Of a stretch of DNA of 62,672 nucleotides, positions 1 through 62,672 are shown piece by piece. Position 1 is the stretch's first letter, and each line of letters starts with the position of its first letter. Source of the DNA: Oscillospiraceae bacterium (GTDB taxonomy: Bacteria > Bacillota > Clostridia > Oscillospirales > CAG-272); contig SVSG01000010.1 of assembly GCA_015064415.1 (NCBI GenBank), positions 1 through 62,672 of the forward strand, read 5' to 3'. Both the position numbers and the translations under genes were made by a program. Below the pieces are notes generated by a model. It had not been told where the DNA came from, searched no databases, and was given only the letters and a program-made list of their open reading frames with translations.

Positions 1-1322
1 GGGGCGTCAAACCACCCGCGACCCAGATCCATCCACCAAAACCCCGACCCGTGTACGAGATTTTTGCACAACGAGCGCCAAAGCACGTATCGCGTCTCTG
101 CCATCGTGCGGGTGCAATCGTGGGGCTTGACGCCCGCCTTATCAAGCGGCACAAGGTAGGTGCGGGTGTCGATTTCTTCCATATATAATTTCTCGCGGTT
201 GACGGATTGCGTGAGCGTCATTTCCATCGAAGGACTGCCTGCCGCGCGGAAATGGTACGCCGTGGGAGAGGCGAGAAAATCCACGTCGGGCGAGCGCAAC
301 ACGCGCGCGAGGCGCAGATGCCCCTCGTATTGGATGTCGGCGGCGAACAAAAAGTAGCCGTAAAAAAAGCCGACCGGCTTTTTCGTGTGCGCCTTGGCGG
401 TTTTGGCGAAATGCAGGATGGCATCTGCCACGCTGTCGCAAAGAAAATCGTCAAAATCGCGCGCGATCGTGTCCTTTTCTCTGCCGCGGAAATAGCTTTG
501 CAGGGTATTTCCCTCGCCGTAGCGCTCTGCAGGCAACGGCAGCTTGACCGTATCGCGGGTGATCGCGGGCTGCTGCCACGCCGCTGCCAACGTCTCGCGC
601 GAGCCGTATTTTTCAAGTCCGTAATCATAAAAGCGTTGCAGGTGCGCAATGCCAAAATCACCGTGATTGCGGTAGTCCTCCACGCGCCATTGCATGCACT
701 CCCCCGCGTGTCCGAAGCCGAGGTGATACCCCGCCACGCGGTCGGCATAAGGGCCGTTTTCCAGATGCGCGATCAAGCGTCGAAGCGCCTCGCCCGCGTC
801 CGCGCGCCAGCGCGCGGATGAAAGGCTTTGCACGTCGAGCAAGGGGGGCGTTTCCTCCTGCCAATCCGCGTATTTCTCATACCATTCGGGCACTTCATAC
901 TGCCAATAGCTTTGCGCGGGCGTGCCCACCAGCGCCGCGATCTCCTCGCGCGAAAGGTCCTTCCCCCTCGCGTAAAGGAACACCTCCTCGGGGTGGTTGC
1001 GACACCAATCAAGGGGAACGTCCAGTTTGATGCGCGGTAACACGAAGCCGTCGGGATCCGCCTCGAACAGATGCTTCAGCTGCAGGTCGGTCACGCGGTA
1101 ATCAAAGGTGTTCTCCCCGCGCCAGCCCGCATCCAGGATGATGGAATGGACGTGCACGCCCGCCGCGGCAAAATCGCGGTGATAGCGTTGAAAGGTGGCG
1201 ATCTCCTCCTCGGTACTGCCGTAATAGGGCTTGCCCGCAGGGTCGAAAAGGGGTGGATACCACTCGCCGCCAAGCCGCGACCAGAAAATGGGGTTATCCT
1301 TCAAAAAAGCTTTGTCGAGCAC
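1..1322 (-). CDS. GH42-like glycoside hydrolase, partial (cut by window edge)
   Basis: The reading frame is open from a GTG at 1322 to the left edge (440 codons, no stop), so the C-terminus is missing. The start follows GAGGAG with suitable spacing and lies just beyond the stop of the upstream gene at 1325. The translation looks like a clan GH-A TIM barrel: an N-terminal stretch with IFWSRLGGEWYPP, a central YHLGFGHAGECMQW segment that could carry the acid/base Glu, and later RSPDVDFLASPTAYHFR. This layout is typical of GH42-like putative beta-galactosidases of gut Firmicutes. No signal peptide is seen, so the enzyme is probably cytoplasmic. Substrate unknown. The family call is from motif memory, not a search. 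Confidence 0.75.
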   Translation of the reverse strand, partial: MLDKAFLKDNPIFWSRLGGEWYPPLFDPAGKPYYGSTEEEIATFQRYHRDFAAAGVHVHSIILDAGWRGENTFDYRVTDLQLKHLFEADPDGFVLPRIKLDVPLDWCRNHPEEVFLYARGKDLSREEIAALVGTPAQSYWQYEVPEWYEKYADWQEETPPLLDVQSLSSARWRADAGEALRRLIAHLENGPYADRVAGYHLGFGHAGECMQWRVEDYRNHGDFGIAHLQRFYDYGLEKYGSRETLAAAWQQPAITRDTVKLPLPAERYGEGNTLQSYFRGREKDTIARDFDDFLCDSVADAILHFAKTAKAHTKKPVGFFYGYFLFAADIQYEGHLRLARVLRSPDVDFLASPTAYHFRAAGSPSMEMTLTQSVNREKLYMEEIDTRTYLVPLDKAGVKPHDCTRTMAETRYVLWRSLCKNLVHGSGFWWMDLGRGWFDA

Positions 1323-1324
1323 AG

Positions 1325-2542
1325 TCAGTTCTCCTCGGGGAAGAAGATGCCCCCTTGCGCGTAGATGTAATTTCCATTCAGATAATGCGCCTTCACCGCG
1401 CGCTGGAGTGAGGTGTCCTCACAGAAGTCCTCCACCCGTGTGACGGGCTTTTTGAACAAAAACTCGCGCACGTCGGTACCACAGGACTTCAGCGCAAAGC
1501 GCTGGAACTTGTCCTGAAATGCCACAAGGTTGGACGTCGGCTTCAAGAATTGCTTGAGCTGAGGGTCAAGCAGCCAGGAAAAGCACACAAAGCACTTTGC
1601 ACGGTATTCGGGATAGCAGGCGCGCAGCACCTCCCACGCACGGGCGTAGGCGGCATCGGTGTTTTCCCGCGTGAGCGCCACGTGGCTGGGGATGTGCACG
1701 TCAAGGATGTCATCCTCTGCCTGCATGACCACGCGCCACTCCTTTTTGTCAAGGCGCACGGGGGTGCTTGCATAGACCGCGTTTTCCGGGTCTGCGGCAT
1801 ACCCCTCATAGTATTCATCGGTTTCGGTGATCGCGGCGTGGAACGCGACCGTCTCGCGCCCCGCGCTCCCCGCCATCTGTCCGTCCGGGGCGATATCTCG
1901 CCCGTTTGCGAGGATCACGTGCTCCTTTTTGCCGTTTTCGAACACCGTTACGGCACTTGTGAAGCGATGGCGCAGCTCAAAATTGAGCACACCCACGCGC
2001 AAAATGCGGTAATTCATATAGATCTGATTCCACCCAAAGCATCGGGGGTGTGCGCCGTCCCGCCCGAAGCAGTCGTTGCACACAAGGATCGGCTCCTCGT
2101 ACAGATCGTTCAAGGTGTCCGCCAGAATATCCTCAGGCAAGCGGTGTGCGCGGTGGTAACGTGCGACGTCCCACGCAAACGCGAGTTGAGAAAAGTAGGC
2201 CGCCATCTCAAAATCGGCGGCATCCGCCTCCCCCACGTGCGGGAACGGCCTCAGATAGATCTCACCGTTGTGGTTATTGTCCTTTTGCATATGGTAAAGC
2301 AGGAGCGAGTACTGCGCCAAAAACGCGTTTTCCCGCACCCGTTTGGCGGCTAATTTGACAAACTCGTACTTTTTGCGAAAAAGGCGAAAGCTGCTTTGCA
2401 GCTCCTCGATGAAGCTGTTTTGCAGATAAAATACGCCCTCTTTTTCATATTCTGCCATCGTCTCGGCATAGCGGGCACCGAAAAGCGCGGGCATCTCTGC
2501 GACGCCGAGCGCCGCGATAAATTCTTCTCTTGTCTGATACAT
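1325..2542 (-). CDS. Acyltransferase domain protein (NAT_N plus GNAT_C-like)
   Basis: 405 residues. The C-terminal half carries segments such as DDILDVHIPSHVALT, CFVCFSWLLDPQLKQFL and LVAFQDKFQRF. These match my recollection of the two-domain family with an N-terminal N-acyltransferase domain and a GNAT-like C-terminal domain (formerly DUF5596), common in Clostridia next to sugar isomerases and glycosidases. The acyl donor and acceptor are unknown. No signal peptide or membrane segment is seen. It lies between a TIM-barrel isomerase-like gene (2-base gap upstream) and a glycosidase (2-base gap downstream), so the three are almost certainly co-transcribed and may act on one glycan or sugar substrate. 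Confidence 0.7.
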   Translation of the reverse strand: MYQTREEFIAALGVAEMPALFGARYAETMAEYEKEGVFYLQNSFIEELQSSFRLFRKKYEFVKLAAKRVRENAFLAQYSLLLYHMQKDNNHNGEIYLRPFPHVGEADAADFEMAAYFSQLAFAWDVARYHRAHRLPEDILADTLNDLYEEPILVCNDCFGRDGAHPRCFGWNQIYMNYRILRVGVLNFELRHRFTSAVTVFENGKKEHVILANGRDIAPDGQMAGSAGRETVAFHAAITETDEYYEGYAADPENAVYASTPVRLDKKEWRVVMQAEDDILDVHIPSHVALTRENTDAAYARAWEVLRACYPEYRAKCFVCFSWLLDPQLKQFLKPTSNLVAFQDKFQRFALKSCGTDVREFLFKKPVTRVEDFCEDTSLQRAVKAHYLNGNYIYAQGGIFFPEEN

Positions 2543-2544
2543 TT

Positions 2545-3450
2545 TTACTCCTCAAAGCAATCGTAAGCGGTAAGCGCGTGGCGGCCAACGTGGTAAAGCA
2601 AGCGCTCCATATCGATCTGCATCTCCAGCGTGGGATTGGCAAGGCGCGTGTCGCGCTCAAACCTCTGGCGCGGCTGGCGTCCGTCCTTCGCGGCGCGCAG
2701 CACGTTAAGCGCCTCAAAGGTGAAATACCCCTCGTAACCGATGTCCAGAAGTCCGTTCATCACCTGATCCAGATTCAACACACCCGTATAGGGCATTCTG
2801 TGCTCGTCTGCCTTGCCGTTGTTATCGTGGACGTGCAAGCCCTTCAGGTGCTTGCCAAGCGCCAGGATATTATCGTACTGCGACCCCTCTGTGGTGCCGT
2901 GTCCCGTATCCCAGACCGCCTGAAAGAGCGGATGATCGATATACTCGATAAAATCCACCATTTCCTTACCCGTATACATATAAAACGTGCCCTCTCGCAG
3001 GTTGGCGTGCATGGTATTTTCCGTCAGGATCGTCACGCCCGTTTCCTCGGCCACGGGCAACAGCTCGCGGTAAAATTTCTCATTTTCCGCATACCAGCTT
3101 TCGCGGCTGACGGGCTTTGCGGTATAGGAGGCGTGAATGACCACCTGCGGGATCCCCATCAGCTGACAGATCTCCAACGAGCGTTTCCCCCAGAAGACCT
3201 CCTTGTCCCATCTGTCCGGCGTCAACACCGTGGCATTGGGAGAATGTGCCTGCACGTACTGCATCCCAAGCTTCTCTGCATAGCCCATATATTCCTTGAC
3301 GCAATCGCGCCAGCTTTCGTCCTCGGCACAAAAGCGTCCGCCGATCCCCAGGTCCAGATAGCGAAAGCCCGCGTCGCGGATCAGCTTGATGGACTCCTCT
3401 GCATTGACCGGATGCTTCCAAAAATCCCCGGTCGATGTTGCCAGCTTCAT
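2545..3450 (-). CDS. Sugar phosphate isomerase/epimerase (AP endonuclease 2-like TIM barrel)
   Basis: 301 residues from the ATG at 3450; GGAGGG lies 7 bases upstream, which favours it over the in-frame GTG at 3453. The protein starts MKLATSTGDFWK. It has the usual xylose-isomerase-like barrel landmarks: VIHASY (strand with His), TILTENT (Glu ligand), WDTGHGT (Asp/His ligands), GLHVHDN (His ligands) and FTFEAL near the end (Glu). A complete set of metal ligands suggests an active divalent-metal isomerase or epimerase on a small sugar; the exact substrate cannot be read. It is the first gene of a three-gene minus-strand operon driven from 3502-3530. Confidence 0.85.
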   Translation of the reverse strand: MKLATSTGDFWKHPVNAEESIKLIRDAGFRYLDLGIGGRFCAEDESWRDCVKEYMGYAEKLGMQYVQAHSPNATVLTPDRWDKEVFWGKRSLEICQLMGIPQVVIHASYTAKPVSRESWYAENEKFYRELLPVAEETGVTILTENTMHANLREGTFYMYTGKEMVDFIEYIDHPLFQAVWDTGHGTTEGSQYDNILALGKHLKGLHVHDNNGKADEHRMPYTGVLNLDQVMNGLLDIGYEGYFTFEALNVLRAAKDGRQPRQRFERDTRLANPTLEMQIDMERLLYHVGRHALTAYDCFEE

Positions 3451-3501
3451 CACAAAGCCCTCCGTTTCTGTTTTTGGCCCCTATGGAGCCACGTTACCGC
3501 C

Positions 3502-3530
3502 ATTGTAGCAAACTTTTTGAGAAATGGCAA
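3502..3530 (-). promoter_or_regulatory. Sigma-A promoter for the isomerase/acyltransferase/glycosidase operon
   Basis: On the minus strand TTGCCA (3525-3530), a 17-base spacer and TACAAT (3502-3507) lie about 50 bases upstream of the isomerase start. Confidence 0.7.
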
Positions 3531-3759
3531 GCATTTTGCCAAATTTTTTTGGCTTTTTCGTAGAAATTTTTTCCAAAAATTTTCGCGTGCGGGCGCGTTC
3601 TGCGCTCGCGCTCGCGCGAGGATCGGCATCTTACACAAAAAATAAAGGGTGCGCCCCTGCGCTGTGCCGCACTTTTTTGGTCAACCTCGCCAAAAAATCA
3701 ACTTTGTGCGCAATGTTGTTGCTTTTTGTGTGTTTTTTTCACCTTTCGCACCTTCCCTC
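3531..3759. other. Divergent intergenic region, no gene seen
   Basis: The gap between the minus-strand isomerase operon and the microcompartment operon totals 376 bases. Outside the two promoters it is mainly A/T runs and a GC-rich stretch around 3590-3625. No reading frame with a ribosome site and no recognisable RNA structure was found. Confidence 0.6.
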
Positions 3760-3788
3760 TTGCATTTTAGGAAGGGTTTTGCTATAAT
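3760..3788 (+). promoter_or_regulatory. Main promoter of the microcompartment operon
   Basis: TTGCAT (3760-3765), a 17-base spacer and a perfect TATAAT (3783-3788) lie 38 bases before ackA. A CCTTCC/GGAAGG inverted repeat (3751-3756 and 3770-3775) straddles the -35 and could be an operator. TATAAACGCTACTA at 3797-3810, just after the -10, loosely resembles a CcpA cre site. Both regulatory ideas are inference. Confidence 0.75.
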
Positions 3789-3826
3789 AAAAAAGGTATA
3801 AACGCTACTAACATTTGGAGGCGATT

Positions 3827-5020
3827 ATGAAAATTTTAGTCATCAATGCCGGCAGCAGCTCTCTCAAATACCAGCTTTTCGATATGGAAAGCGGCAAGGT
3901 CCTTGCCAAGGGCGTATGCGAGAAGATCGGTCTTTCCGGTATCATCACCCACAAGCGTCCCGGTGCCGAGCCCTACAAGACCGAGCACCCGATGCCCTCT
4001 CACAACGAGGCACTGGCACTCGTCTTGCAGCTGCTCACCGACGAAAAGCTCGGCGTGATCGCCAGCACGGACGAGATCGCGGCCATCGGTCACCGCTTCG
4101 CGCACGGAGGCAAGTTTGACTCCTCCCGCGTGCTTGACGACGAGGCGATCGCGTATCTGGAAAGCATCGTGCCCCTCAACCCGTTGCACGGTCCCCCCGC
4201 ACTCAAGGGCGTGGCCGCTTGCAAGGCCCTGATGGCGAACAAGCCGCAGGTCGGCGTGTTCGACACCTCCTTTTACTCGGGCTTTGAGAAAAAGGTGTAT
4301 ATGTACCCCCTGCCCTACGAGTGGTACGAGAAGTACGGCATCCGCCGTTACGGCTTCCACGGCACCTCTCACCGCTTCGTCAGCCGCGAGGCCGCCGAGT
4401 GGTTGGGGCTGGATTATGAAAACTGCAAGATCATCTCCTGTCACATCGGCTCCGGCTCCTCGATCACCGCGATCAAGAACGGCAAGGCGATCGACACCAC
4501 GATGGGCTTCACCCCGCAGGAGGGCGTGCCGATGGGTACGCGCTGCGGCTCGATCGACCCCTCCATCATCCCCTACATGATGAAGCAGACGGGCATGACC
4601 CCGGACGAGATTGACAACGTGATGAACAAGCAATCCGGTCTGCTCGGTCTTTCCGGCGTGTCCAGCGACGCGCGTGAGATCTGGGATGCCGTCGAGGCAG
4701 GCAACGAGCGTGCCAAGCTGTCGATGGAGGTGCTGACCTACCGCATCAAGAAGATCATCGGCTCTTATGCCGCCGCCCTCAACGGTGTGGACCTGATCGT
4801 CTTTACCGCGGGCCTTGGCGAGTATGACCGCGACGTGCGCCGTATGGCGTGCGAGGAGATGGAGTACCTTGGCGTGGAGTTTGACGCCGAGATCAACGCC
4901 ACCTGCCCGCGCGGCGAGCGCACTGTGCTGACCAAGCCGAATTCCCGCGTGAAGGTCGTGATCCTGCCCACCGACGAGGAGTACATGATCGCGGGCGATA
5001 CCTACAAGCTGGTCAAATAA
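3827..5020 (+). CDS. ackA: Acetate/propionate kinase
   Basis: 397 residues. The start is the ATG at 3827 with GGAGGC upstream; an in-frame TTG at 3815 overlaps that ribosome site and is rejected. Acetokinase motifs are complete: INAGSSSLKYQLF at the N-terminus, GHRFAHGG, RRYGFHGTSHRF, and the nucleotide-binding stretch GFTPQEGVPMGTRCGSIDPS. It transfers phosphate between acyl-phosphate and ADP. As first gene of the microcompartment operon it probably works as the terminal propionate kinase, turning propionyl-phosphate made by PduL into propionate and ATP. No encapsulation helix is visible, so it probably acts in the cytosol. Acetate versus propionate preference cannot be read from sequence. 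Confidence 0.95.
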   Translation: MKILVINAGSSSLKYQLFDMESGKVLAKGVCEKIGLSGIITHKRPGAEPYKTEHPMPSHNEALALVLQLLTDEKLGVIASTDEIAAIGHRFAHGGKFDSSRVLDDEAIAYLESIVPLNPLHGPPALKGVAACKALMANKPQVGVFDTSFYSGFEKKVYMYPLPYEWYEKYGIRRYGFHGTSHRFVSREAAEWLGLDYENCKIISCHIGSGSSITAIKNGKAIDTTMGFTPQEGVPMGTRCGSIDPSIIPYMMKQTGMTPDEIDNVMNKQSGLLGLSGVSSDAREIWDAVEAGNERAKLSMEVLTYRIKKIIGSYAAALNGVDLIVFTAGLGEYDRDVRRMACEEMEYLGVEFDAEINATCPRGERTVLTKPNSRVKVVILPTDEEYMIAGDTYKLVK

Positions 5021-5074
5021 TTTCCGAAATCAAAAAATTAAAAATACAACCAATACAGAAAGGAAACAAAAACC

Positions 5075-5896
5075 ATGATGGCAAAATCTCCTTACGAAAT
5101 CAAGAAAGAAATCTGCGAGGTCGGCAAAAAGATCTATGATCTGGGCTTCGTCGCCGCAAATGACGGTAACATCTCCGTCAAGGTTGGCCCCAACGAGTTC
5201 TACTGCACCCCCACCGGTGTCTCCAAGGGCTACATGACCCCCGACATGATCATCAAGATCGACGCTGACGGCAACAAGCTGGAGGGCAAGCTGAACCCCT
5301 CCTCCGAGATCAAGATGCACATGCGCGTCTACAAAGAGCGCCCCGACGTGAACGCCGTGGTACACGCTCATCCCCCTGTGGCAACCGCCTTCACCGTGGC
5401 AGGCGTGGAGATGGACCAGATGATCCTTCCCGAGGCCATTCTGACCATCGGTAACGTTCCCACCTGCGATTACGGCACCCCCTCCACCATGGAGATCCCG
5501 GATTCTCTGATGCCCTTCATTCAGAGACACGACGCCTTCCTTCTGAAGAACCACGGCGCTCTCACCGTCGGTAACACGCTGATGCGTGCTTGCTTCACGA
5601 TGGAGGAGGTCGAATTCAACGCAAAGATCAACCTGTACGCCCGTCAGATCGGCGTGGGCGCTGAGGCCCGCATCGACGAGATCCCCTGCGAGCAGCTGGA
5701 GAAGCTGATGGAGCTGCGCAAGAAGATGGGCCTGCCCGGCAAGCACCCCGGCTGCAAGAAGTGCCCCAACCTTGGCACTCCCAACTGCAAGTGCAAGGAC
5801 AACGGCGGCGTTTGCACCTGTGGCGATCATGCTCACGGCGATGCCGACCTTGTGGCTGAGGTCACCCGTCGCGTACTGGCAGCGCTTGGCAGATAA
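5075..5896 (+). CDS. Class II aldolase (fuculose/rhamnulose-phosphate type) with Cys-rich tail and encapsulation helix
   Basis: 273 residues. Zinc ligands of the class II aldolase/adducin fold are visible: HAHP (His97, His99) and NHG (His160). In this setting it should cleave fuculose-1-phosphate (or rhamnulose-1-phosphate) to DHAP and lactaldehyde. The catalytic domain ends near residue 215. A tail follows with three cysteine pairs (C227/C230, C238/C240, C247/C249) plus His252 and His254. The final segment, about 256-273 (DADLVAEVTRRVLAALGR), is an amphipathic helix typical of microcompartment encapsulation peptides. So the aldolase is probably inside the compartment. The Cys/His-rich linker is unusual and could bind metal. 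Which sugar phosphate is used is inferred. Confidence 0.88.
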   Translation: MMAKSPYEIKKEICEVGKKIYDLGFVAANDGNISVKVGPNEFYCTPTGVSKGYMTPDMIIKIDADGNKLEGKLNPSSEIKMHMRVYKERPDVNAVVHAHPPVATAFTVAGVEMDQMILPEAILTIGNVPTCDYGTPSTMEIPDSLMPFIQRHDAFLLKNHGALTVGNTLMRACFTMEEVEFNAKINLYARQIGVGAEARIDEIPCEQLEKLMELRKKMGLPGKHPGCKKCPNLGTPNCKCKDNGGVCTCGDHAHGDADLVAEVTRRVLAALGR

Positions 5897-5934
5897 TCGC
5901 TCCCTTCCCCACTACATAGAAAGGAGCATCCGCT

Positions 5935-7395
5935 ATGGCTAACAAGCTCTCGGAGGCGCAGATCAACGAGATCGTTGCCCGCGTCGTATCCGAATTCAAA
6001 AAGCCCGCAGCCCCCGTGGCTGCCAAGGAGTGGGATGCCGCACAGTACCAAGGAAGACGCCTGATCGGTGTATATGAAACGATGGAAGAGGCCATCGAGC
6101 AGGCAAATGCCGGCTACCGTGCCGTGCGCGCGATGAGCGTGGCACAGCGCGAGAAGGTGATCACCGCCATTCGCGAGCTCACCCGCAAGGAGGCAGGCAT
6201 TATGGCCGCCCTTGGCGTGGCCGAGACCAAGATGGGCCGCGTGGATCACAAGACCGCCAAGCATTTGCTTGTTGCTGACAAGACCCCCGGCACCGAGGAC
6301 ATCGTTGAGGAGGCAAAGACCGGTGACGCGGGTCTTACCCTCACCGAAATGGCTCCCTTTGGCGTGGTAGGCGCCATCACCCCCTCCACCAACCCCTCCG
6401 AAACCGTCATCTGCAACAGCATCGGCATGATCGCCGCAGGCAACGGTGTGGTGTTCAACCCCCACCCCGGCGCCATTGCCACCTCCAATTACGCCGTTGA
6501 CCTTGTCAACCGCGCCGTGGCAAGTGCGGGCGGCCCCGCCGTTCTTGTCGCCAGTGTGGTGAAGCCCACGCTGGAGACCGCTGCTGTGATGTATAAGCAC
6601 CCCTCCATCAAGCTGCTGGTTTGCACGGGTGGCCCCGGCGTGGTTCGCGCCGTGCTGTCCTCGGGCAAAAAGGCGATCGGTGCGGGTGCCGGCAATCCCC
6701 CCGTCATCGTGGACGACACCGCCGACATTGCGAAGGCGGCCAAGGACATCATCGACGGCTGTACCTTCGATAACAACCTGCCCTGCATTGCGGAAAAGGA
6801 GGTTTTCGTTTTCGAGAACGTCGCAGACCGCCTGATCGCAGGCATGCAGAAGAACGGCTCGATCCTGCTCACCCGTGCGCAAGCCGACGCGCTTGCCAAG
6901 GTGGTGCTGGTGGAAAAGACCAACCCCAAGACCGGCAAGACCTCGCTTGTGGTCAGCCGCGACTGTGTGGGTCGCGACTGCCGCGTGATCCTCGAGAAGA
7001 TCGGCTTGCACGTCGGTCCCGAGATCCGCTGTGCCATCGCAGAGGTCCCCTTCGACCACCCCTTCGTGCAGGAGGAGCTGATGATGCCGATCCTCGGCAT
7101 CGTGCGCGTCAAGGACATTGACGAGGCCATTGATCTTGCCGTCAAGGCAGAGCACGGCAACCGTCACACCGCGCATATGCACTCCAAGAACGTGGACAAC
7201 CTCACCCGCTTCGCGCGTGCGGTCGAGACCACCATTTTCGTCAAGAATGCACCCTCCTACGCCGGCATCGGCTTCGGCGGCGAGGGTCACACCACCTTTA
7301 CCATCGCGGGCCCCACGGGCGAGGGTATCACCTCCGCGCGCAGCTTCACCAGAAAGCGCCGTTGCGTGATGGTAGACAGCTTCCGAATTATTTAA
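5935..7395 (+). CDS. pduP: CoA-acylating aldehyde dehydrogenase (PduP-like)
   Basis: 486 residues with AAAGGAG upstream. Residues 3-20 (KLSEAQINEIVARVVSEF) form an amphipathic helix, the encapsulation peptide found on PduP/EutE-type enzymes. The ALDH core shows MAPFGVVGAITPSTNPSE, GAGNPPVIVDDTAD and catalytic Cys284 in NNLPCIAEKE. It oxidises the dehydratase product (propionaldehyde) with CoA and NAD+ to propionyl-CoA, balancing NADH against the adjacent alcohol dehydrogenase. Length and order (aldolase, PduP, ADH, shell genes) fit fucose/rhamnose-type glycyl radical microcompartments such as that of Clostridium phytofermentans. Propionaldehyde rather than acetaldehyde is inferred from the aldolase. 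Confidence 0.93.
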   Translation: MANKLSEAQINEIVARVVSEFKKPAAPVAAKEWDAAQYQGRRLIGVYETMEEAIEQANAGYRAVRAMSVAQREKVITAIRELTRKEAGIMAALGVAETKMGRVDHKTAKHLLVADKTPGTEDIVEEAKTGDAGLTLTEMAPFGVVGAITPSTNPSETVICNSIGMIAAGNGVVFNPHPGAIATSNYAVDLVNRAVASAGGPAVLVASVVKPTLETAAVMYKHPSIKLLVCTGGPGVVRAVLSSGKKAIGAGAGNPPVIVDDTADIAKAAKDIIDGCTFDNNLPCIAEKEVFVFENVADRLIAGMQKNGSILLTRAQADALAKVVLVEKTNPKTGKTSLVVSRDCVGRDCRVILEKIGLHVGPEIRCAIAEVPFDHPFVQEELMMPILGIVRVKDIDEAIDLAVKAEHGNRHTAHMHSKNVDNLTRFARAVETTIFVKNAPSYAGIGFGGEGHTTFTIAGPTGEGITSARSFTRKRRCVMVDSFRII

Positions 7396-7413
7396 CGAAA
7401 GGAGAAACACAAA

Positions 7414-8637
7414 GTGAACATCAGTGCTTCTCAAATTGAAAGCATCGTCCGCTCGGTGCTGGGTCAAATGGGTGGCGCCGCCGCTCCCGTGGCAGGGCCT
7501 CTCCCCAAGACCGCACGCGTTGCGATGCTGACGGGTCCCAAGAAGATCGAGGTACAGGAGATCCCGATCCCCGCGCTTGGTGACGACGATATCCTCGTGA
7601 AGGTCGAGGGCGCAGGCATCTGCGGCACCGACGTACACGAATGGAAGGGCGACCCCTTCGGGCTTATCCCCGTGATTCTTGGTCACGAGGGTACGGGCGA
7701 GGTCGTCTATACCGGTAAGAACGTCAAATGCGACACCGCAGGCAAGCCCCTCAAGGTCGGCGACAAGATCGTGACCTCGGTGCTCAGCTGTGGTGAGTGC
7801 TACGCCTGCCGTATGGTCCCCGGCAGAACCAACCTTTGCGACAATCAGGGCGTGTTCGGTCTGATCGGCGACAAGCGCGGCACCGCTGAGGGCAACCGCG
7901 TGAACGGCTGGTTTGCCGATTACATGGTGATCAAGGGCGGCTACGGCGTGACCTATTTCCAGGTGAACGAGCTGAACCTCAAGCAGCGCATGATCCTGGA
8001 GCTTGCTTGCGTGTGCGTGCACGCACTCGAGCGTAGCCAGAAAACGGGCCTTCTCAACTTCGGCTCCAAGGTGCTGGTGCAGGGCTGTGGCCCCGTGGGT
8101 CTTGTGATGATCACGGTGCTGCGCGCCGCAGGCATCAACCACATCGTTGCCGTGGACGGTAACGAGGACCGCCTCAAGGTCGCCGAGCGTATGGGCGCCA
8201 AGACCACCGTTTGCTTCCGCCGTCCCGACGAGGATACGCTGGACAAGCGCGTGGCAAAGGTCAAGGCCGTTGCCAATAACGTGGGCGTGGACTTCGCCTT
8301 CCAGTGCACGGGCGCACCCGTGGCGGCCGCCGACATTTACAGCTACATCCGCCGCGGCGGTGGGCTTTGCGAGATGGGCTTCTTCGTCAACAACGGCGAG
8401 TACCAGATCAACCCCCACTTCGCCATGTGCAACAAGGAGATCGACATCGTCGGCTCCTGGGACTACTCCGCTGAGGACTATCCCAAGACCGTGGCATTCC
8501 TGAAGCAGGCCGCTGAGATGAACATCCCGATCGAGGAGCTCATCACCCACACCTTCCCGCTTGACAAGATGAACGAGGCGATGGAGACCAACGTGGCGCA
8601 GGCAGGCATCAAGATCTGCTATATGAACGATAACTAA
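7414..8637 (+). CDS. Zinc alcohol dehydrogenase, microcompartment-targeted
   Basis: 407 residues from a GTG at 7414 preceded by AAAGGAG. Residues 2-19 (NISASQIESIVRSVLGQM) are a second encapsulation-type helix, then a Pro/Ala linker. The rest is a medium-chain dehydrogenase: catalytic-zinc segment AGICGTDVHEWKG, GHEGTGEV, four structural-zinc cysteines in CGECYACRMVPGRTNLC, and a Rossmann motif QGCGPVGLVMI. It probably interconverts lactaldehyde and 1,2-propanediol, or propionaldehyde and propanol, recycling NAD+ inside the shell. It replaces the iron-type PduQ of the B12-dependent pdu system. Direction and preferred aldehyde are inference. Confidence 0.9.
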   Translation: MNISASQIESIVRSVLGQMGGAAAPVAGPLPKTARVAMLTGPKKIEVQEIPIPALGDDDILVKVEGAGICGTDVHEWKGDPFGLIPVILGHEGTGEVVYTGKNVKCDTAGKPLKVGDKIVTSVLSCGECYACRMVPGRTNLCDNQGVFGLIGDKRGTAEGNRVNGWFADYMVIKGGYGVTYFQVNELNLKQRMILELACVCVHALERSQKTGLLNFGSKVLVQGCGPVGLVMITVLRAAGINHIVAVDGNEDRLKVAERMGAKTTVCFRRPDEDTLDKRVAKVKAVANNVGVDFAFQCTGAPVAAADIYSYIRRGGGLCEMGFFVNNGEYQINPHFAMCNKEIDIVGSWDYSAEDYPKTVAFLKQAAEMNIPIEELITHTFPLDKMNEAMETNVAQAGIKICYMNDN

Positions 8638-8648
8638 GAGGTGCTCAC

Positions 8649-8969
8649 ATGGCAGCTCTTGGTATGATCGAGGTTTACGGCTACACCACCTCGATAGTGA
8701 TCGCAGACATGGTGGCAAAGACCGCCGACGTCAAGGTCGTAGCCATTGACAAGAACAAGCCCGCCAACGCTGATAAATGCGAGGTGCCGCTTGTGATGGT
8801 CGTGAAGTTTATGGGCAGTGCCGGCGCCGTACAGTCCGCTCTGGACGCGGGCGTGGAAGAGGCCAAGCGCCGTGGACTTTACATCACCTCCAAGCTCATT
8901 GCGGGGCTGGACGAGCAGGTCGACTGGTTCGCCAACCTCACCGCAACGGGGCGCGATAAGCTCAGATAA
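8649..8969 (+). CDS. BMC-H shell protein, divergent, Cys in pore loop
   Basis: 106 residues, 11 bases after the alcohol dehydrogenase. One BMC domain, starting MAALGMIEVYGYTTSIVIADMV. The loop that lines the hexamer pore is longer than in PduA-type proteins and reads NKPANADKCEVP, with Cys44. The C-terminus is extended by about 15 residues. A cysteine near the pore recalls PduT and GrpU-type shell proteins that bind an Fe-S cluster, but the spacing differs and this is inference. It is clearly a specialised shell component, not a structural bulk hexamer. Confidence 0.88.
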   Translation: MAALGMIEVYGYTTSIVIADMVAKTADVKVVAIDKNKPANADKCEVPLVMVVKFMGSAGAVQSALDAGVEEAKRRGLYITSKLIAGLDEQVDWFANLTATGRDKLR

Positions 8970-9013
8970 AAAAACAAAAAAATAAAAACAACGATTAAAA
9001 GGAGAATTGCACA

Positions 9014-9286
9014 ATGAACGAAGCACTTGGTATGATCGAGACCCGCGGCCTGGTTGCCGCTATTGAGGCAGCAGACGCTATGGTGAAGGCTGCAAACGTG
9101 ACCCTGATCGGTTCCGAGAAGATCGGTTCCGGCCTTGTTTCCGTGATGGTTCGCGGCGACGTTGGCGCTGTGAAGGCTGCTGTTGAGGCAGGCGGCGCTG
9201 CTGCTGCACGTCTTGGCGAGGTGATCGCTACGCACGTCATCCCCAGACCCCACACCGACGTAAACAAGCTCCTCCCCACCCTTTAA
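9014..9286 (+). CDS. BMC-H shell protein, PduA-type, copy 1
   Basis: 90 residues with AAAAGGAG upstream. A canonical BMC-H hexamer subunit: ALGMIETRG start, pore loop [12 protein letters not shown], and tail [19 protein letters not shown]. It forms the flat facets and a small polar pore for diol entry. The 77 residues from EALG to RPH are identical to the genes at 9312 and 9948; only the extreme termini differ. Synonymous positions differ between the copies, so the protein is held constant while the DNA has drifted. Confidence 0.95.
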
Positions 9287-9311
9287 TTTTCAAAACATAA
9301 GGAGAATTAAC

Positions 9312-9584
9312 ATGGAAGCTCTTGGCATGATTGAAACCCGTGGTCTGGTTGCCGCTATTGAGGCAGCAGACGCTATGGTAAAGGCAGCAAACGTGACCCT
9401 TATTGGTTCCGAGAAGATCGGTTCCGGACTTGTATCCGTGATGGTTCGCGGCGACGTTGGCGCTGTGAAGGCCGCTGTGGAGGCAGGCGGCGCCGCTGCT
9501 GCACGTCTTGGCGAGGTCATCGCAACTCACGTGATCCCCAGACCTCACTCTGACGTGGATAAGCTGCTCCCCACCCTGAAGTAA
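9312..9584 (+). CDS. BMC-H shell protein, PduA-type, copy 2
   Basis: 90 residues, 25 bases after copy 1, with AAGGAG before the ATG. Starts MEALGMIE (one residue shorter than copy 1) and ends [11 protein letters not shown]. Pore loop EKIGSGL is identical to the other two copies. Probably a facet hexamer; mixing of copies within one hexamer is expected because the core is identical. It is followed by a 16-base perfect palindrome (9591-9606). Confidence 0.95.
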
Positions 9585-9590
9585 TCTCTC

Positions 9591-9606
9591 GCGCGGCATG
9601 CCGCGC
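9591..9606. repeat. Perfect 16-base palindrome between shell genes
   Basis: GCGCGGCATGCCGCGC lies between two shell genes, 6 bases after a stop codon and 21 before the next ATG. No T-run follows, so it is not a classical terminator. It could stabilise or pause the transcript; function unknown. Confidence 0.6.
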
Positions 9607-9626
9607 AAAGGTGAAAGGAAGTACTT

Positions 9627-9911
9627 ATGGAAAACGCAATCGCATTGCTTGAGGTGCAGGCAATGGTGACGGCGATCGTGGGCCTTGACGCGATGGTAAA
9701 GGCCGCTGACGTGAAGCTGATCCACACGGAAAAGCGTCTTGGCGGTTGGCTGGTTACCGTCGTGGTCGAGGGCTCGGTCTCTGCCGTGACTGCCGCCCTT
9801 GAGGCAGGAAAGGCCGCGGCTGCGGCCGTCGGTAAGGTGAAGTGCGCCGAAGTGATCGCACGTCCCCATCCCGACATCATGAAATTCATCAAAACCGATA
9901 AGGGCGTGTAA
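9627..9911 (+). CDS. BMC-H shell protein with GGW pore loop
   Basis: 94 residues with AAAGGAAG upstream. One BMC domain (MENAIALLEVQAMVTAIVGLDAMVKAADVKLIH) but clearly a paralog. The pore loop KRLGGWLVTVVV replaces the usual [11 protein letters not shown], placing a tryptophan next to the pore. The tail ARPHPDIMKFIKTDKGV is also different. It sits between two identical PduA-type copies. Likely a minor hexamer with altered permeability, for example for a cofactor or a larger or aromatic-interacting molecule; this is inference. Confidence 0.92.
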   Translation: MENAIALLEVQAMVTAIVGLDAMVKAADVKLIHTEKRLGGWLVTVVVEGSVSAVTAALEAGKAAAAAVGKVKCAEVIARPHPDIMKFIKTDKGV

Positions 9912-9947
9912 CCCCTATCGCGCAAATTTTGAAAGGAGATACGTAAA

Positions 9948-10220
9948 ATGGAAGCTCTTGGCATGATCGAAACCCGTGGTCTGGTTGCCGCTATCGAGGC
10001 AGCAGACGCTATGGTAAAGGCTGCAAACGTGACCCTCATTGGCTCCGAGAAGATCGGCAGCGGACTTGTGTCCGTGATGGTTCGCGGCGACGTTGGCGCT
10101 GTGAAGGCCGCTGTTGAGGCAGGCGGCGCCGCTGCTGCCCGTCTTGGCGAAGTGATCGCGACTCACGTGATTCCCCGTCCCCACTCTGACGTGGATAAGC
10201 TGCTCCCCAAGCTCGGCTAA
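9948..10220 (+). CDS. BMC-H shell protein, PduA-type, copy 3
   Basis: 90 residues with AAAGGAG upstream, core identical to copies 1 and 2, ending [11 protein letters not shown]. Third gene dose of the main facet hexamer. It is the last gene before a strong intra-operon hairpin (10226-10287), which may make the shell genes more abundant than the downstream ones. Confidence 0.95.
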
Positions 10221-10225
10221 TTTCA

Positions 10226-10287
10226 GATTAGTCAAACCCTTTGCGTACTCTGCCCGCACGGGCAGAGTACGCCGAAAAGGTTTTTTT
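10226..10287 (+). terminator. Strong intra-operon terminator-like hairpin upstream of pduL
   Basis: Perfect 14-base arms (10243-10256 and 10259-10272) around a 2-base loop extend outward, with small bulges, through AAACC-TTT pairing with AAA-GGTTT, and run into a T7 tract at 10281-10287. It has the form of an intrinsic terminator but lies inside the operon, so it probably attenuates transcription between the shell block and pduL. Confidence 0.75.
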
Positions 10288-10362
10288 GCGAAGTAACGTG
10301 AAGTGCTTGCCGCTTCCCGTTCCTTTGCAAAGAAACCTTCCTCAAAAGAAAGGAAAAAAGAT

Positions 10363-11019
10363 ATGGAAATCAATGCAGCAGCAGTTGCTGAACTTGTGAA
10401 AAAGATCGTTGCCGAAATGGAGGGTGCGCCCGCCGGCAAGTCCGCAGGCGAGATCCCCGTCGGCATCTCCAACCGTCATATCCACCTGTGCGAAAAGGAC
10501 GTGGAGACGCTTTTCGGTGCGGGCTACACGCTCACCCCCTTGAAGGATCTTTCCCAGCCCGGGCAGTACGCCTGCAAGGAGACCTTGACGCTGGTCGGCC
10601 CCTCGATGCGCGCCATTGAGGGCGTGCGTGTGCTGGGCCCCGTACGTAAGGCAAGTCAGGTCGAGATCTCCAAGACCGACTCCTTCCAGTTAAAGGTCAA
10701 TCCCCCCGTACGCGAGTCCGGCAAGATCGAGGGCTCCGCGCCCGTCACGATCGTGGGCCCGAAGGGCGTTGTCACCCTCAAGGAGGGCTGCATCATCGCC
10801 AACCGCCACATCCATATGAGCCCCGATGAGGCGGCTGTGTTTGGCGTGAAGGATTGCGATTACATTGACGTGGACGTGTGCTCCGGCACGCGCAAGACGC
10901 GTTGGTTTGACGTACAGATCCGCGTACACAAGGATTTCCGTCTGGAAATGCACGTGGACACCGACGATGCGAACTCCGCCGGCATCAAGAACGGCAGCAC
11001 CGTCACCGTTGTGAAATAA
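10363..11019 (+). CDS. pduL: Phosphate propanoyltransferase PduL
   Basis: 218 residues from the ATG at 10363 (AAAGGAAAA upstream); an in-frame upstream extension to 10303 has no ribosome site and overlaps the hairpin region. Residues 2-19 (EINAAAVAELVKKIVAEM) are an encapsulation-type helix. The body has two PduL beta-barrel repeats, seen as the paired metal-binding motifs VGISNRHIHL and IIANRHIHMSPDEA. It swaps CoA for phosphate, making propionyl-phosphate and freeing CoA inside the shell for PduP. It replaces the unrelated Pta. Confidence 0.95.
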   Translation: MEINAAAVAELVKKIVAEMEGAPAGKSAGEIPVGISNRHIHLCEKDVETLFGAGYTLTPLKDLSQPGQYACKETLTLVGPSMRAIEGVRVLGPVRKASQVEISKTDSFQLKVNPPVRESGKIEGSAPVTIVGPKGVVTLKEGCIIANRHIHMSPDEAAVFGVKDCDYIDVDVCSGTRKTRWFDVQIRVHKDFRLEMHVDTDDANSAGIKNGSTVTVVK

Positions 11020-11038
11020 GTAAAAGAGGTATATCGCT

Positions 11039-11302
11039 ATGCTGAAAGGAAAAGTTGTAGGAACCATCGTTTCCACCAACAAGCTGGACTCCCTTGTCGG
11101 CTTCAAGTTTTTGGAGGTACGTATCATTGAAAACGACGTACTGACCGACAAATATATCGTGGCTGTGGATCGCACCGTCAGCGCCGGCATCGGCGAGGAG
11201 GTGCTGGTCACCACCGGCAGTGCCGCCAGACGTGCCACCGGTTGCCCCGACACCCCCGTTGACGCAATGATCGTCGGCGTGGTGGATAAGCATCAAAACT
11301 GA
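11039..11302 (+). CDS. eutN: BMC vertex pentamer protein (EutN/CcmL family)
   Basis: 87 residues, 19 bases after pduL. Starts MLKGKVVGTIVSTNKLDSLVGFKFLEV and ends VDAMIVGVVDK, the standard EutN/CcmL/PduN pattern. It forms pentamers that cap the vertices of the shell. As the only vertex gene in the locus it should be essential for closure. A palindrome-rich repeat follows before the next gene. Confidence 0.95.
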   Translation: MLKGKVVGTIVSTNKLDSLVGFKFLEVRIIENDVLTDKYIVAVDRTVSAGIGEEVLVTTGSAARRATGCPDTPVDAMIVGVVDKHQN

Positions 11303-11312
11303 TTGTTTCTCC

Positions 11313-11385
11313 ACACATCAAGTGCCTTGCTTGCCCGCGGCTCCCTTGTGTAAAGGAAGCGCCCGCGTGAGCGGGTAAGAGGTCT
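11313..11385. repeat. REP-like palindromic repeat, copy A
   Basis: A CCCGC-GTGA-GCGGG stem and a CTCCCTTGTGTAAAGGAAG stem lie in the 108-base gap between eutN and the pduS-like gene. Its reverse complement has the same layout as the two units at 15886-15962 and 16018-16075 (CTTACCC, GC-rich stem, pyrimidine-rich stem with CAAGGG). Probably a dispersed intergenic repeat. Confidence 0.5.
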
Positions 11386-11410
11386 CTCTATTTTCAGAAA
11401 GGACACAGCT

Positions 11411-12739
11411 ATGTCGCTTCAGGAACTGAAAAACTTAATACAACAAAGCGGCATCGTGGGTGCCGGCGGCGCGGGATTTCCCTCTCACGCGAAGCTTGCC
11501 GAGGGCGCGGATATCCTTGCGCTCAACTGCGCCGAATGTGAGCCGCTGATCTACACCGACTATATGCTGATGCAACAGCATCTTGCCAAGATCGCACGCG
11601 GTGCGACACTGGTGATGGAGGCCGCAGGCATCCCGCAAGCGCTGCTTTGCGTCAAGGCGCACCGCGCCGAAATGCTCGGCATGGAGGAAGGCGACGAGAT
11701 CGCCCCGCGCGTGCGCGTAAAACTGTTGCCCGACGCCTACCCGATGGGAGACGAGATCAATCTGATCTATGAGGCGACGGGGCGCGTGGTAAAGCCGGGA
11801 CAGCTGCCGATCACCAAGGGCGTGATCGTGCTCAACGGCGAGACCGCCTATAACATAGCACTTGCCGCAGACGAAGGCAAGCCGGTTACCGAAAAATGGG
11901 TAACGGTGGGCGGTGACATCGACACTCGCGTGGTCGTGCGCGTGCCCGTGGGCATGCGCGTGGCGGATCTGTTCCACACACTGCATATTACCGTACCCAA
12001 GGGCTATACCGTCCTTGACGGCGGCCCCTCGATGGGCAAAAAGATCCGCGTCGCCACCGCCGTGATCGGCAAGACGACCAAATCTTTGCTCATTTTGCCC
12101 GACACTGCGCCCGCCATTGCGCACAAGAATATCGCCATTGCGGATATGCTCCGCCGTGCGGCATCCTGCTGCTGCGGCTGCACGCGCTGTACCGAAATGT
12201 GCCCGCGCCATCTGCTCGGCTACCCGATCGAGCCGCACAAAATGATCCGTGCCGCCAACAACGACCTGGCGAAGAGAAATCCCGACTTGATCAAGACCGC
12301 TTCGCTTTGCTGCTCCTGCGGCGTGTGCGCGGAGGTCTGCTGTCAGGATATCTCCCCCAAGGACGTCATTCTGGATCTGAAAAATATCCTTGCCCAAAAC
12401 AAAATGCGTTTTGTCGCGGGCGAGGAGGAATATAAATTGCACGAGGATCGCAAGCACCGTCTCATTCCCTCCGCACGCTGGGAAAGCATCCTCGGTGTGA
12501 GAAAATTCGACATCGTTCCCACGCTTTTGGCACATTCCATCCCCGCCGCGCGTGTGGAGATCCCCATGTCGGGACACATCGGCGCACCCTCCGTCCCCGC
12601 CGTCAAGGTGGGTGATGCCGTCAAGGTGGGGGATGTGATCGCCACCGCCGCGCAAGGGCTTTCAATGCCCCAGCACGCGTCGATCGCGGGCAAGGTCACC
12701 TTTGTGGACGACAAGAAAATTATCATTGAAAACAAGTAA
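11411..12739 (+). CDS. pduS: PduS/RnfC-like flavin and Fe-S oxidoreductase
   Basis: 442 residues with AAAGGACAC upstream. The N-terminal RnfC/complex-I 51 kDa-like part has the glycine-rich motif GIVGAGGAGFPSHAK (FMN/NADH site) and ALNCAECEPL. A ferredoxin-like domain carries two 4Fe-4S sets: C254/C257/C260/C264 region and C300/C303/C306/C310 region. A barrel-sandwich region lies at the C-terminus. PduS proteins move electrons from NADH, and the next gene encodes the Fe-S shell trimer PduT. Together they could pass electrons through the shell, for NAD+ recycling or to re-reduce the activase. Confidence 0.9.
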   Translation: MSLQELKNLIQQSGIVGAGGAGFPSHAKLAEGADILALNCAECEPLIYTDYMLMQQHLAKIARGATLVMEAAGIPQALLCVKAHRAEMLGMEEGDEIAPRVRVKLLPDAYPMGDEINLIYEATGRVVKPGQLPITKGVIVLNGETAYNIALAADEGKPVTEKWVTVGGDIDTRVVVRVPVGMRVADLFHTLHITVPKGYTVLDGGPSMGKKIRVATAVIGKTTKSLLILPDTAPAIAHKNIAIADMLRRAASCCCGCTRCTEMCPRHLLGYPIEPHKMIRAANNDLAKRNPDLIKTASLCCSCGVCAEVCCQDISPKDVILDLKNILAQNKMRFVAGEEEYKLHEDRKHRLIPSARWESILGVRKFDIVPTLLAHSIPAARVEIPMSGHIGAPSVPAVKVGDAVKVGDVIATAAQGLSMPQHASIAGKVTFVDDKKIIIENK

Positions 12740-12754
12740 GGCAGGTAGACAGAT

Positions 12755-13300
12755 ATGTATCAAGCCATTGGTGTCATTGAACTGAAAAGCATTGCAAAGG
12801 GCTACGAGGCCACGGACGCGGCGCTGAAAAGCGCGGGCATCCGTCTGGTGTCGGCGCATCCCGCCTGCCCCGGGAAATATGAGATCATCCTCACGGGCAC
12901 GATCTCGAACGTGACCGCCGCCGTAGAGCACGTGAAGGAGCGCTACGACGAGAAGATGATCGACTACTCGATCATGGGTCGCATCGATGAGCAGGTGATC
13001 GCCGCCCTTCTTGGCACGCAGCTCACCGAAAAGAAGGGCTCGCTTGGCATTATTGAGACCTTCTCTGCCGCAAGCGCCATCAAGGCGGCGGATATTGCCG
13101 TCAAGACCGCCAAGGTCGAGATCTTCGAGCTGCGCGTATCGCGCGGCATGGGCGGCAAGGGCGTGGTCCTTGTCACCGGTGAGATCGGCGACGTCAGCGC
13201 CGCCGTGGAGGCAGGTGCCGCCCACGCGCAGTCGCAGGGCGTGTTCGCCTCCAGCTCCGTGATTGCCGCCCCCCACGAGCTTCTCTGGGAGCAGATCTGA
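12755..13300 (+). CDS. pduT: BMC-T tandem shell protein with Fe-S pore (PduT-like)
   Basis: 181 residues made of two BMC domains (about 1-90 and 91-181, the second starting GSLGIIETFSAASAIKAAD). The first pore loop reads HPACPGKYEII with Cys38, the same position and context as the cysteine that binds a 4Fe-4S cluster on the three-fold axis of PduT trimers. It is directly downstream of the pduS-like gene (15-base gap), its expected electron partner. Confidence 0.93.
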   Translation: MYQAIGVIELKSIAKGYEATDAALKSAGIRLVSAHPACPGKYEIILTGTISNVTAAVEHVKERYDEKMIDYSIMGRIDEQVIAALLGTQLTEKKGSLGIIETFSAASAIKAADIAVKTAKVEIFELRVSRGMGGKGVVLVTGEIGDVSAAVEAGAAHAQSQGVFASSSVIAAPHELLWEQI

Positions 13301-13340
13301 TCGCATTTCATAACGCTGTATATAAATAAAGGAAAAGATT

Positions 13341-15869
13341 ATGGCTGAGTTGAAATTTGTCATTGAAAAGAGCCCGCGTATCCAAAAGCTGATCGACCAT
13401 CTCTATGAGAGAATGCCCGAGATCGAGCCCTATCGCGCGGAGTTGGTTACGGAAAGCTATAAGCAGACTGAGCATCTGCCCATCATCAAGCGTCGCTCGG
13501 CGGCCTTCCGTCATATTCTGGAGAATATTCCAATCATCATTCGCGAGGGTGAGCTGATCGTGGGTAGCAACTCGATCGCCCCCCGCGGCTGCCAGACCTT
13601 CCCCGAATATTCCTTCGAGTGGCTGGAGCCCGAGTTTGATACGATCGCCACGCGTGAGGCAGACCCCTTCTATATCTCGAAGGAGACCGTCGAGCGCCTC
13701 AAAAAGGTGCATCCTTACTGGAAGGGCAAGACGGTGAGCGACCTTGCCGCCGCAGGAATGGACGCAAAAGTGCTGGACGTATTCCTGAATCACGGTATTT
13801 TCACCGTCGGCAACTACTTCTACAACGGCGTGGGACACATCAACGTGGACTACCCGAAGGTGATCAACAAGGGGCTTGAGGGCGTGATCGCCGAGACCCG
13901 CGCCGCGATGAGCAAGCTTTACATCGGTGACGGTGAATATCAGCAAAAAAAGCAATTCCACGAGGCCGTGATCGAGAGCTGTGAGGCGGTGATCGCCTAC
14001 GCGCATCGCTATGCGGAGCTGGCGCGCAAGGAAGCAAGCTATTGCGCCGATCCCGCACGCCGCGCGGAGCTTTTGCAAATTGCGGAAAACTGCACCCGTG
14101 TACCGGCGAAACCCGCCCGCACCTTCTATGAGGCGTGTCAGGCGTTCTGGTTCGTACAGCAGCTGTTGCAATGCGAATCCAGCGGTCACTCGATCTCTCC
14201 CGGTCGCTTTGACCAGTATATGTACCCCCACTTCAAGCGCGATCTGGATGCAGGTCGCATCACGCACGCCAAGGCGCAGGAGTACATCGACTGCATCTGG
14301 GTCAAGCTCAACGATCTCAACAAAGTGCGCGACGCCGCCTCTGCCGAGGGCTTTGCGGGCTATGGACTGTTCCAGAACCTGATCGTCGGCGGTCAGAATG
14401 AGGAGGGCGTGGACGCCACCAACGATCTTTCCTATATGTGTATGGAGGCCACGATGCACGTGCGCCTTCCCCAACCCTCGCTTTCCATCCGCGTATGGAA
14501 CTGCTCCCCCCACGATCTTCTGTTGAAGGCCGCCTCCGTCACCCGCGAGGGTCTGGGCGTACCCGCCTTCTATAATGACGAGGTCATCATCCCCGCCATC
14601 ATGGCGCGCGGACTCACTCTGGAGGATGCGCGTGATTACTGCATCATCGGTTGCGTGGAGCCGCAAAAGGGCACCAAGACCGACGGCTGGCACGATGCCG
14701 CGTTCTTCAATATGTGCCGTCCTCTGGAGTTGGTATTCTCCAACGGTGTGGACAAGGGCGAGCAGATCGGCCCCCGCACGGGTGACGTGCTGCAGATGCG
14801 CACGTTTGAGGAATTTTACAACGCCTACGTCACGCAAGAGCACGCGATGATCGAAATGATGGTGCACGCGGACAACGCGGTGGACTATGCCCACGCCGTC
14901 CGTTGCCCCCTGCCCTTTGAATCCTCTCTTTGCGACGATTGCATCTCGCGCGGCAAGAGCCTGCAGGAGGGTGGCGCGCACTACAACTTCACGGGTCCGC
15001 AGGGCTTTGGCATTGCGAATATGACGGACGCTCTGCTTGCCGTCAAGACGCTGGTATTTGACGAAAAGAAGGTCACGATGCAGGAGCTGAAGGAAGCGCT
15101 TGCCGACAACTTCGGCAAGGGGATCCTTGCGCGCAAGGCATTGGAGCTGACCACCAAGATCGCCACCGAGCTTGCCATGGGCGGCGCCAACGTGGACGAA
15201 AACGTCATCAAGGCGGTCTACCAAAATCTTGTGAATGCCGAGACCGTGTCCGCCGAAAAGAAGGCACGTTATGCCGAAATTCTTACCATGATCGAAAAAT
15301 TGCCCAAGTACGGCAATGACATCCCTTGGGTGGATGCGTTCGCCCGCGAGGTGGGCAACACCTATACCAAGCCCTTTGAAAAGTTCACCAACCCGCGCGG
15401 CGGCATCTTCCAGGCAGGGCTTTATCCCGTTTCCGCCAACGTGCCGCTCGGCTATCAGACGGGTGCCACGCCCGACGGTCGTCTTGCCTTCACCCCCATT
15501 GCGGACGGTGTGGGACCTGCTTCGGGGCGCGACGTGAAGGGCCCGACGGCTACCGCCAACTCGGTGGCGCGCCTCGACCACGGCATCGCCTCCAACGGCA
15601 CGCTGTTCAATCAGAAATTCCATCCCTCCGCGCTTTCCTCGATGGCAAGCTTGGAGAAATTCGTCGCTTACCTGCGCGGCTACTTTGACCAGAAGGGTAT
15701 GCACGTGCAGTACAACGTGGTCTCCCGCGAGACGCTTCTCGACGCGCAGGCACATCCCGAAAATTATAAGAATCTTGTGGTCCGCGTGGCGGGCTACAGC
15801 GCGCTGTTTACCACGCTTTCCCGCTCCCTGCAGGACGACATCATCGCCCGCACCGAGCAGGGGTGGTAA
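13341..15869 (+). CDS. Glycyl radical diol dehydratase (B12-independent propanediol dehydratase)
   Basis: 842 residues, signature enzyme of the locus. Thiyl-radical cysteine Cys438 and Glu440 are in IIGCVEPQ; radical glycine Gly818 is in VRVAGYSALF near the C-terminus. Residues equivalent to the diol-binding set of Clostridium butyricum glycerol dehydratase are present: His166 (GVGHINVDYP), His283-Ser284 (SSGHSISPGRFDQY) and Asp452 (GWHDAAFFN). That separates it from pyruvate formate-lyase and choline lyase. With the aldolase in the operon, 1,2-propanediol to propionaldehyde is the likely reaction. It needs the activase at 16103 and is destroyed by oxygen. No clear encapsulation helix is seen; packaging may occur through partners. 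Confidence 0.93.
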   Translation: MAELKFVIEKSPRIQKLIDHLYERMPEIEPYRAELVTESYKQTEHLPIIKRRSAAFRHILENIPIIIREGELIVGSNSIAPRGCQTFPEYSFEWLEPEFDTIATREADPFYISKETVERLKKVHPYWKGKTVSDLAAAGMDAKVLDVFLNHGIFTVGNYFYNGVGHINVDYPKVINKGLEGVIAETRAAMSKLYIGDGEYQQKKQFHEAVIESCEAVIAYAHRYAELARKEASYCADPARRAELLQIAENCTRVPAKPARTFYEACQAFWFVQQLLQCESSGHSISPGRFDQYMYPHFKRDLDAGRITHAKAQEYIDCIWVKLNDLNKVRDAASAEGFAGYGLFQNLIVGGQNEEGVDATNDLSYMCMEATMHVRLPQPSLSIRVWNCSPHDLLLKAASVTREGLGVPAFYNDEVIIPAIMARGLTLEDARDYCIIGCVEPQKGTKTDGWHDAAFFNMCRPLELVFSNGVDKGEQIGPRTGDVLQMRTFEEFYNAYVTQEHAMIEMMVHADNAVDYAHAVRCPLPFESSLCDDCISRGKSLQEGGAHYNFTGPQGFGIANMTDALLAVKTLVFDEKKVTMQELKEALADNFGKGILARKALELTTKIATELAMGGANVDENVIKAVYQNLVNAETVSAEKKARYAEILTMIEKLPKYGNDIPWVDAFAREVGNTYTKPFEKFTNPRGGIFQAGLYPVSANVPLGYQTGATPDGRLAFTPIADGVGPASGRDVKGPTATANSVARLDHGIASNGTLFNQKFHPSALSSMASLEKFVAYLRGYFDQKGMHVQYNVVSRETLLDAQAHPENYKNLVVRVAGYSALFTTLSRSLQDDIIARTEQGW

Positions 15870-15885
15870 AGCATTTCCCAAGGCG

Positions 15886-15962
15886 CTATTGCTACCCTCC
15901 CACCGCGCGGTGGGTAAACCACCGCTAACGCGGTCCCCCCTCCCTCGCAAGGGAGGGACTAT
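15886..15962. repeat. REP-like palindromic repeat, copy B
   Basis: Contains CCACCGCGCGGTGG and CCCTCCCTCGCAAGGGAGGG stems immediately after the dehydratase stop. It has the same architecture as copy C in inverse orientation, so the two form an inverted pair around a short A/T-rich centre. No T-run follows. Confidence 0.6.
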
Positions 15963-16017
15963 GTAACCGCCTAGTCAGCTATAATTTTTTCAAATCTCTA
16001 TTTGCTTATGTTCGCGC

Positions 16018-16075
16018 TACCTTGTCCGCCCCTTGTGAGGGGCGGGGGACCAACGAAGTTGGTGGTGGGGTAGTA
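16018..16075. repeat. REP-like palindromic repeat, copy C (inverted relative to B)
   Basis: Contains CCGCCCCTTGTGAGGGGCGG and ACCAACGAAGTTGGT stems, ending 27 bases before the activase start. Its reverse complement aligns in layout with copy B. It may influence mRNA processing between the abundant dehydratase and its catalytic activase. Confidence 0.6.
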
Positions 16076-16102
16076 CAAAATCTCACAGAAAGGAGTAGCA
16101 AA

Positions 16103-16897
16103 ATGAATATTTACGAGCAGCAAGGTCGCATTTTCGACATTCAACGCTACTCCATTCACGACGGCCCCGGCATCCGCACCATTGTGTTTTTGAAGGGGTG
16201 CTATCTGCACTGCCGCTGGTGCTGCAATCCCGAATCGCAGGAATACAAGTTCCAGGAGCTGACGCAGGGCGGGAAGACCCGCACCGTCGGGCGGGATGTG
16301 ACGGTTGCCGAGGTCATGGACGAGATCCTGAAGGATGCCGTCTATTACAGCCGTAGCGGCGGCGGTGTGACGCTGTCGGGCGGCGAATGTATGGCGCAGC
16401 CCGAATTTTCCGAGGCGCTGCTACGCGCCGTGCACGAGTACGGCTTCTCCACCGCGGTGGAAACCACGGCGTTTGCCTCACGTGAGGTCGTGGAGCGCCT
16501 GCTCCCCCACATTGACCTGTTTATGATGGACATCAAGCACATGGACAGCCAAAAGCACGAGGCGTTTTGCGGAAAGCCGAACGAGCAGATCTTGGAAAAC
16601 GCCAAGTTCATCGCGGAAAACGCGAAGGAGATGATCGTGCGCGTGCCCACCGTGCCCACCTTTAACGCGACCGAAGAGGAAATTGCCGCCATCGCGCGCT
16701 TTACCGCCACGCTCCCGCGCGTGAAGGAGCTACACCTGCTCCCCTATCACCGCTTGGGGCAGGACAAGTACGCGGGGCTTGGCCGCGAATACACGCTGGC
16801 GCACATCCTGCCCCCGACGGGAGAGGAAATGGAGCGCCTTGCCGCCGCCGCACGCGCCGCGGCACCCACCTTGCACGTTCACATAGGAGGAAACTAA
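16103..16897 (+). CDS. Glycyl radical enzyme activase (radical SAM)
   Basis: 264 residues from the ATG at 16103 (AAAGGAG upstream); the in-frame extension to 16022 runs through repeat copy C and is rejected. The radical SAM cluster motif CX3CX2C is at C33, C37 and C40 (CYLHCRWC), followed by NPES; SGGECMAQPEF gives the SAM-binding GGE. It generates the Gly818 radical on the upstream dehydratase. It is short: most diol dehydratase and choline lyase activases are about 300 residues, with an inserted two-cluster ferredoxin domain after the first motif. Here only about 20 cysteine-free residues separate NPES from the next conserved part. Confidence 0.92.
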   Translation: MNIYEQQGRIFDIQRYSIHDGPGIRTIVFLKGCYLHCRWCCNPESQEYKFQELTQGGKTRTVGRDVTVAEVMDEILKDAVYYSRSGGGVTLSGGECMAQPEFSEALLRAVHEYGFSTAVETTAFASREVVERLLPHIDLFMMDIKHMDSQKHEAFCGKPNEQILENAKFIAENAKEMIVRVPTVPTFNATEEEIAAIARFTATLPRVKELHLLPYHRLGQDKYAGLGREYTLAHILPPTGEEMERLAAAARAAAPTLHVHIGGN

Positions 16898-16898
16898 G

Positions 16899-17267
16899 AT
16901 GGATATGATGGATATGAAGGATAAAATGCGCATCGTTCAAGAGCTGGTGCCCGGTCGCCAGATTACCCTCGCGCACATCATTGCCAACCCCGATCCGATT
17001 CTGTACCAAAAGCTGGGGCTTGACCCCTCGCTGGATTATAAGCGCGCCGCCATCGGCGTGCTGACCGTTTCCCCTGCGGAAACGGCGGTCATCACGGCGG
17101 ACATCGCCCTGAAGGCCTCCGGTGCGGAGCTTGGATTTGTGGACAGATTCTCCGGCACGCTGATCATCACCGGCACGGTGGATGAGGTAGAATCCAGCTT
17201 CCAGTCGATTGCCGATTACTTCAAAAACGTGCTGAAATTCACCGTCTGCGACGTGACGCGCACGTAA
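16899..17267 (+). CDS. pduU: Circularly permuted BMC-H shell protein (PduU/EutS-like)
   Basis: 122 residues starting 1 base after the activase stop, with AGGAGG inside the activase end. The N-terminal part RQITLAHIIANPDP is the short strand region that forms a beta-barrel over the pore in PduU/EutS. It is followed by the permuted BMC fold (AAIGVLTVSPAETAVITADIALKASGAELGFVD). Several alternative ATGs lie in the first 10 codons. In other systems PduU-type shells are candidate binding partners of PduV, the next gene here. Confidence 0.92.
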   Translation: MDMMDMKDKMRIVQELVPGRQITLAHIIANPDPILYQKLGLDPSLDYKRAAIGVLTVSPAETAVITADIALKASGAELGFVDRFSGTLIITGTVDEVESSFQSIADYFKNVLKFTVCDVTRT

Positions 17268-17283
17268 TTACCCCCCTAACGGT

Positions 17284-17709
17284 ATGAAAAAACTGATCCT
17301 GATGGGGCGCGTGGCGGCGGGCAAGACAACGCTCACGCAGGCGCTCAAGGGCGAGCAGATCCATTACTGCAAGACCCAGTACATCCACTATAAGGACACC
17401 ATCATCGACACACCGGGCGAGTACACCGAGGTACATACCCTTGGTGCGGCGCTGGCTCTTTACTCCTATGAGGCGGATGTCATCGGCCTTGTCATCAGCG
17501 CAGACGAGCCCTTTTGCGTCTTTCCCCCGCACTGTGTCTATCACGTCAACCGCGATAGCATCGGCATCATCACGGGCATTGATAAGCCAAATGCCAATAT
17601 CCCGCAGGTCGAGCTGTGGCTGCGCAACTGCGGTGTGACGAAGATCTTTTACGTCAGCTCCTACACGGGTGAGGGGCTGGACACCATCATTGATTACCTC
17701 AACCAATAA
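17284..17709 (+). CDS. pduV: PduV/EutP-like small GTPase
   Basis: 141 residues. The P-loop GRVAAGKTTL is at residues 8-17, the switch-2 motif is DTPGEY and the base-recognition stretch is ITGIDKPNA. EutP/PduV proteins associate with microcompartments, and PduV has been linked to their movement or placement. It sits between the PduU-like shell gene and the ParA gene, consistent with a localisation module at the operon end. No membrane or encapsulation segment is seen. Confidence 0.92.
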   Translation: MKKLILMGRVAAGKTTLTQALKGEQIHYCKTQYIHYKDTIIDTPGEYTEVHTLGAALALYSYEADVIGLVISADEPFCVFPPHCVYHVNRDSIGIITGIDKPNANIPQVELWLRNCGVTKIFYVSSYTGEGLDTIIDYLNQ

Positions 17710-17718
17710 GGAGGACGT

Positions 17719-18507
17719 ATGGCAACCAAGACCATCTGCTTTGCAAACAATAAGGGCGGCAGCGGTAAATCCACCACCTGCGCGAACGTCGGTTACGCCC
17801 TTTCCACGCTTGGAAAAAAGGTGTTGCTCATTGACGGCGACATGCAAATGAACCTGACGCTCTCCTTTTTTGACGACGAGCGCTCGCTGGAATATGCCAA
17901 GGGCGGGAAAAATCTGTACCGCGGCATTGTCGAGCAAAAGGACCTTTCCGACTTTGCGGTGCCGACCGATTACAAAAATCTTGACCTGATCCCCTCCTCC
18001 ACGCTGATGAGCAGTATAGAGTTTGATCTGTTCACCAAGTGGCAGCGCGAGTTTATTCTGCGCGAGGGTCTGAAAAAGATCAAGGAAAGCAACAAATATG
18101 ACTATATTCTGATCGACGCGCCTCCCACGCTTGGCTGCTGGGTGATGAACATCATGTGCGCGTCCGACTATCTGATCATCCCGGTCGAGGCCTCCCCCTG
18201 GGGACTTTTCGGCCTTGCCAATATGTTTGAGTTTTACGAGCAGGTAAAACGCCTTTCCCCCGACCTTACGCTGCTTGGCGTCGCCATCACCAAGGCCTGC
18301 GAGCGCAAAAACTATTTCAAGCAAACGCTGGATACGCTCTCGGCCCTTGAAAACGTACGTCTGTTCCAATCCATCATCCGTGTGGACAGCACGGTGGAGT
18401 GGTCGCAGGACGTGAGCAAGCCCGTGATGGCCTATAAGAAGACCAGCCGTGCGGCAAAGGAATATATGGAACTTGCAAAGGAGATCAAAAAGTATGTCAC
18501 TCGGTAA
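17719..18507 (+). CDS. ParA/MinD-type ATPase in the microcompartment operon
   Basis: 262 residues, 9 bases after the pduV-like stop with AAGGAGG. All ParA motifs are present: deviant Walker A KGGSGKST (residues 12-19, signature Lys12), Walker A-prime LIDGDMQMN (Asp39, Asp41) and Walker B YILIDAPP (Asp133). It lacks the N-terminal helix-turn-helix of plasmid ParA types, so it is of the short Soj/McdA size. Such ATPases form dynamic gradients on the nucleoid and move cargo bound by a partner. Carboxysomes use McdA of this type. The partner candidate is the overlapping 73-residue gene. Microcompartment positioning is inference from location; it could instead be a general chromosomal ParA. Confidence 0.88.
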   Translation: MATKTICFANNKGGSGKSTTCANVGYALSTLGKKVLLIDGDMQMNLTLSFFDDERSLEYAKGGKNLYRGIVEQKDLSDFAVPTDYKNLDLIPSSTLMSSIEFDLFTKWQREFILREGLKKIKESNKYDYILIDAPPTLGCWVMNIMCASDYLIIPVEASPWGLFGLANMFEFYEQVKRLSPDLTLLGVAITKACERKNYFKQTLDTLSALENVRLFQSIIRVDSTVEWSQDVSKPVMAYKKTSRAAKEYMELAKEIKKYVTR

Positions 18508-18715
18508 AGACAGCATCCAGAAGCGCGTGGCAAAGCCCGCCGAGCCCGCAAAGAAGGCACCCGCAAAGAAAGCGCCCGCCAAAAAGAGCGCGCCCAAGGC
18601 CGCCGTGCTCACAAACGTGGCCCCCGAGACCGTGGAAAAGGTGATCGCGCACAAGGAAAATGACAACGTGGTAAAATGCTCCCTTGGCCAAAATCTTCCC
18701 TATTATCTGCTTTGA
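18494..18715 (+). CDS. Small Lys/Ala/Pro-rich protein, putative ParA partner
   Basis: 73 residues. The ATG at 18494 overlaps the last 14 bases of parA in another frame, a sign of translational coupling. Residues 1-12 (MSLGKDSIQKRV) are followed by a low-complexity basic stretch of AKKAP repeats (about 13-36). Then come a short folded-looking segment (NVAPETVEKVIAHKE) and a hydrophobic/aromatic end, GQNLPYYLL. No helix-turn-helix is visible. The plan of a charged disordered part with a terminal aromatic tag recalls McdB-type adaptors in layout only; no sequence relation is claimed. It may stimulate ParA and link it to cargo. I have an impression that similar proteins accompany ParA genes in other Clostridia, so the role may not be specific to microcompartments. 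Confidence 0.8.
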   Translation: MSLGKDSIQKRVAKPAEPAKKAPAKKAPAKKSAPKAAVLTNVAPETVEKVIAHKENDNVVKCSLGQNLPYYLL

Positions 18716-18758
18716 GCTTTGACCGAAAAGCTTTTAATTTAGAAAAGGAGTAGAAAAA

Positions 18759-19571
18759 ATGCAATTTCTCAAGGACGTCTGGAACGCCATTTACAGCTTT
18801 GCTGTGAACAACTTCCGCACCATTCTCATGTTCGTACTGTTTATCTTCGTCGGTCTTATTGTGATCAAGATCGTGATGTCGATCTTCCGCAAGATAATCA
18901 ACCGCTCTCACCTGAAGGGCACCGCCGGCAACTTCCTGATCTCGCTGATCAAGACCGCGCTGGTCATCCTTTACGTCATCATCCTTCTGTCGATGCTGGG
19001 TGTGGACACCACCTCGCTTGTGGCGATCTTCAGCGTGCTGACGCTGGCCATCTCGCTTGCGGTGCAGGGTGTGATCTCCAACCTTGCCTCCGGCATTATG
19101 CTGATCGTGACCAAGCCCTTTGAGGAGGGCGACTTCGTCGACATCGGCGGCACCTCCGGCACGGTAGAGCACATTATGATCACCTGCACCAAGCTGAAGA
19201 CCCCTGACAACAAGGTCATCACCATCCCGAACAGCACCGTGACCGCCTCCAACATCACCAACTACTCGACCAAGGAGACCCGCCGTCTGGATCTCACCTT
19301 CTCGGTGGCCTACGGCTCCGACGTGGAAAAGGTCAAGGCCCTGATCCTTGGCGTCATTGCCAAGCACGAGGAGGTCCTTACCGATCCCGAGCCCTTTGTA
19401 CGCCTCACCGAGCACGGCGCAAGCTCGCTTGACTTCGTGACCCGCGTGTGGGTCAAGCAGGCCGACTATTGGGACGTGAACTTCGCCCTCAAGGAAGAAG
19501 TGCTTGCCGAGTTTGAAGCAAACGGCATCTCGATCCCCTTCCCCCAGATGGACGTGCACGTCATTCAGTAA
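18759..19571 (+). CDS. MscS-family mechanosensitive channel
   Basis: 270 residues with AAAAGGAG upstream. Three transmembrane segments lie at about 15-40, 60-85 and 88-110; the third is the MscS pore helix (LAISLAVQGVISNLASGIMLIV). Then come the beta domain (KPFEEGDFVDIGGTSGTVEHI) and the C-terminal vestibule. It opens under membrane tension to release solutes. It is 43 bases downstream of the small protein with no clear promoter of its own, so it may be read through from the microcompartment operon, which ends at the terminator after it. A functional link to the compartment is not evident. Confidence 0.92.
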   Translation: MQFLKDVWNAIYSFAVNNFRTILMFVLFIFVGLIVIKIVMSIFRKIINRSHLKGTAGNFLISLIKTALVILYVIILLSMLGVDTTSLVAIFSVLTLAISLAVQGVISNLASGIMLIVTKPFEEGDFVDIGGTSGTVEHIMITCTKLKTPDNKVITIPNSTVTASNITNYSTKETRRLDLTFSVAYGSDVEKVKALILGVIAKHEEVLTDPEPFVRLTEHGASSLDFVTRVWVKQADYWDVNFALKEEVLAEFEANGISIPFPQMDVHVIQ

Positions 19572-19578
19572 CACATAC

Positions 19579-19618
19579 AAAAACACCCCGAAACTCGTAC
19601 CGTTTCGGGGTGTTTTTT
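19579..19618. terminator. Bidirectional intrinsic terminator
   Basis: The AACACCCCGAAAC arm and its complement enclose TCGTACC, with A/T runs on both sides. It ends the plus-strand microcompartment operon and the minus-strand lipoprotein gene. Confidence 0.92.
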
Positions 19619-19628
19619 GTTTTTCGGG

Positions 19629-20369
19629 TTATTTTCCGACAAAGGTGACGTTTTCCAGCGCCTCGATGAAGGTCTGGTTGCCCTCCTCGAAGATCTCAAA
19701 ATCATCCTCGTCGCTCTCGTTCATTTTGTCCTGTGCCGCGCTCCATTCCTCGGCGGTGCCCGCAAGACGCACGGCGAAGCTGCCGCTTTGCGTGGCGATC
19801 TCAAAGAACGCGCCGTCCCACACGGAGCAAAGCGAGGCGGAAAGCGTGAGTGTGGTCAGCATGGCGCAATACTGAAAGGCAAAATCGTCCACCACGCTCA
19901 CGCCCTTGGCGCGGATGGTGCGCAGCATCGTGCAACGGCTGAAGCACTGATACGGGATTTTCGTCACGGTGGAGGCGACCTCCGCGCTCTCCAGGTTGAT
20001 GCACCCTTGGAACGCGCCCTCGGCAAGGGCGGTCACGCCGCTTTCCACCACCAGCTTTTTGATGGTAACGCTGCCGTCGTTGGCAATATAATCGTGCCAG
20101 GGCTGACGCGTGCTGATGGCGGAATTGACGTCAAACTCGCCCATCTCGCCCGTACCCTTGATATAAAGCGTACCGTCGCTTTTCAGCTCCCAGGTAAGGG
20201 CGCTCTCGCCGATCGTGCCTCCCTCCACCACGGTGGGGGCGGCGTCCTCAAGGCCGCCGTTCGTCGGGTCGTTCTCATTTTCATTCGGGTTCTGCTCGGG
20301 CGTTTTACAGGCCGCAAAAAGCGCCGCCATGCAAAAGGCAAGGCCGAGCGCAAGGATCCGTTTCCACAT
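19629..20369 (-). CDS. LRR_5 (BspA-type) lipoprotein
   Basis: 246 residues from the ATG at 20369 (AAAAGGAGAAG upstream); a longer in-frame start at 20471 would run through the aspS terminator and end and is rejected. Signal peptide MWKRILALGLAFCMAALFAAC with lipobox LFAAC (acylated Cys21), then an acidic Asn/Glu-rich spacer. The mature part begins with the characteristic LTWELKSDGTLYIKGTGEM motif and has BspA-type leucine-rich repeats (GAFQGCINLESAEV, QCFSRCTMLRTI, FAFQYCAMLTTLTL). A surface lipoprotein, probably for adhesion or protein binding. It lies downstream of aspS but is separated from it by a terminator. Confidence 0.85.
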   Translation of the reverse strand: MWKRILALGLAFCMAALFAACKTPEQNPNENENDPTNGGLEDAAPTVVEGGTIGESALTWELKSDGTLYIKGTGEMGEFDVNSAISTRQPWHDYIANDGSVTIKKLVVESGVTALAEGAFQGCINLESAEVASTVTKIPYQCFSRCTMLRTIRAKGVSVVDDFAFQYCAMLTTLTLSASLCSVWDGAFFEIATQSGSFAVRLAGTAEEWSAAQDKMNESDEDDFEIFEEGNQTFIEALENVTFVGK

Positions 20370-20384
20370 ACTCTTCTCCTTTTC

Positions 20385-20421
20385 AAAAAAGGGGGGCTGT
20401 CGCCAAAGTGTGACAGCCCCC
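20385..20421 (-). terminator. Intrinsic terminator after aspS
   Basis: Ten-base arms GGGGGCTGTC and GACAGCCCCC are followed on the minus strand by TTTTTT. It ends aspS and precedes the lipoprotein gene. Confidence 0.9.
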
Positions 20422-20430
20422 GATGACGTT

Positions 20431-22221
20431 TTATTCCTTTTCCTCGACCACGGCAATGCCGAGATCGACAAGCGCCGCAGGATCTGCGGGCGCGGGGCAA
20501 GCAGACATCAGCTCGCTCGCGTTCTGCACCTTCGGGAAGGCGATGACGTCGCGCAAGGAGTCTGCCTCTGCCATCACCATGGCAAGGCGGTCAAGGCCCA
20601 TGCCGGAGCCGCCGTGGGGCGGTGCGCCGTACTTGTACGCCTCGACAAGGAAGCCGAACTTCTGCTCGATCTCCTCGGCGGTAAGGCCCAGCACGCGGAA
20701 CATTCTCTCCTGCAGCTGCCAGTCGGTGATACGGATCGAGCCGGAAAGCAGCTCGGTACCGTTGAGCACCATATCATAGCACTTGGCGCGCACGCTGCCG
20801 GGATCGCTTTCAAGCGCGGGCAAGCACTCCTCCAAGGGCATGGTGAAGGGATGGTGCATCGCATCCCAGTGCTGGGTATCCTCGTTCCATTCGAAGAACG
20901 GGAACTCGGTGATCCAAAGGAAGTTGAACTGCCCCTCGGGGATCAGCTCCAGCTTCTTGCCAAGGATGTTGCGCAGTGCGCCCAGCGTGGGCAACACGAC
21001 CTTGTCCTTGTCGGCGCAAATGAGCAGCACGTCGCCCTTCTCAAGGCCCACAGCGGCGTAAATGGCGGCAAGCTCGTCCTCGGTCATGAACTTGGCAAAG
21101 GAGCAGTTGGGGGCATCCTCCACCCAACGCACGTAGGCAAGGCCCTTTGCGCCAATGCCCTTCGCGTGCTCGGTCAGCTTGTCGATCTCCTTGCGCGTCA
21201 GGGTCGCGGCCGCGCCCTTGGCAACGATGGCGCGGACGCTGCCGCCCATCTCCAGTGCGGACTTAAAGACCACGAACTGCGAGTTTTTCACCTGCTCGGA
21301 AATGTTCTGAATTTCCATGCCGAAGCGGGTATCGGGCTTGTCCGAGCCATAGCGCTCCATGGCCTCGGCAAAGGTCATGCGGGGCATGGGAAGCGGGATC
21401 TCCACGCCCAGCACCTCCTTGAAGGTGCGGGCGATAAAGCCCTCGTTCATCTGCATGATGTCCTCCTGCGTGGCAAAGGACATCTCCAGGTCGATCTGGG
21501 TAAACTCGGGCTGGCGGTCAGCGCGCAGATCCTCGTCACGGAAGCAACGTGCCAACTGAATGTAACGGTCAAAGCCGGAAAGCATCAACAGCTGCTTGTA
21601 GATCTGGGGAGACTGGGGGAGCGCGTAGAAGCTGCCCTTATGGATGCGGGACGGCACGATGTAGTCACGCGCGCCCTCGGGCGTGGGCTTGATCATCATC
21701 GGGGTCTCGATCTCGTAAAATCCGTTCTCATAATAGTATTCGCGTGCCACGCGCGCGATGTCGTGACGCATCTTGATGTTCTTCTGCAGCGAGGCGCGGC
21801 GCAGGTCAAGATAGCGGTAGCGAAGCGCCGTCTCGTCCTTGGTCTTTTTGGTATCGGACACCTCAAAGGGAGGGGTCTGTGCGGCGGAAAGGATCTTCAG
21901 CTCGGTGACGGCGATCTCCACCGCACCCGTTGCCATGTTGGTGTTGACGGCACCGCCGCGTGCGCGCACGGTACCGTGTGCGGCCACCACGTACTCCGCG
22001 TGACAGCCCTTCGCCTTTTCAAACACGGTGCGCTCCGTGTCCTCGTCAAATGCCAGCTGCAGCACGCCCGTGCGGTCGCGCAGGTCGATGAAGCAAAGGG
22101 CGCCAAGGTCGCGGCAACGCTGTACCCAGCCCATCACACAAACCTGCTCACCCACGTTCTTTTCATTCAGCACACCGCAATAATGCGTGCGCTTGTCCTT
22201 TTCGGTCAGAAACTCAGCCAT
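20431..22221 (-). CDS. aspS: Aspartyl-tRNA synthetase
   Basis: 596 residues, the usual bacterial length. N-terminal OB-fold (VCVMGWVQRCRDLGALCFIDLRDRTG), class II motif 2 (ARCFRDEDLRADRQPEFTQIDLEMSF), the bacterial GAD insertion around residues 290-410, and motif 3 (GSGMGLDRLAMVMAEADSLRDVIAFP). Charges tRNA-Asp. GGAGAT lies before the ATG. First of a cluster with a phosphoribosyltransferase and holA upstream on the same strand (17-base gap). Confidence 0.97.
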   Translation of the reverse strand: MAEFLTEKDKRTHYCGVLNEKNVGEQVCVMGWVQRCRDLGALCFIDLRDRTGVLQLAFDEDTERTVFEKAKGCHAEYVVAAHGTVRARGGAVNTNMATGAVEIAVTELKILSAAQTPPFEVSDTKKTKDETALRYRYLDLRRASLQKNIKMRHDIARVAREYYYENGFYEIETPMMIKPTPEGARDYIVPSRIHKGSFYALPQSPQIYKQLLMLSGFDRYIQLARCFRDEDLRADRQPEFTQIDLEMSFATQEDIMQMNEGFIARTFKEVLGVEIPLPMPRMTFAEAMERYGSDKPDTRFGMEIQNISEQVKNSQFVVFKSALEMGGSVRAIVAKGAAATLTRKEIDKLTEHAKGIGAKGLAYVRWVEDAPNCSFAKFMTEDELAAIYAAVGLEKGDVLLICADKDKVVLPTLGALRNILGKKLELIPEGQFNFLWITEFPFFEWNEDTQHWDAMHHPFTMPLEECLPALESDPGSVRAKCYDMVLNGTELLSGSIRITDWQLQERMFRVLGLTAEEIEQKFGFLVEAYKYGAPPHGGSGMGLDRLAMVMAEADSLRDVIAFPKVQNASELMSACPAPADPAALVDLGIAVVEEKE

Positions 22222-22238
22222 TTCTCAAAATCTCCTTT

Positions 22239-22796
22239 TTAATCGATCACTTCGCCGTCTTTGTTGAACAGCGGCAATTTTTCCAGATAGATCAGGTCCT
22301 TGCGATTGACGGCATCGCCCTCTGCCAGGATCGCCATGCGGCCGCAGATCACGCCGCCCGCCTCCTTGACAAGGTGCTCCAGCGCGTAAAGCGACTCGCC
22401 CGTGGAGATCACGTCATCCACGATCAGCACGCGCTTTCCGCGCATCAGATCGGCATCTGCCTGATCCAGATACAGCGTCTGCACCTTTTCGGTGGTGATG
22501 GAATGCACCGTCACCTCCAGCACGCCCGTCATATAAAGCTTGGGCGTCTTGCGCGCCAGAAAATATTTCTGGTTGCCCGCAAGGCGTGCCATCTCGTGCA
22601 CCAGCGGGATGCCCTTGGCCTCGGCCGTGATCAGATAATCGTACTCCGGCGCTTTTTCCAACAGCGCCTTGGCGGCGGCGGTGGTGAGCTCGGGATCACC
22701 GAAGATCACGAATGCGCCGATCATCAGCTCATCGTTGAGGGGGCAAAGCGGTAAATAGCGGTCAAGCCCTGCAATGTTCATCTTATAACTTTTCAT
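22239..22796 (-). CDS. Adenine phosphoribosyltransferase-like protein
   Basis: 185 residues with AAAGGAGAT upstream. Type I phosphoribosyltransferase fold: the PRPP loop is VLIVDDVISTGES (residues about 125-137) and a preceding loop is DYLITAEAKGIPL. It is related to Apt and xanthine phosphoribosyltransferases; the exact base cannot be read. It lies between holA (16-base gap) and aspS, an information-processing neighbourhood. Confidence 0.8.
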   Translation of the reverse strand: MKSYKMNIAGLDRYLPLCPLNDELMIGAFVIFGDPELTTAAAKALLEKAPEYDYLITAEAKGIPLVHEMARLAGNQKYFLARKTPKLYMTGVLEVTVHSITTEKVQTLYLDQADADLMRGKRVLIVDDVISTGESLYALEHLVKEAGGVICGRMAILAEGDAVNRKDLIYLEKLPLFNKDGEVID

Positions 22797-22812
22797 TTTT
22801 ATCTCCTTTCGC

Positions 22813-23850
22813 TTACAGCGAGCAGATTAACTTTTCAATGGGGGTGTAGTCTCCGTACGAGGATTTGATCTCCGCATCCGCCGCGGCGCACAGCTCGACG
22901 GCGCGCGAAAGGCGCGCAATGGGGATCCGTGACACGGCGCGGCAGTAAAGCCCGACCTTGTAGGAGGATTTGATCTTCAGGATAGTGCCCACGTCCGCCG
23001 TGGTGCGGCCCGCATCCAACAGCATCTTCACCGCCTGCATGTCGCACAGCGTGCGGGAAAGCTCGCCCTGCACGAAAAGCGGCTCGATGCGCTGAAATTT
23101 CATCACGGCAAGCGCCTCCAGCGCCTCGCTGTACTTGCCCGACAGGATCGCATTGGAAAGCGCAAAGGCATCCGCAGAGAGCTGGGGCACACAAACAAGA
23201 CGCACCTCCGCCTCACTCACCGTATTTCGCCCGTTTTGCTTCACGTAATAGGCCAGCTTTTCGATCTCGGCGGAAAGCTGGAACATATTCCGCCCCACAA
23301 AGGAAACAAGAAACGCGCAGGTGGCTGTGTCGGCGCTGACGCCAAGATGCGCGAAGTGCTTCCCCGCCCATGCGTTCAGCTTGCTGTCCGTGGGGGCCTC
23401 AAAGTGCACGGGGATCGCAACCTCCGCCAGCTTTTTGAGGGTCGCGGAGGGGGCTTTTGCGGAGTACCCCTCGTCGATCATGTCCGCCGCCACGTGGATA
23501 AGCAATGTGTTGAAGGGATATTCCTCCAGCAGCGCCAGCGTTTCCAGAAGCGTGTCCAGCTCCTCGGCGCGCATGGCGGTGAAATCCAGGCCCCGCAAAA
23601 GGATCAGTCGCTCGTCCGCCATCATGGGCGGCGCGCTCATCGCGTTGGCAAGGGCGTCGGGGGTGTAGTCGATGGCGTCAATGGTGATATCGTTGAAAAT
23701 GGCAAAGGCGGGGTCGGGGCAAATGCTCTCGCGCGTGAGGCGCACGGCGTGTGCCTTGAGATAGTCCTCCTCGCCGTAGAAAAGATAGGCATGGCCTGCG
23801 GTTTTACCGATCAGCTTGCGATACGCCGCCTCGCTGATGATCTCGTGCAC
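22813..23850 (-). CDS. holA: DNA polymerase III delta subunit
   Basis: 345 residues. Start chosen at the GTG at 23850, which has AAAGGAGG 8 bases upstream; the longer GTG start at 23859 lies on top of that ribosome site. HolA pattern: HAYLFYGEEDYLKAHAV at the N-terminus, MMADERLILLRGLDFT, LLIHVAADMID, and the C-terminal helical collar domain (IEPLFVQGELSRTLCDMQAV). It is the clamp-loader subunit that opens the sliding clamp. Confidence 0.9.
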   Translation of the reverse strand: MHEIISEAAYRKLIGKTAGHAYLFYGEEDYLKAHAVRLTRESICPDPAFAIFNDITIDAIDYTPDALANAMSAPPMMADERLILLRGLDFTAMRAEELDTLLETLALLEEYPFNTLLIHVAADMIDEGYSAKAPSATLKKLAEVAIPVHFEAPTDSKLNAWAGKHFAHLGVSADTATCAFLVSFVGRNMFQLSAEIEKLAYYVKQNGRNTVSEAEVRLVCVPQLSADAFALSNAILSGKYSEALEALAVMKFQRIEPLFVQGELSRTLCDMQAVKMLLDAGRTTADVGTILKIKSSYKVGLYCRAVSRIPIARLSRAVELCAAADAEIKSSYGDYTPIEKLICSL

Positions 23851-23882
23851 GTTCCCCACCTCCTTTCAGACACTCTCCTTTT

Positions 23883-23911
23883 ATTATACACTTTTTTCGC
23901 GCGCGCGTCAA
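23883..23911 (-). promoter_or_regulatory. Promoter for holA operon
   Basis: TTGACG, a 17-base spacer and TATAAT on the minus strand, about 33 bases before the holA start. Confidence 0.8.
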
Positions 23912-24005
23912 TCATAAAGAAGGAAATTTTGTATTCCCTTTGCACTTTCACAAAAGCGGCCTTGTTTTCTTTTGTAATTTTGGCAATTTTTGTTGCAAAA
24001 AACTC

Positions 24006-24034
24006 TTGCGCGACGGGGCAAAAAGTGTTATAAT
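24006..24034 (+). promoter_or_regulatory. Promoter for guaA
   Basis: TTGCGC, a 17-base spacer and TATAAT. The leader to the ATG is only about 35 bases, so there is no room for a purine riboswitch. Confidence 0.75.
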
Positions 24035-24075
24035 TAATCATCACAAAAAAGTTATAAATTCAGGAGGGAAAAAAG

Positions 24076-25077
24076 ATGACAGCTAACGTACGTCCCGAAA
24101 CGATGCAACGCATCACCAATTTCGAACTGGCGAACGCTTTTATTGAAGAGCAGGTCGCCGCCGTCCGCGCCCAGGTGGGCAACAAAAAGGTACTTCTCGC
24201 CCTTTCGGGTGGTGTGGACTCCTCTGTAGTCGCCGCACTGCTCATCAAGGCCATCGGCAAGCAGCTCACTTGCGTGCACGTCAATCACGGTCTCATGCGC
24301 AAGGGTGAGTCTGAGCAGGTCATCGAGGTATTCGGCAAGGAGCTGGATGCCAACCTCGTTTACGTGGATGCCACGGATCGCTTCCTCAATCTTCTGGAGG
24401 GCGTCAGCGACCCCGAAAAGAAGAGAAAGATCATCGGTAAGGAGTTTATCGAGGTCTTTGTGGATGAGGCGCGCAAGCTGGAGGGCGTTGAGTTCCTCGG
24501 CCAGGGCACCATTTACCCCGACATTCTGGAAAGCATCAAGCAGGCCGAGGGCAAAAAGGCCATCAAATCCCACCACAACGTGGGCGGTCTTCCCGAGGAT
24601 CTGAAGTTTGAGCTGGTCGAGCCCCTCAAGTTCCTTTACAAGGATGAGGTGCGCGTGGTCGGCGAGGCACTGGGGCTCCCCCACGCCATGGTCTACCGTC
24701 AGCCGTTCCCCGGCCCCGGACTTGGTGTCCGTTGCCTTGGCGCCATCACCCGCGACCGCCTGCACGCCCTGCGTGAGGCAGACGCCATCCTGCGCGACGA
24801 GTTCGCCAAGGCTGGCCTTGCCGAAAAGGTCTGGCAGTTCTTCATCGCCATCCCCGACATCAAGAGCGTCGGCGTGAAGGACGACAGCCGCTACATGGGC
24901 TGGCCCGCCGTCATCCGTGCCGTCAATACCAAGGACGCCATGACCGCCACCATCGAGGAGATCCCCTACGCCATCCTGCACAAGATCGTCGCCCGCATCA
25001 CCGCCGAGGTCGAGGGCATCAACCGCGTGCTCTACGATCTCACGCCCAAGCCCACGGGAACCATTGAGTGGGAATAA
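24076..25077 (+). CDS. guaA: GMP synthase ATP-pyrophosphatase subunit, no glutaminase domain
   Basis: 333 residues with AGGAGGG upstream. It contains the PP-loop [16 protein letters not shown] (about residue 41), the hinge [16 protein letters not shown] and the complete dimerisation domain ending [12 protein letters not shown]. Bacterial GuaA is normally 510-525 residues with an N-terminal class I glutamine amidotransferase; here that whole domain is absent and only about 20 residues precede the ATPase core. This is the split layout known mainly from archaea (GuaAb). It would need a separate amidotransferase or free ammonia; none is encoded next to it. The own promoter and terminator argue that it is a complete gene, not a fragment. 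Confidence 0.93.
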
Positions 25078-25099
25078 GCCTATCCGAAGCAAACAACCG

Positions 25100-25140
25100 A
25101 ACGCCCTTGTCCGACATCGGGCGGACAAGGGCGTTCTTTT
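25100..25140 (+). terminator. Intrinsic terminator after guaA
   Basis: Fourteen-base arms AACGCCCTTGTCCG and CGGACAAGGGCGTT enclose an 8-base loop, followed by CTTTTT. Confidence 0.95.
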
Positions 25141-25174
25141 TCGTTTTTGGCGAAAAGGGGCAGGATCTGCGCAC

Positions 25175-25203
25175 TTGACACACCTTTTCCAAAATGCTAT
25201 AAT
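25175..25203 (+). promoter_or_regulatory. Consensus promoter for the GDPD-like gene
   Basis: Perfect TTGACA, a 17-base spacer and perfect TATAAT, 31 bases before the ATG. Confidence 0.92.
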
Positions 25204-25233
25204 AGCCTTAAAGAAAAAAGGGGGGGGCTTTCT

Positions 25234-26394
25234 ATGGACGCTATATTTACTTGGAAGGATCTTTTGCCTCACGGTCGCGCCGTGGGGGATGCGTTGTGCT
25301 TTACCGAAGGCTTCACGCTGACGGCGCCCCCAAGAGGTGCACCGCAATGCTCGCTGGTAAGCGCAATGGCGCGCTATGAGGGAGAGCGTGCCCCGCATAT
25401 TTCCTTTGAGCTTGCCCTACCTGATTACGAAAAGCCGTTTTACCTCTCGCACCGCTATCGCATCGGAGATGCGCTTGCTTACATCCAGCAATGCTGGCGC
25501 GTGCCGCCGAGACTTTCTGCAGAGCTTTCCTTGTGCGTGCACGTGGACGTTCCTGCAGGGACGGTGCTTTATCTGAACAATTTTGATGCGCGCTATGCCA
25601 CAGCCCCCCGCGATCACGCCATCGGTCCGCGCCACAACGCGCACCTAGGCTTTCTCGGCATGGCACCCGACAACACGATGCCCGCCTTTGAGCTTGCCGC
25701 CCTTTGCGGATTTCCGGCATGCATTGCCGTACCCAAGGTCACCAAGGATGGCGTGCTGGTCTGCCTGCACGATAAGACCATCAACCGCACGGCGCGCAAC
25801 ACTGACGGCACGGAACTTTCCGAGGATCCGATCTACGTGCAGGACCTTACCTACGCCGAGCTTCTGACCTATGACTTTGGCGTGCAAAAGCGTCCCACCT
25901 ACAAGGGCACCAAAATACCGCGTTTGGAGGATTTCTTCAAGCTCTGCGCGCGCACGGGAATGCGCCCGATGTTCAGCACACACCCCGCGCTCCCGCTTGA
26001 AAAATGGCACGAGGTCAAAGAAATGCTGATACGTCTTGGACTTTTGCGGCATTTTCACGTCAAATCCTTCTCCCCCGACATTCTGGAAACCGCCTACTCG
26101 GTGCTGGGCTGCGAGATCGACGGCTACACCCTTGACACGCAAAAAATGGAGGACAACACCATTGAAGGTCTGCTTGCCACAGGCGTCGATATTCAAAAAT
26201 GCCGCGTGGGTATAGAGATTCGTGCAGAGAACATGACGAAAGAGAACGTGCGCCGCGTTTTGGAGGCGGGGATGTTTGCCGCCGCATATGCTCTGCCGCG
26301 CTGTGACTTTGACGAGCTTTACGAAAAGCTGATCTCCTTCGGTGTCACCGAATTTACCGAGGATTACCACTGCTCGATGGGGCTGAATTATTAA
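25234..26394 (+). CDS. Degenerate glycerophosphodiester phosphodiesterase-like protein
   Basis: 386 residues. The start is the ATG at 25234, just after a G-run ribosome site and the promoter; the in-frame extension to 25147 overlaps the promoter. Residues about 1-130 form an unassigned beta-rich domain. Residues about 135-386 align by eye with GDPD: MAPDNTMPAFELA, TKDGVLVCLHDKTINRT and LEDFFKLC are family motifs. Key positions have changed: the HRG motif reads HLG and the metal-binding ExD reads AVP (ACIAVPKVTKDG). The downstream HD is kept. It may not be catalytic with the usual metal and may bind or sense a substrate. No signal peptide. Confidence 0.75.
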   Translation: MDAIFTWKDLLPHGRAVGDALCFTEGFTLTAPPRGAPQCSLVSAMARYEGERAPHISFELALPDYEKPFYLSHRYRIGDALAYIQQCWRVPPRLSAELSLCVHVDVPAGTVLYLNNFDARYATAPRDHAIGPRHNAHLGFLGMAPDNTMPAFELAALCGFPACIAVPKVTKDGVLVCLHDKTINRTARNTDGTELSEDPIYVQDLTYAELLTYDFGVQKRPTYKGTKIPRLEDFFKLCARTGMRPMFSTHPALPLEKWHEVKEMLIRLGLLRHFHVKSFSPDILETAYSVLGCEIDGYTLDTQKMEDNTIEGLLATGVDIQKCRVGIEIRAENMTKENVRRVLEAGMFAAAYALPRCDFDELYEKLISFGVTEFTEDYHCSMGLNY

Positions 26395-26420
26395 AGCGCA
26401 CGCCGCGAAAGGAGGATACC

Positions 26421-27242
26421 GTGAAAAGAAAAATCGCATTGCTTTGCTCCGCACTAACCGCGCTGATCGCCGAGATCTTCCCCTATGGTGCCGTATGCAT
26501 CTTTGCTAACTTCGAGAGCGGGCCATACCGCTACACCTATTCCTACTTTGACCTCACTCCGTTCGGCTACGCAAATTTCGCACCGCTGCTTGTCGCGCTG
26601 CTCACCTGCGTACTGCTTTTTCTGATTCTGCTTTCCCTTTTCACCGCGCGCCCCCTGCACGCGTGCGTGCGCTTTCTTTTGATCGGCACGGCGCTGCTTT
26701 CCCTTTGCCCGCTGTTGCTTGGCGTCGCATATTTCACCCCGCTTGGCGCGCTGATCTCCCTTGCGCTCACGGCCGCGGCCACGCTTGCATGGCTCCCGCA
26801 AAAAAGCGAGCAGGTAGCACCCCCGAAATCCCCCTCCGCGCGCAAAAAGGCCGTATACGGTATGAGTTTTGCGCACGCGGCACTGGTGTTCTTCTTCTCC
26901 TTTGACTGGCCCTTTATGGGCGGGGGATACCTCGGCTTTCTCCCCACGCTCCTCTTCCTTTACGCCCTCACGCTCCCGCTTTTGGTAGCGGGGCTTTGTG
27001 TGTGGTTTGCCGCCCGAGATCTGTATTTTGGCCGCGCGAAAGCGTTTGACCTTGCCTGTGGCGGCATCGGTTTGCTTATTTTCTCGGTCTATGCCCTCTC
27101 TGCGCTTGGTGTGGTGCGAAGCCCGCTGCTCACGCTGTGGTTCCCCCTCCCCTTTCTTGGCACGCTGGCCATTTTGCTGTTGCACGCAGGGCGCGCCGTG
27201 TACCGTGCGAAAAAGGAACGCGAAACGCCGCCCGAGACGTAA
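26421..27242 (+). CDS. Multi-pass membrane protein, unknown
   Basis: 273 residues with AAAGGAGGATACC before a GTG start at 26421. About seven hydrophobic segments, for example FAPLLVALLTCVLLFLILLS, LISLALTAAATLAW and FLPTLLFLYALTLPLLVAGL, with a short basic/Pro-rich cytosolic loop near residue 135 and a charged C-terminus. No family recognised. It is 26 bases downstream of the GDPD-like gene and shares its promoter and the terminator at 27241-27286, so the pair may work together. Confidence 0.7.
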   Translation: MKRKIALLCSALTALIAEIFPYGAVCIFANFESGPYRYTYSYFDLTPFGYANFAPLLVALLTCVLLFLILLSLFTARPLHACVRFLLIGTALLSLCPLLLGVAYFTPLGALISLALTAAATLAWLPQKSEQVAPPKSPSARKKAVYGMSFAHAALVFFFSFDWPFMGGGYLGFLPTLLFLYALTLPLLVAGLCVWFAARDLYFGRAKAFDLACGGIGLLIFSVYALSALGVVRSPLLTLWFPLPFLGTLAILLLHAGRAVYRAKKERETPPET

Positions 27243-27286
27243 AAAAACGGAATTACCCGCCAAACGGTGCGAGTAATTCCGTTTTT
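27241..27286 (+). terminator. Intrinsic terminator
   Basis: Arms AAAAAACGGAATTAC and GTAATTCCGTTTTTT enclose a 16-base loop. It separates the membrane-protein gene from the ABC transporter operon. Confidence 0.92.
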
Positions 27287-27344
27287 TGATGCACCTCGCA
27301 CGCTATACGATGTGTAGAATCGCAGGATTCCCGTGCTTTCGCTA

Positions 27345-27373
27345 TTGACACCGAAAATTTTTTGTGCTATGAT
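27345..27373 (+). promoter_or_regulatory. Promoter for the ABC exporter operon
   Basis: TTGACA, a 17-base spacer and TATGAT, 50 bases upstream of the ATP-binding protein start. Confidence 0.85.
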
Positions 27374-27423
27374 GTAATCAGAACGCTTCGCGCCGCAAAA
27401 TGGCGCAAAAAGGAAGGTACGTT

Positions 27424-28134
27424 ATGCTGAAAATCGAACATCTGACCAAATGCTACGGCACGAAAAAAGCCGTGGACGACCTCTCGCTCCACATTGCCCC
27501 CGGCGAGATCTGTGCCTTCATCGGCCACAACGGCGCGGGTAAGACCACCGCCATCAAATCGGTGTGCGGCATTCTGCAATTTGACGCGGGCGAGATCTTT
27601 GTGGACGGCATTTCGATCAAAGAAGATCCCCTTGCCGCAAAAAAGAAACTGGCCTATATCCCCGACAATCCCGACCTTTACGATTTCATGACGGGCATCG
27701 GCTACCTCAACTTTGTGGCGGATGTGTTCGGCGTGGATGCCGCCGCGCGTGACGAGCGCATCCACCGCTTTGCGGACATGCTCTCGCTGACGGGGGATCT
27801 GGCTCAGCCGATCTCGGCCTACTCACACGGTATGAAGCAAAAGCTTGCCATCATCGGGGCACTCATTCACACGCCGCGCCTTATTGTGATGGACGAGCCC
27901 TTCGTGGGACTTGACCCCAAGGCCGCGCACCTGTTGAAGGAGCTGATGCGCGAGATGTGCCGCGAGGGTGCCGCGATCTTCTTTTCCACCCACGTGCTGG
28001 AGACCGCCGAAACGCTGTGCGACAAGGTTGCCATCATCAAGGGCGGCAAGCTGATCCGCGCGGGCGCAATGGACGAGGTCAAGGGCGACACGTCGCTGGA
28101 GAACGTCTTCCTTGAGCTGGAGGGCGAGCAATGA
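27424..28134 (+). CDS. ABC transporter ATP-binding protein
   Basis: 236 residues from the ATG at 27424 (AAGGAAGG upstream). Walker A GHNGAGKTT, Q-loop region AYIPDNPDLYDFMTG, a divergent signature AYSHGMKQKLA in place of LSGGQ, Walker B LIVMDEPFVGLD and H-switch FSTHVLE. The SHGMKQ-type signature is typical of DrrA/CcmA-like exporters. It powers the permease encoded by the next gene, whose ATG overlaps its stop (ATGA). Substrate unknown. Confidence 0.92.
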   Translation: MLKIEHLTKCYGTKKAVDDLSLHIAPGEICAFIGHNGAGKTTAIKSVCGILQFDAGEIFVDGISIKEDPLAAKKKLAYIPDNPDLYDFMTGIGYLNFVADVFGVDAAARDERIHRFADMLSLTGDLAQPISAYSHGMKQKLAIIGALIHTPRLIVMDEPFVGLDPKAAHLLKELMREMCREGAAIFFSTHVLETAETLCDKVAIIKGGKLIRAGAMDEVKGDTSLENVFLELEGEQ

Positions 28135-29732
28135 TCAGGCCGCTTTTGAAAAAGCAGTTGGCCGAGGTCTTTTCCTGGGTCTTTATGGACACAAGGAAAA
28201 AGGCGCGCCGCACGGGCGCGGGACTTGTCGGCTTTCTTGCGCTTTACGCGTTTTTGTTCCTGTATCTGATCGTCTTCTTTTTTATGATGGCGCGCTTTTT
28301 GTGCGAGGCACTCGTTCCCCTCGGTCTCACGTGGTTTTATTTCACCATCATGGGTCTGCTCTCGCTGTTTCTTGGTGTGTTTGGCAGCGTGTTCAACACC
28401 TACGCCTCGCTTTATCTTGCCAAGGACAACGATCTGCTTTTATCCATGCCCATCCCGCCGCGTTTTGTACTGTTCGCCCGCCTTTGCGGCGTGTACGCCA
28501 CGGGACTTTTCTACGAGCTGCTGGTGATGCTCCCCACATTGATCGCGTGGTTTATTTACGGCAACGTCACCGTGCTTGGCGCCGTTTTCGCGTTACTGAT
28601 CCCCCTCCTGCTTTCCTTCCTTGTGCTGACGCTCTCCTGCCTCTTGGGGCTTCTTGTTGCCGCGATCAGCACACACCTCAAGCACAAGTCGCTTGTCATC
28701 ACGCTCTTCTCGCTCGGCTTCCTCGGGCTTTATATGTGGGCTTATACCGCCATCATGTCCTCGCTTTCCGAGCTGCTTGCCATGGTGGGCGAGATCGCCG
28801 AGAAGGTCAAGGGGCCGCTGTTCCCCTTTTATCATATGGGCCGCGCCGCCGAGGGCAACGTGCTCTCGCTCCTCATCTTCGCGGGCATCGTGCTCGGCAG
28901 CTTTGCGCTGACCTGGCTTTTGCTTTCGCACAGCTTCCTGTCGCTGGCCACCACCAATAAAGGCGCCGCCAAAAGGACCTATAAGCGCGAGCGCACCGCG
29001 CAAAAAAGCGCGGGGCAAGCCCTTTTCACAAAGGAGCTAAGGCGCCTTGTCGGCTCCCCGACCTATCTGCTCAACTGCGCTCTCGGCGCGCTCTTTTTGC
29101 CGATCGCGGGGGTGGCGTTGCTCATTTTCCGCGCGGATATTGTACCGCTTTTGCCGCTGTTGGGGGAGTTGCTCGGCGGCACCGACGTCATTCCGCTTTT
29201 GCTGGCGGCCGCGGCGTGCACGATGGCCACGATGATCGACGTCACCGCCCCCTCGATCTCGCTGGAGGGCAAGCACCTGTGGATCCTGAAAACACTGCCC
29301 GTAACGCCGTGGCAGGTGCTTTCGGCCAAGCTGAAATTGCATCTGGCGATTGCCGTGCCCCCCACGCTTTTTGCCGTGATCTGCCTTTTGATCGCCCTGC
29401 CCCCCGCGCTCCCCTTCTTCTTCCTTATCCCGATCGCCACGCTGCTTTTCACCTTGCTTGTGGCGCTGTTCGGGCTTTTCATGAATCTCAAGGCACCCAA
29501 TCTTTCCTGGGTCAATGAAACGGTGCCCGTCAAGCAGTCGATGAGCGTGACGGTCACGCTGTTCGGCGGCTGGGGCGTGGTGATGGCACTCGGCGCGCTT
29601 TACTTCGCGCTCCACAGCATCCTCGCGCCCGCGCTCTATCTCGCGCTTGTCTGCGTGCTGCTTGCTGCCCTTTGCGCGGCGCTGTTTTGGTGGCTCAATA
29701 AAAAAGGCACGACGATCTTTGCCGTGCTGTAA
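28131..29732 (+). CDS. ABC exporter permease
   Basis: 533 residues, overlapping the ATPase gene by 4 bases. About a dozen membrane segments in two bundles (residues about 30-275 and 325-530), with a soluble basic loop around 275-300 (KGAAKRTYKRERTAQKSAGQ). The stretch LYLAKDNDLLLSMPIPPRFVLFARL matches large putative Firmicutes ABC exporter subunits. Probably forms a homodimer or pseudo-dimer exporter with two ATPases. Substrate cannot be inferred. Confidence 0.85.
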   Translation: MIRPLLKKQLAEVFSWVFMDTRKKARRTGAGLVGFLALYAFLFLYLIVFFFMMARFLCEALVPLGLTWFYFTIMGLLSLFLGVFGSVFNTYASLYLAKDNDLLLSMPIPPRFVLFARLCGVYATGLFYELLVMLPTLIAWFIYGNVTVLGAVFALLIPLLLSFLVLTLSCLLGLLVAAISTHLKHKSLVITLFSLGFLGLYMWAYTAIMSSLSELLAMVGEIAEKVKGPLFPFYHMGRAAEGNVLSLLIFAGIVLGSFALTWLLLSHSFLSLATTNKGAAKRTYKRERTAQKSAGQALFTKELRRLVGSPTYLLNCALGALFLPIAGVALLIFRADIVPLLPLLGELLGGTDVIPLLLAAAACTMATMIDVTAPSISLEGKHLWILKTLPVTPWQVLSAKLKLHLAIAVPPTLFAVICLLIALPPALPFFFLIPIATLLFTLLVALFGLFMNLKAPNLSWVNETVPVKQSMSVTVTLFGGWGVVMALGALYFALHSILAPALYLALVCVLLAALCAALFWWLNKKGTTIFAVL

Positions 29733-29733
29733 G

Positions 29734-29766
29734 AAAAAGGAGCAAGCTTTGCTTGCTCCTTTTTTT
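29734..29766. terminator. Bidirectional intrinsic terminator
   Basis: AAAAAGGAGCAAGC and its complement, with a T-run on both strands, sit between the convergent permease and AraC genes. Confidence 0.93.
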
Positions 29767-29767
29767 G

Positions 29768-30538
29768 TTATCCCTTATACTCCACGGGGGGGACGCCGAA
29801 GTGCTTTTTGAACTCGCGGCTGAAGTGCGACGCGTCGGTGAAGCCGGAAAGCCCTGCCACCTCGGTGATCGAATACTCCCCGGAGGTGATCAGCTCGGCG
29901 GCGTGCGTCAGCTTGAGGTCGTTGATGTATTTGAGCGGCGAGACCTGATAGTACTTGCGGAAGATACTGCGGAAATACTCGGGGGTCATCTTGCACATCT
30001 CGGCCAGTTCCCCGATGCGCAGCTGCTCGGTGGTGTAGCTCTCGTGGATGCGCGTGAGCGCGGGGGCGATCAGCTCGATCTTGCTTTGCGAGATATAAGC
30101 CGCATGATACTCGGTCTGCAGCTGGCAGATCACGTGATACAACAGCTCCTTGCACTTCATCGCATAGCCGCGATTTTTCATCTTCCAGGTCTTTTCCGCC
30201 AGGCGGAAGGTGGCCAGCATGTCCACCGCGTTCTTGGGGCGGAACACGAACGGCTCGAAAGAAACCTGTTCCGAAATATCAAAATTGATGGCATAGCAGG
30301 AGCCCTGCGGGAAGGGTCCCACAGCATAATCCGCGCCCTTGGGCAGATAAATGATGTCACCCGCCTTTACACAGATCGGTTTCCCGTTGCCAAAGTCGTA
30401 CCCTTCCGCACCGTTCAGGTACAAAACAAGTCCGTGCGACGGACGGTTTTTATGTAAAAGCGCGCCCTGTCCCGAGCGCACAAAGCAGGAAAGCCGGATT
30501 TTTTCCACGTTGAATTCATATTCCATAAAGTTTTTCAT
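29768..30538 (-). CDS. AraC-family transcriptional regulator
   Basis: 256 residues. The N-terminal cupin-like sensor domain (LHKNRPSHGLVLYLNGAEGYDFGNG, DIIYLPKGADY) spans about 1-150. Two helix-turn-helix motifs form the C-terminal AraC domain from about 165 (LRIGELAEMCKMTPEYFRSIFRKYYQVSPLKYINDLKL and EVAGLSGFTDASHFSREFKKHFGVPPVEY). Usually a sugar-responsive regulator. Targets may be the lipoprotein upstream or the glycan genes at 32-36 kb; this is inference. Confidence 0.93.
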   Translation of the reverse strand: MKNFMEYEFNVEKIRLSCFVRSGQGALLHKNRPSHGLVLYLNGAEGYDFGNGKPICVKAGDIIYLPKGADYAVGPFPQGSCYAINFDISEQVSFEPFVFRPKNAVDMLATFRLAEKTWKMKNRGYAMKCKELLYHVICQLQTEYHAAYISQSKIELIAPALTRIHESYTTEQLRIGELAEMCKMTPEYFRSIFRKYYQVSPLKYINDLKLTHAAELITSGEYSITEVAGLSGFTDASHFSREFKKHFGVPPVEYKG

Positions 30539-30559
30539 AGCATCACCTCATTCTATCCT

Positions 30560-30588
30560 ATTATAACATTTTGTTTTGAAACAGTCAA
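30560..30588 (-). promoter_or_regulatory. Promoter for the AraC regulator
   Basis: TTGACT, a 17-base spacer and TATAAT on the minus strand, about 20 bases before the start codon. Confidence 0.85.
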
Positions 30589-30727
30589 GGCGTTTTGATT
30601 TGGATATTGTAATTTTTTGCACGCGCGTGTATAATGAAAAATCCCCATGAAAGGAGCGCCCGTATGTCCGTTTGCACCGCATCCGACCGCGCGTGGATCA
30701 AAGAAAAGCAAACGCCCTTTTGGGCAG

Positions 30728-30756
30728 TTGACAAAATCCCAACTTTTCTGTATAAT
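30728..30756 (+). promoter_or_regulatory. Consensus promoter for the lipoprotein gene
   Basis: Perfect TTGACA, a 17-base spacer and perfect TATAAT, 51 bases before the ATG at 30808. Confidence 0.9.
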
Positions 30757-30807
30757 AAAGCTGTGGCGAAATGCCGCGATCCATTACAGTTTGAAAGGAA
30801 GACAACT

Positions 30808-31593
30808 ATGAAGATCATCAAAGCTCTTGCTCTCACCCTCGCCCTTCTCTTCACCCTTTCCGCCTTTATTTCCTGCGACGCCGACGTGGTCAGCATGGTG
30901 GCCGACGCGGACGAGGCCCTGAAGGAAACGCCCTATACCGTAACGGTGGACACGGCCGTTACCTGCGAGAACGAAACCGTCTCCAAGCTTTTCGACGCGC
31001 TGGACACCACCGAGCTTTCAATTGCCGTTGACGGCGACAACATGGCCCTCCATATCGATTCCAAGCTCTACACCGCCGATATGAAAACCGATTATCTGTT
31101 GCTTGACGATGCCATTTATATGAGCTCCACCATCTTCATGGAGGAGGATAACTCCACCCTGAAGATCAAGGCCCCCATCACCGCGGCACAGCGCGAAAAA
31201 TTCTTTACTCAGACCAACGCGGCGGGAAAGATCAGCTCCCTTGATTTCCAGACCGTCGTTTCCGCGAAGGAGGACGGCACCCAAGTCATCACCTGCACCG
31301 ATCTGAAAAGTGATTCGATCCAGAAGGTGAAGGACGTGCTTGGCGCCACGCTCCAGCAGATCGGCGTTACCATCGAGGTGGAAAACGCCAAATTCGTCAT
31401 CGAGATCAAGGACGGGAAATATCAGAAGACTTCCTTCTCCTGCTCGTACAAGCTGACAACGTCCGGCACCACCTTCGCCGCTGACATCGTGGTGGATATG
31501 GCGTACGATTATGACACCCCCGTCAAGGTGGAGGTGCCCGCCGATGCCGCCGACTACGATGAGGTGGACTTTGACGAGCTGCTCAACTCCTGA
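30808..31593 (+). CDS. Putative lipoprotein, unknown function
   Basis: 261 residues from the ATG at 30808 (GAAAGGAAG upstream). Signal peptide MKIIKALALTLALLFTLSAF with lipobox SAFISC (Cys22). The mature protein is Asp/Glu- and Thr-rich, beta-strand-like (TELSIAVDGDNMALHIDSKLYTADMKTDYLL) and ends in an acidic tail. It resembles LolA/LppX-type or DUF6612-like folded lipoproteins only in general pattern; no family claimed. The open frame extends upstream in frame to 30634, including an ATG at 30664 with AAAGGAG, but that extension would bury the signal peptide and overlaps the promoter. Confidence 0.8.
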   Translation: MKIIKALALTLALLFTLSAFISCDADVVSMVADADEALKETPYTVTVDTAVTCENETVSKLFDALDTTELSIAVDGDNMALHIDSKLYTADMKTDYLLLDDAIYMSSTIFMEEDNSTLKIKAPITAAQREKFFTQTNAAGKISSLDFQTVVSAKEDGTQVITCTDLKSDSIQKVKDVLGATLQQIGVTIEVENAKFVIEIKDGKYQKTSFSCSYKLTTSGTTFAADIVVDMAYDYDTPVKVEVPADAADYDEVDFDELLNS

Positions 31594-31697
31594 TTGCCCG
31601 CACGCCTTTTGTTGCAAAAAGGCGCATACGTATTGATTTTTTCACAACATTTACTACCATAATAAATAAGAACACCATGCCCAAGGAGGATCGGAAA

Positions 31698-32297
31698 ATG
31701 GATATGAAAGCACTTTTCAAGATCAGCTACGGCCTTTACGTGGTCACCTCGAATGACGGCGAGAAGGACAACGGCCTGATCTTAAACACCGTGATGCAGG
31801 TGACAAGCAACCCCGCCAGAATTGCACTTGCCATCAACAAAGAGAACTATTCGCATGACGTTATCAAAAAAAGCGGTATGCTGACCGTCAACTGCCTCAC
31901 CGAAAAGACGCCCTTTTCCGTGTTTGAAAAATTCGGCTTCCAAAGCGGCAAAAACGTGGATAAATTTGCGGGCGACACGGTGACGCGCGCGCAAAACGGG
32001 CTGGTCATCCTGCCCGAGTATGCCAATGCCTATTTCTCGTTGCAGGTGGTGGAATACTCCGACCTTGGCTCGCACGGTATGTTTCTTTGCGAGGTGACCG
32101 AGGCCAAGGTGCTCTCCGATGAGGCAAGCATGACCTACGCCTACTATCACGCGCACGTGAAGCCGAAGCCCGAGACAAAGAAAAAGACCGGCTACGTTTG
32201 CAAGATCTGCGGCTACGTATACGAGGGCGATCCTCTCCCCGCCGACTTTATCTGCCCGCTTTGCAAGCACGGCGCCGAGGATTTTGAAAAGCTTTAA
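31698..32297 (+). CDS. Flavin reductase-rubredoxin fusion (Hrb-like)
   Basis: 199 residues from the ATG at 31698 with AAGGAGG. Residues 1-155 are a flavin reductase-like FMN-binding domain (ALFKISYGLYVVTSNDGEKDNGLILNTVMQVTSNP). Residues about 160-199 are rubredoxin with the four iron ligands in two CX2C pairs (YVCKICGYVYEG and FICPLCKHG). This matches the high-molecular-weight rubredoxin layout of acetogens and clostridia, which passes electrons from NADH to flavodiiron proteins that remove oxygen or NO. No flavodiiron gene is in the window. Likely oxidative-stress protection for a strict anaerobe. Confidence 0.9.
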   Translation: MDMKALFKISYGLYVVTSNDGEKDNGLILNTVMQVTSNPARIALAINKENYSHDVIKKSGMLTVNCLTEKTPFSVFEKFGFQSGKNVDKFAGDTVTRAQNGLVILPEYANAYFSLQVVEYSDLGSHGMFLCEVTEAKVLSDEASMTYAYYHAHVKPKPETKKKTGYVCKICGYVYEGDPLPADFICPLCKHGAEDFEKL

Positions 32298-32302
32298 GCA
32301 GG

Positions 32303-32337
32303 ACGGCGCGCGGCCTTGGCCGCGCGCCGTTTTTTTG
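32303..32337 (+). terminator. Intrinsic terminator
   Basis: Thirteen-base GC-rich arms ACGGCGCGCGGCC and GGCCGCGCGCCGT enclose a TT loop, followed by a T-run. Confidence 0.93.
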
Positions 32338-32345
32338 TAAAATGA

Positions 32346-32374
32346 TTTACTTTGTCAAAAAAATGTGCTAAAAT
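32346..32374 (+). promoter_or_regulatory. Probable promoter for the FAD oxidoreductase/sialidase-like genes
   Basis: TTTACT, a 17-base spacer and TAAAAT, 29 bases before the ATG. The -35 is weak, so activation by a regulator is possible. Confidence 0.55.
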
Positions 32375-32403
32375 AAAGGAAAAGTGCGTTAAGGAGAACG
32401 AAT

Positions 32404-33711
32404 ATGTCTGTGCTTTCCTTTCAAAAAGAAATACCCGTCACAGGGGAATATGACGTGATCGTGTGCGGCGGTGGGCCCGCTGGCTTCATCGCGGCGACGG
32501 CGGCGGCCCAAAACGGCGCGCACACGGCGCTTGTGGAGCGTTACGGCTTTTTGGGCGGTGCGGCCACGGCGGCGCTGGTCAACCCGATCAGCACCTTCAA
32601 GAAAAACGGCCGGCAGGTGATTGGTGGGCTGCCGTGGCAGTTTGTAGAGCGCCTTGCCGCTATGGGCGGCGCGGATGACTCCTACCCCAACGGTAACGTA
32701 CCCGTGGATGCCGAGCTTTATAAGCTGGCGGCACAGCGCGCGGTGCTGGAGGCAGGCGTCACCCCTTACCTGCACACCACGTTGATCGACGTAGAATGTG
32801 AGCAAAACACGCCTACGTATGTGATTTTACAGAACAAAAGCGGACTTTTCGCCCTCAAGGGTCGGGTATTTATCGACGCCACGGGCGACGGCGATCTTGC
32901 CGCACTTTGCGGCATGCCGATGCAGGAAATGCCAAAGCCCGAGACGCTGCAGCCCGCCTCGCTCGGCTTTCGGCTCGGCGGCGTGAACACCGCGCTTGTG
33001 ACGGGACTGCACCCCGCCGAGCCGGGCGCCAAATTCCAGATGTACGAGGTGCGCAAGATCTTTGAAGCATTGCCCGAGAGCGAGCAAGTGCCGCAGTTTG
33101 GCGGCCCGTGGTTTTGCACGGTGCTCAACGATGCGGCGGAGCTTGTCAGCGTCAACATCACGCGCACGGCGGCAGATGCCACAAGCGGCGAGAGCGTGAG
33201 CGCGGCGGAATGCCGCCTGCGCGAGGAGATGCACGCGCTCTTTGCTCTGCTCAAGCGACACGTGCCCGCCTTTTCGGGCAGCTATCTTGTCACCTCCGCG
33301 CCGCAGGTGGGCTTTCGCGAAAGCCGCCGCATTCGCGGCAATCACGTGCTTGGAGCCGAGGAGTATGCCGCCGCGTATCATTTCCCCGACAGCGTGGCGC
33401 GCGGCGCACACCCCATCGACATCCACCGCGCCGCCAACACCAAGCAGGACGTGCGCTTTCTGGAACAAGCGGGCTACATCCCCTACCGCGCGATGATCTG
33501 CGACGGCTTTGACAACGTCATTGTGGCGGGACGTTGCATTTCTGCCGACCGCGCCTCCTTCGCCTCCACGCGCGTGATGGCGACCGCGATGGCACTGGGG
33601 GAGGCGGCGGGCACCGCCGCGGCGCTCTCGGTTTCACAAAAATGTGCCGTAACGGGGCTTGATATTTCACTTTTGCGCGAAAAGCTGCTGGCGCAAGGGG
33701 CAATCATTTAA
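32404..33711 (+). CDS. FAD-dependent oxidoreductase (FAD_oxidored family)
   Basis: 435 residues. The N-terminal dinucleotide-binding motif is YDVIVCGGGPAGFIAATAAAQNGAHTALVER; GFLGGAATAALVNPI is the family-typical second motif, and the C-terminal FAD contact is DNVIVAGRCISADRASFASTRVMATAMALGEAAGTAA. Proteins of this type (PF12831) often sit in glycan-use loci of gut bacteria; the oxidised substrate is usually unknown. It is 9 bases upstream of the sialidase-like gene with AAGGAG between, so the two are co-translated. No signal peptide. Confidence 0.88.
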   Translation: MSVLSFQKEIPVTGEYDVIVCGGGPAGFIAATAAAQNGAHTALVERYGFLGGAATAALVNPISTFKKNGRQVIGGLPWQFVERLAAMGGADDSYPNGNVPVDAELYKLAAQRAVLEAGVTPYLHTTLIDVECEQNTPTYVILQNKSGLFALKGRVFIDATGDGDLAALCGMPMQEMPKPETLQPASLGFRLGGVNTALVTGLHPAEPGAKFQMYEVRKIFEALPESEQVPQFGGPWFCTVLNDAAELVSVNITRTAADATSGESVSAAECRLREEMHALFALLKRHVPAFSGSYLVTSAPQVGFRESRRIRGNHVLGAEEYAAAYHFPDSVARGAHPIDIHRAANTKQDVRFLEQAGYIPYRAMICDGFDNVIVAGRCISADRASFASTRVMATAMALGEAAGTAAALSVSQKCAVTGLDISLLREKLLAQGAII

Positions 33712-33720
33712 GGAGAAAAT

Positions 33721-34749
33721 ATGGCTCACTCGAATTTCACACTCTGGCAACACGGCGAGGGGGAATATACCCTTTTCCACGTGTTCGGAACACTTGCCAC
33801 CAAGAACACCGTCCTTTGCTTTGCCGAGGCGAGGCGCGGCGGAAAGGACGCGGGCGAGGCGCACGATATTGTGATGCGCCGCAGCACCGACGGCGGCAAA
33901 AGCTTTGCGGAAAGTGTATGTTTGTTTGGCGGCGGGCGTTGCTACGTCAACCCCACACCGATTTATGACGCCGTGACGGGGCGCGTTCTGCTTTTCTTCG
34001 CGGAAAATTTTGAAAACACCCATACCAAGCTATATCTTTCGCAAAGTGAGGACCTGGGCGCGCATTGGAGCGCGCCGCGCGACCTCACGCACGCCATCAC
34101 AGAAAAAAGCGACACGCGCTTTCACCTCCCCGGCCCCTCGCACGGCATCCAACTGCAAAAAAGCCCCCACACGGGTCGACTTTTGTTGCAATTATGGCAT
34201 CGCGGCGAGGACGTCACGCGCCCGCGTGAGGCGCGCGGCTACTGCGCCTCGCTTCTGTATAGCGACGATCACGGCGAGAGCTGGGTGCACGTGCCGCCGA
34301 TCGGGCACGCGCTTTGCGCCAACGAAAGTGCGCTTTGCGAGACGGACGAGGGTGTGCTTTGGGCGTTGCGCTCCCATGGCACAAAGCATGCCTTTGCCAA
34401 AAGCGCGGACGGCGGCGCGTGCTGGAGCGAATGCCGCGCGCTGCCCCTCCCGCCTGCTTTTGCCTGTCAGGCGGGACTTGTTTCCCTCCCCAATTCGCAA
34501 ATTAGTGGCACAACGGTATTACTTTCGCGCATTTCCCGCCCCGAAAAGGAATGTCGGCGCGATATGGAAATTTGCATCAGCCACGACGCCGGAAACAGCT
34601 TCCCCGCGCGCTTCGCGCTCCCCGTGGGCGACGCGCACCCGGGTTACAGCGATCTTTGCACTTTAGAGGACGGCAAGACCCTGGGACTTCTTCACTGTCA
34701 CGAGGGGAAGGTGCTTTTCACGCGCATTCCCATATCTGAATTTGCGTAA
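33721..34749 (+). CDS. Sialidase-like BNR-repeat protein
   Basis: 342 residues, a six-bladed propeller candidate. Asp-boxes are visible: STDGGKSF, SEDLGAHW, SDDHGESW, SADGGACW and SHDAGNSF. The early motif LCFAEARRGGKDAGEAHDIVMRRS fits bacterial exo-alpha-sialidase-like proteins. No signal peptide, so it would act inside the cell on imported glycans. The catalytic arginine triad and Tyr/Glu pair could not be assigned confidently, so non-sialidase activity is possible. Co-transcribed with the FAD oxidoreductase. Confidence 0.83.
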   Translation: MAHSNFTLWQHGEGEYTLFHVFGTLATKNTVLCFAEARRGGKDAGEAHDIVMRRSTDGGKSFAESVCLFGGGRCYVNPTPIYDAVTGRVLLFFAENFENTHTKLYLSQSEDLGAHWSAPRDLTHAITEKSDTRFHLPGPSHGIQLQKSPHTGRLLLQLWHRGEDVTRPREARGYCASLLYSDDHGESWVHVPPIGHALCANESALCETDEGVLWALRSHGTKHAFAKSADGGACWSECRALPLPPAFACQAGLVSLPNSQISGTTVLLSRISRPEKECRRDMEICISHDAGNSFPARFALPVGDAHPGYSDLCTLEDGKTLGLLHCHEGKVLFTRIPISEFA

Positions 34750-34774
34750 AAAAGCGGCTTTCAGCCGCTTTTTT
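34748..34774 (+). terminator. Intrinsic terminator
   Basis: AAAGCGGCT and AGCCGCTTT arms with A- and T-runs, directly after the sialidase-like stop. Confidence 0.92.
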
Positions 34775-34786
34775 CCTTCTTTTCTC

Positions 34787-34815
34787 TTGCTTTTATCCCA
34801 CCGCTATGCTATACT
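34787..34815 (+). promoter_or_regulatory. Promoter for the TIM-barrel glycosidase-like gene
   Basis: TTGCTT, a 17-base spacer and TATACT, 31 bases before the ATG. Confidence 0.75.
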
Positions 34816-34845
34816 GAACACAACGATAAAGAAGGAGGCACTTTT

Positions 34846-36777
34846 ATGTACCGCTATTCTGCACCGATCTACAACTCCCACATCACGCCCGAGAAGCGTG
34901 AAGCATACCTGCAGACCTTCCGCGCGGCAAAGATCGAGCGTGTGTTTCTGATCGCCAAATACAATTTCGAAACGAGCGAGGTCTTCGATTACGCGCAAAT
35001 GTGCGACAACGTCGCATGGCTGCGCGAATGCGGCATTCAGCCAGCCATCTGGTTTGGCGAGACCATCGGCCACGGGGGACTTCTGCACGATGCCGAGTCG
35101 CGCGGAAAGGGCTTTACCCCCTTGCGCAACTTTGACGGTGAGGACCTCGGCGGCACGCGTTGCCCCTTGGACGAGCGCTTCGCCGAAAGCGTGTGCGACA
35201 TTTTGAAAAAGCTGGTCGCCACGGGCGCGGAATACATCCTCATCGATGACGATTTCCGCATCTCCTATCACGGGCGTGTGCATTGTTGTGTGTGCGAACG
35301 GCATCTTGCGGAGCTTTCCCGCCGCTACGGCTCCCCCGTCACGCGCGAGCAGGTGCGGGAAGCCGTGATGCACGGCGGCAAAAACACCCTGCGCGACGTC
35401 TATTTGCAAACGATGGGCGACACCCTGCGCGATCTTGCACGCAAGATGCGCGCCGCCACGGACGAGATCAATGAGGAGACGGGCCTTGCGCTTTGCACCT
35501 GTCACAACCACTGGGATCTGGATGGCGTCGACCCCGTGGAGCTCACCCACATTTTCGCGGGCAAAAAACGTGCGCCGCTGTTGCGCTTGCACGGTGCGCC
35601 CTACTGGGCGTGGATCTCCCCCGACAAGGATCTGCCCTTCGTGTTTGAACACGGACGCATGTTTGCCGCGCTTTCCGCAGGCAACGGCTTTGAGCTGATG
35701 AACGAGCTGGACGCCTATCCGCGCCCGCGCCACAACTGCCCTGCCTCCTATATGGAGCTTGTCGACGCGGTAATGCGCGCCGATCAAAGCACCCACGGGG
35801 CGCTGAAATATATGTACGATTACACCTCGCCGCTCGGGTACGAAACGGGGTATCTGAACGCGCACGAGCGCGATCTGTCCGCCCTTGAAAAAATGGAGGA
35901 AATGTTCTCCGTTGGCGCACAAACGGGGGTACGTGTGTGCGTTTCGCCGCATCTGATCGGCGAGAGTGACAGCGATCTGACGCCGCCCTACACGCAAATG
36001 CCCCGCCCCGTTGCGGGCACGATGCTCACGCGCTGCTCGATTCCCACCACCTATGAGGGAGAAGGCATCTGCCGTGCCGTATTCGGCGAGGCGGTGACAA
36101 AGCTCCCCGAGGGTGCACTTGACGAGGGGCTTGTGCTGGACGCCGTATCTGCGCTGCTGCTTGCCGAGCGCGGCGTGGACGTGGGCCTTGCCGCAGGGCA
36201 GGAGCTGCGCAAGTGCCTGCACACGCTCACCCCCACCCGCGTGGTCGGTGAGGGCGAGGAGATCGCGGTACTGATCAACGCAGCGGGCAGCTTCCTTCGC
36301 GCACAGCTTGCAGAAAACGCCAAGGTGCAGCTTGCCGTCCTTGTGGGAGGCGAACAGTTGCCGCTTTGCTACACCTATGAAAATGCCAAGGGGCAGCGCT
36401 TCCTTGTGTGGCTCTTCCACGCGGGCACCATTAAACGCGATTCCGATCTTACCCGCGGGTATCTGATCCAAAAGGCAATGACGGCGGGCGTGGAATGGGT
36501 GGCGAGAAAGCCCTTGCCCGTCAAGTGCGAAAAGCACCCGCAGCTGTACGTCATGTGCAAAAAGAGCGAAAAAACGATGACCGTAGGGCTCTTTAACTGC
36601 TTCCCCGACACAGTTTTCGCCCCCACGCTCGCGCTTGACGAAGCATATACCACCGTCACCGACACAGTGAACACGACCGCCACTGTCAAAAGTAACACCG
36701 TGACACTCACAGACCTCCCACCCTTCTCCTTCTGCGCCTTTACGCTGGAGAAGGGGGCGGATAGGGAAAACTTTTGA
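34846..36777 (+). CDS. Putative TIM-barrel glycoside hydrolase
   Basis: 643 residues with AAGGAGG upstream. The first about 400 residues look like a GH-A-type barrel: GAEYILIDDDFRISYHG is followed by HCCVCERHLAELSRRYG, a Cys-containing loop seen in GH42-like and related uncharacterised families, then CTCHNHWDLDG and LKYMYDYTSPLGYETG. Residues about 400-643 are beta-rich (VAVLINAAGSFLRAQ, PLPVKCEKHPQLYVM), like the trimerisation or C-terminal beta domains of such enzymes. No signal peptide; probably cytosolic glycan processing along with the sialidase-like gene. Exact family and substrate unknown. Confidence 0.72.
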   Translation: MYRYSAPIYNSHITPEKREAYLQTFRAAKIERVFLIAKYNFETSEVFDYAQMCDNVAWLRECGIQPAIWFGETIGHGGLLHDAESRGKGFTPLRNFDGEDLGGTRCPLDERFAESVCDILKKLVATGAEYILIDDDFRISYHGRVHCCVCERHLAELSRRYGSPVTREQVREAVMHGGKNTLRDVYLQTMGDTLRDLARKMRAATDEINEETGLALCTCHNHWDLDGVDPVELTHIFAGKKRAPLLRLHGAPYWAWISPDKDLPFVFEHGRMFAALSAGNGFELMNELDAYPRPRHNCPASYMELVDAVMRADQSTHGALKYMYDYTSPLGYETGYLNAHERDLSALEKMEEMFSVGAQTGVRVCVSPHLIGESDSDLTPPYTQMPRPVAGTMLTRCSIPTTYEGEGICRAVFGEAVTKLPEGALDEGLVLDAVSALLLAERGVDVGLAAGQELRKCLHTLTPTRVVGEGEEIAVLINAAGSFLRAQLAENAKVQLAVLVGGEQLPLCYTYENAKGQRFLVWLFHAGTIKRDSDLTRGYLIQKAMTAGVEWVARKPLPVKCEKHPQLYVMCKKSEKTMTVGLFNCFPDTVFAPTLALDEAYTTVTDTVNTTATVKSNTVTLTDLPPFSFCAFTLEKGADRENF

Positions 36778-36812
36778 AAAAGTTTTCCCTTAGACCCTTT
36801 CAAAACCTTTCA
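36762..36812. repeat. Dispersed palindromic repeat, copy 1
   Basis: A palindrome AGGGAAAACTTTT-GAA-AAAGTTTTCCCT overlaps the glycosidase stop codon and is followed by CCCTTTCAAAACCTTTCA. The same palindrome and the same 18-base tail occur at 56688-56738. Confidence 0.75.
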
Positions 36813-37132
36813 CGCAAAAGGAATGCTGACAACCGCATTGTTGGAGAAATATCCCTTGTACCGCGCGGGACGTCGTGGGCGCCGCTCCTACAAAAAAGCG
36901 CGCAAACCCGTGGGGACCGACGTCCTCTGTCCGCATCCGCGATCATCTGACAACAAGAAAAACAGGCCATCTTGCGATGGCCTGTTTTTCTTTCTGCTGA
37001 TTTTTAATGTTTGCAACGTTCTGTGCTGACGCACAAGAAGCAAGTCAGACAAGGTGTAAGCGCACGAGGCGCGACGGCGTAGTGATCTACGGTGAGCGCT
37101 GCGCGTCACGCGACAGCGAAGTATGCCGCCGC
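36813..37132. other. Convergent intergenic region with a terminator
   Basis: Outside the repeat and the hairpin at 36956-36991 I see no supported gene. A 68-codon plus-strand frame (36823-37029) runs through the terminator hairpin and has no ribosome site. The stretch 37020-37130 is GC-rich with no structure I can name. Confidence 0.6.
36956..36991. terminator. Bidirectional intrinsic terminator
   Basis: AGAAAAACAGGCCATC and its exact complement enclose TTGC, with A/T-runs on both sides. It ends the glycosidase and V-ATPase transcripts. Confidence 0.92.
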
Positions 37133-37807
37133 TTATTCCGCGTCAGACTCATCCGGGATAAAATCCTTGCGCTGTTGCATTTGTGCCGCCAGCATCATGT
37201 CCTTGACCTTCATAAGGCGCGTGATGTTGCCGCGCTCGTTTTCATCCAGCTTCAGCTTGATCTGGCGGATGCCCGCAAGATACTGCGGGATCATGATGTG
37301 CTCCAGGGCGTTCACGCGGCGGCGCGTGCGCTCGATCTCATCCGCCATCAGCATGGCTTCCTTTTCCAGCTGTGCCATGCGCAGCATCGGCTCGCGCAGC
37401 TTGGAAAGCGTCAGAATGGCGGCGTCGATGCTGCCGCCCGTGAAGGCAAAGCCGTAGTTACAAAGCTCGGTTTCTCCACCCGTTTCGGCACTAAATTGCG
37501 GCACGTTGACGCTCATGCGGTTACGGAAGGTGACGTCTACCTCCGCGCTTTTGCGCGGCAAAAGCAACGCCGTTTGCAGCATTTTGGGGTCGCTTACCGC
37601 CCCCGCCGCGGCAAAAGAGGCGTAGGCCGCCGTCAGCTTCGGCTCAAGCTCCGCGCGAAGGCGACGCGCCTCGCGCACGATCTCGAGAAACTGTTGCATC
37701 AAGCCGTCGCACTTGTCCTTCAAAAGCTTGTGTCCGCGGCGTGCCGTGGCGTACCGCGCCTGCAGCTTTTTGAGCTCCATACGTGTGGGATTGACTCGAA
37801 TCTCCAT
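37133..37807 (-). CDS. atpD: V-type ATP synthase subunit D
   Basis: 224 residues. Starts MEIRVNPTRMELKKLQARYATARRGHKLLKDKCD, the canonical subunit D opening, and has long N- and C-terminal helices for the central rotor shaft. It turns inside the A3B3 head and couples to the membrane ring. Last gene of the operon, 12 bases after subunit B. Confidence 0.95.
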   Translation of the reverse strand: MEIRVNPTRMELKKLQARYATARRGHKLLKDKCDGLMQQFLEIVREARRLRAELEPKLTAAYASFAAAGAVSDPKMLQTALLLPRKSAEVDVTFRNRMSVNVPQFSAETGGETELCNYGFAFTGGSIDAAILTLSKLREPMLRMAQLEKEAMLMADEIERTRRRVNALEHIMIPQYLAGIRQIKLKLDENERGNITRLMKVKDMMLAAQMQQRKDFIPDESDAE

Positions 37808-37819
37808 CGCGTACCTCTC

Positions 37820-39202
37820 TTATGCTTCCGGCTCGCTCGGCCAGTATTTTTGCACAAGCTCGGGCTTGATACGCTTCATCTCGCTTTTCGGCAGGATGGA
37901 AAGCAAGCGCCAGCCGAGATCCAGCGTCTGTTCGATACTGCGGTCCTCGCGGAAGCTCTGATTGATATACTCCGCCTCAAAAGCGTCGGCAAACTTGGCA
38001 TACAGACGGTCCACGGGAGAAAGCGCACTTTCACCCAGCACCACCATCAGCTCCTTTGCCTCCTTGCCGCGTGCATACGCGCCAAAGAGCTGGTTCATCG
38101 TGCCCGCGTGGTCCTCGCGCGTTTTGCCCGCACCGATACCCTTGTCCTTCAGACGGGAAAGCGACGGAAGCACGTCGATGGGCGGCAGGTACCCCTTGCG
38201 GTACAGCTCACGCGAGAGGATGATCTGCCCCTCGGTGATATAGCCCGTCAGGTCGGGGATGGGGTGGGTCTTATCGTCCTCGGGCATGGTGAGGATCGGG
38301 ATCATCGTGATCGAGCCCTCACTGCCCTCCTTGCGACCGGCGCGCTCGTACATCGTGGCAAGGTCGGTGTAAAGGTAGCCGGGATAACCGCGGCGGCCGG
38401 GCACCTCCTTGCGCGCGGCGGAGACCTCGCGCAACGCCTCCGCATAGTTGGTGATGTCGGTCATGATGACCAGCACGTGCATGTTCTTTTCAAACGCCAG
38501 ATACTCGGCGGCGGTGAGCGCCATGCGGGGGGTGGTGATACGCTCGATGGCGGGGTCGCTTGCCAGGTTGATGAAAAGCACGGTGCGGTCGATGGCACCC
38601 GTCTTTTTGAAGTCGGAGATGAAGAAATCCGCCTCCTCATAGGTGATACCGATGGCGGCAAACACCACGGCGAATTTCTCGTCCGACCCGCGCACCTTGG
38701 CCTGACGCGCGATCTGCGCGGCAAGGTTGGCGTGCGGCAGTCCGGAGCCCGAAAAGATCGGCAATTTCTGCCCGCGCACCAGCGTATTCAAGCCGTCAAT
38801 GGCAGAAACACCGGTCTGAATAAACTCAGACGGATATTTTCTTGCGGCGGGATTGATGGGCGTGCCGTTGACGTCCATCGCGCGCTCGGCAAGCACGGGG
38901 CCCGCGCCGTCAATGGGCGTTCCCATGCCGCTGAACACGCGCCCGAGCATGCCCTCTCCCACGGGGAGCTCGACGACGTGCCCCGAGAAGCGCACGCGGC
39001 TGTTGGCCAGATTCAGCCCCGCGGCAGAGTCAAACAGCTGCACCAGCACGTTGCGGCCGTTGACCTCCAGCACGCGACAGCGGCGGATCTCGCCGCCGGG
39101 CAGCTCGATCTCGCCCAGCTCGTCATATTTGACGCCGTCCACCTGCTTGACCAGCATCAAGGGGCCCGCTACTTCTTCTATTGTTTTGTATTCACGGATC
39201 AT
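37820..39202 (-). CDS. atpB: V-type ATP synthase subunit B
   Basis: 460 residues, the non-catalytic head subunit: a beta-barrel start ([33 protein letters not shown]), [40 protein letters not shown], which lacks the Walker lysine as expected, and a helical C-terminal domain ([20 protein letters not shown]). Pairs with subunit A to form the catalytic interface. Ten bases after subunit A. Confidence 0.97.
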
Positions 39203-39212
39203 AGCATCCTCC

Positions 39213-40973
39213 TTACTGCTTCAAAAGCGCGGCGATCTGCTCGTCCATCTCAACAAGAATGGCGGCATATTCGTCCTTATATGCGGCAAACGGCACCGAC
39301 TTGGCGCGTCCCACGCGCTCGCGTACGGGAAGCGTGGAGAGCGCGTTGATATCCGCGCCCTTTGCCACGGCCTTGCGCATTTTTTCATCAAATGCAAAGA
39401 CCAGACCCATCAGCGCGTGCATTTTTTCCATTTGGGTATAGGAGTCTCCCTCGTCAAAGGCGTTTTGCTGGAGGAAGTCCTCGCGCACGGATTGCGCGGT
39501 CTCCAGCGTGACGCGATCCTCCTCGCCGAGGGCATCCACGCCCACCAGCTTGACGATCTCCTGCAGCTCGTTCTCCTTTTGCAGAATGCGCAACAGCTCT
39601 CCCGTTTTCTCCATCCAATCGGGCGCCACGTTCTGTGAGAACCAGTCCGACAAACGGTCGCGATAAAGCGAATAGGAGTTCAGCCAGTTGATGGCGGGGA
39701 AATGGCGGCGGTAGGCAAGCGACGAGTCCAGACCCCAGAACACCTTGACGATGCGCAGAGTGGCCTGCGTAACGGGCTCGGAAATATCACCGCCCTGCGG
39801 CGACACGGCGCCCACGGCAGTAAGCGTGCCCACGCGCCCCTCGCGCCCCAGACACACACACTTGCCCGCGCGCTCGTAAAATTGTGCCAAACGCGAGGTA
39901 AGGTAGGCGGGATAGCCCTCCTCACCCGGCATTTCCTCAAGACGTCCCGACATCTCGCGCAACGCCTCCGCCCAACGGGAGGTCGAGTCGGCGATAACGG
40001 CCACCGAGTAGCCCATGTCGCGGTAATACTCCGCGATCGTGATGCCCGTATAGATCGACGCCTCGCGCGCCGCCACGGGCATATCCGAGGTGTTGGCGAT
40101 CAGCACGGTGCGCTCCATCAGCGACTTGCCCGTGCGGGGGTCCTGCAGCTCGGGGAACTCACGCAGCACGTCGGTCATCTCGTTGCCGCGCTCGCCGCAA
40201 CCGATATACACAACGAGATCCACGTCGCTCCACTTGGCCAGCTGATGCTGTACCACCGTCTTGCCCGAGCCAAACGGGCCCGGCACGCAGGCGGTGCCGC
40301 CCTTGGCGATCGGGAAAAGGGCGTCGATGACGCGCTGACCCGACACAAGCGGCTCGGCGGGGGGCATTTTTTCCTTGATGGGGCGTGCGCGGCGCACGGG
40401 CCATTTCTGCATCAGCGTGATGGGCTGCATGTCGCCGTTCGGCAAGCGCAGCTTGCCCACGGGCTCGGTCACGGTGAACTGCCCCGCGCGGATGTCGGCA
40501 ATACTGCCGCGCACCCCGGGGGGCACCAGGATCTTGTGGCGCATCACAGCGCCCTCCTGCACGTAGCCGTACACGTCGCCCGGCTCCACCTCGGTGCCGT
40601 AGGACACGGCCGGCTCAAAGTGCCAGACCTTGGTGCGGTCCAGCGCGGGCTCGTCAATGCCCTTGATGATATTGGCGCCGTATTTCTGCTTCATCGCCTC
40701 CAGCGGGCGCTGGATGCCGTCGTAAATATTACCGATCAGACCGGGGCCCAGCTCCACGGAAAGCGGTGCGCCCATCGAGACCACGCGGTCACCGCGGCCG
40801 ATGCCCGCCGTCTCCTCGTACACCTGGATCGAGGCGCGATCGCCGTGCATTTCGATGATCTCGCCGACAAGGCGCCCTTCACCCACGCGCACCACGTCAA
40901 ACATATTTGCCTCGCGCATCCCCTCCGCAATGACGAGAGGACCCGAGACCTTCAAAATTCTTCCTTCAACCAT
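39213..40973 (-). CDS. atpA: V-type ATP synthase catalytic subunit A
   Basis: 586 residues. Walker A is [14 protein letters not shown] (about residue 230) and the V-type non-homologous insert lies around 110-200 ([28 protein letters not shown]). [17 protein letters not shown] carries the catalytic Glu region, followed by [23 protein letters not shown]. It hydrolyses or makes ATP. Second-largest gene of the operon; no insertion or intein. Confidence 0.97.
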
Positions 40974-40988
40974 TTTTCTATCCTCGGC

Positions 40989-41300
40989 TTACAAAATATC
41001 CGCGCCGATCGCGCGTTCCATAGCATTTTTGAGCGCGGCCGCCCCCATGCCCATGCTGCCGTTTTTGCCCGGCAGGACCACCACGGCAGGCAGGGGATCG
41101 TCCGCATAACGTGCGATATCCTCCGGAATGGCGGCGGCAAGTGCCTCGTCCAAAAACAAGACCGCGTACTCGCCCGTTTTGGCCGCCGCATGCAATGCGG
41201 CCGCCGCCGACGCGCCGTCCGTCGCCTCCATCACCGAAAATCCGAGCGCAAGGAAGGCGCTGACGCACTCCCCCGCCCCGATAATTCCAATTTTATACAT
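40989..41300 (-). CDS. atpF: V-type ATP synthase subunit F
   Basis: 103 residues: YKIGIIGAGECVSAFLALGFSV, a Rossmann-like fold, and a helical C-terminus (MGMGAAALKNAMERAIGADIL). Binds the D shaft in the rotor. Its first codons overlap the end of the subunit C gene by 8 bases. Confidence 0.92.
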   Translation of the reverse strand: MYKIGIIGAGECVSAFLALGFSVMEATDGASAAAALHAAAKTGEYAVLFLDEALAAAIPEDIARYADDPLPAVVVLPGKNGSMGMGAAALKNAMERAIGADIL

Positions 41301-42255
41301 AGCTTTCTCGCAACCTCCCCGTCAGCGTTTCGGCGTCCTCGCCCGCCTCCTTGGCGACAAGCAGGATGCGCAGATTTTTCACCGCGTACTCCACCCCGAC
41401 AAGGTAGCCGATCACCACCTCCGCGCCGAAAGGCACGCGCGCGCCCTTGCGGGCAAGCGCAAGGTAATGATCGTCCGCCGCGCGGTCGATGGCGGCGGGA
41501 TCGTCGGTGGCGAACAGTGCGGCATATGCCCCCTTCGCCACGTATTCCCGCAGCTTTTCCTCGCCCTCACGATAAAGTGCAAGCAACGTGTCAAGCGAGC
41601 TCTCGCCCCCCGCGAGGAACGCGCGGGAAAGCATCCGCTCGCCAAGCTCACCCGCCTGCATCGCAAGCAAGCGGCGGCAAGTGCGCAGGTTCGTCATTTC
41701 CGCGCGGGCGCGCACAAGCTCACGTGCCAACGGCAGCCGACAGCTTTCCACCATGTCCGCAAAGCAGGCCGCGTCCAGGGAAAAATCGATCTCGCGCGGG
41801 TCGTTATTCTGCAAAAAGGCGTTGTAGGCCGTCTCCACCGCCTCGCGCATATGCGCGGGAAGTGATTGCGGCACGCTTGCGGGAAGGCCGTCAAGCGTGC
41901 TTGTGGGCACGGTGCCCACGTCCAGATATAAGGGTGCGGGATCGCGCGAGAGAACGTGGCATTTGAGTGCCGTTTTCAGATTGTGACAATCGTACGGGTA
42001 GCGCAAAAAGGCAAACACCGTGGGGTCGGGTGCGTCTGAAAGCAGCGCGAAGGCCTCGCGCAGCATCGCGGCAAGCGCCTCCTCACGCGTGGCACCAGCG
42101 GGCCAGACCCCCTCCGAGGAAAGGGTGGCGCAGATCTCCTCATAGGACATGGCGGCAAGGCGCACAAGGCGCTCCTTGCCCACGATGCCCATCTCTTTGG
42201 CGCGCATGCGCGCGCTCAGGTACAAATAATCGTTTGGAAGGTATGTGTTAGCCAT
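41293..42255 (-). CDS. atpC: V-type ATP synthase subunit C
   Basis: 320 residues. Starts MANTYLPNDYLYLSARMRAKEMGIVGKERL; mostly helical, with YDCHNLKTALKCHVL and ending IGYLVGVEYAVKNLRILLVAKEAGEDAETLTGRLRESYV, the conserved AtpC end. It is the socket joining the D/F shaft to the c-ring. An odd detail: an SDAPDPTVFAFLRYPYDCHN stretch replaces the more usual spacing, with no lost motif evident. Confidence 0.93.
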   Translation of the reverse strand: MANTYLPNDYLYLSARMRAKEMGIVGKERLVRLAAMSYEEICATLSSEGVWPAGATREEALAAMLREAFALLSDAPDPTVFAFLRYPYDCHNLKTALKCHVLSRDPAPLYLDVGTVPTSTLDGLPASVPQSLPAHMREAVETAYNAFLQNNDPREIDFSLDAACFADMVESCRLPLARELVRARAEMTNLRTCRRLLAMQAGELGERMLSRAFLAGGESSLDTLLALYREGEEKLREYVAKGAYAALFATDDPAAIDRAADDHYLALARKGARVPFGAEVVIGYLVGVEYAVKNLRILLVAKEAGEDAETLTGRLRESYV

Positions 42256-42273
42256 TTGAAAGCCCCCTTCCCT

Positions 42274-42942
42274 TTACCGATCGCCGAACAGGATCTTGGC
42301 TACCTGCCCCTCCAGCTCGCGGCGCACGTCTGCCATCAGGACGTCCAGCGCACAGTTGAGCTCCACGTCACCGAAGCGCAGGACAAGCCCCCCGTCGATG
42401 GGGGCGCACCCCGCGGCAAGGCAAAGCTTGGCCGCCTTCTCCTTACCCACGCGGCGCTCCGCCAGACGGCGCGCACCGTCCACCACGGCAGTACCGAAGC
42501 GCTCGCGGTCCTTTTCACCGAAAAGCACCTCAATGCGCTCGATCGGCTCGACCTCATCGCCAAAGGCGATGCTTTGTTGCTCGGCGCGGTGCTGCTCCAT
42601 CAGAGCCGACACCAGAAGCGCGATCAGAAGCTCGCGATATTTTCCGTATTGATTGGAGCAGATCTCCTCCTTGGCGCGCGCAAACGCCTCGTCCAGAAGC
42701 GATCTGCGCATGCTTTGCAGGATCTCTGTGTGCTCCTTTTCGCACTGCGCGCGGGCACCAAGCAAAAGGGCCTTCAACGTCTCCTCGCCCTCTTTTTCGA
42801 TCCGCTCACGCGTCTGCTCGGAGCGGGCGGCGTACTCGTGCGCCATCTGCGTGCAGTCGTTCTCTGCCTCCTGCAGGATGGTTTGTGCGCGGGCGCGGGC
42901 ATCCGTGCCGATCTGCTCCAGAATTTTTTCCAGTCCCGTCAT
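42274..42942 (-). CDS. atpE: V-type ATP synthase subunit E
   Basis: 222 residues. Long N-terminal coiled coil (LEKILEQIGTDARARAQTILQEAENDCTQMA and on to about residue 100), then the globular head-binding domain ending GGLVLRFGDVELNCALDVLMADVRRELEGQVAKILF. Peripheral stalk with subunit H. Spacing of 3 bases to subunit K upstream. Confidence 0.93.
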   Translation of the reverse strand: MTGLEKILEQIGTDARARAQTILQEAENDCTQMAHEYAARSEQTRERIEKEGEETLKALLLGARAQCEKEHTEILQSMRRSLLDEAFARAKEEICSNQYGKYRELLIALLVSALMEQHRAEQQSIAFGDEVEPIERIEVLFGEKDRERFGTAVVDGARRLAERRVGKEKAAKLCLAAGCAPIDGGLVLRFGDVELNCALDVLMADVRRELEGQVAKILFGDR

Positions 42943-42945
42943 ATC

Positions 42946-43446
<501 letters not shown>

Positions 43447-43453
43447 TTATTTT

Positions 43454-45442
43454 TTAATTTTGAATAACGGTTTCAGCGTCCTCCGGGGTCGTGTCCTCGG
43501 AGTAACGGTCGGCAGCTTCCATCGGTTTGAACGGCGTGCCGCCGTCCTCGTAAAACTTGCCGAAAAATTCGATATACTGCAATCTGGAGGTGTGGACAAA
43601 GGTGCCCAGCACGTTGATGACCAGATTCAGAAGGTGTCCCACGCAGAACACCACCACCATCAGAATAAAGCCGACCACGCTGCCGCCCTTCAGGGTCGCC
43701 AGAATGTTGACCACCTGCCCCACGACGGCGGAGGCAAGCCCCAGCGCCAGAATACGCGAGTAGGAAAGCAGGTCGGAGGCGAAGTTGATCAAGCTGTAAA
43801 GCCCGCCAAGCCCGCCGATGAATTTGGAAACGATCCCCTTTTTGTGTCGCCCCTGCGTGGCCACGATGGCCACCACGCCGCCAAGCGTGAGCCAAGGGCC
43901 CACAGTCGTGCCGAGTGCCAGCGTAGCGATCCCCGCAAAGAGCAGCCAGTAGGAGCCGACGTCAAAGATCGCATCCAGCACCTTGCCGCGGCGGCAAAGG
44001 ATAAAGCCCTGCACCGCCATGCCGGCAAGCAGGTGCAAAGCACCCACGCCAAGCGAGACGATGAGGAAGGCCATCGGGTTCTGGATCGGGTCGAAAAGCA
44101 ACGCCACGTTCGCCGCTTCTGCGGGCAGAAGCGAAAGGTTTGGCATCTGCTCCGGCGTTTTTCCAAGGAAGCTTTCCAAAAACGCGAGCGGGAAATTGCC
44201 GAAATACGAGCCGAACAGCACCCCGAAAAGGATGCAGGAAAGCCCGCAATAGCCGAACATCAAAAGGAAACGCTTCATCCCCTCGCGCGGGTGCGTAAAG
44301 CGCACGAGCAAAAAGCAGGCAAGCGAGAGCACAAGGCCGTAGCCCGCGTCCGCGAACATCAACCCGAAGATCAGCATATAGAAAATGCTCATCACAAAGG
44401 TGGGATCCAGCTTGCCGTAGGCGGGATAGGAATACATCCCCACCACCCACTCGAAATTTTTGGCAAAGCTGTTGTTTTGCAAAAGGATCGGGGGCTCCTC
44501 GCCCTCGGCGGGCTCCTCAAACTCAAAGCAAGCCCCCTCGCGCTCCAGCACGCGCGTCACGCGCTCCTTTTGCTGTACGGGGCACCAGGCGCAAAGCACC
44601 GTATAGCCCGCCGTGGCGGCAAGGTGCTCCTTTTGCTCCTCGGCGCGCAGCGTGGTGGTCTCCACGTCGCAAAGCACCTCTACCTCGGAAAGGCGCTCGG
44701 AAAGCGAGCGCAGTCGCGTCTCCAGCCCTTCCAATGCCTCGTCGATCTCCGCGCGGCGGCGGTCTGCGCGGTCAAACAGCGCCTTGGCCGTGCCGTCCCG
44801 CCGCGGGAAGGTGGCCGCGAGAAAGCCGATGGCGGAAAGCGCCCGGGCCGTGGCCTCGCGCTCCTTGCTGTGCACCAGTACCGAAAGGTACAGCCCCGCG
44901 CCGTCCTCGCCGATCAGCTGACCGACGGCGGCACGCCCCTCCAGGGCCTCAAGGACCGTCTCCTGCGAGGTGCCGCCGGGCAGGGCGCCGAGCAAAAGCT
45001 CGGTCTGTGCGGTGCCCGTAAAATCCAACCGCTGTCTGTAATCCAGATACGGGGTGTAGGCCTGCATCACGGCAAGCAGCTCCTCGCGCTCGGCGCGCAA
45101 CCGGCGTTGCTCCTCCAGCACGCGCTCGGTGCCCGCCACGACCTGCCACGCCCGCTCATAGCTGCCGTCCGTACGGAAGGCGGCGTGCGAGATCTTGGTG
45201 CGCTCCGGAAACAAGCGCATTTTCCGCACGCTGCGCTTGGCAAGCACGGGAAGCACCGCCTCCACGCGCGACACGCGCTCAGCGGCCCCCGCCACGTCAC
45301 CCTTGGGCGGCGGATATTTCGTGTTTTCCGACGGGGGCTGTACCGGTGACACGGCGCGCAATCGCATCAGCTTGCGCAAAAGCGCGTCCGCGCGCTCGCG
45401 CGGCACGACCGCCGTCAATTTTTCCATTTTACTTACTGACAT
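43454..45442 (-). CDS. atpI: V-type ATP synthase subunit I
   Basis: 662 residues from the ATG at 45442 (MSVSKMEKLTAVVP, matching the usual subunit I opening). It overlaps the end of the subunit H gene by 10 bases, so translation is probably coupled. The N-terminal half is cytosolic with coiled-coil stretches (RADRRRAEIDEALEGLETRLRSL); the C-terminal half has seven to eight membrane helices including FADAGYGLVLSLACFL and FASDLLSYSRILALGLASAVVG, the conserved half-channel region. It is the stator facing the K ring. Confidence 0.94.
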   Translation of the reverse strand: MSVSKMEKLTAVVPRERADALLRKLMRLRAVSPVQPPSENTKYPPPKGDVAGAAERVSRVEAVLPVLAKRSVRKMRLFPERTKISHAAFRTDGSYERAWQVVAGTERVLEEQRRLRAEREELLAVMQAYTPYLDYRQRLDFTGTAQTELLLGALPGGTSQETVLEALEGRAAVGQLIGEDGAGLYLSVLVHSKEREATARALSAIGFLAATFPRRDGTAKALFDRADRRRAEIDEALEGLETRLRSLSERLSEVEVLCDVETTTLRAEEQKEHLAATAGYTVLCAWCPVQQKERVTRVLEREGACFEFEEPAEGEEPPILLQNNSFAKNFEWVVGMYSYPAYGKLDPTFVMSIFYMLIFGLMFADAGYGLVLSLACFLLVRFTHPREGMKRFLLMFGYCGLSCILFGVLFGSYFGNFPLAFLESFLGKTPEQMPNLSLLPAEAANVALLFDPIQNPMAFLIVSLGVGALHLLAGMAVQGFILCRRGKVLDAIFDVGSYWLLFAGIATLALGTTVGPWLTLGGVVAIVATQGRHKKGIVSKFIGGLGGLYSLINFASDLLSYSRILALGLASAVVGQVVNILATLKGGSVVGFILMVVVFCVGHLLNLVINVLGTFVHTSRLQYIEFFGKFYEDGGTPFKPMEAADRYSEDTTPEDAETVIQN

Positions 45443-45753
45443 TTTTCCACGATCCCCCAAACGATCGCCTTGACGGCTGCATCCATGCGCTCCTGTGCCT
45501 GTTCGGCAAGGGCCTGCGCCTCCTTGGTTGCTTCCGCACGCCGCTTTGCGATCAACGCCTCGGCCGCGGCGGCAGACTGCGCCAGCTTTTGCTTATTTTG
45601 CTCGATCGCGTCGCGCTCCACCTTTGCAAGATGCTCCTCTGCCTTTTGTTGCATGTCGGCGCGGCTTTCCGCGGCGCGCTCGCTTGCCACACGGCAAAGC
45701 ACCTCGGCCTGCTCCTCGGCCTTGACAATTCTGGAAATTGCCTCCTGCGACAT
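45433..45753 (-). CDS. V-type ATP synthase peripheral stalk subunit H (G-like)
   Basis: 106 residues from the ATG at 45753 (AAAGGATGG upstream); an earlier in-frame start at 45804 would begin inside the promoter -10 zone and is rejected. Almost all alpha-helical coiled coil, rich in Ala, Glu, Lys and Gln (EEQAEVLCRVASERAAESRADMQQK). It pairs with subunit E as peripheral stalk. Position first in the operon fits AtpH/NtpF. Confidence 0.88.
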   Translation of the reverse strand: MSQEAISRIVKAEEQAEVLCRVASERAAESRADMQQKAEEHLAKVERDAIEQNKQKLAQSAAAAEALIAKRRAEATKEAQALAEQAQERMDAAVKAIVWGIVEKCQ

Positions 45754-45794
45754 TTTTTCACCATCCTTTTTCGATGTGATTTTTTTCACAATGT

Positions 45795-45823
45795 ATTTTA
45801 ACATATATTTATTCTATTGTCAA
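45795..45823 (-). promoter_or_regulatory. Promoter of the V-type ATPase operon
   Basis: TTGACA, a 17-base spacer and TAAAAT on the minus strand, about 40 bases before the subunit H start. Confidence 0.85.
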
Positions 45824-45867
45824 TCTTTACACTTACAAATAAATGAAAAAAAGTGCGACGGATTTCG

Positions 45868-46287
45868 TCAGCTTTCGCCCCCGGCACGAAGCAGGAAACG
45901 GGGCTTTCTCAGCTGCAACGCGCCGTCCGCGCTCCAATAGGTGTTCAAGACCTCGTTTCGGCTGATCTCCGTGCCCTGCGCCACCGTGAGCGAAAGCGTG
46001 ATGCAAAGCATCCCCTTCAAAGGACGAATTTGCGCCAAAAGTCGCACCGTTTTGGGGGTAAATGCATAACCGCGCCCCGCCAGCACCGCGTTTTCCAGCT
46101 CCGCCGATGCTGCGGGGAAAAGCACTTTTTCCGCGTGCGCACAGATCTCTTTGCCCATGCGCGCAAAATGCGCGGCCGCGGGGCTCTCACCCGCGGGGAG
46201 CACGCTTTGAAAGCACAGCACCACCCGCCCGCCGTGCCGCCGGCGTTTTTCTTTTTTCTCGCACGCCAAAATCACCGTTTTTCTCAT
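45868..46287 (-). CDS. Hypothetical protein
   Basis: 139 residues from the ATG at 46287 (GGGGGAACGGT upstream); an in-frame start 5 codons earlier is less well placed. The N-terminus MRKTVILACEKKEKRRRHGG is basic. The rest has alternating strands and helices, with the C-terminal half (LKGMLCITLSLTVAQGTEISRNEVLNTYW) looking like a beta-hairpin region. No signal peptide. I recognise no family. It lies between the V-ATPase promoter and a terminator, so it is a single-gene unit. Confidence 0.6.
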   Translation of the reverse strand: MRKTVILACEKKEKRRRHGGRVVLCFQSVLPAGESPAAAHFARMGKEICAHAEKVLFPAASAELENAVLAGRGYAFTPKTVRLLAQIRPLKGMLCITLSLTVAQGTEISRNEVLNTYWSADGALQLRKPRFLLRAGGES

Positions 46288-46343
46288 ACCGTTCCCCCAC
46301 ATATTCGTTTTTTTACCTTATGCGGGCAAAAGGAGTTTTATAC

Positions 46344-46379
46344 AAAAACGGGATGCGAGCGAGCCCGCATCCCGTTTTT
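46344..46379 (-). terminator. Intrinsic terminator after the symporter gene
   Basis: AAAAACGGGATGCG and CGCATCCCGTTTTT arms enclose a short loop, 4 bases past the symporter stop. Confidence 0.93.
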
Positions 46380-46382
46380 ATT

Positions 46383-47867
46383 TTACTGCTCTTCGGGGGC
46401 ATTCTCCGCCTCGGCGGCGGCATCCCCTTCGATCTTCGGCAGGTCGCAGGCACCGCGCGTCTTAGCGGATCTTGCCACCATACCGCCCAGCGCCACCAGC
46501 GCGATCACGTTGGGCAACACCATCAGGTAGTTGAAGAAGTCGGTCAGCTCCCAGACAAGATCATCCTGGAAGATGGAGCCGAGGAACACAAAGCCCACGG
46601 CAATGATCGAATAAATAGGCAGTGCCTTCTTACCAAAAAGATACTGTACGTTGATCTTGCCGAAGAAGTTCCAGCCGAGAATGGTGGAAAAGGCGAAGAA
46701 GAACAGACACACAGCAACAAAAATGTTACCGAAGGTCTCACCAAACACCTTGCCGAACGCCATCTGCGCCAGGTTTGCCTTGGGGAAGTTTTCTGCCACG
46801 GCGGAAAGCAGACCGCCCTGTGCACGGTTGTAGCTGAGCGCATTGCCGAGCACGCCGTCACCGGCATACAGCGTGGAAATGACCACCAGAGCAGTCATCG
46901 TCAACACGATAAAGGTATCGATGAACACACCGATCATCGCGGAAACGCCCTGCTCGTGCGGGGTCTTGACGTTTGCCTGCGCATGCGCGTGGGGCGTGGA
47001 GCCCATACCAGCTTCGTTAGAAAACAGCCCGCGCTTGGCGCCCTGGCTGATGGCGGACTTGAGCGCGTAGCCGATACCGCCGCCGATAAGCGCGCTGCCG
47101 TTAAAGGCGTATTTGAAGATCATACCAAAGCTCTCGGGGATATAAGCGACACGGGCGAAGATCACCACCAAGCTGCCCACGATGTAAAGCAAAGCCATGA
47201 GCGGTACGATCTTTTCCGTGACAGCGGCCAGACGGTCCACACCGCCAAGAAAGATCACACCCGCGATCAACGCGATCAAAAGACCGATGATCCAGTAAAG
47301 CCCCGTGCTCATGCCGATGGCGGCGCCTGCCGTGCCCGCGATCGAGTTGGACTGCACCATCGAGCCCATGAAGCCGAGCGCCAGAATGGCCGCCACGGAG
47401 AAGAATACGGAAAGGAATTTGCCGAACCCGTTGGGGATGGCCTTTTTGATGTAATAAACGGGACCGCCCTGCACGTTGCCGTCGGCATCGATCACGCGGG
47501 TCTTTTGTGCCAGCACGGCCTCGGCATAAATGGTTGCCATGCCAAGGAAGGCGATCACCCACATCCAGAAAATGGCACCGGGGCCGCCGATGAGAATGGC
47601 GCCGCAGGCACCGACAATGTTACCCGTGCCCACCTGCGCGGCGATGGCCGTGGCAAGCGCCTGGAAGGAGGAAAGACCGCTTTTTTGCTTGCCGCCCTTG
47701 AGGGAAAGCCCGCCGAACACCTGCTTCATGCCCTCGCCAAAGCAGCGCACCTGCACAAAGCGCGTGCGGATGGTGAAGTAAAGTCCCGCGCCGATCAGCA
47801 AAAAGATCAGCACGTAGTCGGTCAGATACGAGTTGACGGTTTGTACGATTTTCAGCAACACGTCCAT
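46383..47867 (-). CDS. Sodium:alanine/glycine symporter (AGCS family)
   Basis: 494 residues with CGGAGG upstream. About 11 membrane helices. The AGCS family signature is present: QALATAIAAQVGTGNIVGACGAILIGGPGAIFWMWV, later GLFSNEAGMGSTPHAHAQA and FAFSTILGWNFFGKINVQYLFG. It imports alanine and/or glycine with Na+. Its leader contains a glycine riboswitch and a terminator, which makes glycine the likely physiological ligand. It fits a cell with a Na+-coupled ATPase next door. Confidence 0.95.
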   Translation of the reverse strand: MDVLLKIVQTVNSYLTDYVLIFLLIGAGLYFTIRTRFVQVRCFGEGMKQVFGGLSLKGGKQKSGLSSFQALATAIAAQVGTGNIVGACGAILIGGPGAIFWMWVIAFLGMATIYAEAVLAQKTRVIDADGNVQGGPVYYIKKAIPNGFGKFLSVFFSVAAILALGFMGSMVQSNSIAGTAGAAIGMSTGLYWIIGLLIALIAGVIFLGGVDRLAAVTEKIVPLMALLYIVGSLVVIFARVAYIPESFGMIFKYAFNGSALIGGGIGYALKSAISQGAKRGLFSNEAGMGSTPHAHAQANVKTPHEQGVSAMIGVFIDTFIVLTMTALVVISTLYAGDGVLGNALSYNRAQGGLLSAVAENFPKANLAQMAFGKVFGETFGNIFVAVCLFFFAFSTILGWNFFGKINVQYLFGKKALPIYSIIAVGFVFLGSIFQDDLVWELTDFFNYLMVLPNVIALVALGGMVARSAKTRGACDLPKIEGDAAAEAENAPEEQ

Positions 47868-47881
47868 GAGAAAAACCTCCG

Positions 47882-47916
47882 AAAAATAAAAAATAAGAGC
47901 TGCCGCGCGGCAACTC
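47882..47916 (-). terminator. Riboswitch expression-platform terminator
   Basis: A ten-pair GC-rich hairpin (47897-47916; GAGTTGCCGC with GCGGCAGCTC) is followed on the minus strand by TTATTTTTTATTTTT, between the aptamer and the ribosome site of the symporter. Probably formed or avoided depending on glycine. Confidence 0.8.
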
Positions 47917-47960
47917 CGAAAAATATTTCCCCATGAAAAACAAAAAAGCTATGCGTTTTT

Positions 47961-48066
47961 GTCTCTGTCCTTTGGCCTGAGAGATTCGGCGGCCACGCGG
48001 CCAACCTTGCACCTTCGGCACTCCATCGGGAGATTCTCCAGAGTTCCCTCCCCCTTCGGTCTCTTG
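47961..48066 (-). ncRNA. Glycine riboswitch aptamer
   Basis: On the minus strand the conserved glycine aptamer segments are in order: CTCTGGAGAATCTCCC, then TGCCGAAGGTGCAAGG, a variable stem (TTGGCCGCGTGGCCGCC), then CTCTCAGGCCAAAGGACAGAG. One aptamer is seen, not a tandem. It precedes an AGCS symporter, where such singlet riboswitches commonly shut off uptake at high glycine; direction of control is inference. Confidence 0.93.
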
Positions 48067-48097
48067 CGATCCCCAAGGGTTCTGCGGGTATGCGGAT

Positions 48098-48127
48098 ATT
48101 GTAGCACAAAAACGCGAAAAAAGTCAA
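48098..48127 (-). promoter_or_regulatory. Promoter for riboswitch and symporter
   Basis: TTGACT, an 18-base spacer and TACAAT on the minus strand, about 30 bases upstream of the aptamer. Together the promoter, aptamer and terminator explain the 367-base gap between 47868 and 48234. Confidence 0.75.
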
Positions 48128-48158
48128 CACCTTTTCCGCGTTTTGTGAAAAATCGTGA

Positions 48159-48195
48159 AAAATACGGGGGAGCGCATTCCGCTCCCCCGTATTTT
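48159..48195. terminator. Intrinsic terminator
   Basis: AAAATACGGGGGAGCG and CGCTCCCCCGTATTTT arms enclose a 5-base loop, downstream of the nucleotidyltransferase gene. Confidence 0.93.
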
Positions 48196-48234
48196 GTCTA
48201 TTTCGCCGAGAAAAAGTATGACAAATTGTCGCGC

Positions 48235-49149
48235 TTACTTGGCATAAAGATCCTTTTCGTTGTACTCGCCCTTTGCATAAAGCTCGCGGAAGGCGTTGAT
48301 CACGGCCTCCTTGTCCTCCTGATAGGTGACGCCGAACCAACGGTCGTGCGTGGGCAGCACGCGCACGGTCGCCTTGCCGGATTTGACCATGCCGTCCACC
48401 ACGCTGGGCAGGAAATACTCGGCCTTCAGATCACCCTCTTCGATGCCTGCAAGGAAGCGGGGGAAGCCGTCCTTCAGCTCCTCCATGAAATCAGGGGTCA
48501 GCGCCCACATGTTCATGGAAACGATGGATTCGGGATCGATGGGGGTGCGTACGCCGTCCTTTTCCACAGCGGCGCCCGTCTTGTCGTCCTTGACAAGGCC
48601 GCCCGTCTCGGTCACGGTGGTCAGATACCCGTTCTCCACGGTGCAGATGCCGCGCGTGACGGCACCGTTTTCACTGAGCGTGTTCTTCAAAATGAAGCCG
48701 GGCATGCAGAATTTGCCTGCCTTGCCCTCGTTTTCCACCAGGAAATCGTGCGCCAAGCGGAACGCCTCCTTGCCGTAGTAATCATCGGCATTGATGACAA
48801 GGAAGGGCTCGTTCACAATGTCGCGGCAGGAAAGCACCGCGTGACCCGTTCCCCAGGGCTTTTTGCGCTCCGCGGGGCAGGTAAAGCCCGCGGGCAGGTC
48901 CTCCTTTTCCTGAAAGGCGTAGGCCACGGGGCACACCTTTTCGATGCGCGTGCCGATCACCTCGCGAAAATCCTTTTCCAGATCGCGGCGGATGATGAAC
49001 ACCACGCGGTCAAAGCCCGCCTCCAGCGCGTCGTGGATGGAATAATCCATAATGATCTCGCCGTTGGGTCCCACGGGGGCCAGCTGCTTGATGCCGCCGC
49101 CAAAGCGCGAGCCGATGCCCGCCGCCATAATTACAAGACTTGTTTTCAT
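48235..49149 (-). CDS. NDP-sugar nucleotidyltransferase family protein
   Basis: 304 residues. The N-terminal nucleotide-binding motif is LVIMAAGIGSRFGGGIKQLAPVGPNGE, followed by PWGTGHAVLSCRDIV and the metal-binding FLVINADDYYG. This is the Rossmann-like fold of glucose-1-phosphate thymidylyl/uridylyl transferases. It would join a sugar-phosphate to an NTP for polysaccharide or glycolipid synthesis. The C-terminal part (LPTHDRWFGVTYQEDKEAVINAF) lacks the hexapeptide repeats of GlmU types. No sugar-specific motif is recognised. Confidence 0.85.
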   Translation of the reverse strand: MKTSLVIMAAGIGSRFGGGIKQLAPVGPNGEIIMDYSIHDALEAGFDRVVFIIRRDLEKDFREVIGTRIEKVCPVAYAFQEKEDLPAGFTCPAERKKPWGTGHAVLSCRDIVNEPFLVINADDYYGKEAFRLAHDFLVENEGKAGKFCMPGFILKNTLSENGAVTRGICTVENGYLTTVTETGGLVKDDKTGAAVEKDGVRTPIDPESIVSMNMWALTPDFMEELKDGFPRFLAGIEEGDLKAEYFLPSVVDGMVKSGKATVRVLPTHDRWFGVTYQEDKEAVINAFRELYAKGEYNEKDLYAK

Positions 49150-49188
49150 TGCAGATCCTCACTTTCGGCCATGGCCGTTTTTTCTTTT

Positions 49189-49217
49189 AGTTTACCACAA
49201 AGCGCGCACAAATGCAA
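49189..49217 (-). promoter_or_regulatory. Promoter for the nucleotidyltransferase
   Basis: TTGCAT, a 17-base spacer and TAAACT on the minus strand, 40 bases before the start. Confidence 0.7.
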
Positions 49218-49286
49218 GTTCTATCTCCATTTTCAAAGAAATTATGAACGATTTCGCACAATCCGCCACACCGTGCGCAAAAGCTC

Positions 49287-49315
49287 TTGCATTGCGCGCG
49301 TTTTTGTGTTAGAAT
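49287..49315 (+). promoter_or_regulatory. Promoter for the MBOAT operon
   Basis: TTGCAT, a 17-base spacer and TAGAAT, 39 bases before the ATG at 49355. Confidence 0.75.
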
Positions 49316-49354
49316 AATTATATATGTCTAAATTTAGGAAGGGAGGAAACGGCC

Positions 49355-50752
49355 ATGCAACTGACAAGCCCTGCGTTTTTGTTTTTGTTTTTGCCGCTCT
49401 CTCTTCTGTATCTGCCGCTTTGCCCCCAAAAATGGCGCAAATGCGTGCTGTCGCTTTTCTCGCTTGTCTTTTTTTTGCTTGCAAATCTGCGACACCCCCT
49501 CTCACTTTTGCAGATCGGCTTTGTGGTGCTTGTGATCACGGCGCTTTCCCTGATGCCCGGTGACACCCTGCCGCGTTTTCGCCTTTTTCTTGGCGTGGCG
49601 GTGCCGCTTGCGCTCTTTTTTACCGCACGCCTTCTGACAGAGATCATCCCCGCGCAGTACGAATACCCCTTCGGCCTTGGGCTTGTGACGCTTGGCGCAA
49701 TCTCGCTTTCCGTTGACCGCTATCGCGGCGACGCCCCCGAGCGCGAGGGGCCGCTGGACACGGTCGGCTATCTGCTCTTTTTCCCCACCCTTACCGTGGG
49801 GCCGATCCTGCGCTATAAGCAGTATCTTTACATGACCGAGCACATTTCCCCCTCCTTTGACGCCTTTTGCGCGGGCGCGTTGCGCTACGTGATCGGCTTT
49901 CTCAAGCGCGTGGCGGTGGCGACTGTGCTATTCTCCTGCCTGCAGATCATCCTTGGAACAGAGCCCGCACTTTTTTCCCTGCCCTTGCTTTTGATCGCGC
50001 TGGTGCTTGGCTTCTTCCTTTTCTATTTCGCCATCTCGGGCACCACGGACATGGCACGCGGCCTTTTGCAGATCTACGGTCTCGTGCCCCCGCGCGGGCA
50101 GGGGCAGGTATTCACCTCCCCCACCCCGCACCGCATGCTCTCGCACATGCTGCTTTCCTATGACAGATTTTTAGAGGATTACGTCGCCTCTCCCGTCCGC
50201 CGCGCCCTGCCGGGGCGCCGGGGGCGCGTGCTTGCCGCGTGTCTTTTCTATCTTTGCACCGTGCTTTTTTACCGCACGCATCCCGCCCTTTTGCTGATCA
50301 TGCTGCCCATGCTGATCACGGCGCTTTGCACCGCGGGGCGCGGCCGCTGGAAGCGCACGTTGAAAAACCGTGTGCTCCGCTTCCTTTTTTCCTTCCTTTC
50401 CGCCGTGCTGCTGGCGCTGTTTGCCGTGTGCATCACGTTGGAGGACCCGATGCACGTTTTCCGCCTTTTTGCGGCGGCCTTTACGCAGGGCAACAATCCG
50501 CTGATCTATCAAACGCTGGTTTCCCTCACCTACGGGCGCTATCTGCTTTGGCTGTTGCCTGTCGCCGTGTTGCTGTTGCCGCTGTCGCACTTTCTTCCCC
50601 GTCTTTGCCGCGCCCTTACGCCCCGTGTGCAGGAGATCGCGCGCGCGCTCGGCACGCTTGTGTGCTTTCTTGCCTTTTTCTTCACGCTTTTGTATCTGTT
50701 CCCCCAATTCCCGCAGTACGCCGACATGACGTATTGCCGCCTTTTGCAGTGA
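49355..50752 (+). CDS. Divergent MBOAT-family O-acyltransferase
   Basis: 465 residues with GGGAGG upstream and about 11 membrane helices. MBOAT landmarks: ISLSVDRYRGD, then YLLFFPTLTVGPILRYKQY (the FFP..GPI.R motif), SHMLLSYDRFLEDYVASPVRR in the place of the usual RWHISL motif, and FYRTHPALLLIMLP, whose His lines up with the catalytic His of GxWHG. So the family is clear but the motifs are unusual. It would move acyl groups across the membrane to a polysaccharide or teichoic acid, with the next gene as partner. Confidence 0.8.
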   Translation: MQLTSPAFLFLFLPLSLLYLPLCPQKWRKCVLSLFSLVFFLLANLRHPLSLLQIGFVVLVITALSLMPGDTLPRFRLFLGVAVPLALFFTARLLTEIIPAQYEYPFGLGLVTLGAISLSVDRYRGDAPEREGPLDTVGYLLFFPTLTVGPILRYKQYLYMTEHISPSFDAFCAGALRYVIGFLKRVAVATVLFSCLQIILGTEPALFSLPLLLIALVLGFFLFYFAISGTTDMARGLLQIYGLVPPRGQGQVFTSPTPHRMLSHMLLSYDRFLEDYVASPVRRALPGRRGRVLAACLFYLCTVLFYRTHPALLLIMLPMLITALCTAGRGRWKRTLKNRVLRFLFSFLSAVLLALFAVCITLEDPMHVFRLFAAAFTQGNNPLIYQTLVSLTYGRYLLWLLPVAVLLLPLSHFLPRLCRALTPRVQEIARALGTLVCFLAFFFTLLYLFPQFPQYADMTYCRLLQ

Positions 50753-50762
50753 GGTACCGCCT

Positions 50763-51887
50763 ATGACAGAAAAAAAGCTATCCCTTTTTCAACTGCTGAC
50801 CGCCACGCTTTTCGTGGGGCTGTTGCTTTCCTTCGCGCTCTTTTATCTGATTCACACCTTCTTCGGCCATGACAGCAAAGAGGCCCCCACCTGCACCGAC
50901 GGCTCGGTGATCGAGGGGGAGAGCTTTCTTGCCAAATTCGACCGCGCCGTGTATCAGAACGCCGACACGCAGGAGGAGATCCGCACCCGACAATTCCTGC
51001 TGTTCGGTGCGGTCAGCCACCCCAACGTGATCGCGGGGGACAACAACTTCCTTTTTGAAATTGAGAACGCCGACGCCCGCTATAACTATCTGGAGGATTA
51101 CCTCGGCCTTTCCGGCTTTTCGGATGCCGAGCACGCGGCCATCCTCTCGCTCCTTGAGCGCCGCACCGCCTCCTACGCCGCCCGCGGCACCGAGTATTTG
51201 CTGGTGGTGCTTCCCAACTCGCAGACCGTTTACAGCGAGAACATGCCCTCCTACGTCGGGCAGATCGGGGACACGCGCCTCAAGCTCCTTACGGAATATC
51301 TGGCCGAGCACGGTTTTGAAAACTATCTGGATCTGACACAAAGTCTGACCTCCTATAAATCCGAGGGCGTGCTTTACAACAACACGGAAAATTCTCTCAA
51401 CTCGCTCGGCATCTATTACACCTACCTTTCCGTGTGCCGCTATATTCAAAAGGACCTCGCCACCCCCACCTACGTCATTCCGCGTGACTCCTTCTCCTTT
51501 TACCGCCATCTGACCACGGGCAAGACCGTGGCAAGAAGCGCGGGGCTGGAGAACGTGGTGCAAAATCTGACCGTCTCGCTTTCCAACAACACCAAGCTGA
51601 ATTACGAGACTACCCTCGCGCAAGGGCGCGTAACACAGACCAAGCTCCCTGACGAGGATCTTCCCCTTGGAATGTCCGCCACCCCCTCGATCCTGCTGCA
51701 GTTCAGCAGCACGTGGGAAAGATTGCAGGCGGAGCCCTACTTTTCCAACAGCTTTACCAAGGTGACCTACCAGACCAACTGGGTGGACGATCCCGCCACC
51801 TTCGAGCTGGCAAGCCCCAGCGTGGTGGTGCAGTTTGTTTACGAATATCAGCTGTCCTGGCTGTTACCCCTCACACTTCCCAATTGA
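50763..51887 (+). CDS. AlgX/DHHW-like exported protein with degenerate active site
   Basis: 374 residues, 10 bases after the MBOAT gene. One N-terminal membrane anchor (LLTATLFVGLLLSFALFYLIHTFF), then an extracellular domain of AlgX/AlgJ layout: FLLFGAVSHPNVIAGDNNFLFEIENADA, YLLVVLPNSQTVYSENMPSYV and a helix after the position of the catalytic motif. Where active members have a TDTHW-type motif, this one reads NNTENSLNSLG, without the Asp-His pair. It may be a non-catalytic binding partner or may use other residues. Function inferred from its place beside the MBOAT gene. Confidence 0.7.
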   Translation: MTEKKLSLFQLLTATLFVGLLLSFALFYLIHTFFGHDSKEAPTCTDGSVIEGESFLAKFDRAVYQNADTQEEIRTRQFLLFGAVSHPNVIAGDNNFLFEIENADARYNYLEDYLGLSGFSDAEHAAILSLLERRTASYAARGTEYLLVVLPNSQTVYSENMPSYVGQIGDTRLKLLTEYLAEHGFENYLDLTQSLTSYKSEGVLYNNTENSLNSLGIYYTYLSVCRYIQKDLATPTYVIPRDSFSFYRHLTTGKTVARSAGLENVVQNLTVSLSNNTKLNYETTLAQGRVTQTKLPDEDLPLGMSATPSILLQFSSTWERLQAEPYFSNSFTKVTYQTNWVDDPATFELASPSVVVQFVYEYQLSWLLPLTLPN

Positions 51888-51900
51888 AAGGAGACTTCTT

Positions 51901-52590
51901 ATGGCAATCTGGCTTGATACCGTCTGCCACGGCTTTGACTACGCCATTCTGCAGGCCATCCACAATTTCGCGCTGGAGGCAGGCAGCTTTTTCGCCTGGC
52001 TGATGGAGGCGATCACTCTGCTTTGCGACGACGGCCTTGGCATGATCGCGCTGGGGCTTGTGCTGTGCTTGTTCAAGCGCACGCGAAAGCTCGGTACGGC
52101 GGTGCTGTTCTCCGTGGCATTTGCCGCCATCATCACCAATCTGACTTTAAAGCCGCTGGTAGAGCGCGCGCGGCCCTACACGCACGAGGCCTATATCGAC
52201 TGGTGGCGTGCGATGGGCGCACACACGGAAAGCGACCGCTCCTTCCCCTCAGGGCACACCACCGCGGCCATGGCCGCCATGACGGCGATCTTCCTGCACA
52301 CCAACAAAAAGTACAGCTGGACGGCGTTTTTGTTTGCCCTTCTGATGGGCTTCACGCGTCTGTTCCTGGTGGTACATTACCCCACCGACGTCATTGCGGG
52401 CCTTATCGCGGGTGCTGTCGGTGCCGTGATCGCGTATTTTGCGATCCGCGCACTGTTTTACCTGCTGGAAAAGCACCGCGACAAAAAGCTCTGCCGCCTT
52501 TTTCTGGAGCTTGACCCCGTTGTGAGCACGATCGGGCGCCTTTGCAAAAAGCGCGAGAGCGCACCGTCCGACGAGAGCGACCCCACCTGA
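51901..52590 (+). CDS. PAP2-family phosphatase
   Basis: 229 residues from the ATG at 51901 (GAAAGGAG upstream). Five to six membrane helices and the complete phosphatase triad motifs: KPLVERARP (C1), PSGHTTAAMA (C2) and TRLFLVVHYPTDVIAG (C3). It removes phosphate from a lipid phosphate, such as undecaprenyl diphosphate or phosphatidate. The neighbours (MBOAT, plsY) fit envelope lipid metabolism; a BacA-independent undecaprenyl diphosphatase role is possible. A basic/acidic C-terminal tail of about 40 residues lies after the last helix. Confidence 0.92.
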   Translation: MAIWLDTVCHGFDYAILQAIHNFALEAGSFFAWLMEAITLLCDDGLGMIALGLVLCLFKRTRKLGTAVLFSVAFAAIITNLTLKPLVERARPYTHEAYIDWWRAMGAHTESDRSFPSGHTTAAMAAMTAIFLHTNKKYSWTAFLFALLMGFTRLFLVVHYPTDVIAGLIAGAVGAVIAYFAIRALFYLLEKHRDKKLCRLFLELDPVVSTIGRLCKKRESAPSDESDPT

Positions 52591-52623
52591 TCACACACAA
52601 AACGACCATTTCGGGAGGAAATT

Positions 52624-53433
52624 ATGAAATTTTCCGCATTTATTGCCTTCGGGTTGCATGACCTTTTCAAAACGGGCATCATCCGCCATCTGCTCAGCGG
52701 CACCGCAAGCGGCGGCACGGCCGAGGCCGTCATCATCGGCGTGGGCTTTGCGCTCTGCATCCTTGTTTCCTATCTGCTGGGCAGTATCAACACCGCCCTC
52801 ATCGTCTCCAAATGCTTTTTTCACGATGACGTGCGCGAGCATGGCAGCGGCAACGCGGGCACCACGAACGTACTGCGCACCTACGGCAAAAAGGCCGCCA
52901 TCATCACCTTCGTGGGAGATGCGCTCAAGGGTGTGATCGCCGTACTGTTCGCCTGCATTCTGTTCGGCCACCCCTTGTCCGAGTACAACTATCTGTATCT
53001 GTTCACCGCCGCCTATCTTTCTGCCTTCTTCTGCATTTTCGGGCACGTGTTCCCGATCTTCTCGCGCTTCCGCGGCGGTAAGGGCTTTGCCACGCTGGCG
53101 GGCGTGATCCTTTCGCTCAATCCCTTCCTTTTCCTTGTGCTTTTCGCGCTTTACGTACCGATGGTCCTGCTTTCCCACTTCATCTCGCTTTCCTCCGTGG
53201 TGGCGGCGCTTTTCTACCCGCTGATGCTTTCCACCGTGGGCAGCATCAACACGCTGCACGGCCCGCTTGGCACCGACGTGCTGTTTGCCGTGATGATCGG
53301 CGTGCTGATCACCTGGGCGCACCGCGGCAACCTCAAGCGCATTTATGAGGGCAACGAGCGCAAGTTCTACCTCTCCCGCAAGAAAAAAGAGGGCGCAGAG
53401 CCCGCCAAAAATGAAGATCCAAGCAAGGAGTAA
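52624..53433 (+). CDS. plsY: Glycerol-3-phosphate acyltransferase PlsY
   Basis: 269 residues. All three PlsY motifs: SYLLGSINTALIVSK, DVREHGSGNAGTTNVLRTYG and IFGHVFPIFSRFRGGKGFATLAG. It transfers an acyl group from acyl-phosphate to glycerol-3-phosphate, the first step of phospholipid synthesis. It is longer than the typical 200-215 residues: an N-terminal extension of about 40 residues (FGLHDLFKTGIIRHLLSGTASGG) and a charged C-terminal tail (RKKKEGAEPAKNEDPSKE). GGAGG lies before the ATG. Confidence 0.94.
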   Translation: MKFSAFIAFGLHDLFKTGIIRHLLSGTASGGTAEAVIIGVGFALCILVSYLLGSINTALIVSKCFFHDDVREHGSGNAGTTNVLRTYGKKAAIITFVGDALKGVIAVLFACILFGHPLSEYNYLYLFTAAYLSAFFCIFGHVFPIFSRFRGGKGFATLAGVILSLNPFLFLVLFALYVPMVLLSHFISLSSVVAALFYPLMLSTVGSINTLHGPLGTDVLFAVMIGVLITWAHRGNLKRIYEGNERKFYLSRKKKEGAEPAKNEDPSKE

Positions 53434-53437
53434 CGTG

Positions 53438-54589
53438 ATGCCGCATCAAGATTTTGCCGCGCTTGCCATGCTGACAGCACGAGCGCAAGCGCTGAAAAAA
53501 GTTGTATTTTCCCGCCCCGTTTCGGGGGATATTGTCAAAATGGTGGGCACGCTGCGCCTGATCGGAGGCAAGACCGTACTGCAGCTGGAAAGCTTCCACA
53601 CCGACAATAAGGCCAAGCACGAAAACCTCCCGCTTGATCATGCGGGCGAGGCAACGCTTGCCGCGCGCGTGGCGGCATTCGGGCAGGTCAATCTGCTCAC
53701 CACCGCGGGCGACGCGGAATACAAGAAAAACAAAAAAGGCCACGCCGTGGTGCTTGGCGGGGACAAGCTGCGTCGCAAGCTGGAGCAAAAGGACGCCGAG
53801 CAGGTAAGCGTCACGGGCAACGATAAAGAGAAAAATCGCATTCTCACGGGTGCGGAGCCCTTTTTGCGCCACCTCGGTGTTTCTGACGAAAACGGGCGCG
53901 TGTATGACAAAAAGCGCGCCAAATTCCGTCAGATCAACCGCTTTCTGGAGCTGATCCGCGACGTTCTGCCCGCCCTGCCGAAGGACGAGATCCGCATCTG
54001 CGACCTTTGCTGCGGCAAAAGCTATCTTTCCTTCGCCGTGTACCATTATTTTGCAAACGTACTGGGCATGCGCGTTTCGATGACGGGGGTGGACCTCAAA
54101 TCCGACGTGGTGGCATACTGCAACGAGGTGGCCGAGAAGCTGCACTTTGACGGCCTCACCTTTTTATGCGGCGACGTGGGCAAGTATGAAAGCCCCGAAC
54201 GGCCGCAGCTGGTGATCTCTCTGCACGCCTGCGACACGGCGACCGACCTTGTGCTGGAGCGTGCGCTCGCCTTTGGTGCACGCGTCATTCTGGCCACGCC
54301 CTGCTGCCATCACGAGCTCAATCACACGCTGAACTGCAATGCGCTCTCCTTTATTGCCGAGCACTCGATGCTCCGCCAGAAGCTGTGCGACGCGGCCACC
54401 GACGCGCTGCGCCTCAAAATGCTGCAGGCAAACGGCTATGACGTGGCGGCCCTGGAGCTGATCGACCCGGAGGAAACGCCGAAAAACGTGATGCTTCGCG
54501 CGATCTACAATGAAAAAAGCCCCCAAACGGTACGAGAAAAAGCACGTTTGGAGTATGAGGAGGCCAAGCGCTTTTTGCTTGGCACGTGA
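53438..54589 (+). CDS. SAM-dependent methyltransferase (Methyltransf_32 type)
   Basis: 383 residues. Start at the ATG at 53438, 4 bases after plsY with AAGGAG and a 7-base gap; an in-frame frame open back to 53345 lies inside plsY and is rejected. The N-terminal about 190 residues are an RNA-binding-like domain (LRLIGGKTVLQLESFHTDNKAKHENL). The SAM site is IRICDLCCGKSYLSFAVYHYF (about residue 190), then LVISLHACDTATDLVLE and a CCHHELN motif. Related to TRM13-like methyltransferases. RNA is the probable substrate; the target is unknown. Confidence 0.85.
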   Translation: MPHQDFAALAMLTARAQALKKVVFSRPVSGDIVKMVGTLRLIGGKTVLQLESFHTDNKAKHENLPLDHAGEATLAARVAAFGQVNLLTTAGDAEYKKNKKGHAVVLGGDKLRRKLEQKDAEQVSVTGNDKEKNRILTGAEPFLRHLGVSDENGRVYDKKRAKFRQINRFLELIRDVLPALPKDEIRICDLCCGKSYLSFAVYHYFANVLGMRVSMTGVDLKSDVVAYCNEVAEKLHFDGLTFLCGDVGKYESPERPQLVISLHACDTATDLVLERALAFGARVILATPCCHHELNHTLNCNALSFIAEHSMLRQKLCDAATDALRLKMLQANGYDVAALELIDPEETPKNVMLRAIYNEKSPQTVREKARLEYEEAKRFLLGT

Positions 54590-54638
54590 CCGCTGTTTAT
54601 ACAAATCAACTCTTATTTTATACGCGCAGTGCGACCGC

Positions 54639-54648
54639 AAATGTTATA
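54639..54648 (+). promoter_or_regulatory. Extended -10 promoter before the ceramidase-like gene
   Basis: TGTTATAAT has the TGnTATAAT form of an extended -10 element. No good -35 was found. It lies about 35 bases upstream of the ATG at 54684. Confidence 0.45.
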
Positions 54649-54683
54649 ATAGAATTGCTATTTTTAAAAAAAGAGGTACCATC

Positions 54684-55958
54684 ATGAAAGTTGCATTTTA
54701 CGAATCCGATCTGACACCGCCCCTTGGCGGCTTTATCTGGGGACATTACAATGAGCTGCGCGGCGGCGAGGTACAGGACCGCCTGTACGCGCGCGCCATC
54801 GTGACCGAGGTCGCGGGAGAGGTGAGCGCCATCGTGTGCATCGACTCCTGCGCACTGCCCGTCGACATGCACGACGCCGTGACGGCACGTATTTTTGAGT
54901 ACACGGGCATTCCCGCTGAGCGCGTTTGCCTTTGCTCGAACCACACGCACTGGGGTATGCCGATCGCCGATGCCCCCGAGCTGAACTGCTTTGCCGACGC
55001 CGCCTACCGCGACGTGTGCTACCGCGTGACGGCCGATACCGTAACGCTTGCCTACCGCCGTCTGGCAGAGGGCACCGCCGTGTTCGGCACCTCGGAGCTT
55101 TACGGCTATTCCTTCTGCCGCGACTACTTCCTCAAGCGCGGTGCGGGCGTGACCTTCAACGGGGCAAACGAGGAAATCGACCACATGCTCTCCGAGATCG
55201 ACCCCGGCGTCAGCGTGATGCTCTTCAAGCAGGGCGACGAGCCCGTCGGTGCGCTTGTCAATTACTCGCTGCACCAGTGCTGCGGCTCGGACTTCACGCG
55301 CAAGCAAAGTGCCTACACGGGCGACTATGCCTCCACGCTGGAAAAGGAGCTGAAAAAGGTATACGGTCCCGACTTTGTGTGCGTTTTCCTGCTTGCCCCC
55401 TGCGGTGACATCAACCACATCAACACCGCGCACGAAAAGCCCTACCACACCAACATGGAGATCGGCAAGGCCCTTGCCGAGAAGGTACAGGAGGCCCTTA
55501 AGACCGCCGTGCCCGTCAAGGCAGACGCCCTTAGCGTAAAGAAGGAGACCCTCACCATCCCCACTCGCGAGGCAGAAAAATACGCGACGCGTGAGCGCGT
55601 GGCCGAGCTTGCCGCCAAGGGTGACATGATGCGTGCACGCAACCTCGTCTACTATCAGGCCACCAACAAGGACACCGAAAAAACGCTCCTCATGCAGACC
55701 GTGAAGCTCGGTGACGTGGCGTTCTATTTCTTCCCGGGCGAGATCTTTGTGGACTTTGGCAAGGCAATCAAGGCGCGCGCCACCGCAAAGCACGTGATGG
55801 TGGTGGAAAACTGCAACAGCTATTGCGGCTACGTGCCCACCAAGCGCGCGTTTGAGCCGGATTGCGACCTTTACGAGACCACGCTTTGCCACCACAGCTG
55901 TCTTGTGCCCGAGGCGGGCGAGATGATGGTGGAAAAGCTGCTCACCATGCTGCCCTGA
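54684..55958 (+). CDS. Neutral/alkaline ceramidase-like protein
   Basis: 424 residues from the ATG at 54684 (AGAGGTACC upstream). Pattern of the alkaline ceramidase N-terminal domain family: ITP-like FYESDLTPPLGGFIWGHYNE, RLYARAIVTEVAGE, CSNHTHWGMP (usually SHTHSGP, metal-binding His pair), YSLHQCCGSDFTRKQSAYTGDYASTLEKELKK and FLLAPCGDINHIN. No signal peptide, unlike secreted ceramidases, so a cytosolic amidase or hydrolase on another substrate is possible. Its stop overlaps the start of the TtcA-like gene (TGATG). Confidence 0.83.
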   Translation: MKVAFYESDLTPPLGGFIWGHYNELRGGEVQDRLYARAIVTEVAGEVSAIVCIDSCALPVDMHDAVTARIFEYTGIPAERVCLCSNHTHWGMPIADAPELNCFADAAYRDVCYRVTADTVTLAYRRLAEGTAVFGTSELYGYSFCRDYFLKRGAGVTFNGANEEIDHMLSEIDPGVSVMLFKQGDEPVGALVNYSLHQCCGSDFTRKQSAYTGDYASTLEKELKKVYGPDFVCVFLLAPCGDINHINTAHEKPYHTNMEIGKALAEKVQEALKTAVPVKADALSVKKETLTIPTREAEKYATRERVAELAAKGDMMRARNLVYYQATNKDTEKTLLMQTVKLGDVAFYFFPGEIFVDFGKAIKARATAKHVMVVENCNSYCGYVPTKRAFEPDCDLYETTLCHHSCLVPEAGEMMVEKLLTMLP

Positions 55959-56677
55959 TGGATACCAGACGCCTGCTCAGCTTCGTCCGCCGCGCGGTGG
56001 ACGATTATGAAATGATACAGGATGGTGACCGCATCTGCGTCGGCATATCGGGCGGCAAGGACTCGCTCGCGCTTTTGGCGGGACTTGCGGGTTTGCGCTA
56101 TTTTTACCCCAAAAAGTTTGAGCTTGTGGCCCTCACCGTCGATATGGGCTTTGACGGGGTGGATTATGCCGGGATCGAGGCACTCTGCCGCGAGCTGGAC
56201 GTCCCCTACCACGTCAAAAAAACAGAGATTGCCCAGATCATTTTTGACATCCGCAAGGAAAAGAACCCTTGCTCGCTTTGCGCCAAGATGCGCCGCGGCG
56301 TGCTGCACAGCACCGCCAAGGAGCTGGGGTGCAACAAAATCGCCTTCGGACACCACTTCGACGACGTGGTGGAGACCTTTATGCTGAACCTGTTTCACGA
56401 GGGACGTATCGGCTGTTTTCAGCCCGTGACCTACCTTTCACGCGCGGATATCACCCTCATCCGACCGCTTGTTTACATGCCGGAAAAGGACGTGCGCTAC
56501 TTCGCCAACCGCGAAAAGCTCCCCGTGGTGAAATCCCCCTGCCCCGCCGACGGTCACACCGAGCGCGAGGAGATGAAAAAGCTGCTTGACACGCTGGAGC
56601 GTCAGCACAAGGGACTGCGCCACCGCATCTTCGGCGCGATCGCACGCGGCGAGGTGGACGGTTTTAAATTGGTGTAA
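55958..56677 (+). CDS. TtcA-like tRNA 2-thiolation PP-loop protein
   Basis: 239 residues from the ATG at 55958, overlapping the upstream stop by one base. The PP-loop is CVGISGGKDSLALLAGL, and the Fe-S cysteines lie in KNPCSLCAKMRRG and near the end in KSPCPADGH. NKIAFGHHFDDVVETFMLNLFHEG and LIRPLVYMPEKDVRYFANREKLP are TtcA/TtuA family motifs. It adenylates a tRNA base and replaces oxygen with sulfur. It may be a TtcA (2-thiocytidine 32) or a close paralog; the two are hard to separate by eye. Confidence 0.88.
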   Translation: MDTRRLLSFVRRAVDDYEMIQDGDRICVGISGGKDSLALLAGLAGLRYFYPKKFELVALTVDMGFDGVDYAGIEALCRELDVPYHVKKTEIAQIIFDIRKEKNPCSLCAKMRRGVLHSTAKELGCNKIAFGHHFDDVVETFMLNLFHEGRIGCFQPVTYLSRADITLIRPLVYMPEKDVRYFANREKLPVVKSPCPADGHTEREEMKKLLDTLERQHKGLRHRIFGAIARGEVDGFKLV

Positions 56678-56687
56678 AGATAAGTAT

Positions 56688-56738
56688 GCGGGGAAAACTT
56701 TTGACAAAAGTTTTCCCCGCACCCCTTTCAAAACCTTT
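56688..56738. repeat. Dispersed palindromic repeat, copy 2
   Basis: Fifteen-base arms GCGGGGAAAACTTTT and AAAAGTTTTCCCCGC around GAC, followed by CCCTTTCAAAACCTTTCA, an 18-base tail identical to the one at 36762-36812. It directly follows the TtcA-like gene stop. Confidence 0.75.
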
Positions 56739-56779
56739 CAAGCAGTTTATAAAGGCGCATACAATATGCGCCGATTTTA

Positions 56780-56846
56780 AGAAAGGCCAAGCGCCTTTCT
56801 TTTTTATTTGGTAACAAAAAAGGCACCCCGTAGGGTGCCTTTTTTT
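56780..56846. terminator. Two back-to-back terminator hairpins
   Basis: AGAAAGGC/GCCTTTCT with a following T-run (56780-56805), then AAAAAAGGCACCC/GGGTGCCTTTTTT (56816-56846) with A- and T-runs on both sides. They end the plus-strand operon and the minus-strand lectin gene. Confidence 0.9.
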
Positions 56847-56864
56847 GTCAAAGCGAATGCTTTA

Positions 56865-58937
56865 TTACGGATTTTGCGCGGTCAGATAGTTCAGATAGCT
56901 CTGCAAGCTGTCCCACTCGCACACGTATGCGGTCGCACTGCTGGAGGCGTAATGATAATCATTCCAAAGTCCCGAGCTTGCGTACATATGCATACAGGTT
57001 TCCGGCAGGTTCTGATAGTTATTGGGCTCGCCGCCGTCCCAGTGGGTATAGCTCATTTCTTCGCCCGTGATCCACACCCAGGTGTAGAAGTTACCGCCCT
57101 CTTTGATCACCGACTCGCGACAGCCGCCAAGCCAAGTGGAGCCGCCGTGGTTGGTTACGATCTTTCTGAGTGCCTCATTTTCCTCGGCAGAGGTAATGGT
57201 GGCAAGGTGCCCGTACATCATAGCGCAGTTTTCATACGCCACCTGCCAGTTCACTCTTTGCTGAAGGACCTGATAATAATGACCGTTATAGGTCGTATGA
57301 AGCGCGGATTTCGGGAAGCCGAGTGCATCCACGGAAATGTCGCTTTCCTCCACCTCACCGTCCGAGGTCAGGTTGATGACACGGTAGTCGCTACCGGTGC
57401 TTGCCTGCACCGCCACGGTGGATTCCGTCACGCGGACCGTCTTTTCATCGTAAATTCTGCCCGTGATCGAGCCGATATATACATCTTTATAAATAGTGAT
57501 CTCCGTCACCGTACCAAGCGAGATCGTCACGTCGGTATCGATCTCACCGAACATACCGCCCACGTAAGAGCCGGCCACGTCCACGCCGCTGGTGTCAAGA
57601 CCGCTGACGGTGCTGTTGCTGACGTTCACACTGCTGCCGCCCGCGTAGCCCGCAAAGCCGCCTGCCGAGCCGGGATTGTCACCGAACAAGCTCAGATCAG
57701 TGCGGAAGATCTGAATGCCGGAGAAGTCGATGGGAAGCAGGAAGTTGCCCCAACCGATCATACCGCCGATATAGCCGACGCCGGTAACAGAGGAATCCGA
57801 AATGGTGATGCCGCTGTAGCTGTCACCGATCAGCTTGCCTGCCAGCACGCCTGCCGCGGTGGTCTCAGAATTGACGGTGACGTTTTGCAGCGTCAGATCC
57901 TTAGTGGAGGGCAGCTCGTCAAACAAGCCCACGCTCTCGAAATACTCGTCTACGTAAATATAATTAAGGATAACGTTGGTGATCGTTTTATCGTTGCCGT
58001 CAAAGCTCTTGAAGCCACCGAAGTGAATCGGCTCGGTCAGCACCTCGCCGCCGAAGTCCATATCGTTGCCAAGCACGATCTCCCATTCCTCGGGTCTGTA
58101 ATACGGATGCGCCACCATATCGTCATAGATCTGACCGATGTACTTCAACGCCTCGACCGTGTTGACCGTGATCTTCTTGTTGACGCTGTCCACGACGTAG
58201 CCCTCGGGCGCGAAGCGCCAGATCGGCTTTGCCCACACGGGCGTGACGCCTGCATCGTACAGATGGTTGAAGCTGTCCGATTCATAGGTGTTCTGGGTCG
58301 CGTATAGATCCACGGCCAGTCTGACACTGGGAGCGGGTTGTCCGCTGTTCTTATCGTGGTTTGCCTGCTCGCTGGTCACGTAGGTGGGCATATACACGAT
58401 CATGGCAAGGCGGATCGCCTCCGTGTCGGGATGCATTGTGCCGTATCTCAGCTGCTCCTCCGTCAGGCCCATGTTTCTGTTTTCAATCAGTCGCATGGCG
58501 GTGTCGCGGTCGGCGATCTCGCCGTCCTTCTCTACGTCATACTCGATGATCGCATAGACCAGATAATCGGAAAGATAGAAGCTGGAGCCGTCCTTGCGAT
58601 AGCCTTCCACCTCCTCTGCGGGATAGACCGCAAACAGGTAGTTGAAGGAAAGACTGCCAAGGTTTTCGATCTCCAGGTACGCGATGCTGACGTAGCCGGG
58701 CTCCCACAATGCCTCGGGATCCAGCAGTACCGCATCCGTGGCATCCTGAAATTCCCCGTCATCCGCGTTCCAATAGTTCATGGCAACGTCCAGATTACCG
58801 GAAATGATCCTGTTGACGCCCGTGGTGAGCGACGCGGTGAAGTAGGCAAAGGTCGTTCCCACAAACGCGGCAACCGTTAAAAGACAGCAAAGCAATGCCG
58901 ACAACAACGATGCTTTTATGCTTGACCTCTTTTTCAT
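56865..58937 (-). CDS. SipW-type secreted protein with GLUG region and C-type lectin domain
   Basis: 690 residues from the ATG at 58937; a longer in-frame start at 59003 overlaps the promoter. Signal segment MKKRSSIKASLLSALLCCLLTVAAFVG followed by TFAYFTASLTTGVNRIISGNLDV, the mark of SipW-dependent TasA/camelysin-like proteins. Residues about 390-500 contain GLUG-like Gly-rich motifs (GVGYIGGMIG, GSAGGFAGYAGG, GSYVGGMFG). Residues 545-676 are a C-type lectin fold: HLATITSAEENEAL, WDGGEPNN (EPN sugar motif at 637-639), LWND (657-660) and AYVCEWD. The third canonical Cys after WND is absent. No LPXTG anchor. Probably a surface or fibre adhesin binding mannose-type sugars; no SipW or TasA neighbour in the window. 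Confidence 0.87.
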   Translation of the reverse strand: MKKRSSIKASLLSALLCCLLTVAAFVGTTFAYFTASLTTGVNRIISGNLDVAMNYWNADDGEFQDATDAVLLDPEALWEPGYVSIAYLEIENLGSLSFNYLFAVYPAEEVEGYRKDGSSFYLSDYLVYAIIEYDVEKDGEIADRDTAMRLIENRNMGLTEEQLRYGTMHPDTEAIRLAMIVYMPTYVTSEQANHDKNSGQPAPSVRLAVDLYATQNTYESDSFNHLYDAGVTPVWAKPIWRFAPEGYVVDSVNKKITVNTVEALKYIGQIYDDMVAHPYYRPEEWEIVLGNDMDFGGEVLTEPIHFGGFKSFDGNDKTITNVILNYIYVDEYFESVGLFDELPSTKDLTLQNVTVNSETTAAGVLAGKLIGDSYSGITISDSSVTGVGYIGGMIGWGNFLLPIDFSGIQIFRTDLSLFGDNPGSAGGFAGYAGGSSVNVSNSTVSGLDTSGVDVAGSYVGGMFGEIDTDVTISLGTVTEITIYKDVYIGSITGRIYDEKTVRVTESTVAVQASTGSDYRVINLTSDGEVEESDISVDALGFPKSALHTTYNGHYYQVLQQRVNWQVAYENCAMMYGHLATITSAEENEALRKIVTNHGGSTWLGGCRESVIKEGGNFYTWVWITGEEMSYTHWDGGEPNNYQNLPETCMHMYASSGLWNDYHYASSSATAYVCEWDSLQSYLNYLTAQNP

Positions 58938-59003
58938 GCTTTTTTCTCCTCGAAATTTATGCAAAATAAAGCTAAAATTCAAATAAAGCGGATACTTAGC
59001 CAT

Positions 59004-59032
59004 ATTATAACATATATATAATAATTTTGCAA
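59004..59032 (-). promoter_or_regulatory. Promoter for the lectin protein
   Basis: TTGCAA, a 17-base A/T-rich spacer and TATAAT on the minus strand, 66 bases before the ATG at 58937. Confidence 0.8.
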
Positions 59033-59124
59033 TAGTTTTGATGAGAAAAATTCAAAAAGTCAAGTTCCTGCGCACCGTGTTGGCACGCCCTCCCACCTGT
59101 GCAAAAGCTTTTAGGGGAGGGTGC

Positions 59125-59157
59125 GGGAGGCCCCTTTGGGCAAAAGGGGCCTCCCGT
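59125..59157. repeat. GC-rich hairpin after the P-type ATPase
   Basis: CGGGAGGCCCCTTT and AAAGGGGCCTCCCG arms, 13 bases past the ATPase stop. No T-run follows on the minus strand, so it is terminator-like but not a typical intrinsic terminator. Confidence 0.55.
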
Positions 59158-59169
59158 CTCATCCATCCT

Positions 59170-61815
59170 TTAATACAACCCCTTTTTTCCACACAAGCGG
59201 CGGTGCAAGAGGTGCAGCCAGCCGACGGGCAGCACGCAAAGCGACAAAAGCAGCGTGAAAGCAAGCTCACGCGGCGTGAGCGGCATCGTGCGCAACACAG
59301 CGCCGCCGAGATACACAAAGGCGATCTGCACGGCGGCGACCGCCAGCATGATCAAAAGAAAAACGCGATTGCGCAAAAGCCCCTTCGACATCCGCACGCG
59401 GTCGGTACGCGCGTTGAAGCAGTTGAGCACCGAGGCAAAGATAAAAAGGGCGAAAAAGGCGGTCAGATGGCACAGATCTCCCGCGCTCTCGCGGTAAAAG
59501 CCGCGCACCCACGGCGATTTGAGGAAAAAGACGGAAAGCCCCACGGTAAAGCAGGTCAGAATGGCGATCCGCGCGGCCAGCTCGCGCGTGAGGATCTGCG
59601 CCCCGCGCCCCACGGGCGGCTCCTTCATGTAATGCGCCATCGGTGCCTCCCCCGCAAAGGCAAGCCCGCCCAAGGTATCCATGATCAGATTGATCCAAAG
59701 CATCTGCACCACCGTCACGGGTGCCTCCACCCCGATGAAAGGCCCGATCAGCGAGATGCCGACCGCGCAAAAGTTCATAATAAGCTGTAACGTGATGAAC
59801 TTTCGGATACTTTTGAAGATGGTGCGACCGTACAGCACCGCACGAGAGACCGAGGCAAGATTATCATCCAGAATGACGATATCCCCCGCCTCGCGCGCGA
59901 CCTGCGTGCCGCTCCCCATGGCAAAGCCCACGTCCGCGTGGGAGAGCGCGGGGGCGTCGTTGATCCCGTCCCCCGTCATGCCGACCACCATCCCCCGCTC
60001 CCCCGCAAGGCGCACCAAGCGGCTTTTGTCGCTCGGCATGGCGCGTGCGACGATGGCAAGGCGGGGCAACAGCGCGCCAAGCGCCGCATCGTCAAGCGCC
60101 GCCATCTGCTCCCCCGTCAGCACCGCGCTCCCCTCCTGCAGGATGCCGCAGCCCCCCGCAATGGCACGCGCCGTTTCGGGACTATCCCCCGTTACCATCA
60201 CCACCTGCACCCCCGCCCCCTGCAACGTGTTCACCGCCTCGCGCGCATCGGGGCGAAGGGGATCCGCAAAAAAGAGGGCGCAAAGCAACGTCAGCTCACC
60301 AAAGCGCCCACCCGTCGGCAGCTTTTCTCCCCGACAAAGCAGCAGCACGCGCTCCCCCCTCGCACTGCGTGCACGAACCTCCTCACGGAAGGCGTATGCG
60401 TGAAAAACATGCGGTTTTCCCATACCGTCCAGGCACTTTTTGACGTGAGGCAACAATTTTTCAGGGGCTCCCGTTACAAAAACCTCGCCCGTTTGCAGGG
60501 CGCTTGCCGCCCATTTTTGCGTGCTGTCAAAGGGGATGCGGGCATGCACGGCGAAGCTTTGCGCGGGGGAGTCGGGGAAGGCGGAAAGGAGCGCGCGATC
60601 CGTGCTGTTGCCGCCAAGGATGGCGGTGCGCCCCTCCCGCATGCCGCGCGTGGCGGCAGAGGAGGCGTGCGCCGCCAGCGAGATCTGCTCATACAGCACG
60701 GGGGTCCCCCGCTGCAGGGCGCGCATCCCCCGAAACTCCCCCGTGGCGCAAAGGACGGAGGAAAGCGTCAGCTTTCCCGTGGTCAGCGTTCCCGTTTTAT
60801 CGGTGAACAAAATATTCATGCTGCCCGCCGCCTCCACGCCCTCCGGCTTGCGCACAAGCACCTGATCGCGCACCATGCGGCGCATATTGGCGGAAAGCAC
60901 CACCGCGATCATCATGGGCAACCCCTCCGGCACGGCGACCACCACCACCGTGAGCGCCAGCGTCAGCGCGTGCAGCAAAAGCTCGCCCAAAAGCGGCAAA
61001 TTCCGCACACGTGCAAGGATTTCCGCGACACAAAAGCCGCTTTCCACCACCAAAGCGTGAAACAAAAAAGCCATGGCGCACACGGCGGCGGCCACGTAAC
61101 CGATGCGGCTGATCTGTCGCGCCAGATGCGAAAGGCGCCGCTTGAGCGGGCTATCCTGCTCACTTTTTTGCAGCTCCCCCGAAATGCCGCCAAGGCAGGT
61201 CGCATCCCCCACGTGGGTGACCCGCATCTCCCCCATACCGGAGTGCACCGCGCACCCCGCCAGCATGGCAGAGACGGCCTGCGGGCCGCGTTCCTGCGTC
61301 CGCTCGCCCGCGTGCTTTTCCACCTCGCGGCTCTCCCCCGTAAGGGCGGATTGATCCACCGTGAAAAAACCGCGCAAAACCACTCCGTCTGCGGGGATCT
61401 TCTCCCCCGCGCCCAGTAAAACAACGTCCCCGACCACAAGCTCGCGCACGTCGATCTCCTGCACCCGCCCCTCTCGTCGCACGCGGCATTTTTCCGCGCC
61501 GCAGCTTTCAAACAGACGCGAAAAAGCGTTCTCGCTGCGATATTCTGACAAGGTAGAGATCAGCGTGGCCAGCACCACCGAAACGGCAATGCCCGCCGTC
61601 TCGATCCAGTCGGGGTCGCGAAAAAGAAGCAGCAAATGCAACGCCAGTGCAAAAAGCAAGACACGAATGACGGGATCCCCTAAATTTTTCCAAAAAAAGC
61701 GCCAGAAGCCGGGGCGCGCGGCCTTGCTGTATACGTTCGCACCGTGCAGAAGGCGCGAGCTCTCCACCTCCCCCGCACTCAGCCCTTTTTCCATTGAAAT
61801 TTCGCCTTTTCTCAT
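59170..61815 (-). CDS. P-type Ca2+-transporting ATPase (PMCA-like)
   Basis: 881 residues from the ATG at 61815 (GAGGGG, 8-base gap); an ATG seven codons later is also possible. Actuator motif LTGESREVEK, membrane helix 4 VVVVAVPEGLPMMIAVVLSANMRRM, phosphorylation motif FTDKTGTLTTGKL, nucleotide-domain MTGDGINDAPALSHADVGFAMGSGTQVAREAGDIVILDDNLASV, and six C-terminal helices. The PEGLP motif with the following basic loop is closer to PMCA (P2B) than to SERCA-type pumps. It would export Ca2+ in exchange for protons. No calmodulin-binding tail is present, as expected in bacteria. Cation specificity is by motif only. Confidence 0.9.
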   Translation of the reverse strand: MRKGEISMEKGLSAGEVESSRLLHGANVYSKAARPGFWRFFWKNLGDPVIRVLLFALALHLLLLFRDPDWIETAGIAVSVVLATLISTLSEYRSENAFSRLFESCGAEKCRVRREGRVQEIDVRELVVGDVVLLGAGEKIPADGVVLRGFFTVDQSALTGESREVEKHAGERTQERGPQAVSAMLAGCAVHSGMGEMRVTHVGDATCLGGISGELQKSEQDSPLKRRLSHLARQISRIGYVAAAVCAMAFLFHALVVESGFCVAEILARVRNLPLLGELLLHALTLALTVVVVAVPEGLPMMIAVVLSANMRRMVRDQVLVRKPEGVEAAGSMNILFTDKTGTLTTGKLTLSSVLCATGEFRGMRALQRGTPVLYEQISLAAHASSAATRGMREGRTAILGGNSTDRALLSAFPDSPAQSFAVHARIPFDSTQKWAASALQTGEVFVTGAPEKLLPHVKKCLDGMGKPHVFHAYAFREEVRARSARGERVLLLCRGEKLPTGGRFGELTLLCALFFADPLRPDAREAVNTLQGAGVQVVMVTGDSPETARAIAGGCGILQEGSAVLTGEQMAALDDAALGALLPRLAIVARAMPSDKSRLVRLAGERGMVVGMTGDGINDAPALSHADVGFAMGSGTQVAREAGDIVILDDNLASVSRAVLYGRTIFKSIRKFITLQLIMNFCAVGISLIGPFIGVEAPVTVVQMLWINLIMDTLGGLAFAGEAPMAHYMKEPPVGRGAQILTRELAARIAILTCFTVGLSVFFLKSPWVRGFYRESAGDLCHLTAFFALFIFASVLNCFNARTDRVRMSKGLLRNRVFLLIMLAVAAVQIAFVYLGGAVLRTMPLTPRELAFTLLLSLCVLPVGWLHLLHRRLCGKKGLY

Positions 61816-61897
61816 ACCGTTATCCCCTCTTTTACTTCTATTTGCTCTAAATTCTATGAAGAGGGAGACAAAAAAAGAACGCGCCTGCACAGAACGT

Positions 61898-61932
61898 AAA
61901 AAGCCATCCTTTTTGAAGGATGGCTTTTTACT
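61898..61932 (-). terminator. Intrinsic terminator after the XRE gene
   Basis: AAAAGCCATCCTT and AAGGATGGCTTTT arms with flanking A- and T-runs; the hairpin begins at the XRE stop region. Confidence 0.88.
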
Positions 61933-62146
61933 GCAGCTTGCGCGGATATTCTACCAGACCGCACAAGTAATCTATGGAAACATTGTAATAGCGTGCCAAC
62001 GTCTTGTAATGCTCGATGGGCATTTGCCATTGTCCGCTCTCCCAGCGCGCATACTGTTGCTGGCGGGTACCTAATATCTCCGCGATCTGCGTTTGAGTTT
62101 TATCGTGATCCTCGCGCATGTCACGCAATCTTTGGTGAAATAACAT
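61928..62146 (-). CDS. XRE-family transcriptional regulator
   Basis: 72 residues with AGGAGG 8 bases upstream of the ATG at 62146. A single helix-turn-helix domain: TQTQIAEILGTRQQQYARWESGQWQMPIEHYKTLARYYNVSIDYLCGL, nearly the whole protein. No sensor or dimer domain beyond it. Divergent to the DUF6809-like gene; palindromes in the shared 129-base gap are its likely operators, giving autoregulation plus control of the partner. Confidence 0.93.
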   Translation of the reverse strand: MLFHQRLRDMREDHDKTQTQIAEILGTRQQQYARWESGQWQMPIEHYKTLARYYNVSIDYLCGLVEYPRKLQ

Positions 62147-62190
62147 AAGGATGTCCTCCTATCTTTTGTGCAGTAAGCCGATTATATCAT

Positions 62191-62206
62191 ACAACATGTA
62201 TGTTGT
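62191..62206. promoter_or_regulatory. Palindromic operator O1
   Basis: Perfect 16-base palindrome ACAACATGTATGTTGT, directly upstream of the -35 of the plus-strand promoter and overlapping the spacer of a minus-strand -10 (62181-62186). Likely XRE binding site. Confidence 0.75.
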
Positions 62207-62208
62207 GC

Positions 62209-62237
62209 TTGACTTTACATCACACATGGTGTATAAT
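62209..62237 (+). promoter_or_regulatory. Promoter for the DUF6809-like gene
   Basis: TTGACT, a 17-base spacer and TATAAT, 38 bases before the ATG at 62276, lying between the two operator palindromes. Confidence 0.88.
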
Positions 62238-62247
62238 TATATCGCTA

Positions 62248-62263
62248 ACAACATATGCGTTGT
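62248..62263. promoter_or_regulatory. Palindromic operator O2
   Basis: ACAACATATGCGTTGT, an imperfect copy of O1 sharing the ACAAC/GTTGT ends, placed over the transcription start region of the plus-strand gene. Confidence 0.7.
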
Positions 62264-62275
62264 AGGAGGAGCGTT

Positions 62276-62542
62276 ATGAAAGACACACTACGCCGTTTGT
62301 GGCAAGGAAAAATCACCCCATGGGAAAGCTTTGGGAGGAATGCAGAATATCAAGAACGTTTTCGGCGCTTGTTAAAGGAAGAGGAAAAGCTTTTCCAGCA
62401 ACTGGACGCCGATGGAAAAGAGCTTTTCGAGAGATGCGATAAACTCCGTTCAAGTCTTGACAGCGCCGGAGAGGAAGAAGTTTTTATATTGGGCTTTCGG
62501 CTGGGCGTGCGCCTTTTGTTGGAGGCACTTTGCGAGGATTGA
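62276..62542 (+). CDS. Small DUF6809-like protein
   Basis: 88 residues from the ATG at 62276 with AGGAGGAG; an in-frame start at 62255 overlaps O2. Mostly helical: KDTLRRLWQGKITPWESFGRNAEYQERFRRLLKEEEKLFQQLDADGKELFERCDKLRSSLDS, then a C-terminal EEEVFILGFRLGVRLLLEAL. This matches my recollection of DUF6809, a small protein often paired with XRE regulators in Clostridia. Function unknown. No toxin motif seen, though toxin-antitoxin-like control is not excluded. Confidence 0.72.
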   Translation: MKDTLRRLWQGKITPWESFGRNAEYQERFRRLLKEEEKLFQQLDADGKELFERCDKLRSSLDSAGEEEVFILGFRLGVRLLLEALCED

Positions 62543-62548
62543 TCAAAA

Positions 62549-62648
62549 TCATAACCACCCGTCAAACGGGTGGTTTGCACTAGGGCTAAAAGCCCACTAC
62601 TACCGGCCAGCGGCGTGGGGCCGCTGGCTTTTGCTTTACAAAAGCACA
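62549..62648. repeat. Cluster of three hairpins at the window end
   Basis: AACCACCCGTCAAACGGGTGGTT, then GGGCTAAAAGCCC, then GCCAGCGGC-GTGGG-GCCGCTGGC followed by TTTTGCTTTT. The last could terminate the DUF6809-like transcript. The first two have the look of subterminal hairpins of a small mobile or REP-type element, but no transposase is visible before the edge. Confidence 0.5.
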
Positions 62649-62672
62649 TGGCGCAAATTGCCTTCCCCTGCG

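Follow-up and report, generated by a model that had tools for sequence, protein, structure and literature searches.

A window of 62,672 nucleotides, the whole stretch of DNA analysed here, from an Oscillospiraceae bacterium (GenBank assembly GCA_015064415.1, contig SVSG01000010.1) carries a ParA-type ATPase gene and the gene of a small basic protein directly behind a microcompartment (BMC) operon, and the question raised by this arrangement is whether the pair serves the compartment or something else. The placement of catabolic microcompartments in cells is called unclear in a passage of PMC8262871. The glycyl-radical microcompartment (GRM) locus of the window runs from a class II aldolase gene (5075) to the gene of a PduV-like GTPase and is followed by ParA and the small adaptor gene:

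5075-5896, + strand: class II aldolase (PF00596, 4.8e-49)
5935-7395, + strand: aldehyde dehydrogenase-like protein (from its sequence)
7414-8637, + strand: alcohol dehydrogenase-like protein (from its sequence)
8649-10220, + strand: five BMC-type shell genes in tandem, candidate docking surface (8649-8969, 9014-9286, 9312-9584, 9627-9911 and 9948-10220)
10303-11019, + strand: PTAC (PF06130, 3.4e-76)
11039-11302, + strand: EutN-like protein (from its sequence)
11411-12739, + strand: PduS-like protein (from its sequence)
12755-13300, + strand: two-domain PduT-like shell protein (PF00936, 8.3e-40)
13341-15869, + strand: glycyl radical diol dehydratase, the compartment's signature enzyme (best solved relative the diol dehydratase 5i2a, 1179.6 bits)
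16022-16897, + strand: radical SAM protein and probable glycyl radical enzyme activase (PF04055, 1e-15; PF13353, 1.4e-13)
16899-17267, + strand: PduU-like BMC shell protein (PF00936, 8e-12)
17284-17709, + strand: PduV/EutP-like GTPase, last GRM gene ahead of ParA (PF10662, 2.2e-47)
17719-18507, + strand: ParA-type ATPase of 262 aa, proposed motor (Pfam AAA_31, 5.3e-53)
18494-18715, + strand: small adaptor of 73 aa plus stop (ATG at 18494; no Pfam match)

The names aldehyde dehydrogenase-like, alcohol dehydrogenase-like, EutN, PduS, PduT and PduU are those that we presume from the sequences. With a diol dehydratase, an activase, BMC shell proteins, PTAC and presumably an aldehyde dehydrogenase, the window holds the gene set of a GRM, and the encoded compartment is predicted to be of the 1,2-propanediol type, with a subtype that we take to be GRM5-like from its aldolase. 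Among the tandem shell genes PF00936 matches 8649-8969 at 4.8e-16 and has further places at 9023, 9318 and 9954; the genome of the window has 8 PF00936 matches. The open reading frame of the radical SAM protein was delimited mechanically, and its real start is probably further downstream. An MscS-like channel gene at 18759 is the next gene after the adaptor, and no match to it was found at the compared loci beyond the window's own copies.

The original prediction had described a complete ParA gene with a deviant Walker A motif that starts 9 bases past the end of the PduV-like GTPase gene, and a small protein ending in LPYYLL that overlaps the 3' end of ParA; both were confirmed, the former at 17719-18507 and the latter with an overlap of 14 bases and a length of 73 residues. 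Its statement that the pair is fused to the end of the operon is correct in that the two genes are appended to the GRM operon, and incorrect if taken as a protein fusion, which is absent.

The deviant Walker A motif of ParA reads KGGSGKST, with the signature lysine at K12 and the Walker A lysine at K17. When 11 chosen rows of the ParA subfamily were set against 13 Soj-like rows, K12, K17 and R196 were kept in both, and K192, K197 and R221 were found in the subfamily and were missing from nearly all of the Soj-like rows; K192 and K197 were invariant across a 29-row alignment. The conserved and the extra basic residues fit a nucleoid-binding ATPase, with DNA binding as a presumed property. The nearest solved structures are 8ray, an unnamed ParA (6.7e-32), and then Soj (2e-22), with McdA (6non/6noo) at only 1.1e-14; by sequence the protein is closer to Soj and to the unnamed ParA than to this sole solved McdA, in a comparison confined to solved structures. 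A Soj-like gene of the same genome (G000:C10:37917) is 31% identical to the window ParA and is followed by what by sequence is a ParB-like gene, and the window ParA is evidently distinct from this Soj/ParB pair of its own genome. In a class-wide sample the next 12 ParA matches below the subfamily are 34-38% identical (E 1e-43 to 1e-40), which amounts to a clear gap; a ParB-like gene, again judged from sequence, lies behind 11 of them, and all 12 were left out of the subfamily counts. Exactly one ParA copy (E <= 1e-40) was found in each of 30 genomes inspected.

In the samples examined, the ParA subfamily is confined to genomes with shell genes. The family sample, 196 genomes of the window's own family, has ParA at E <= 1e-60 in 26 and BMC shell domains in 50, and every ParA-positive genome is also BMC-positive (26/26). 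The overlap is likewise complete in a second family (150 genomes, one per genus; ParA in 16, BMC in 41, overlap 16/16) and in the class sample (393 genomes; ParA of at least 60% identity in 7 including the window's genome, BMC in 102, overlap 7/7). Hypergeometric probabilities, which ignore shared ancestry, are 7e-19 for the family, 7.5e-11 for the second family and 6.8e-5 for the class. The family and class samples contain the window's own genome; without it the overlaps are 25/25 (p = 2.7e-18) and 6/6 (p = 2.6e-4), with shared ancestry ignored as before. Counted by genus, the family sample comprises 71 genera, 19 of them BMC-positive and 9 ParA-positive (p = 1.2e-6). The converse fails, this ParA being absent from 24 of the 50 BMC-positive genomes of the family and from 25 of the 41 of the second family. 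PduV is present in 26/26 ParA-positive family genomes with a gap of 12-189 nt between PduV and ParA, measured between BLAST alignment ends, and in the 25 genomes other than that of the window the ParA relatives behind PduV are 58-85% identical to the window ParA. The proposed link of the pair to this microcompartment is upheld by these complete overlaps and by the conserved ends of the adaptor.

The window adaptor consists of an N-terminal MSLGKDSIQKRVAK, a linker rich in Lys, Ala and Pro, and a C-terminal NLPYYLL. A search with the small protein alone gave matches in 10/196 family genomes; the protein diverges too fast, and its position behind ParA and its end motifs were therefore used. A small-protein match in genome G020 was rejected as spurious, since it lies on a contig other than that of the GRM locus and contains two stop codons. 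The C-terminal motif [LMIV]P.[YFWH]L[LM] was found in 56 frames directly behind ParA at 80 loci (the best 80 of 309 relatives), against a background of 3 other frames among the 14,970 stop-ended frames of at least 40 codons at those 80 loci. Recognition by the C-terminal motif would be circular, and adaptors were for this reason then defined by position and the N-terminal motif M.[IVL]G..[SA][ILVM] alone. Such an adaptor is found at the ParA stop at 97 of 127 ParA loci: 26/26 in the family, 57/80 among the best 80 of 309 relatives (one cut off), 5/6 further class loci and 9/15 further loci of the second family. Of these, 96 are complete, and 94 end in [LM]P.[YFWH]L[LMF], the remaining two in LPIFLR and IPVYLL.

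The 127 loci include genomes fetched twice, and the distinct adaptors number 86. Proline at position -5 is invariant among them (86/86), and position -3 is Tyr in 53, as in the window, Phe in 15, His in 13 and Trp in 5, and is thus aromatic in 73/86. The N-terminus is basic, with Lys at position 5 in 75/86 and Lys or Arg at position 10 in 83/86. Between the two fixed ends the linker measures about 37 to 181 residues with a net charge of -6 to +17, and an acidic residue lies within five positions ahead of the C-terminal aromatic or His in 82/96 adaptors. By its sequences the adaptor is a real protein family, and constant ends on either side of a variable stretch would suit an adaptor that joins ParA to a cargo.

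The pair is not always found beside shell genes. For the best 80 of the 309 confirmed relatives in named genomes, shell genes were sought with window queries (E <= 1e-4) within the fetched stretch, which reaches at most about 9 kb to each side and in many cases ends at a contig end. They were present at 43/80 loci and none were seen at 37/80. Among the latter are a group from Blautia, loci whose adaptors carry ParB_N, cases at contig ends and ParAs that have no partner. PF00936 shell domains were present in 30/30 genomes inspected (28 of the 37, L075 and L099) with 6-15 matches each. Because 37 of the 80 loci are unlinked and all 30 genomes are PF00936-positive, the pair can leave the BMC operon and every genome checked still had shell genes. 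An earlier caution that the cargo could be something else is warranted as far as the 37 unlinked loci are concerned, but finds no echo in the 30 genomes; the refuting condition named alongside it, a pair found mostly away from microcompartment genes with no co-occurrence, was put to the test, and co-occurrence was found.

At 30 of the 127 ParA loci an N-motif adaptor is not adjacent, although one of these (L223) has a near variant. Twenty-two of the 24 partnerless ParAs in a quick tree form one clade, and no adaptor adjoining ParA was found in G292 (L164). A C-terminal DNA pattern was applied to 19 genomes in search of a distant adaptor for the 22-member clade; adaptors already known from G209 and G221 were recovered with it, but it is too noisy for this purpose, since it gave 224 matches against 166 for a reversed control, and no new adaptor was found among 40 matches inspected (30 loci and 10 regions). 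As to other neighbours at the 37 loci without nearby shell genes, an AraC-type regulator lies behind ParA at 19, an FGGY sugar kinase at 14 and an HD-domain gene ahead of ParA at 14, one example of each having been scanned with Pfam. A link to deoxy-sugar use would fit the substrate of the compartment.

The hypothesis that we hold with good confidence is that this gene pair acts as a McdAB-like cassette which positions the glycyl-radical (propanediol) compartment encoded upstream, although the cell-biological steps are those that we infer. ParA-ATP dimers would bind the nucleoid, and the fixed basic N-terminus of the adaptor (MSLGKDSIQKRVAK in the window) would bind ParA and trigger ATP hydrolysis and release. 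Through the flexible linker, the C-terminal [LM]Px[aromatic or His]LL tail would clamp the compartment shell, and compartments may then follow ParA along the nucleoid, keep their spacing and pass to both daughter cells. That the pair serves the microcompartment, by whatever route, is strongly supported by the co-occurrence together with the conserved adaptor ends.

Co-occurrence and end motifs fit any shell-directed function, and the pair might govern the assembly, number or clearing of compartments and not their spacing, in which case ParA would be a nucleotide switch and the adaptor a chaperone that binds the shell. PduK of Salmonella, according to a passage of a review (PMC13052382), influences PDU placement without such a pair. 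We regard this as improbable: the signature lysine, R196 and extra basic residues of ParA fit a nucleoid-binding ATPase, and the adaptor layout of basic N-end, variable middle and C-terminal aromatic is that of McdB as described. It is quite unlikely that the histone H1-like Lys/Ala/Pro linker itself tethers compartments to DNA while ParA merely regulates the tether. The window linker does have a net charge of +5, and the adaptor of a Blautia relative matches histone H1-like HC2 below the cut-off (28.3 vs 40 bits), but at 14/96 adaptor loci the net charge of the linker is zero or negative, and among these are two lineages linked to a GRM, both represented twice (L060/L186 and L061/L187); the length of the linker, moreover, ranges between about 37 and 181 residues, while both ends are fixed. 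The predicted contact of the linker with DNA is therefore unlikely to be essential.

DNA as the cargo, that is, an ordinary partition pair of a plasmid, mobile element or chromosome found behind the GRM operon by chance, would agree with the membership of ParA in its family, with the ParB_N domain in the adaptors of seven relatives and with the many pairs unlinked to BMC genes. However, the genome possesses a separate Soj-like gene next to a ParB-like one, and no helix-turn-helix family was detected by Pfam in the 8 adaptors scanned, six of which carry ParB_N. The subfamily is also found only in BMC-positive genomes in each sample, whereas 7/12 genomes with Soj-like class matches are BMC-positive, a proportion itself above the background of 102/393. 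Chance association with a DNA partition pair is accordingly very improbable in our judgement, and we have equally little belief that the C-terminal [LM]PxYLL is an encapsulation signal that would place the adaptor inside the compartment and leave ParA to do something else. Encapsulation peptides are likewise conserved peptides behind flexible linkers, but they are described in the abstract of PMC12339742 as short helical domains, which a terminal Pro-x-aromatic-Leu-Leu can hardly be; furthermore, an internal adaptor would be out of the reach of ParA, yet the two genes overlap and stay together.

If the pair is a positioning cassette, the tail should have a dock on the shell. Among the 24 ParA-less, BMC-positive genomes of the family, 12 were inspected, and PduU and PduV were present in 12/12 of their GRM loci; these have a different gene order, with the aldolase behind PduV, and also carry PduT and BMC-H, several at lower identity. 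In several ParA-positive BMC loci the fetched stretch contains neither PduU nor PduV. Since PduU is carried by ParA-less loci, and some ParA-positive loci are without PduU and PduV, these loci do not single out the PduU-like protein, which the original prediction had given as an example of a dock; its relatives occur in loci with and without ParA alike. The 9014-type BMC-H is 76-97% identical in 18/18 ParA-positive loci compared and 80-90% identical in ParA-less loci, and would be a reasonable first dock candidate, put forward only as such. The original prediction is as a whole partly supported.

The adaptors of some relatives may point to the origin of the system. A ParB_N domain lies between the usual two ends in 7/86 distinct adaptors (L077, L101, L165-L168 and L211), a count obtained with a profile built from those same seven; the Pfam scan covered 8 adaptors, and the PF02195 E-values of the six ParB_N adaptors scanned were 1.2e-13, 5.8e-10, 5.3e-12, 3e-9, 6e-11 and 6.2e-9. 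The L211 adaptor is 52% identical to that of L077. A profile of three ParB_N adaptors finds Noc (5.3e-14), Spo0J and further structures of ParB proteins, with sulfiredoxin (8.1e-6) as a weaker match. A GxxR, which we take to be the motif of the ParB CTP-binding region, is visible in the ParB_N adaptors. A profile of all seven gave no convincing match to the other 79 adaptors (best 0.0076). The quick tree, with Soj-like rows as its root, puts L165-L168 outside the remaining members and leaves L101 and L077 at an unresolved fork near its base; as such a tree with a very distant outgroup is a rough one, this basal position of the ParB_N forms is no more than suggestive. These data suggest that the adaptor ancestry may be ParB-like, and that the ParB_N form may be the older and the short form derived.

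One may tentatively go further and speculate, as something possible rather than probable, that BMC positioning in Clostridia is a chromosome- or plasmid-type ParAB system redirected to the shell, in which an adaptor that was once a ParB-like CTPase lost its DNA-binding part and gained the [LM]PxYLL tail, most lineages then losing ParB_N. If so, the ParB_N forms would represent surviving stages of the passage from ParB to McdB-like adaptors, perhaps still CTP-switched as organelle adaptors, and most adaptors would consist of a pair of short end motifs joined by the disordered string that is left after the loss of ParB_N. The ParB_N adaptors would in this way provide a concrete path by which McdB-like proteins could have arisen. 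McdB is reported, in the relevant passage of PMC6328274, to have no identifiable likeness to known ParB proteins, and no link between ParB and the adaptors was found in the titles, abstracts and some passages of the open literature on McdB with ParB, ParB-like proteins with BMCs, and ParA with Lachnospiraceae metabolosomes.

Compared with the alpha and beta McdAB systems, the present pair shares a gene for a ParA-type ATPase followed by that of a small adaptor, an adaptor with a basic N-terminus, a variable low-complexity middle and, in 73 of the 86 distinct ones, a C-terminal aromatic, and genes that are linked to BMC genes or lie elsewhere in BMC-positive genomes. It differs in its proposed cargo, a catabolic GRM instead of a carboxysome, and in its tail, since the Trp of carboxysome McdB is invariant whereas here Tyr, Phe, His and rarely Trp occupy a Pro-x-[YFWH]-Leu-Leu frame, of which no mention was found in the examined parts of the McdAB literature. 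The window ParA is, in addition, nearer to Soj by sequence, some adaptors here hold ParB_N, and McdA of S. elongatus is without the signature lysine (PMC6328274), in contrast to the window ParA with its K12. Passages of PMC11321042 state that Tyr can replace the C-terminal Trp in S. elongatus McdB, and less well in that of H. neapolitanus, and that acidic residues ahead of the C-terminal aromatic are a trend in McdB-like proteins; a passage of PMC12204374 reports that 20 residues at the N-terminus of McdB from H. neapolitanus are enough for McdA binding.

With Soj/Spo0J the pair has in common an ATPase family with K12, K17 and R196, and ParB_N in 7/86 distinct adaptors; it differs in that the subfamily is 31-38% identical to Soj-like matches, the 8 adaptors scanned have no HTH family, and the proposed cargo is a protein organelle. 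A ParABS system comprises a ParB with a CTPase domain and HTH, and parS; the window adaptor has no Pfam match, and the six ParB_N adaptors scanned have no HTH. The PDU positioning linked to PduV in a 2010 study (as cited in PMC8262871) has a parallel in the adjacency of PduV and ParA in the window, but PduV also occurs without this ParA in the 12/12 ParA-less GRM loci inspected.

McdAB-like pairs at GRM and PDU operons have already been proposed in print (PMC8262871, PMC11321042). As far as their descriptions go, these putative pairs are of the same kind as ours: ParA and a partner of small size lie close to a GRM operon, and one of the final five residues is, as given by Basalla et al. 2024 (PMC11321042) for GRM and PDU McdB-like partners, Tyr or Phe; the passages concerned mention no ParB_N partner and no genome-level co-occurrence test. 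Axen et al. 2014 (PMC4207490) name ParA, in the relevant part, among the accessory genes of BMC loci, and a 2025 review (PMC13052382) notes in one passage that mcdAB-like genes are occasionally close to EUT or PDU operons. Keyword searches of PMC6325248 and PMC8217296 found nothing on ParA positioning, and the examined portions of the literature report no experimental test of a McdAB-like pair outside carboxysomes. New here, as far as the literature search shows, are the test of association with shell genes, the precise form of the tail and the adaptors that carry ParB_N. The placement question becomes directly testable, because there is now a defined ParA whose association with shell genes is complete in all three samples, and an adaptor with sharply defined ends. 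The best 80 of the 309 relatives include cultured Blautia strains, for example of Blautia massiliensis and Blautia luti, that carry the pair.

Among the loci fetched for ParA relatives, some adaptors carry a ParB_N domain, flanked by the fixed N-terminal and C-terminal motifs:

L077, 9770-10315: ParB_N adaptor
L101, 9770-10315: ParB_N adaptor
L165, 989-1495, minus strand: ParB_N adaptor
L166, 322-828, minus strand: ParB_N adaptor
L167, 995-1495, minus strand: ParB_N adaptor
L168, 2274-2894: ParB_N adaptor
L211: ParB_N adaptor, behind ParA

No helix-turn-helix family was recognised in a Pfam scan of six of these (L077, L101, L165-L168). The ParB_N-bearing adaptors may connect ParB with proteins of the McdB-like kind. 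A long lysine-rich adaptor from Blautia (L093:9767-10207) matched the histone H1-like family HC2 at 2.3e-6 and 28.3 bits, below the 40-bit cut-off.

The adaptor is absent next door in a clade of 22 ParAs (L074, L075, L082, L084, L089, L094, L098, L099, L103, L106, L108-L110, L112, L115-L117, L119-L121, L128 and L130). No partner was found adjacent to these ParAs or among the 40 pattern matches read from the 19 genomes searched. An AraC-type regulator-like ORF lies downstream of ParA in most members; frequent neighbours are a sugar kinase of the FGGY family and a gene with an HD domain.

GRM loci of the window's own family also occur in a second gene order (L266-L277), without ParA, with an aldolase behind PduV and with the shell genes downstream of PduV, not upstream.

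In the window, an MscS-like mechanosensitive channel gene (18759-19571), without a match in the other loci compared, follows 43 bases behind the adaptor. Three tandem BMC-H shell genes (9014-9286, 9312-9584 and 9948-10220) are nearly identical, their run being broken by a divergent copy (9627-9911).
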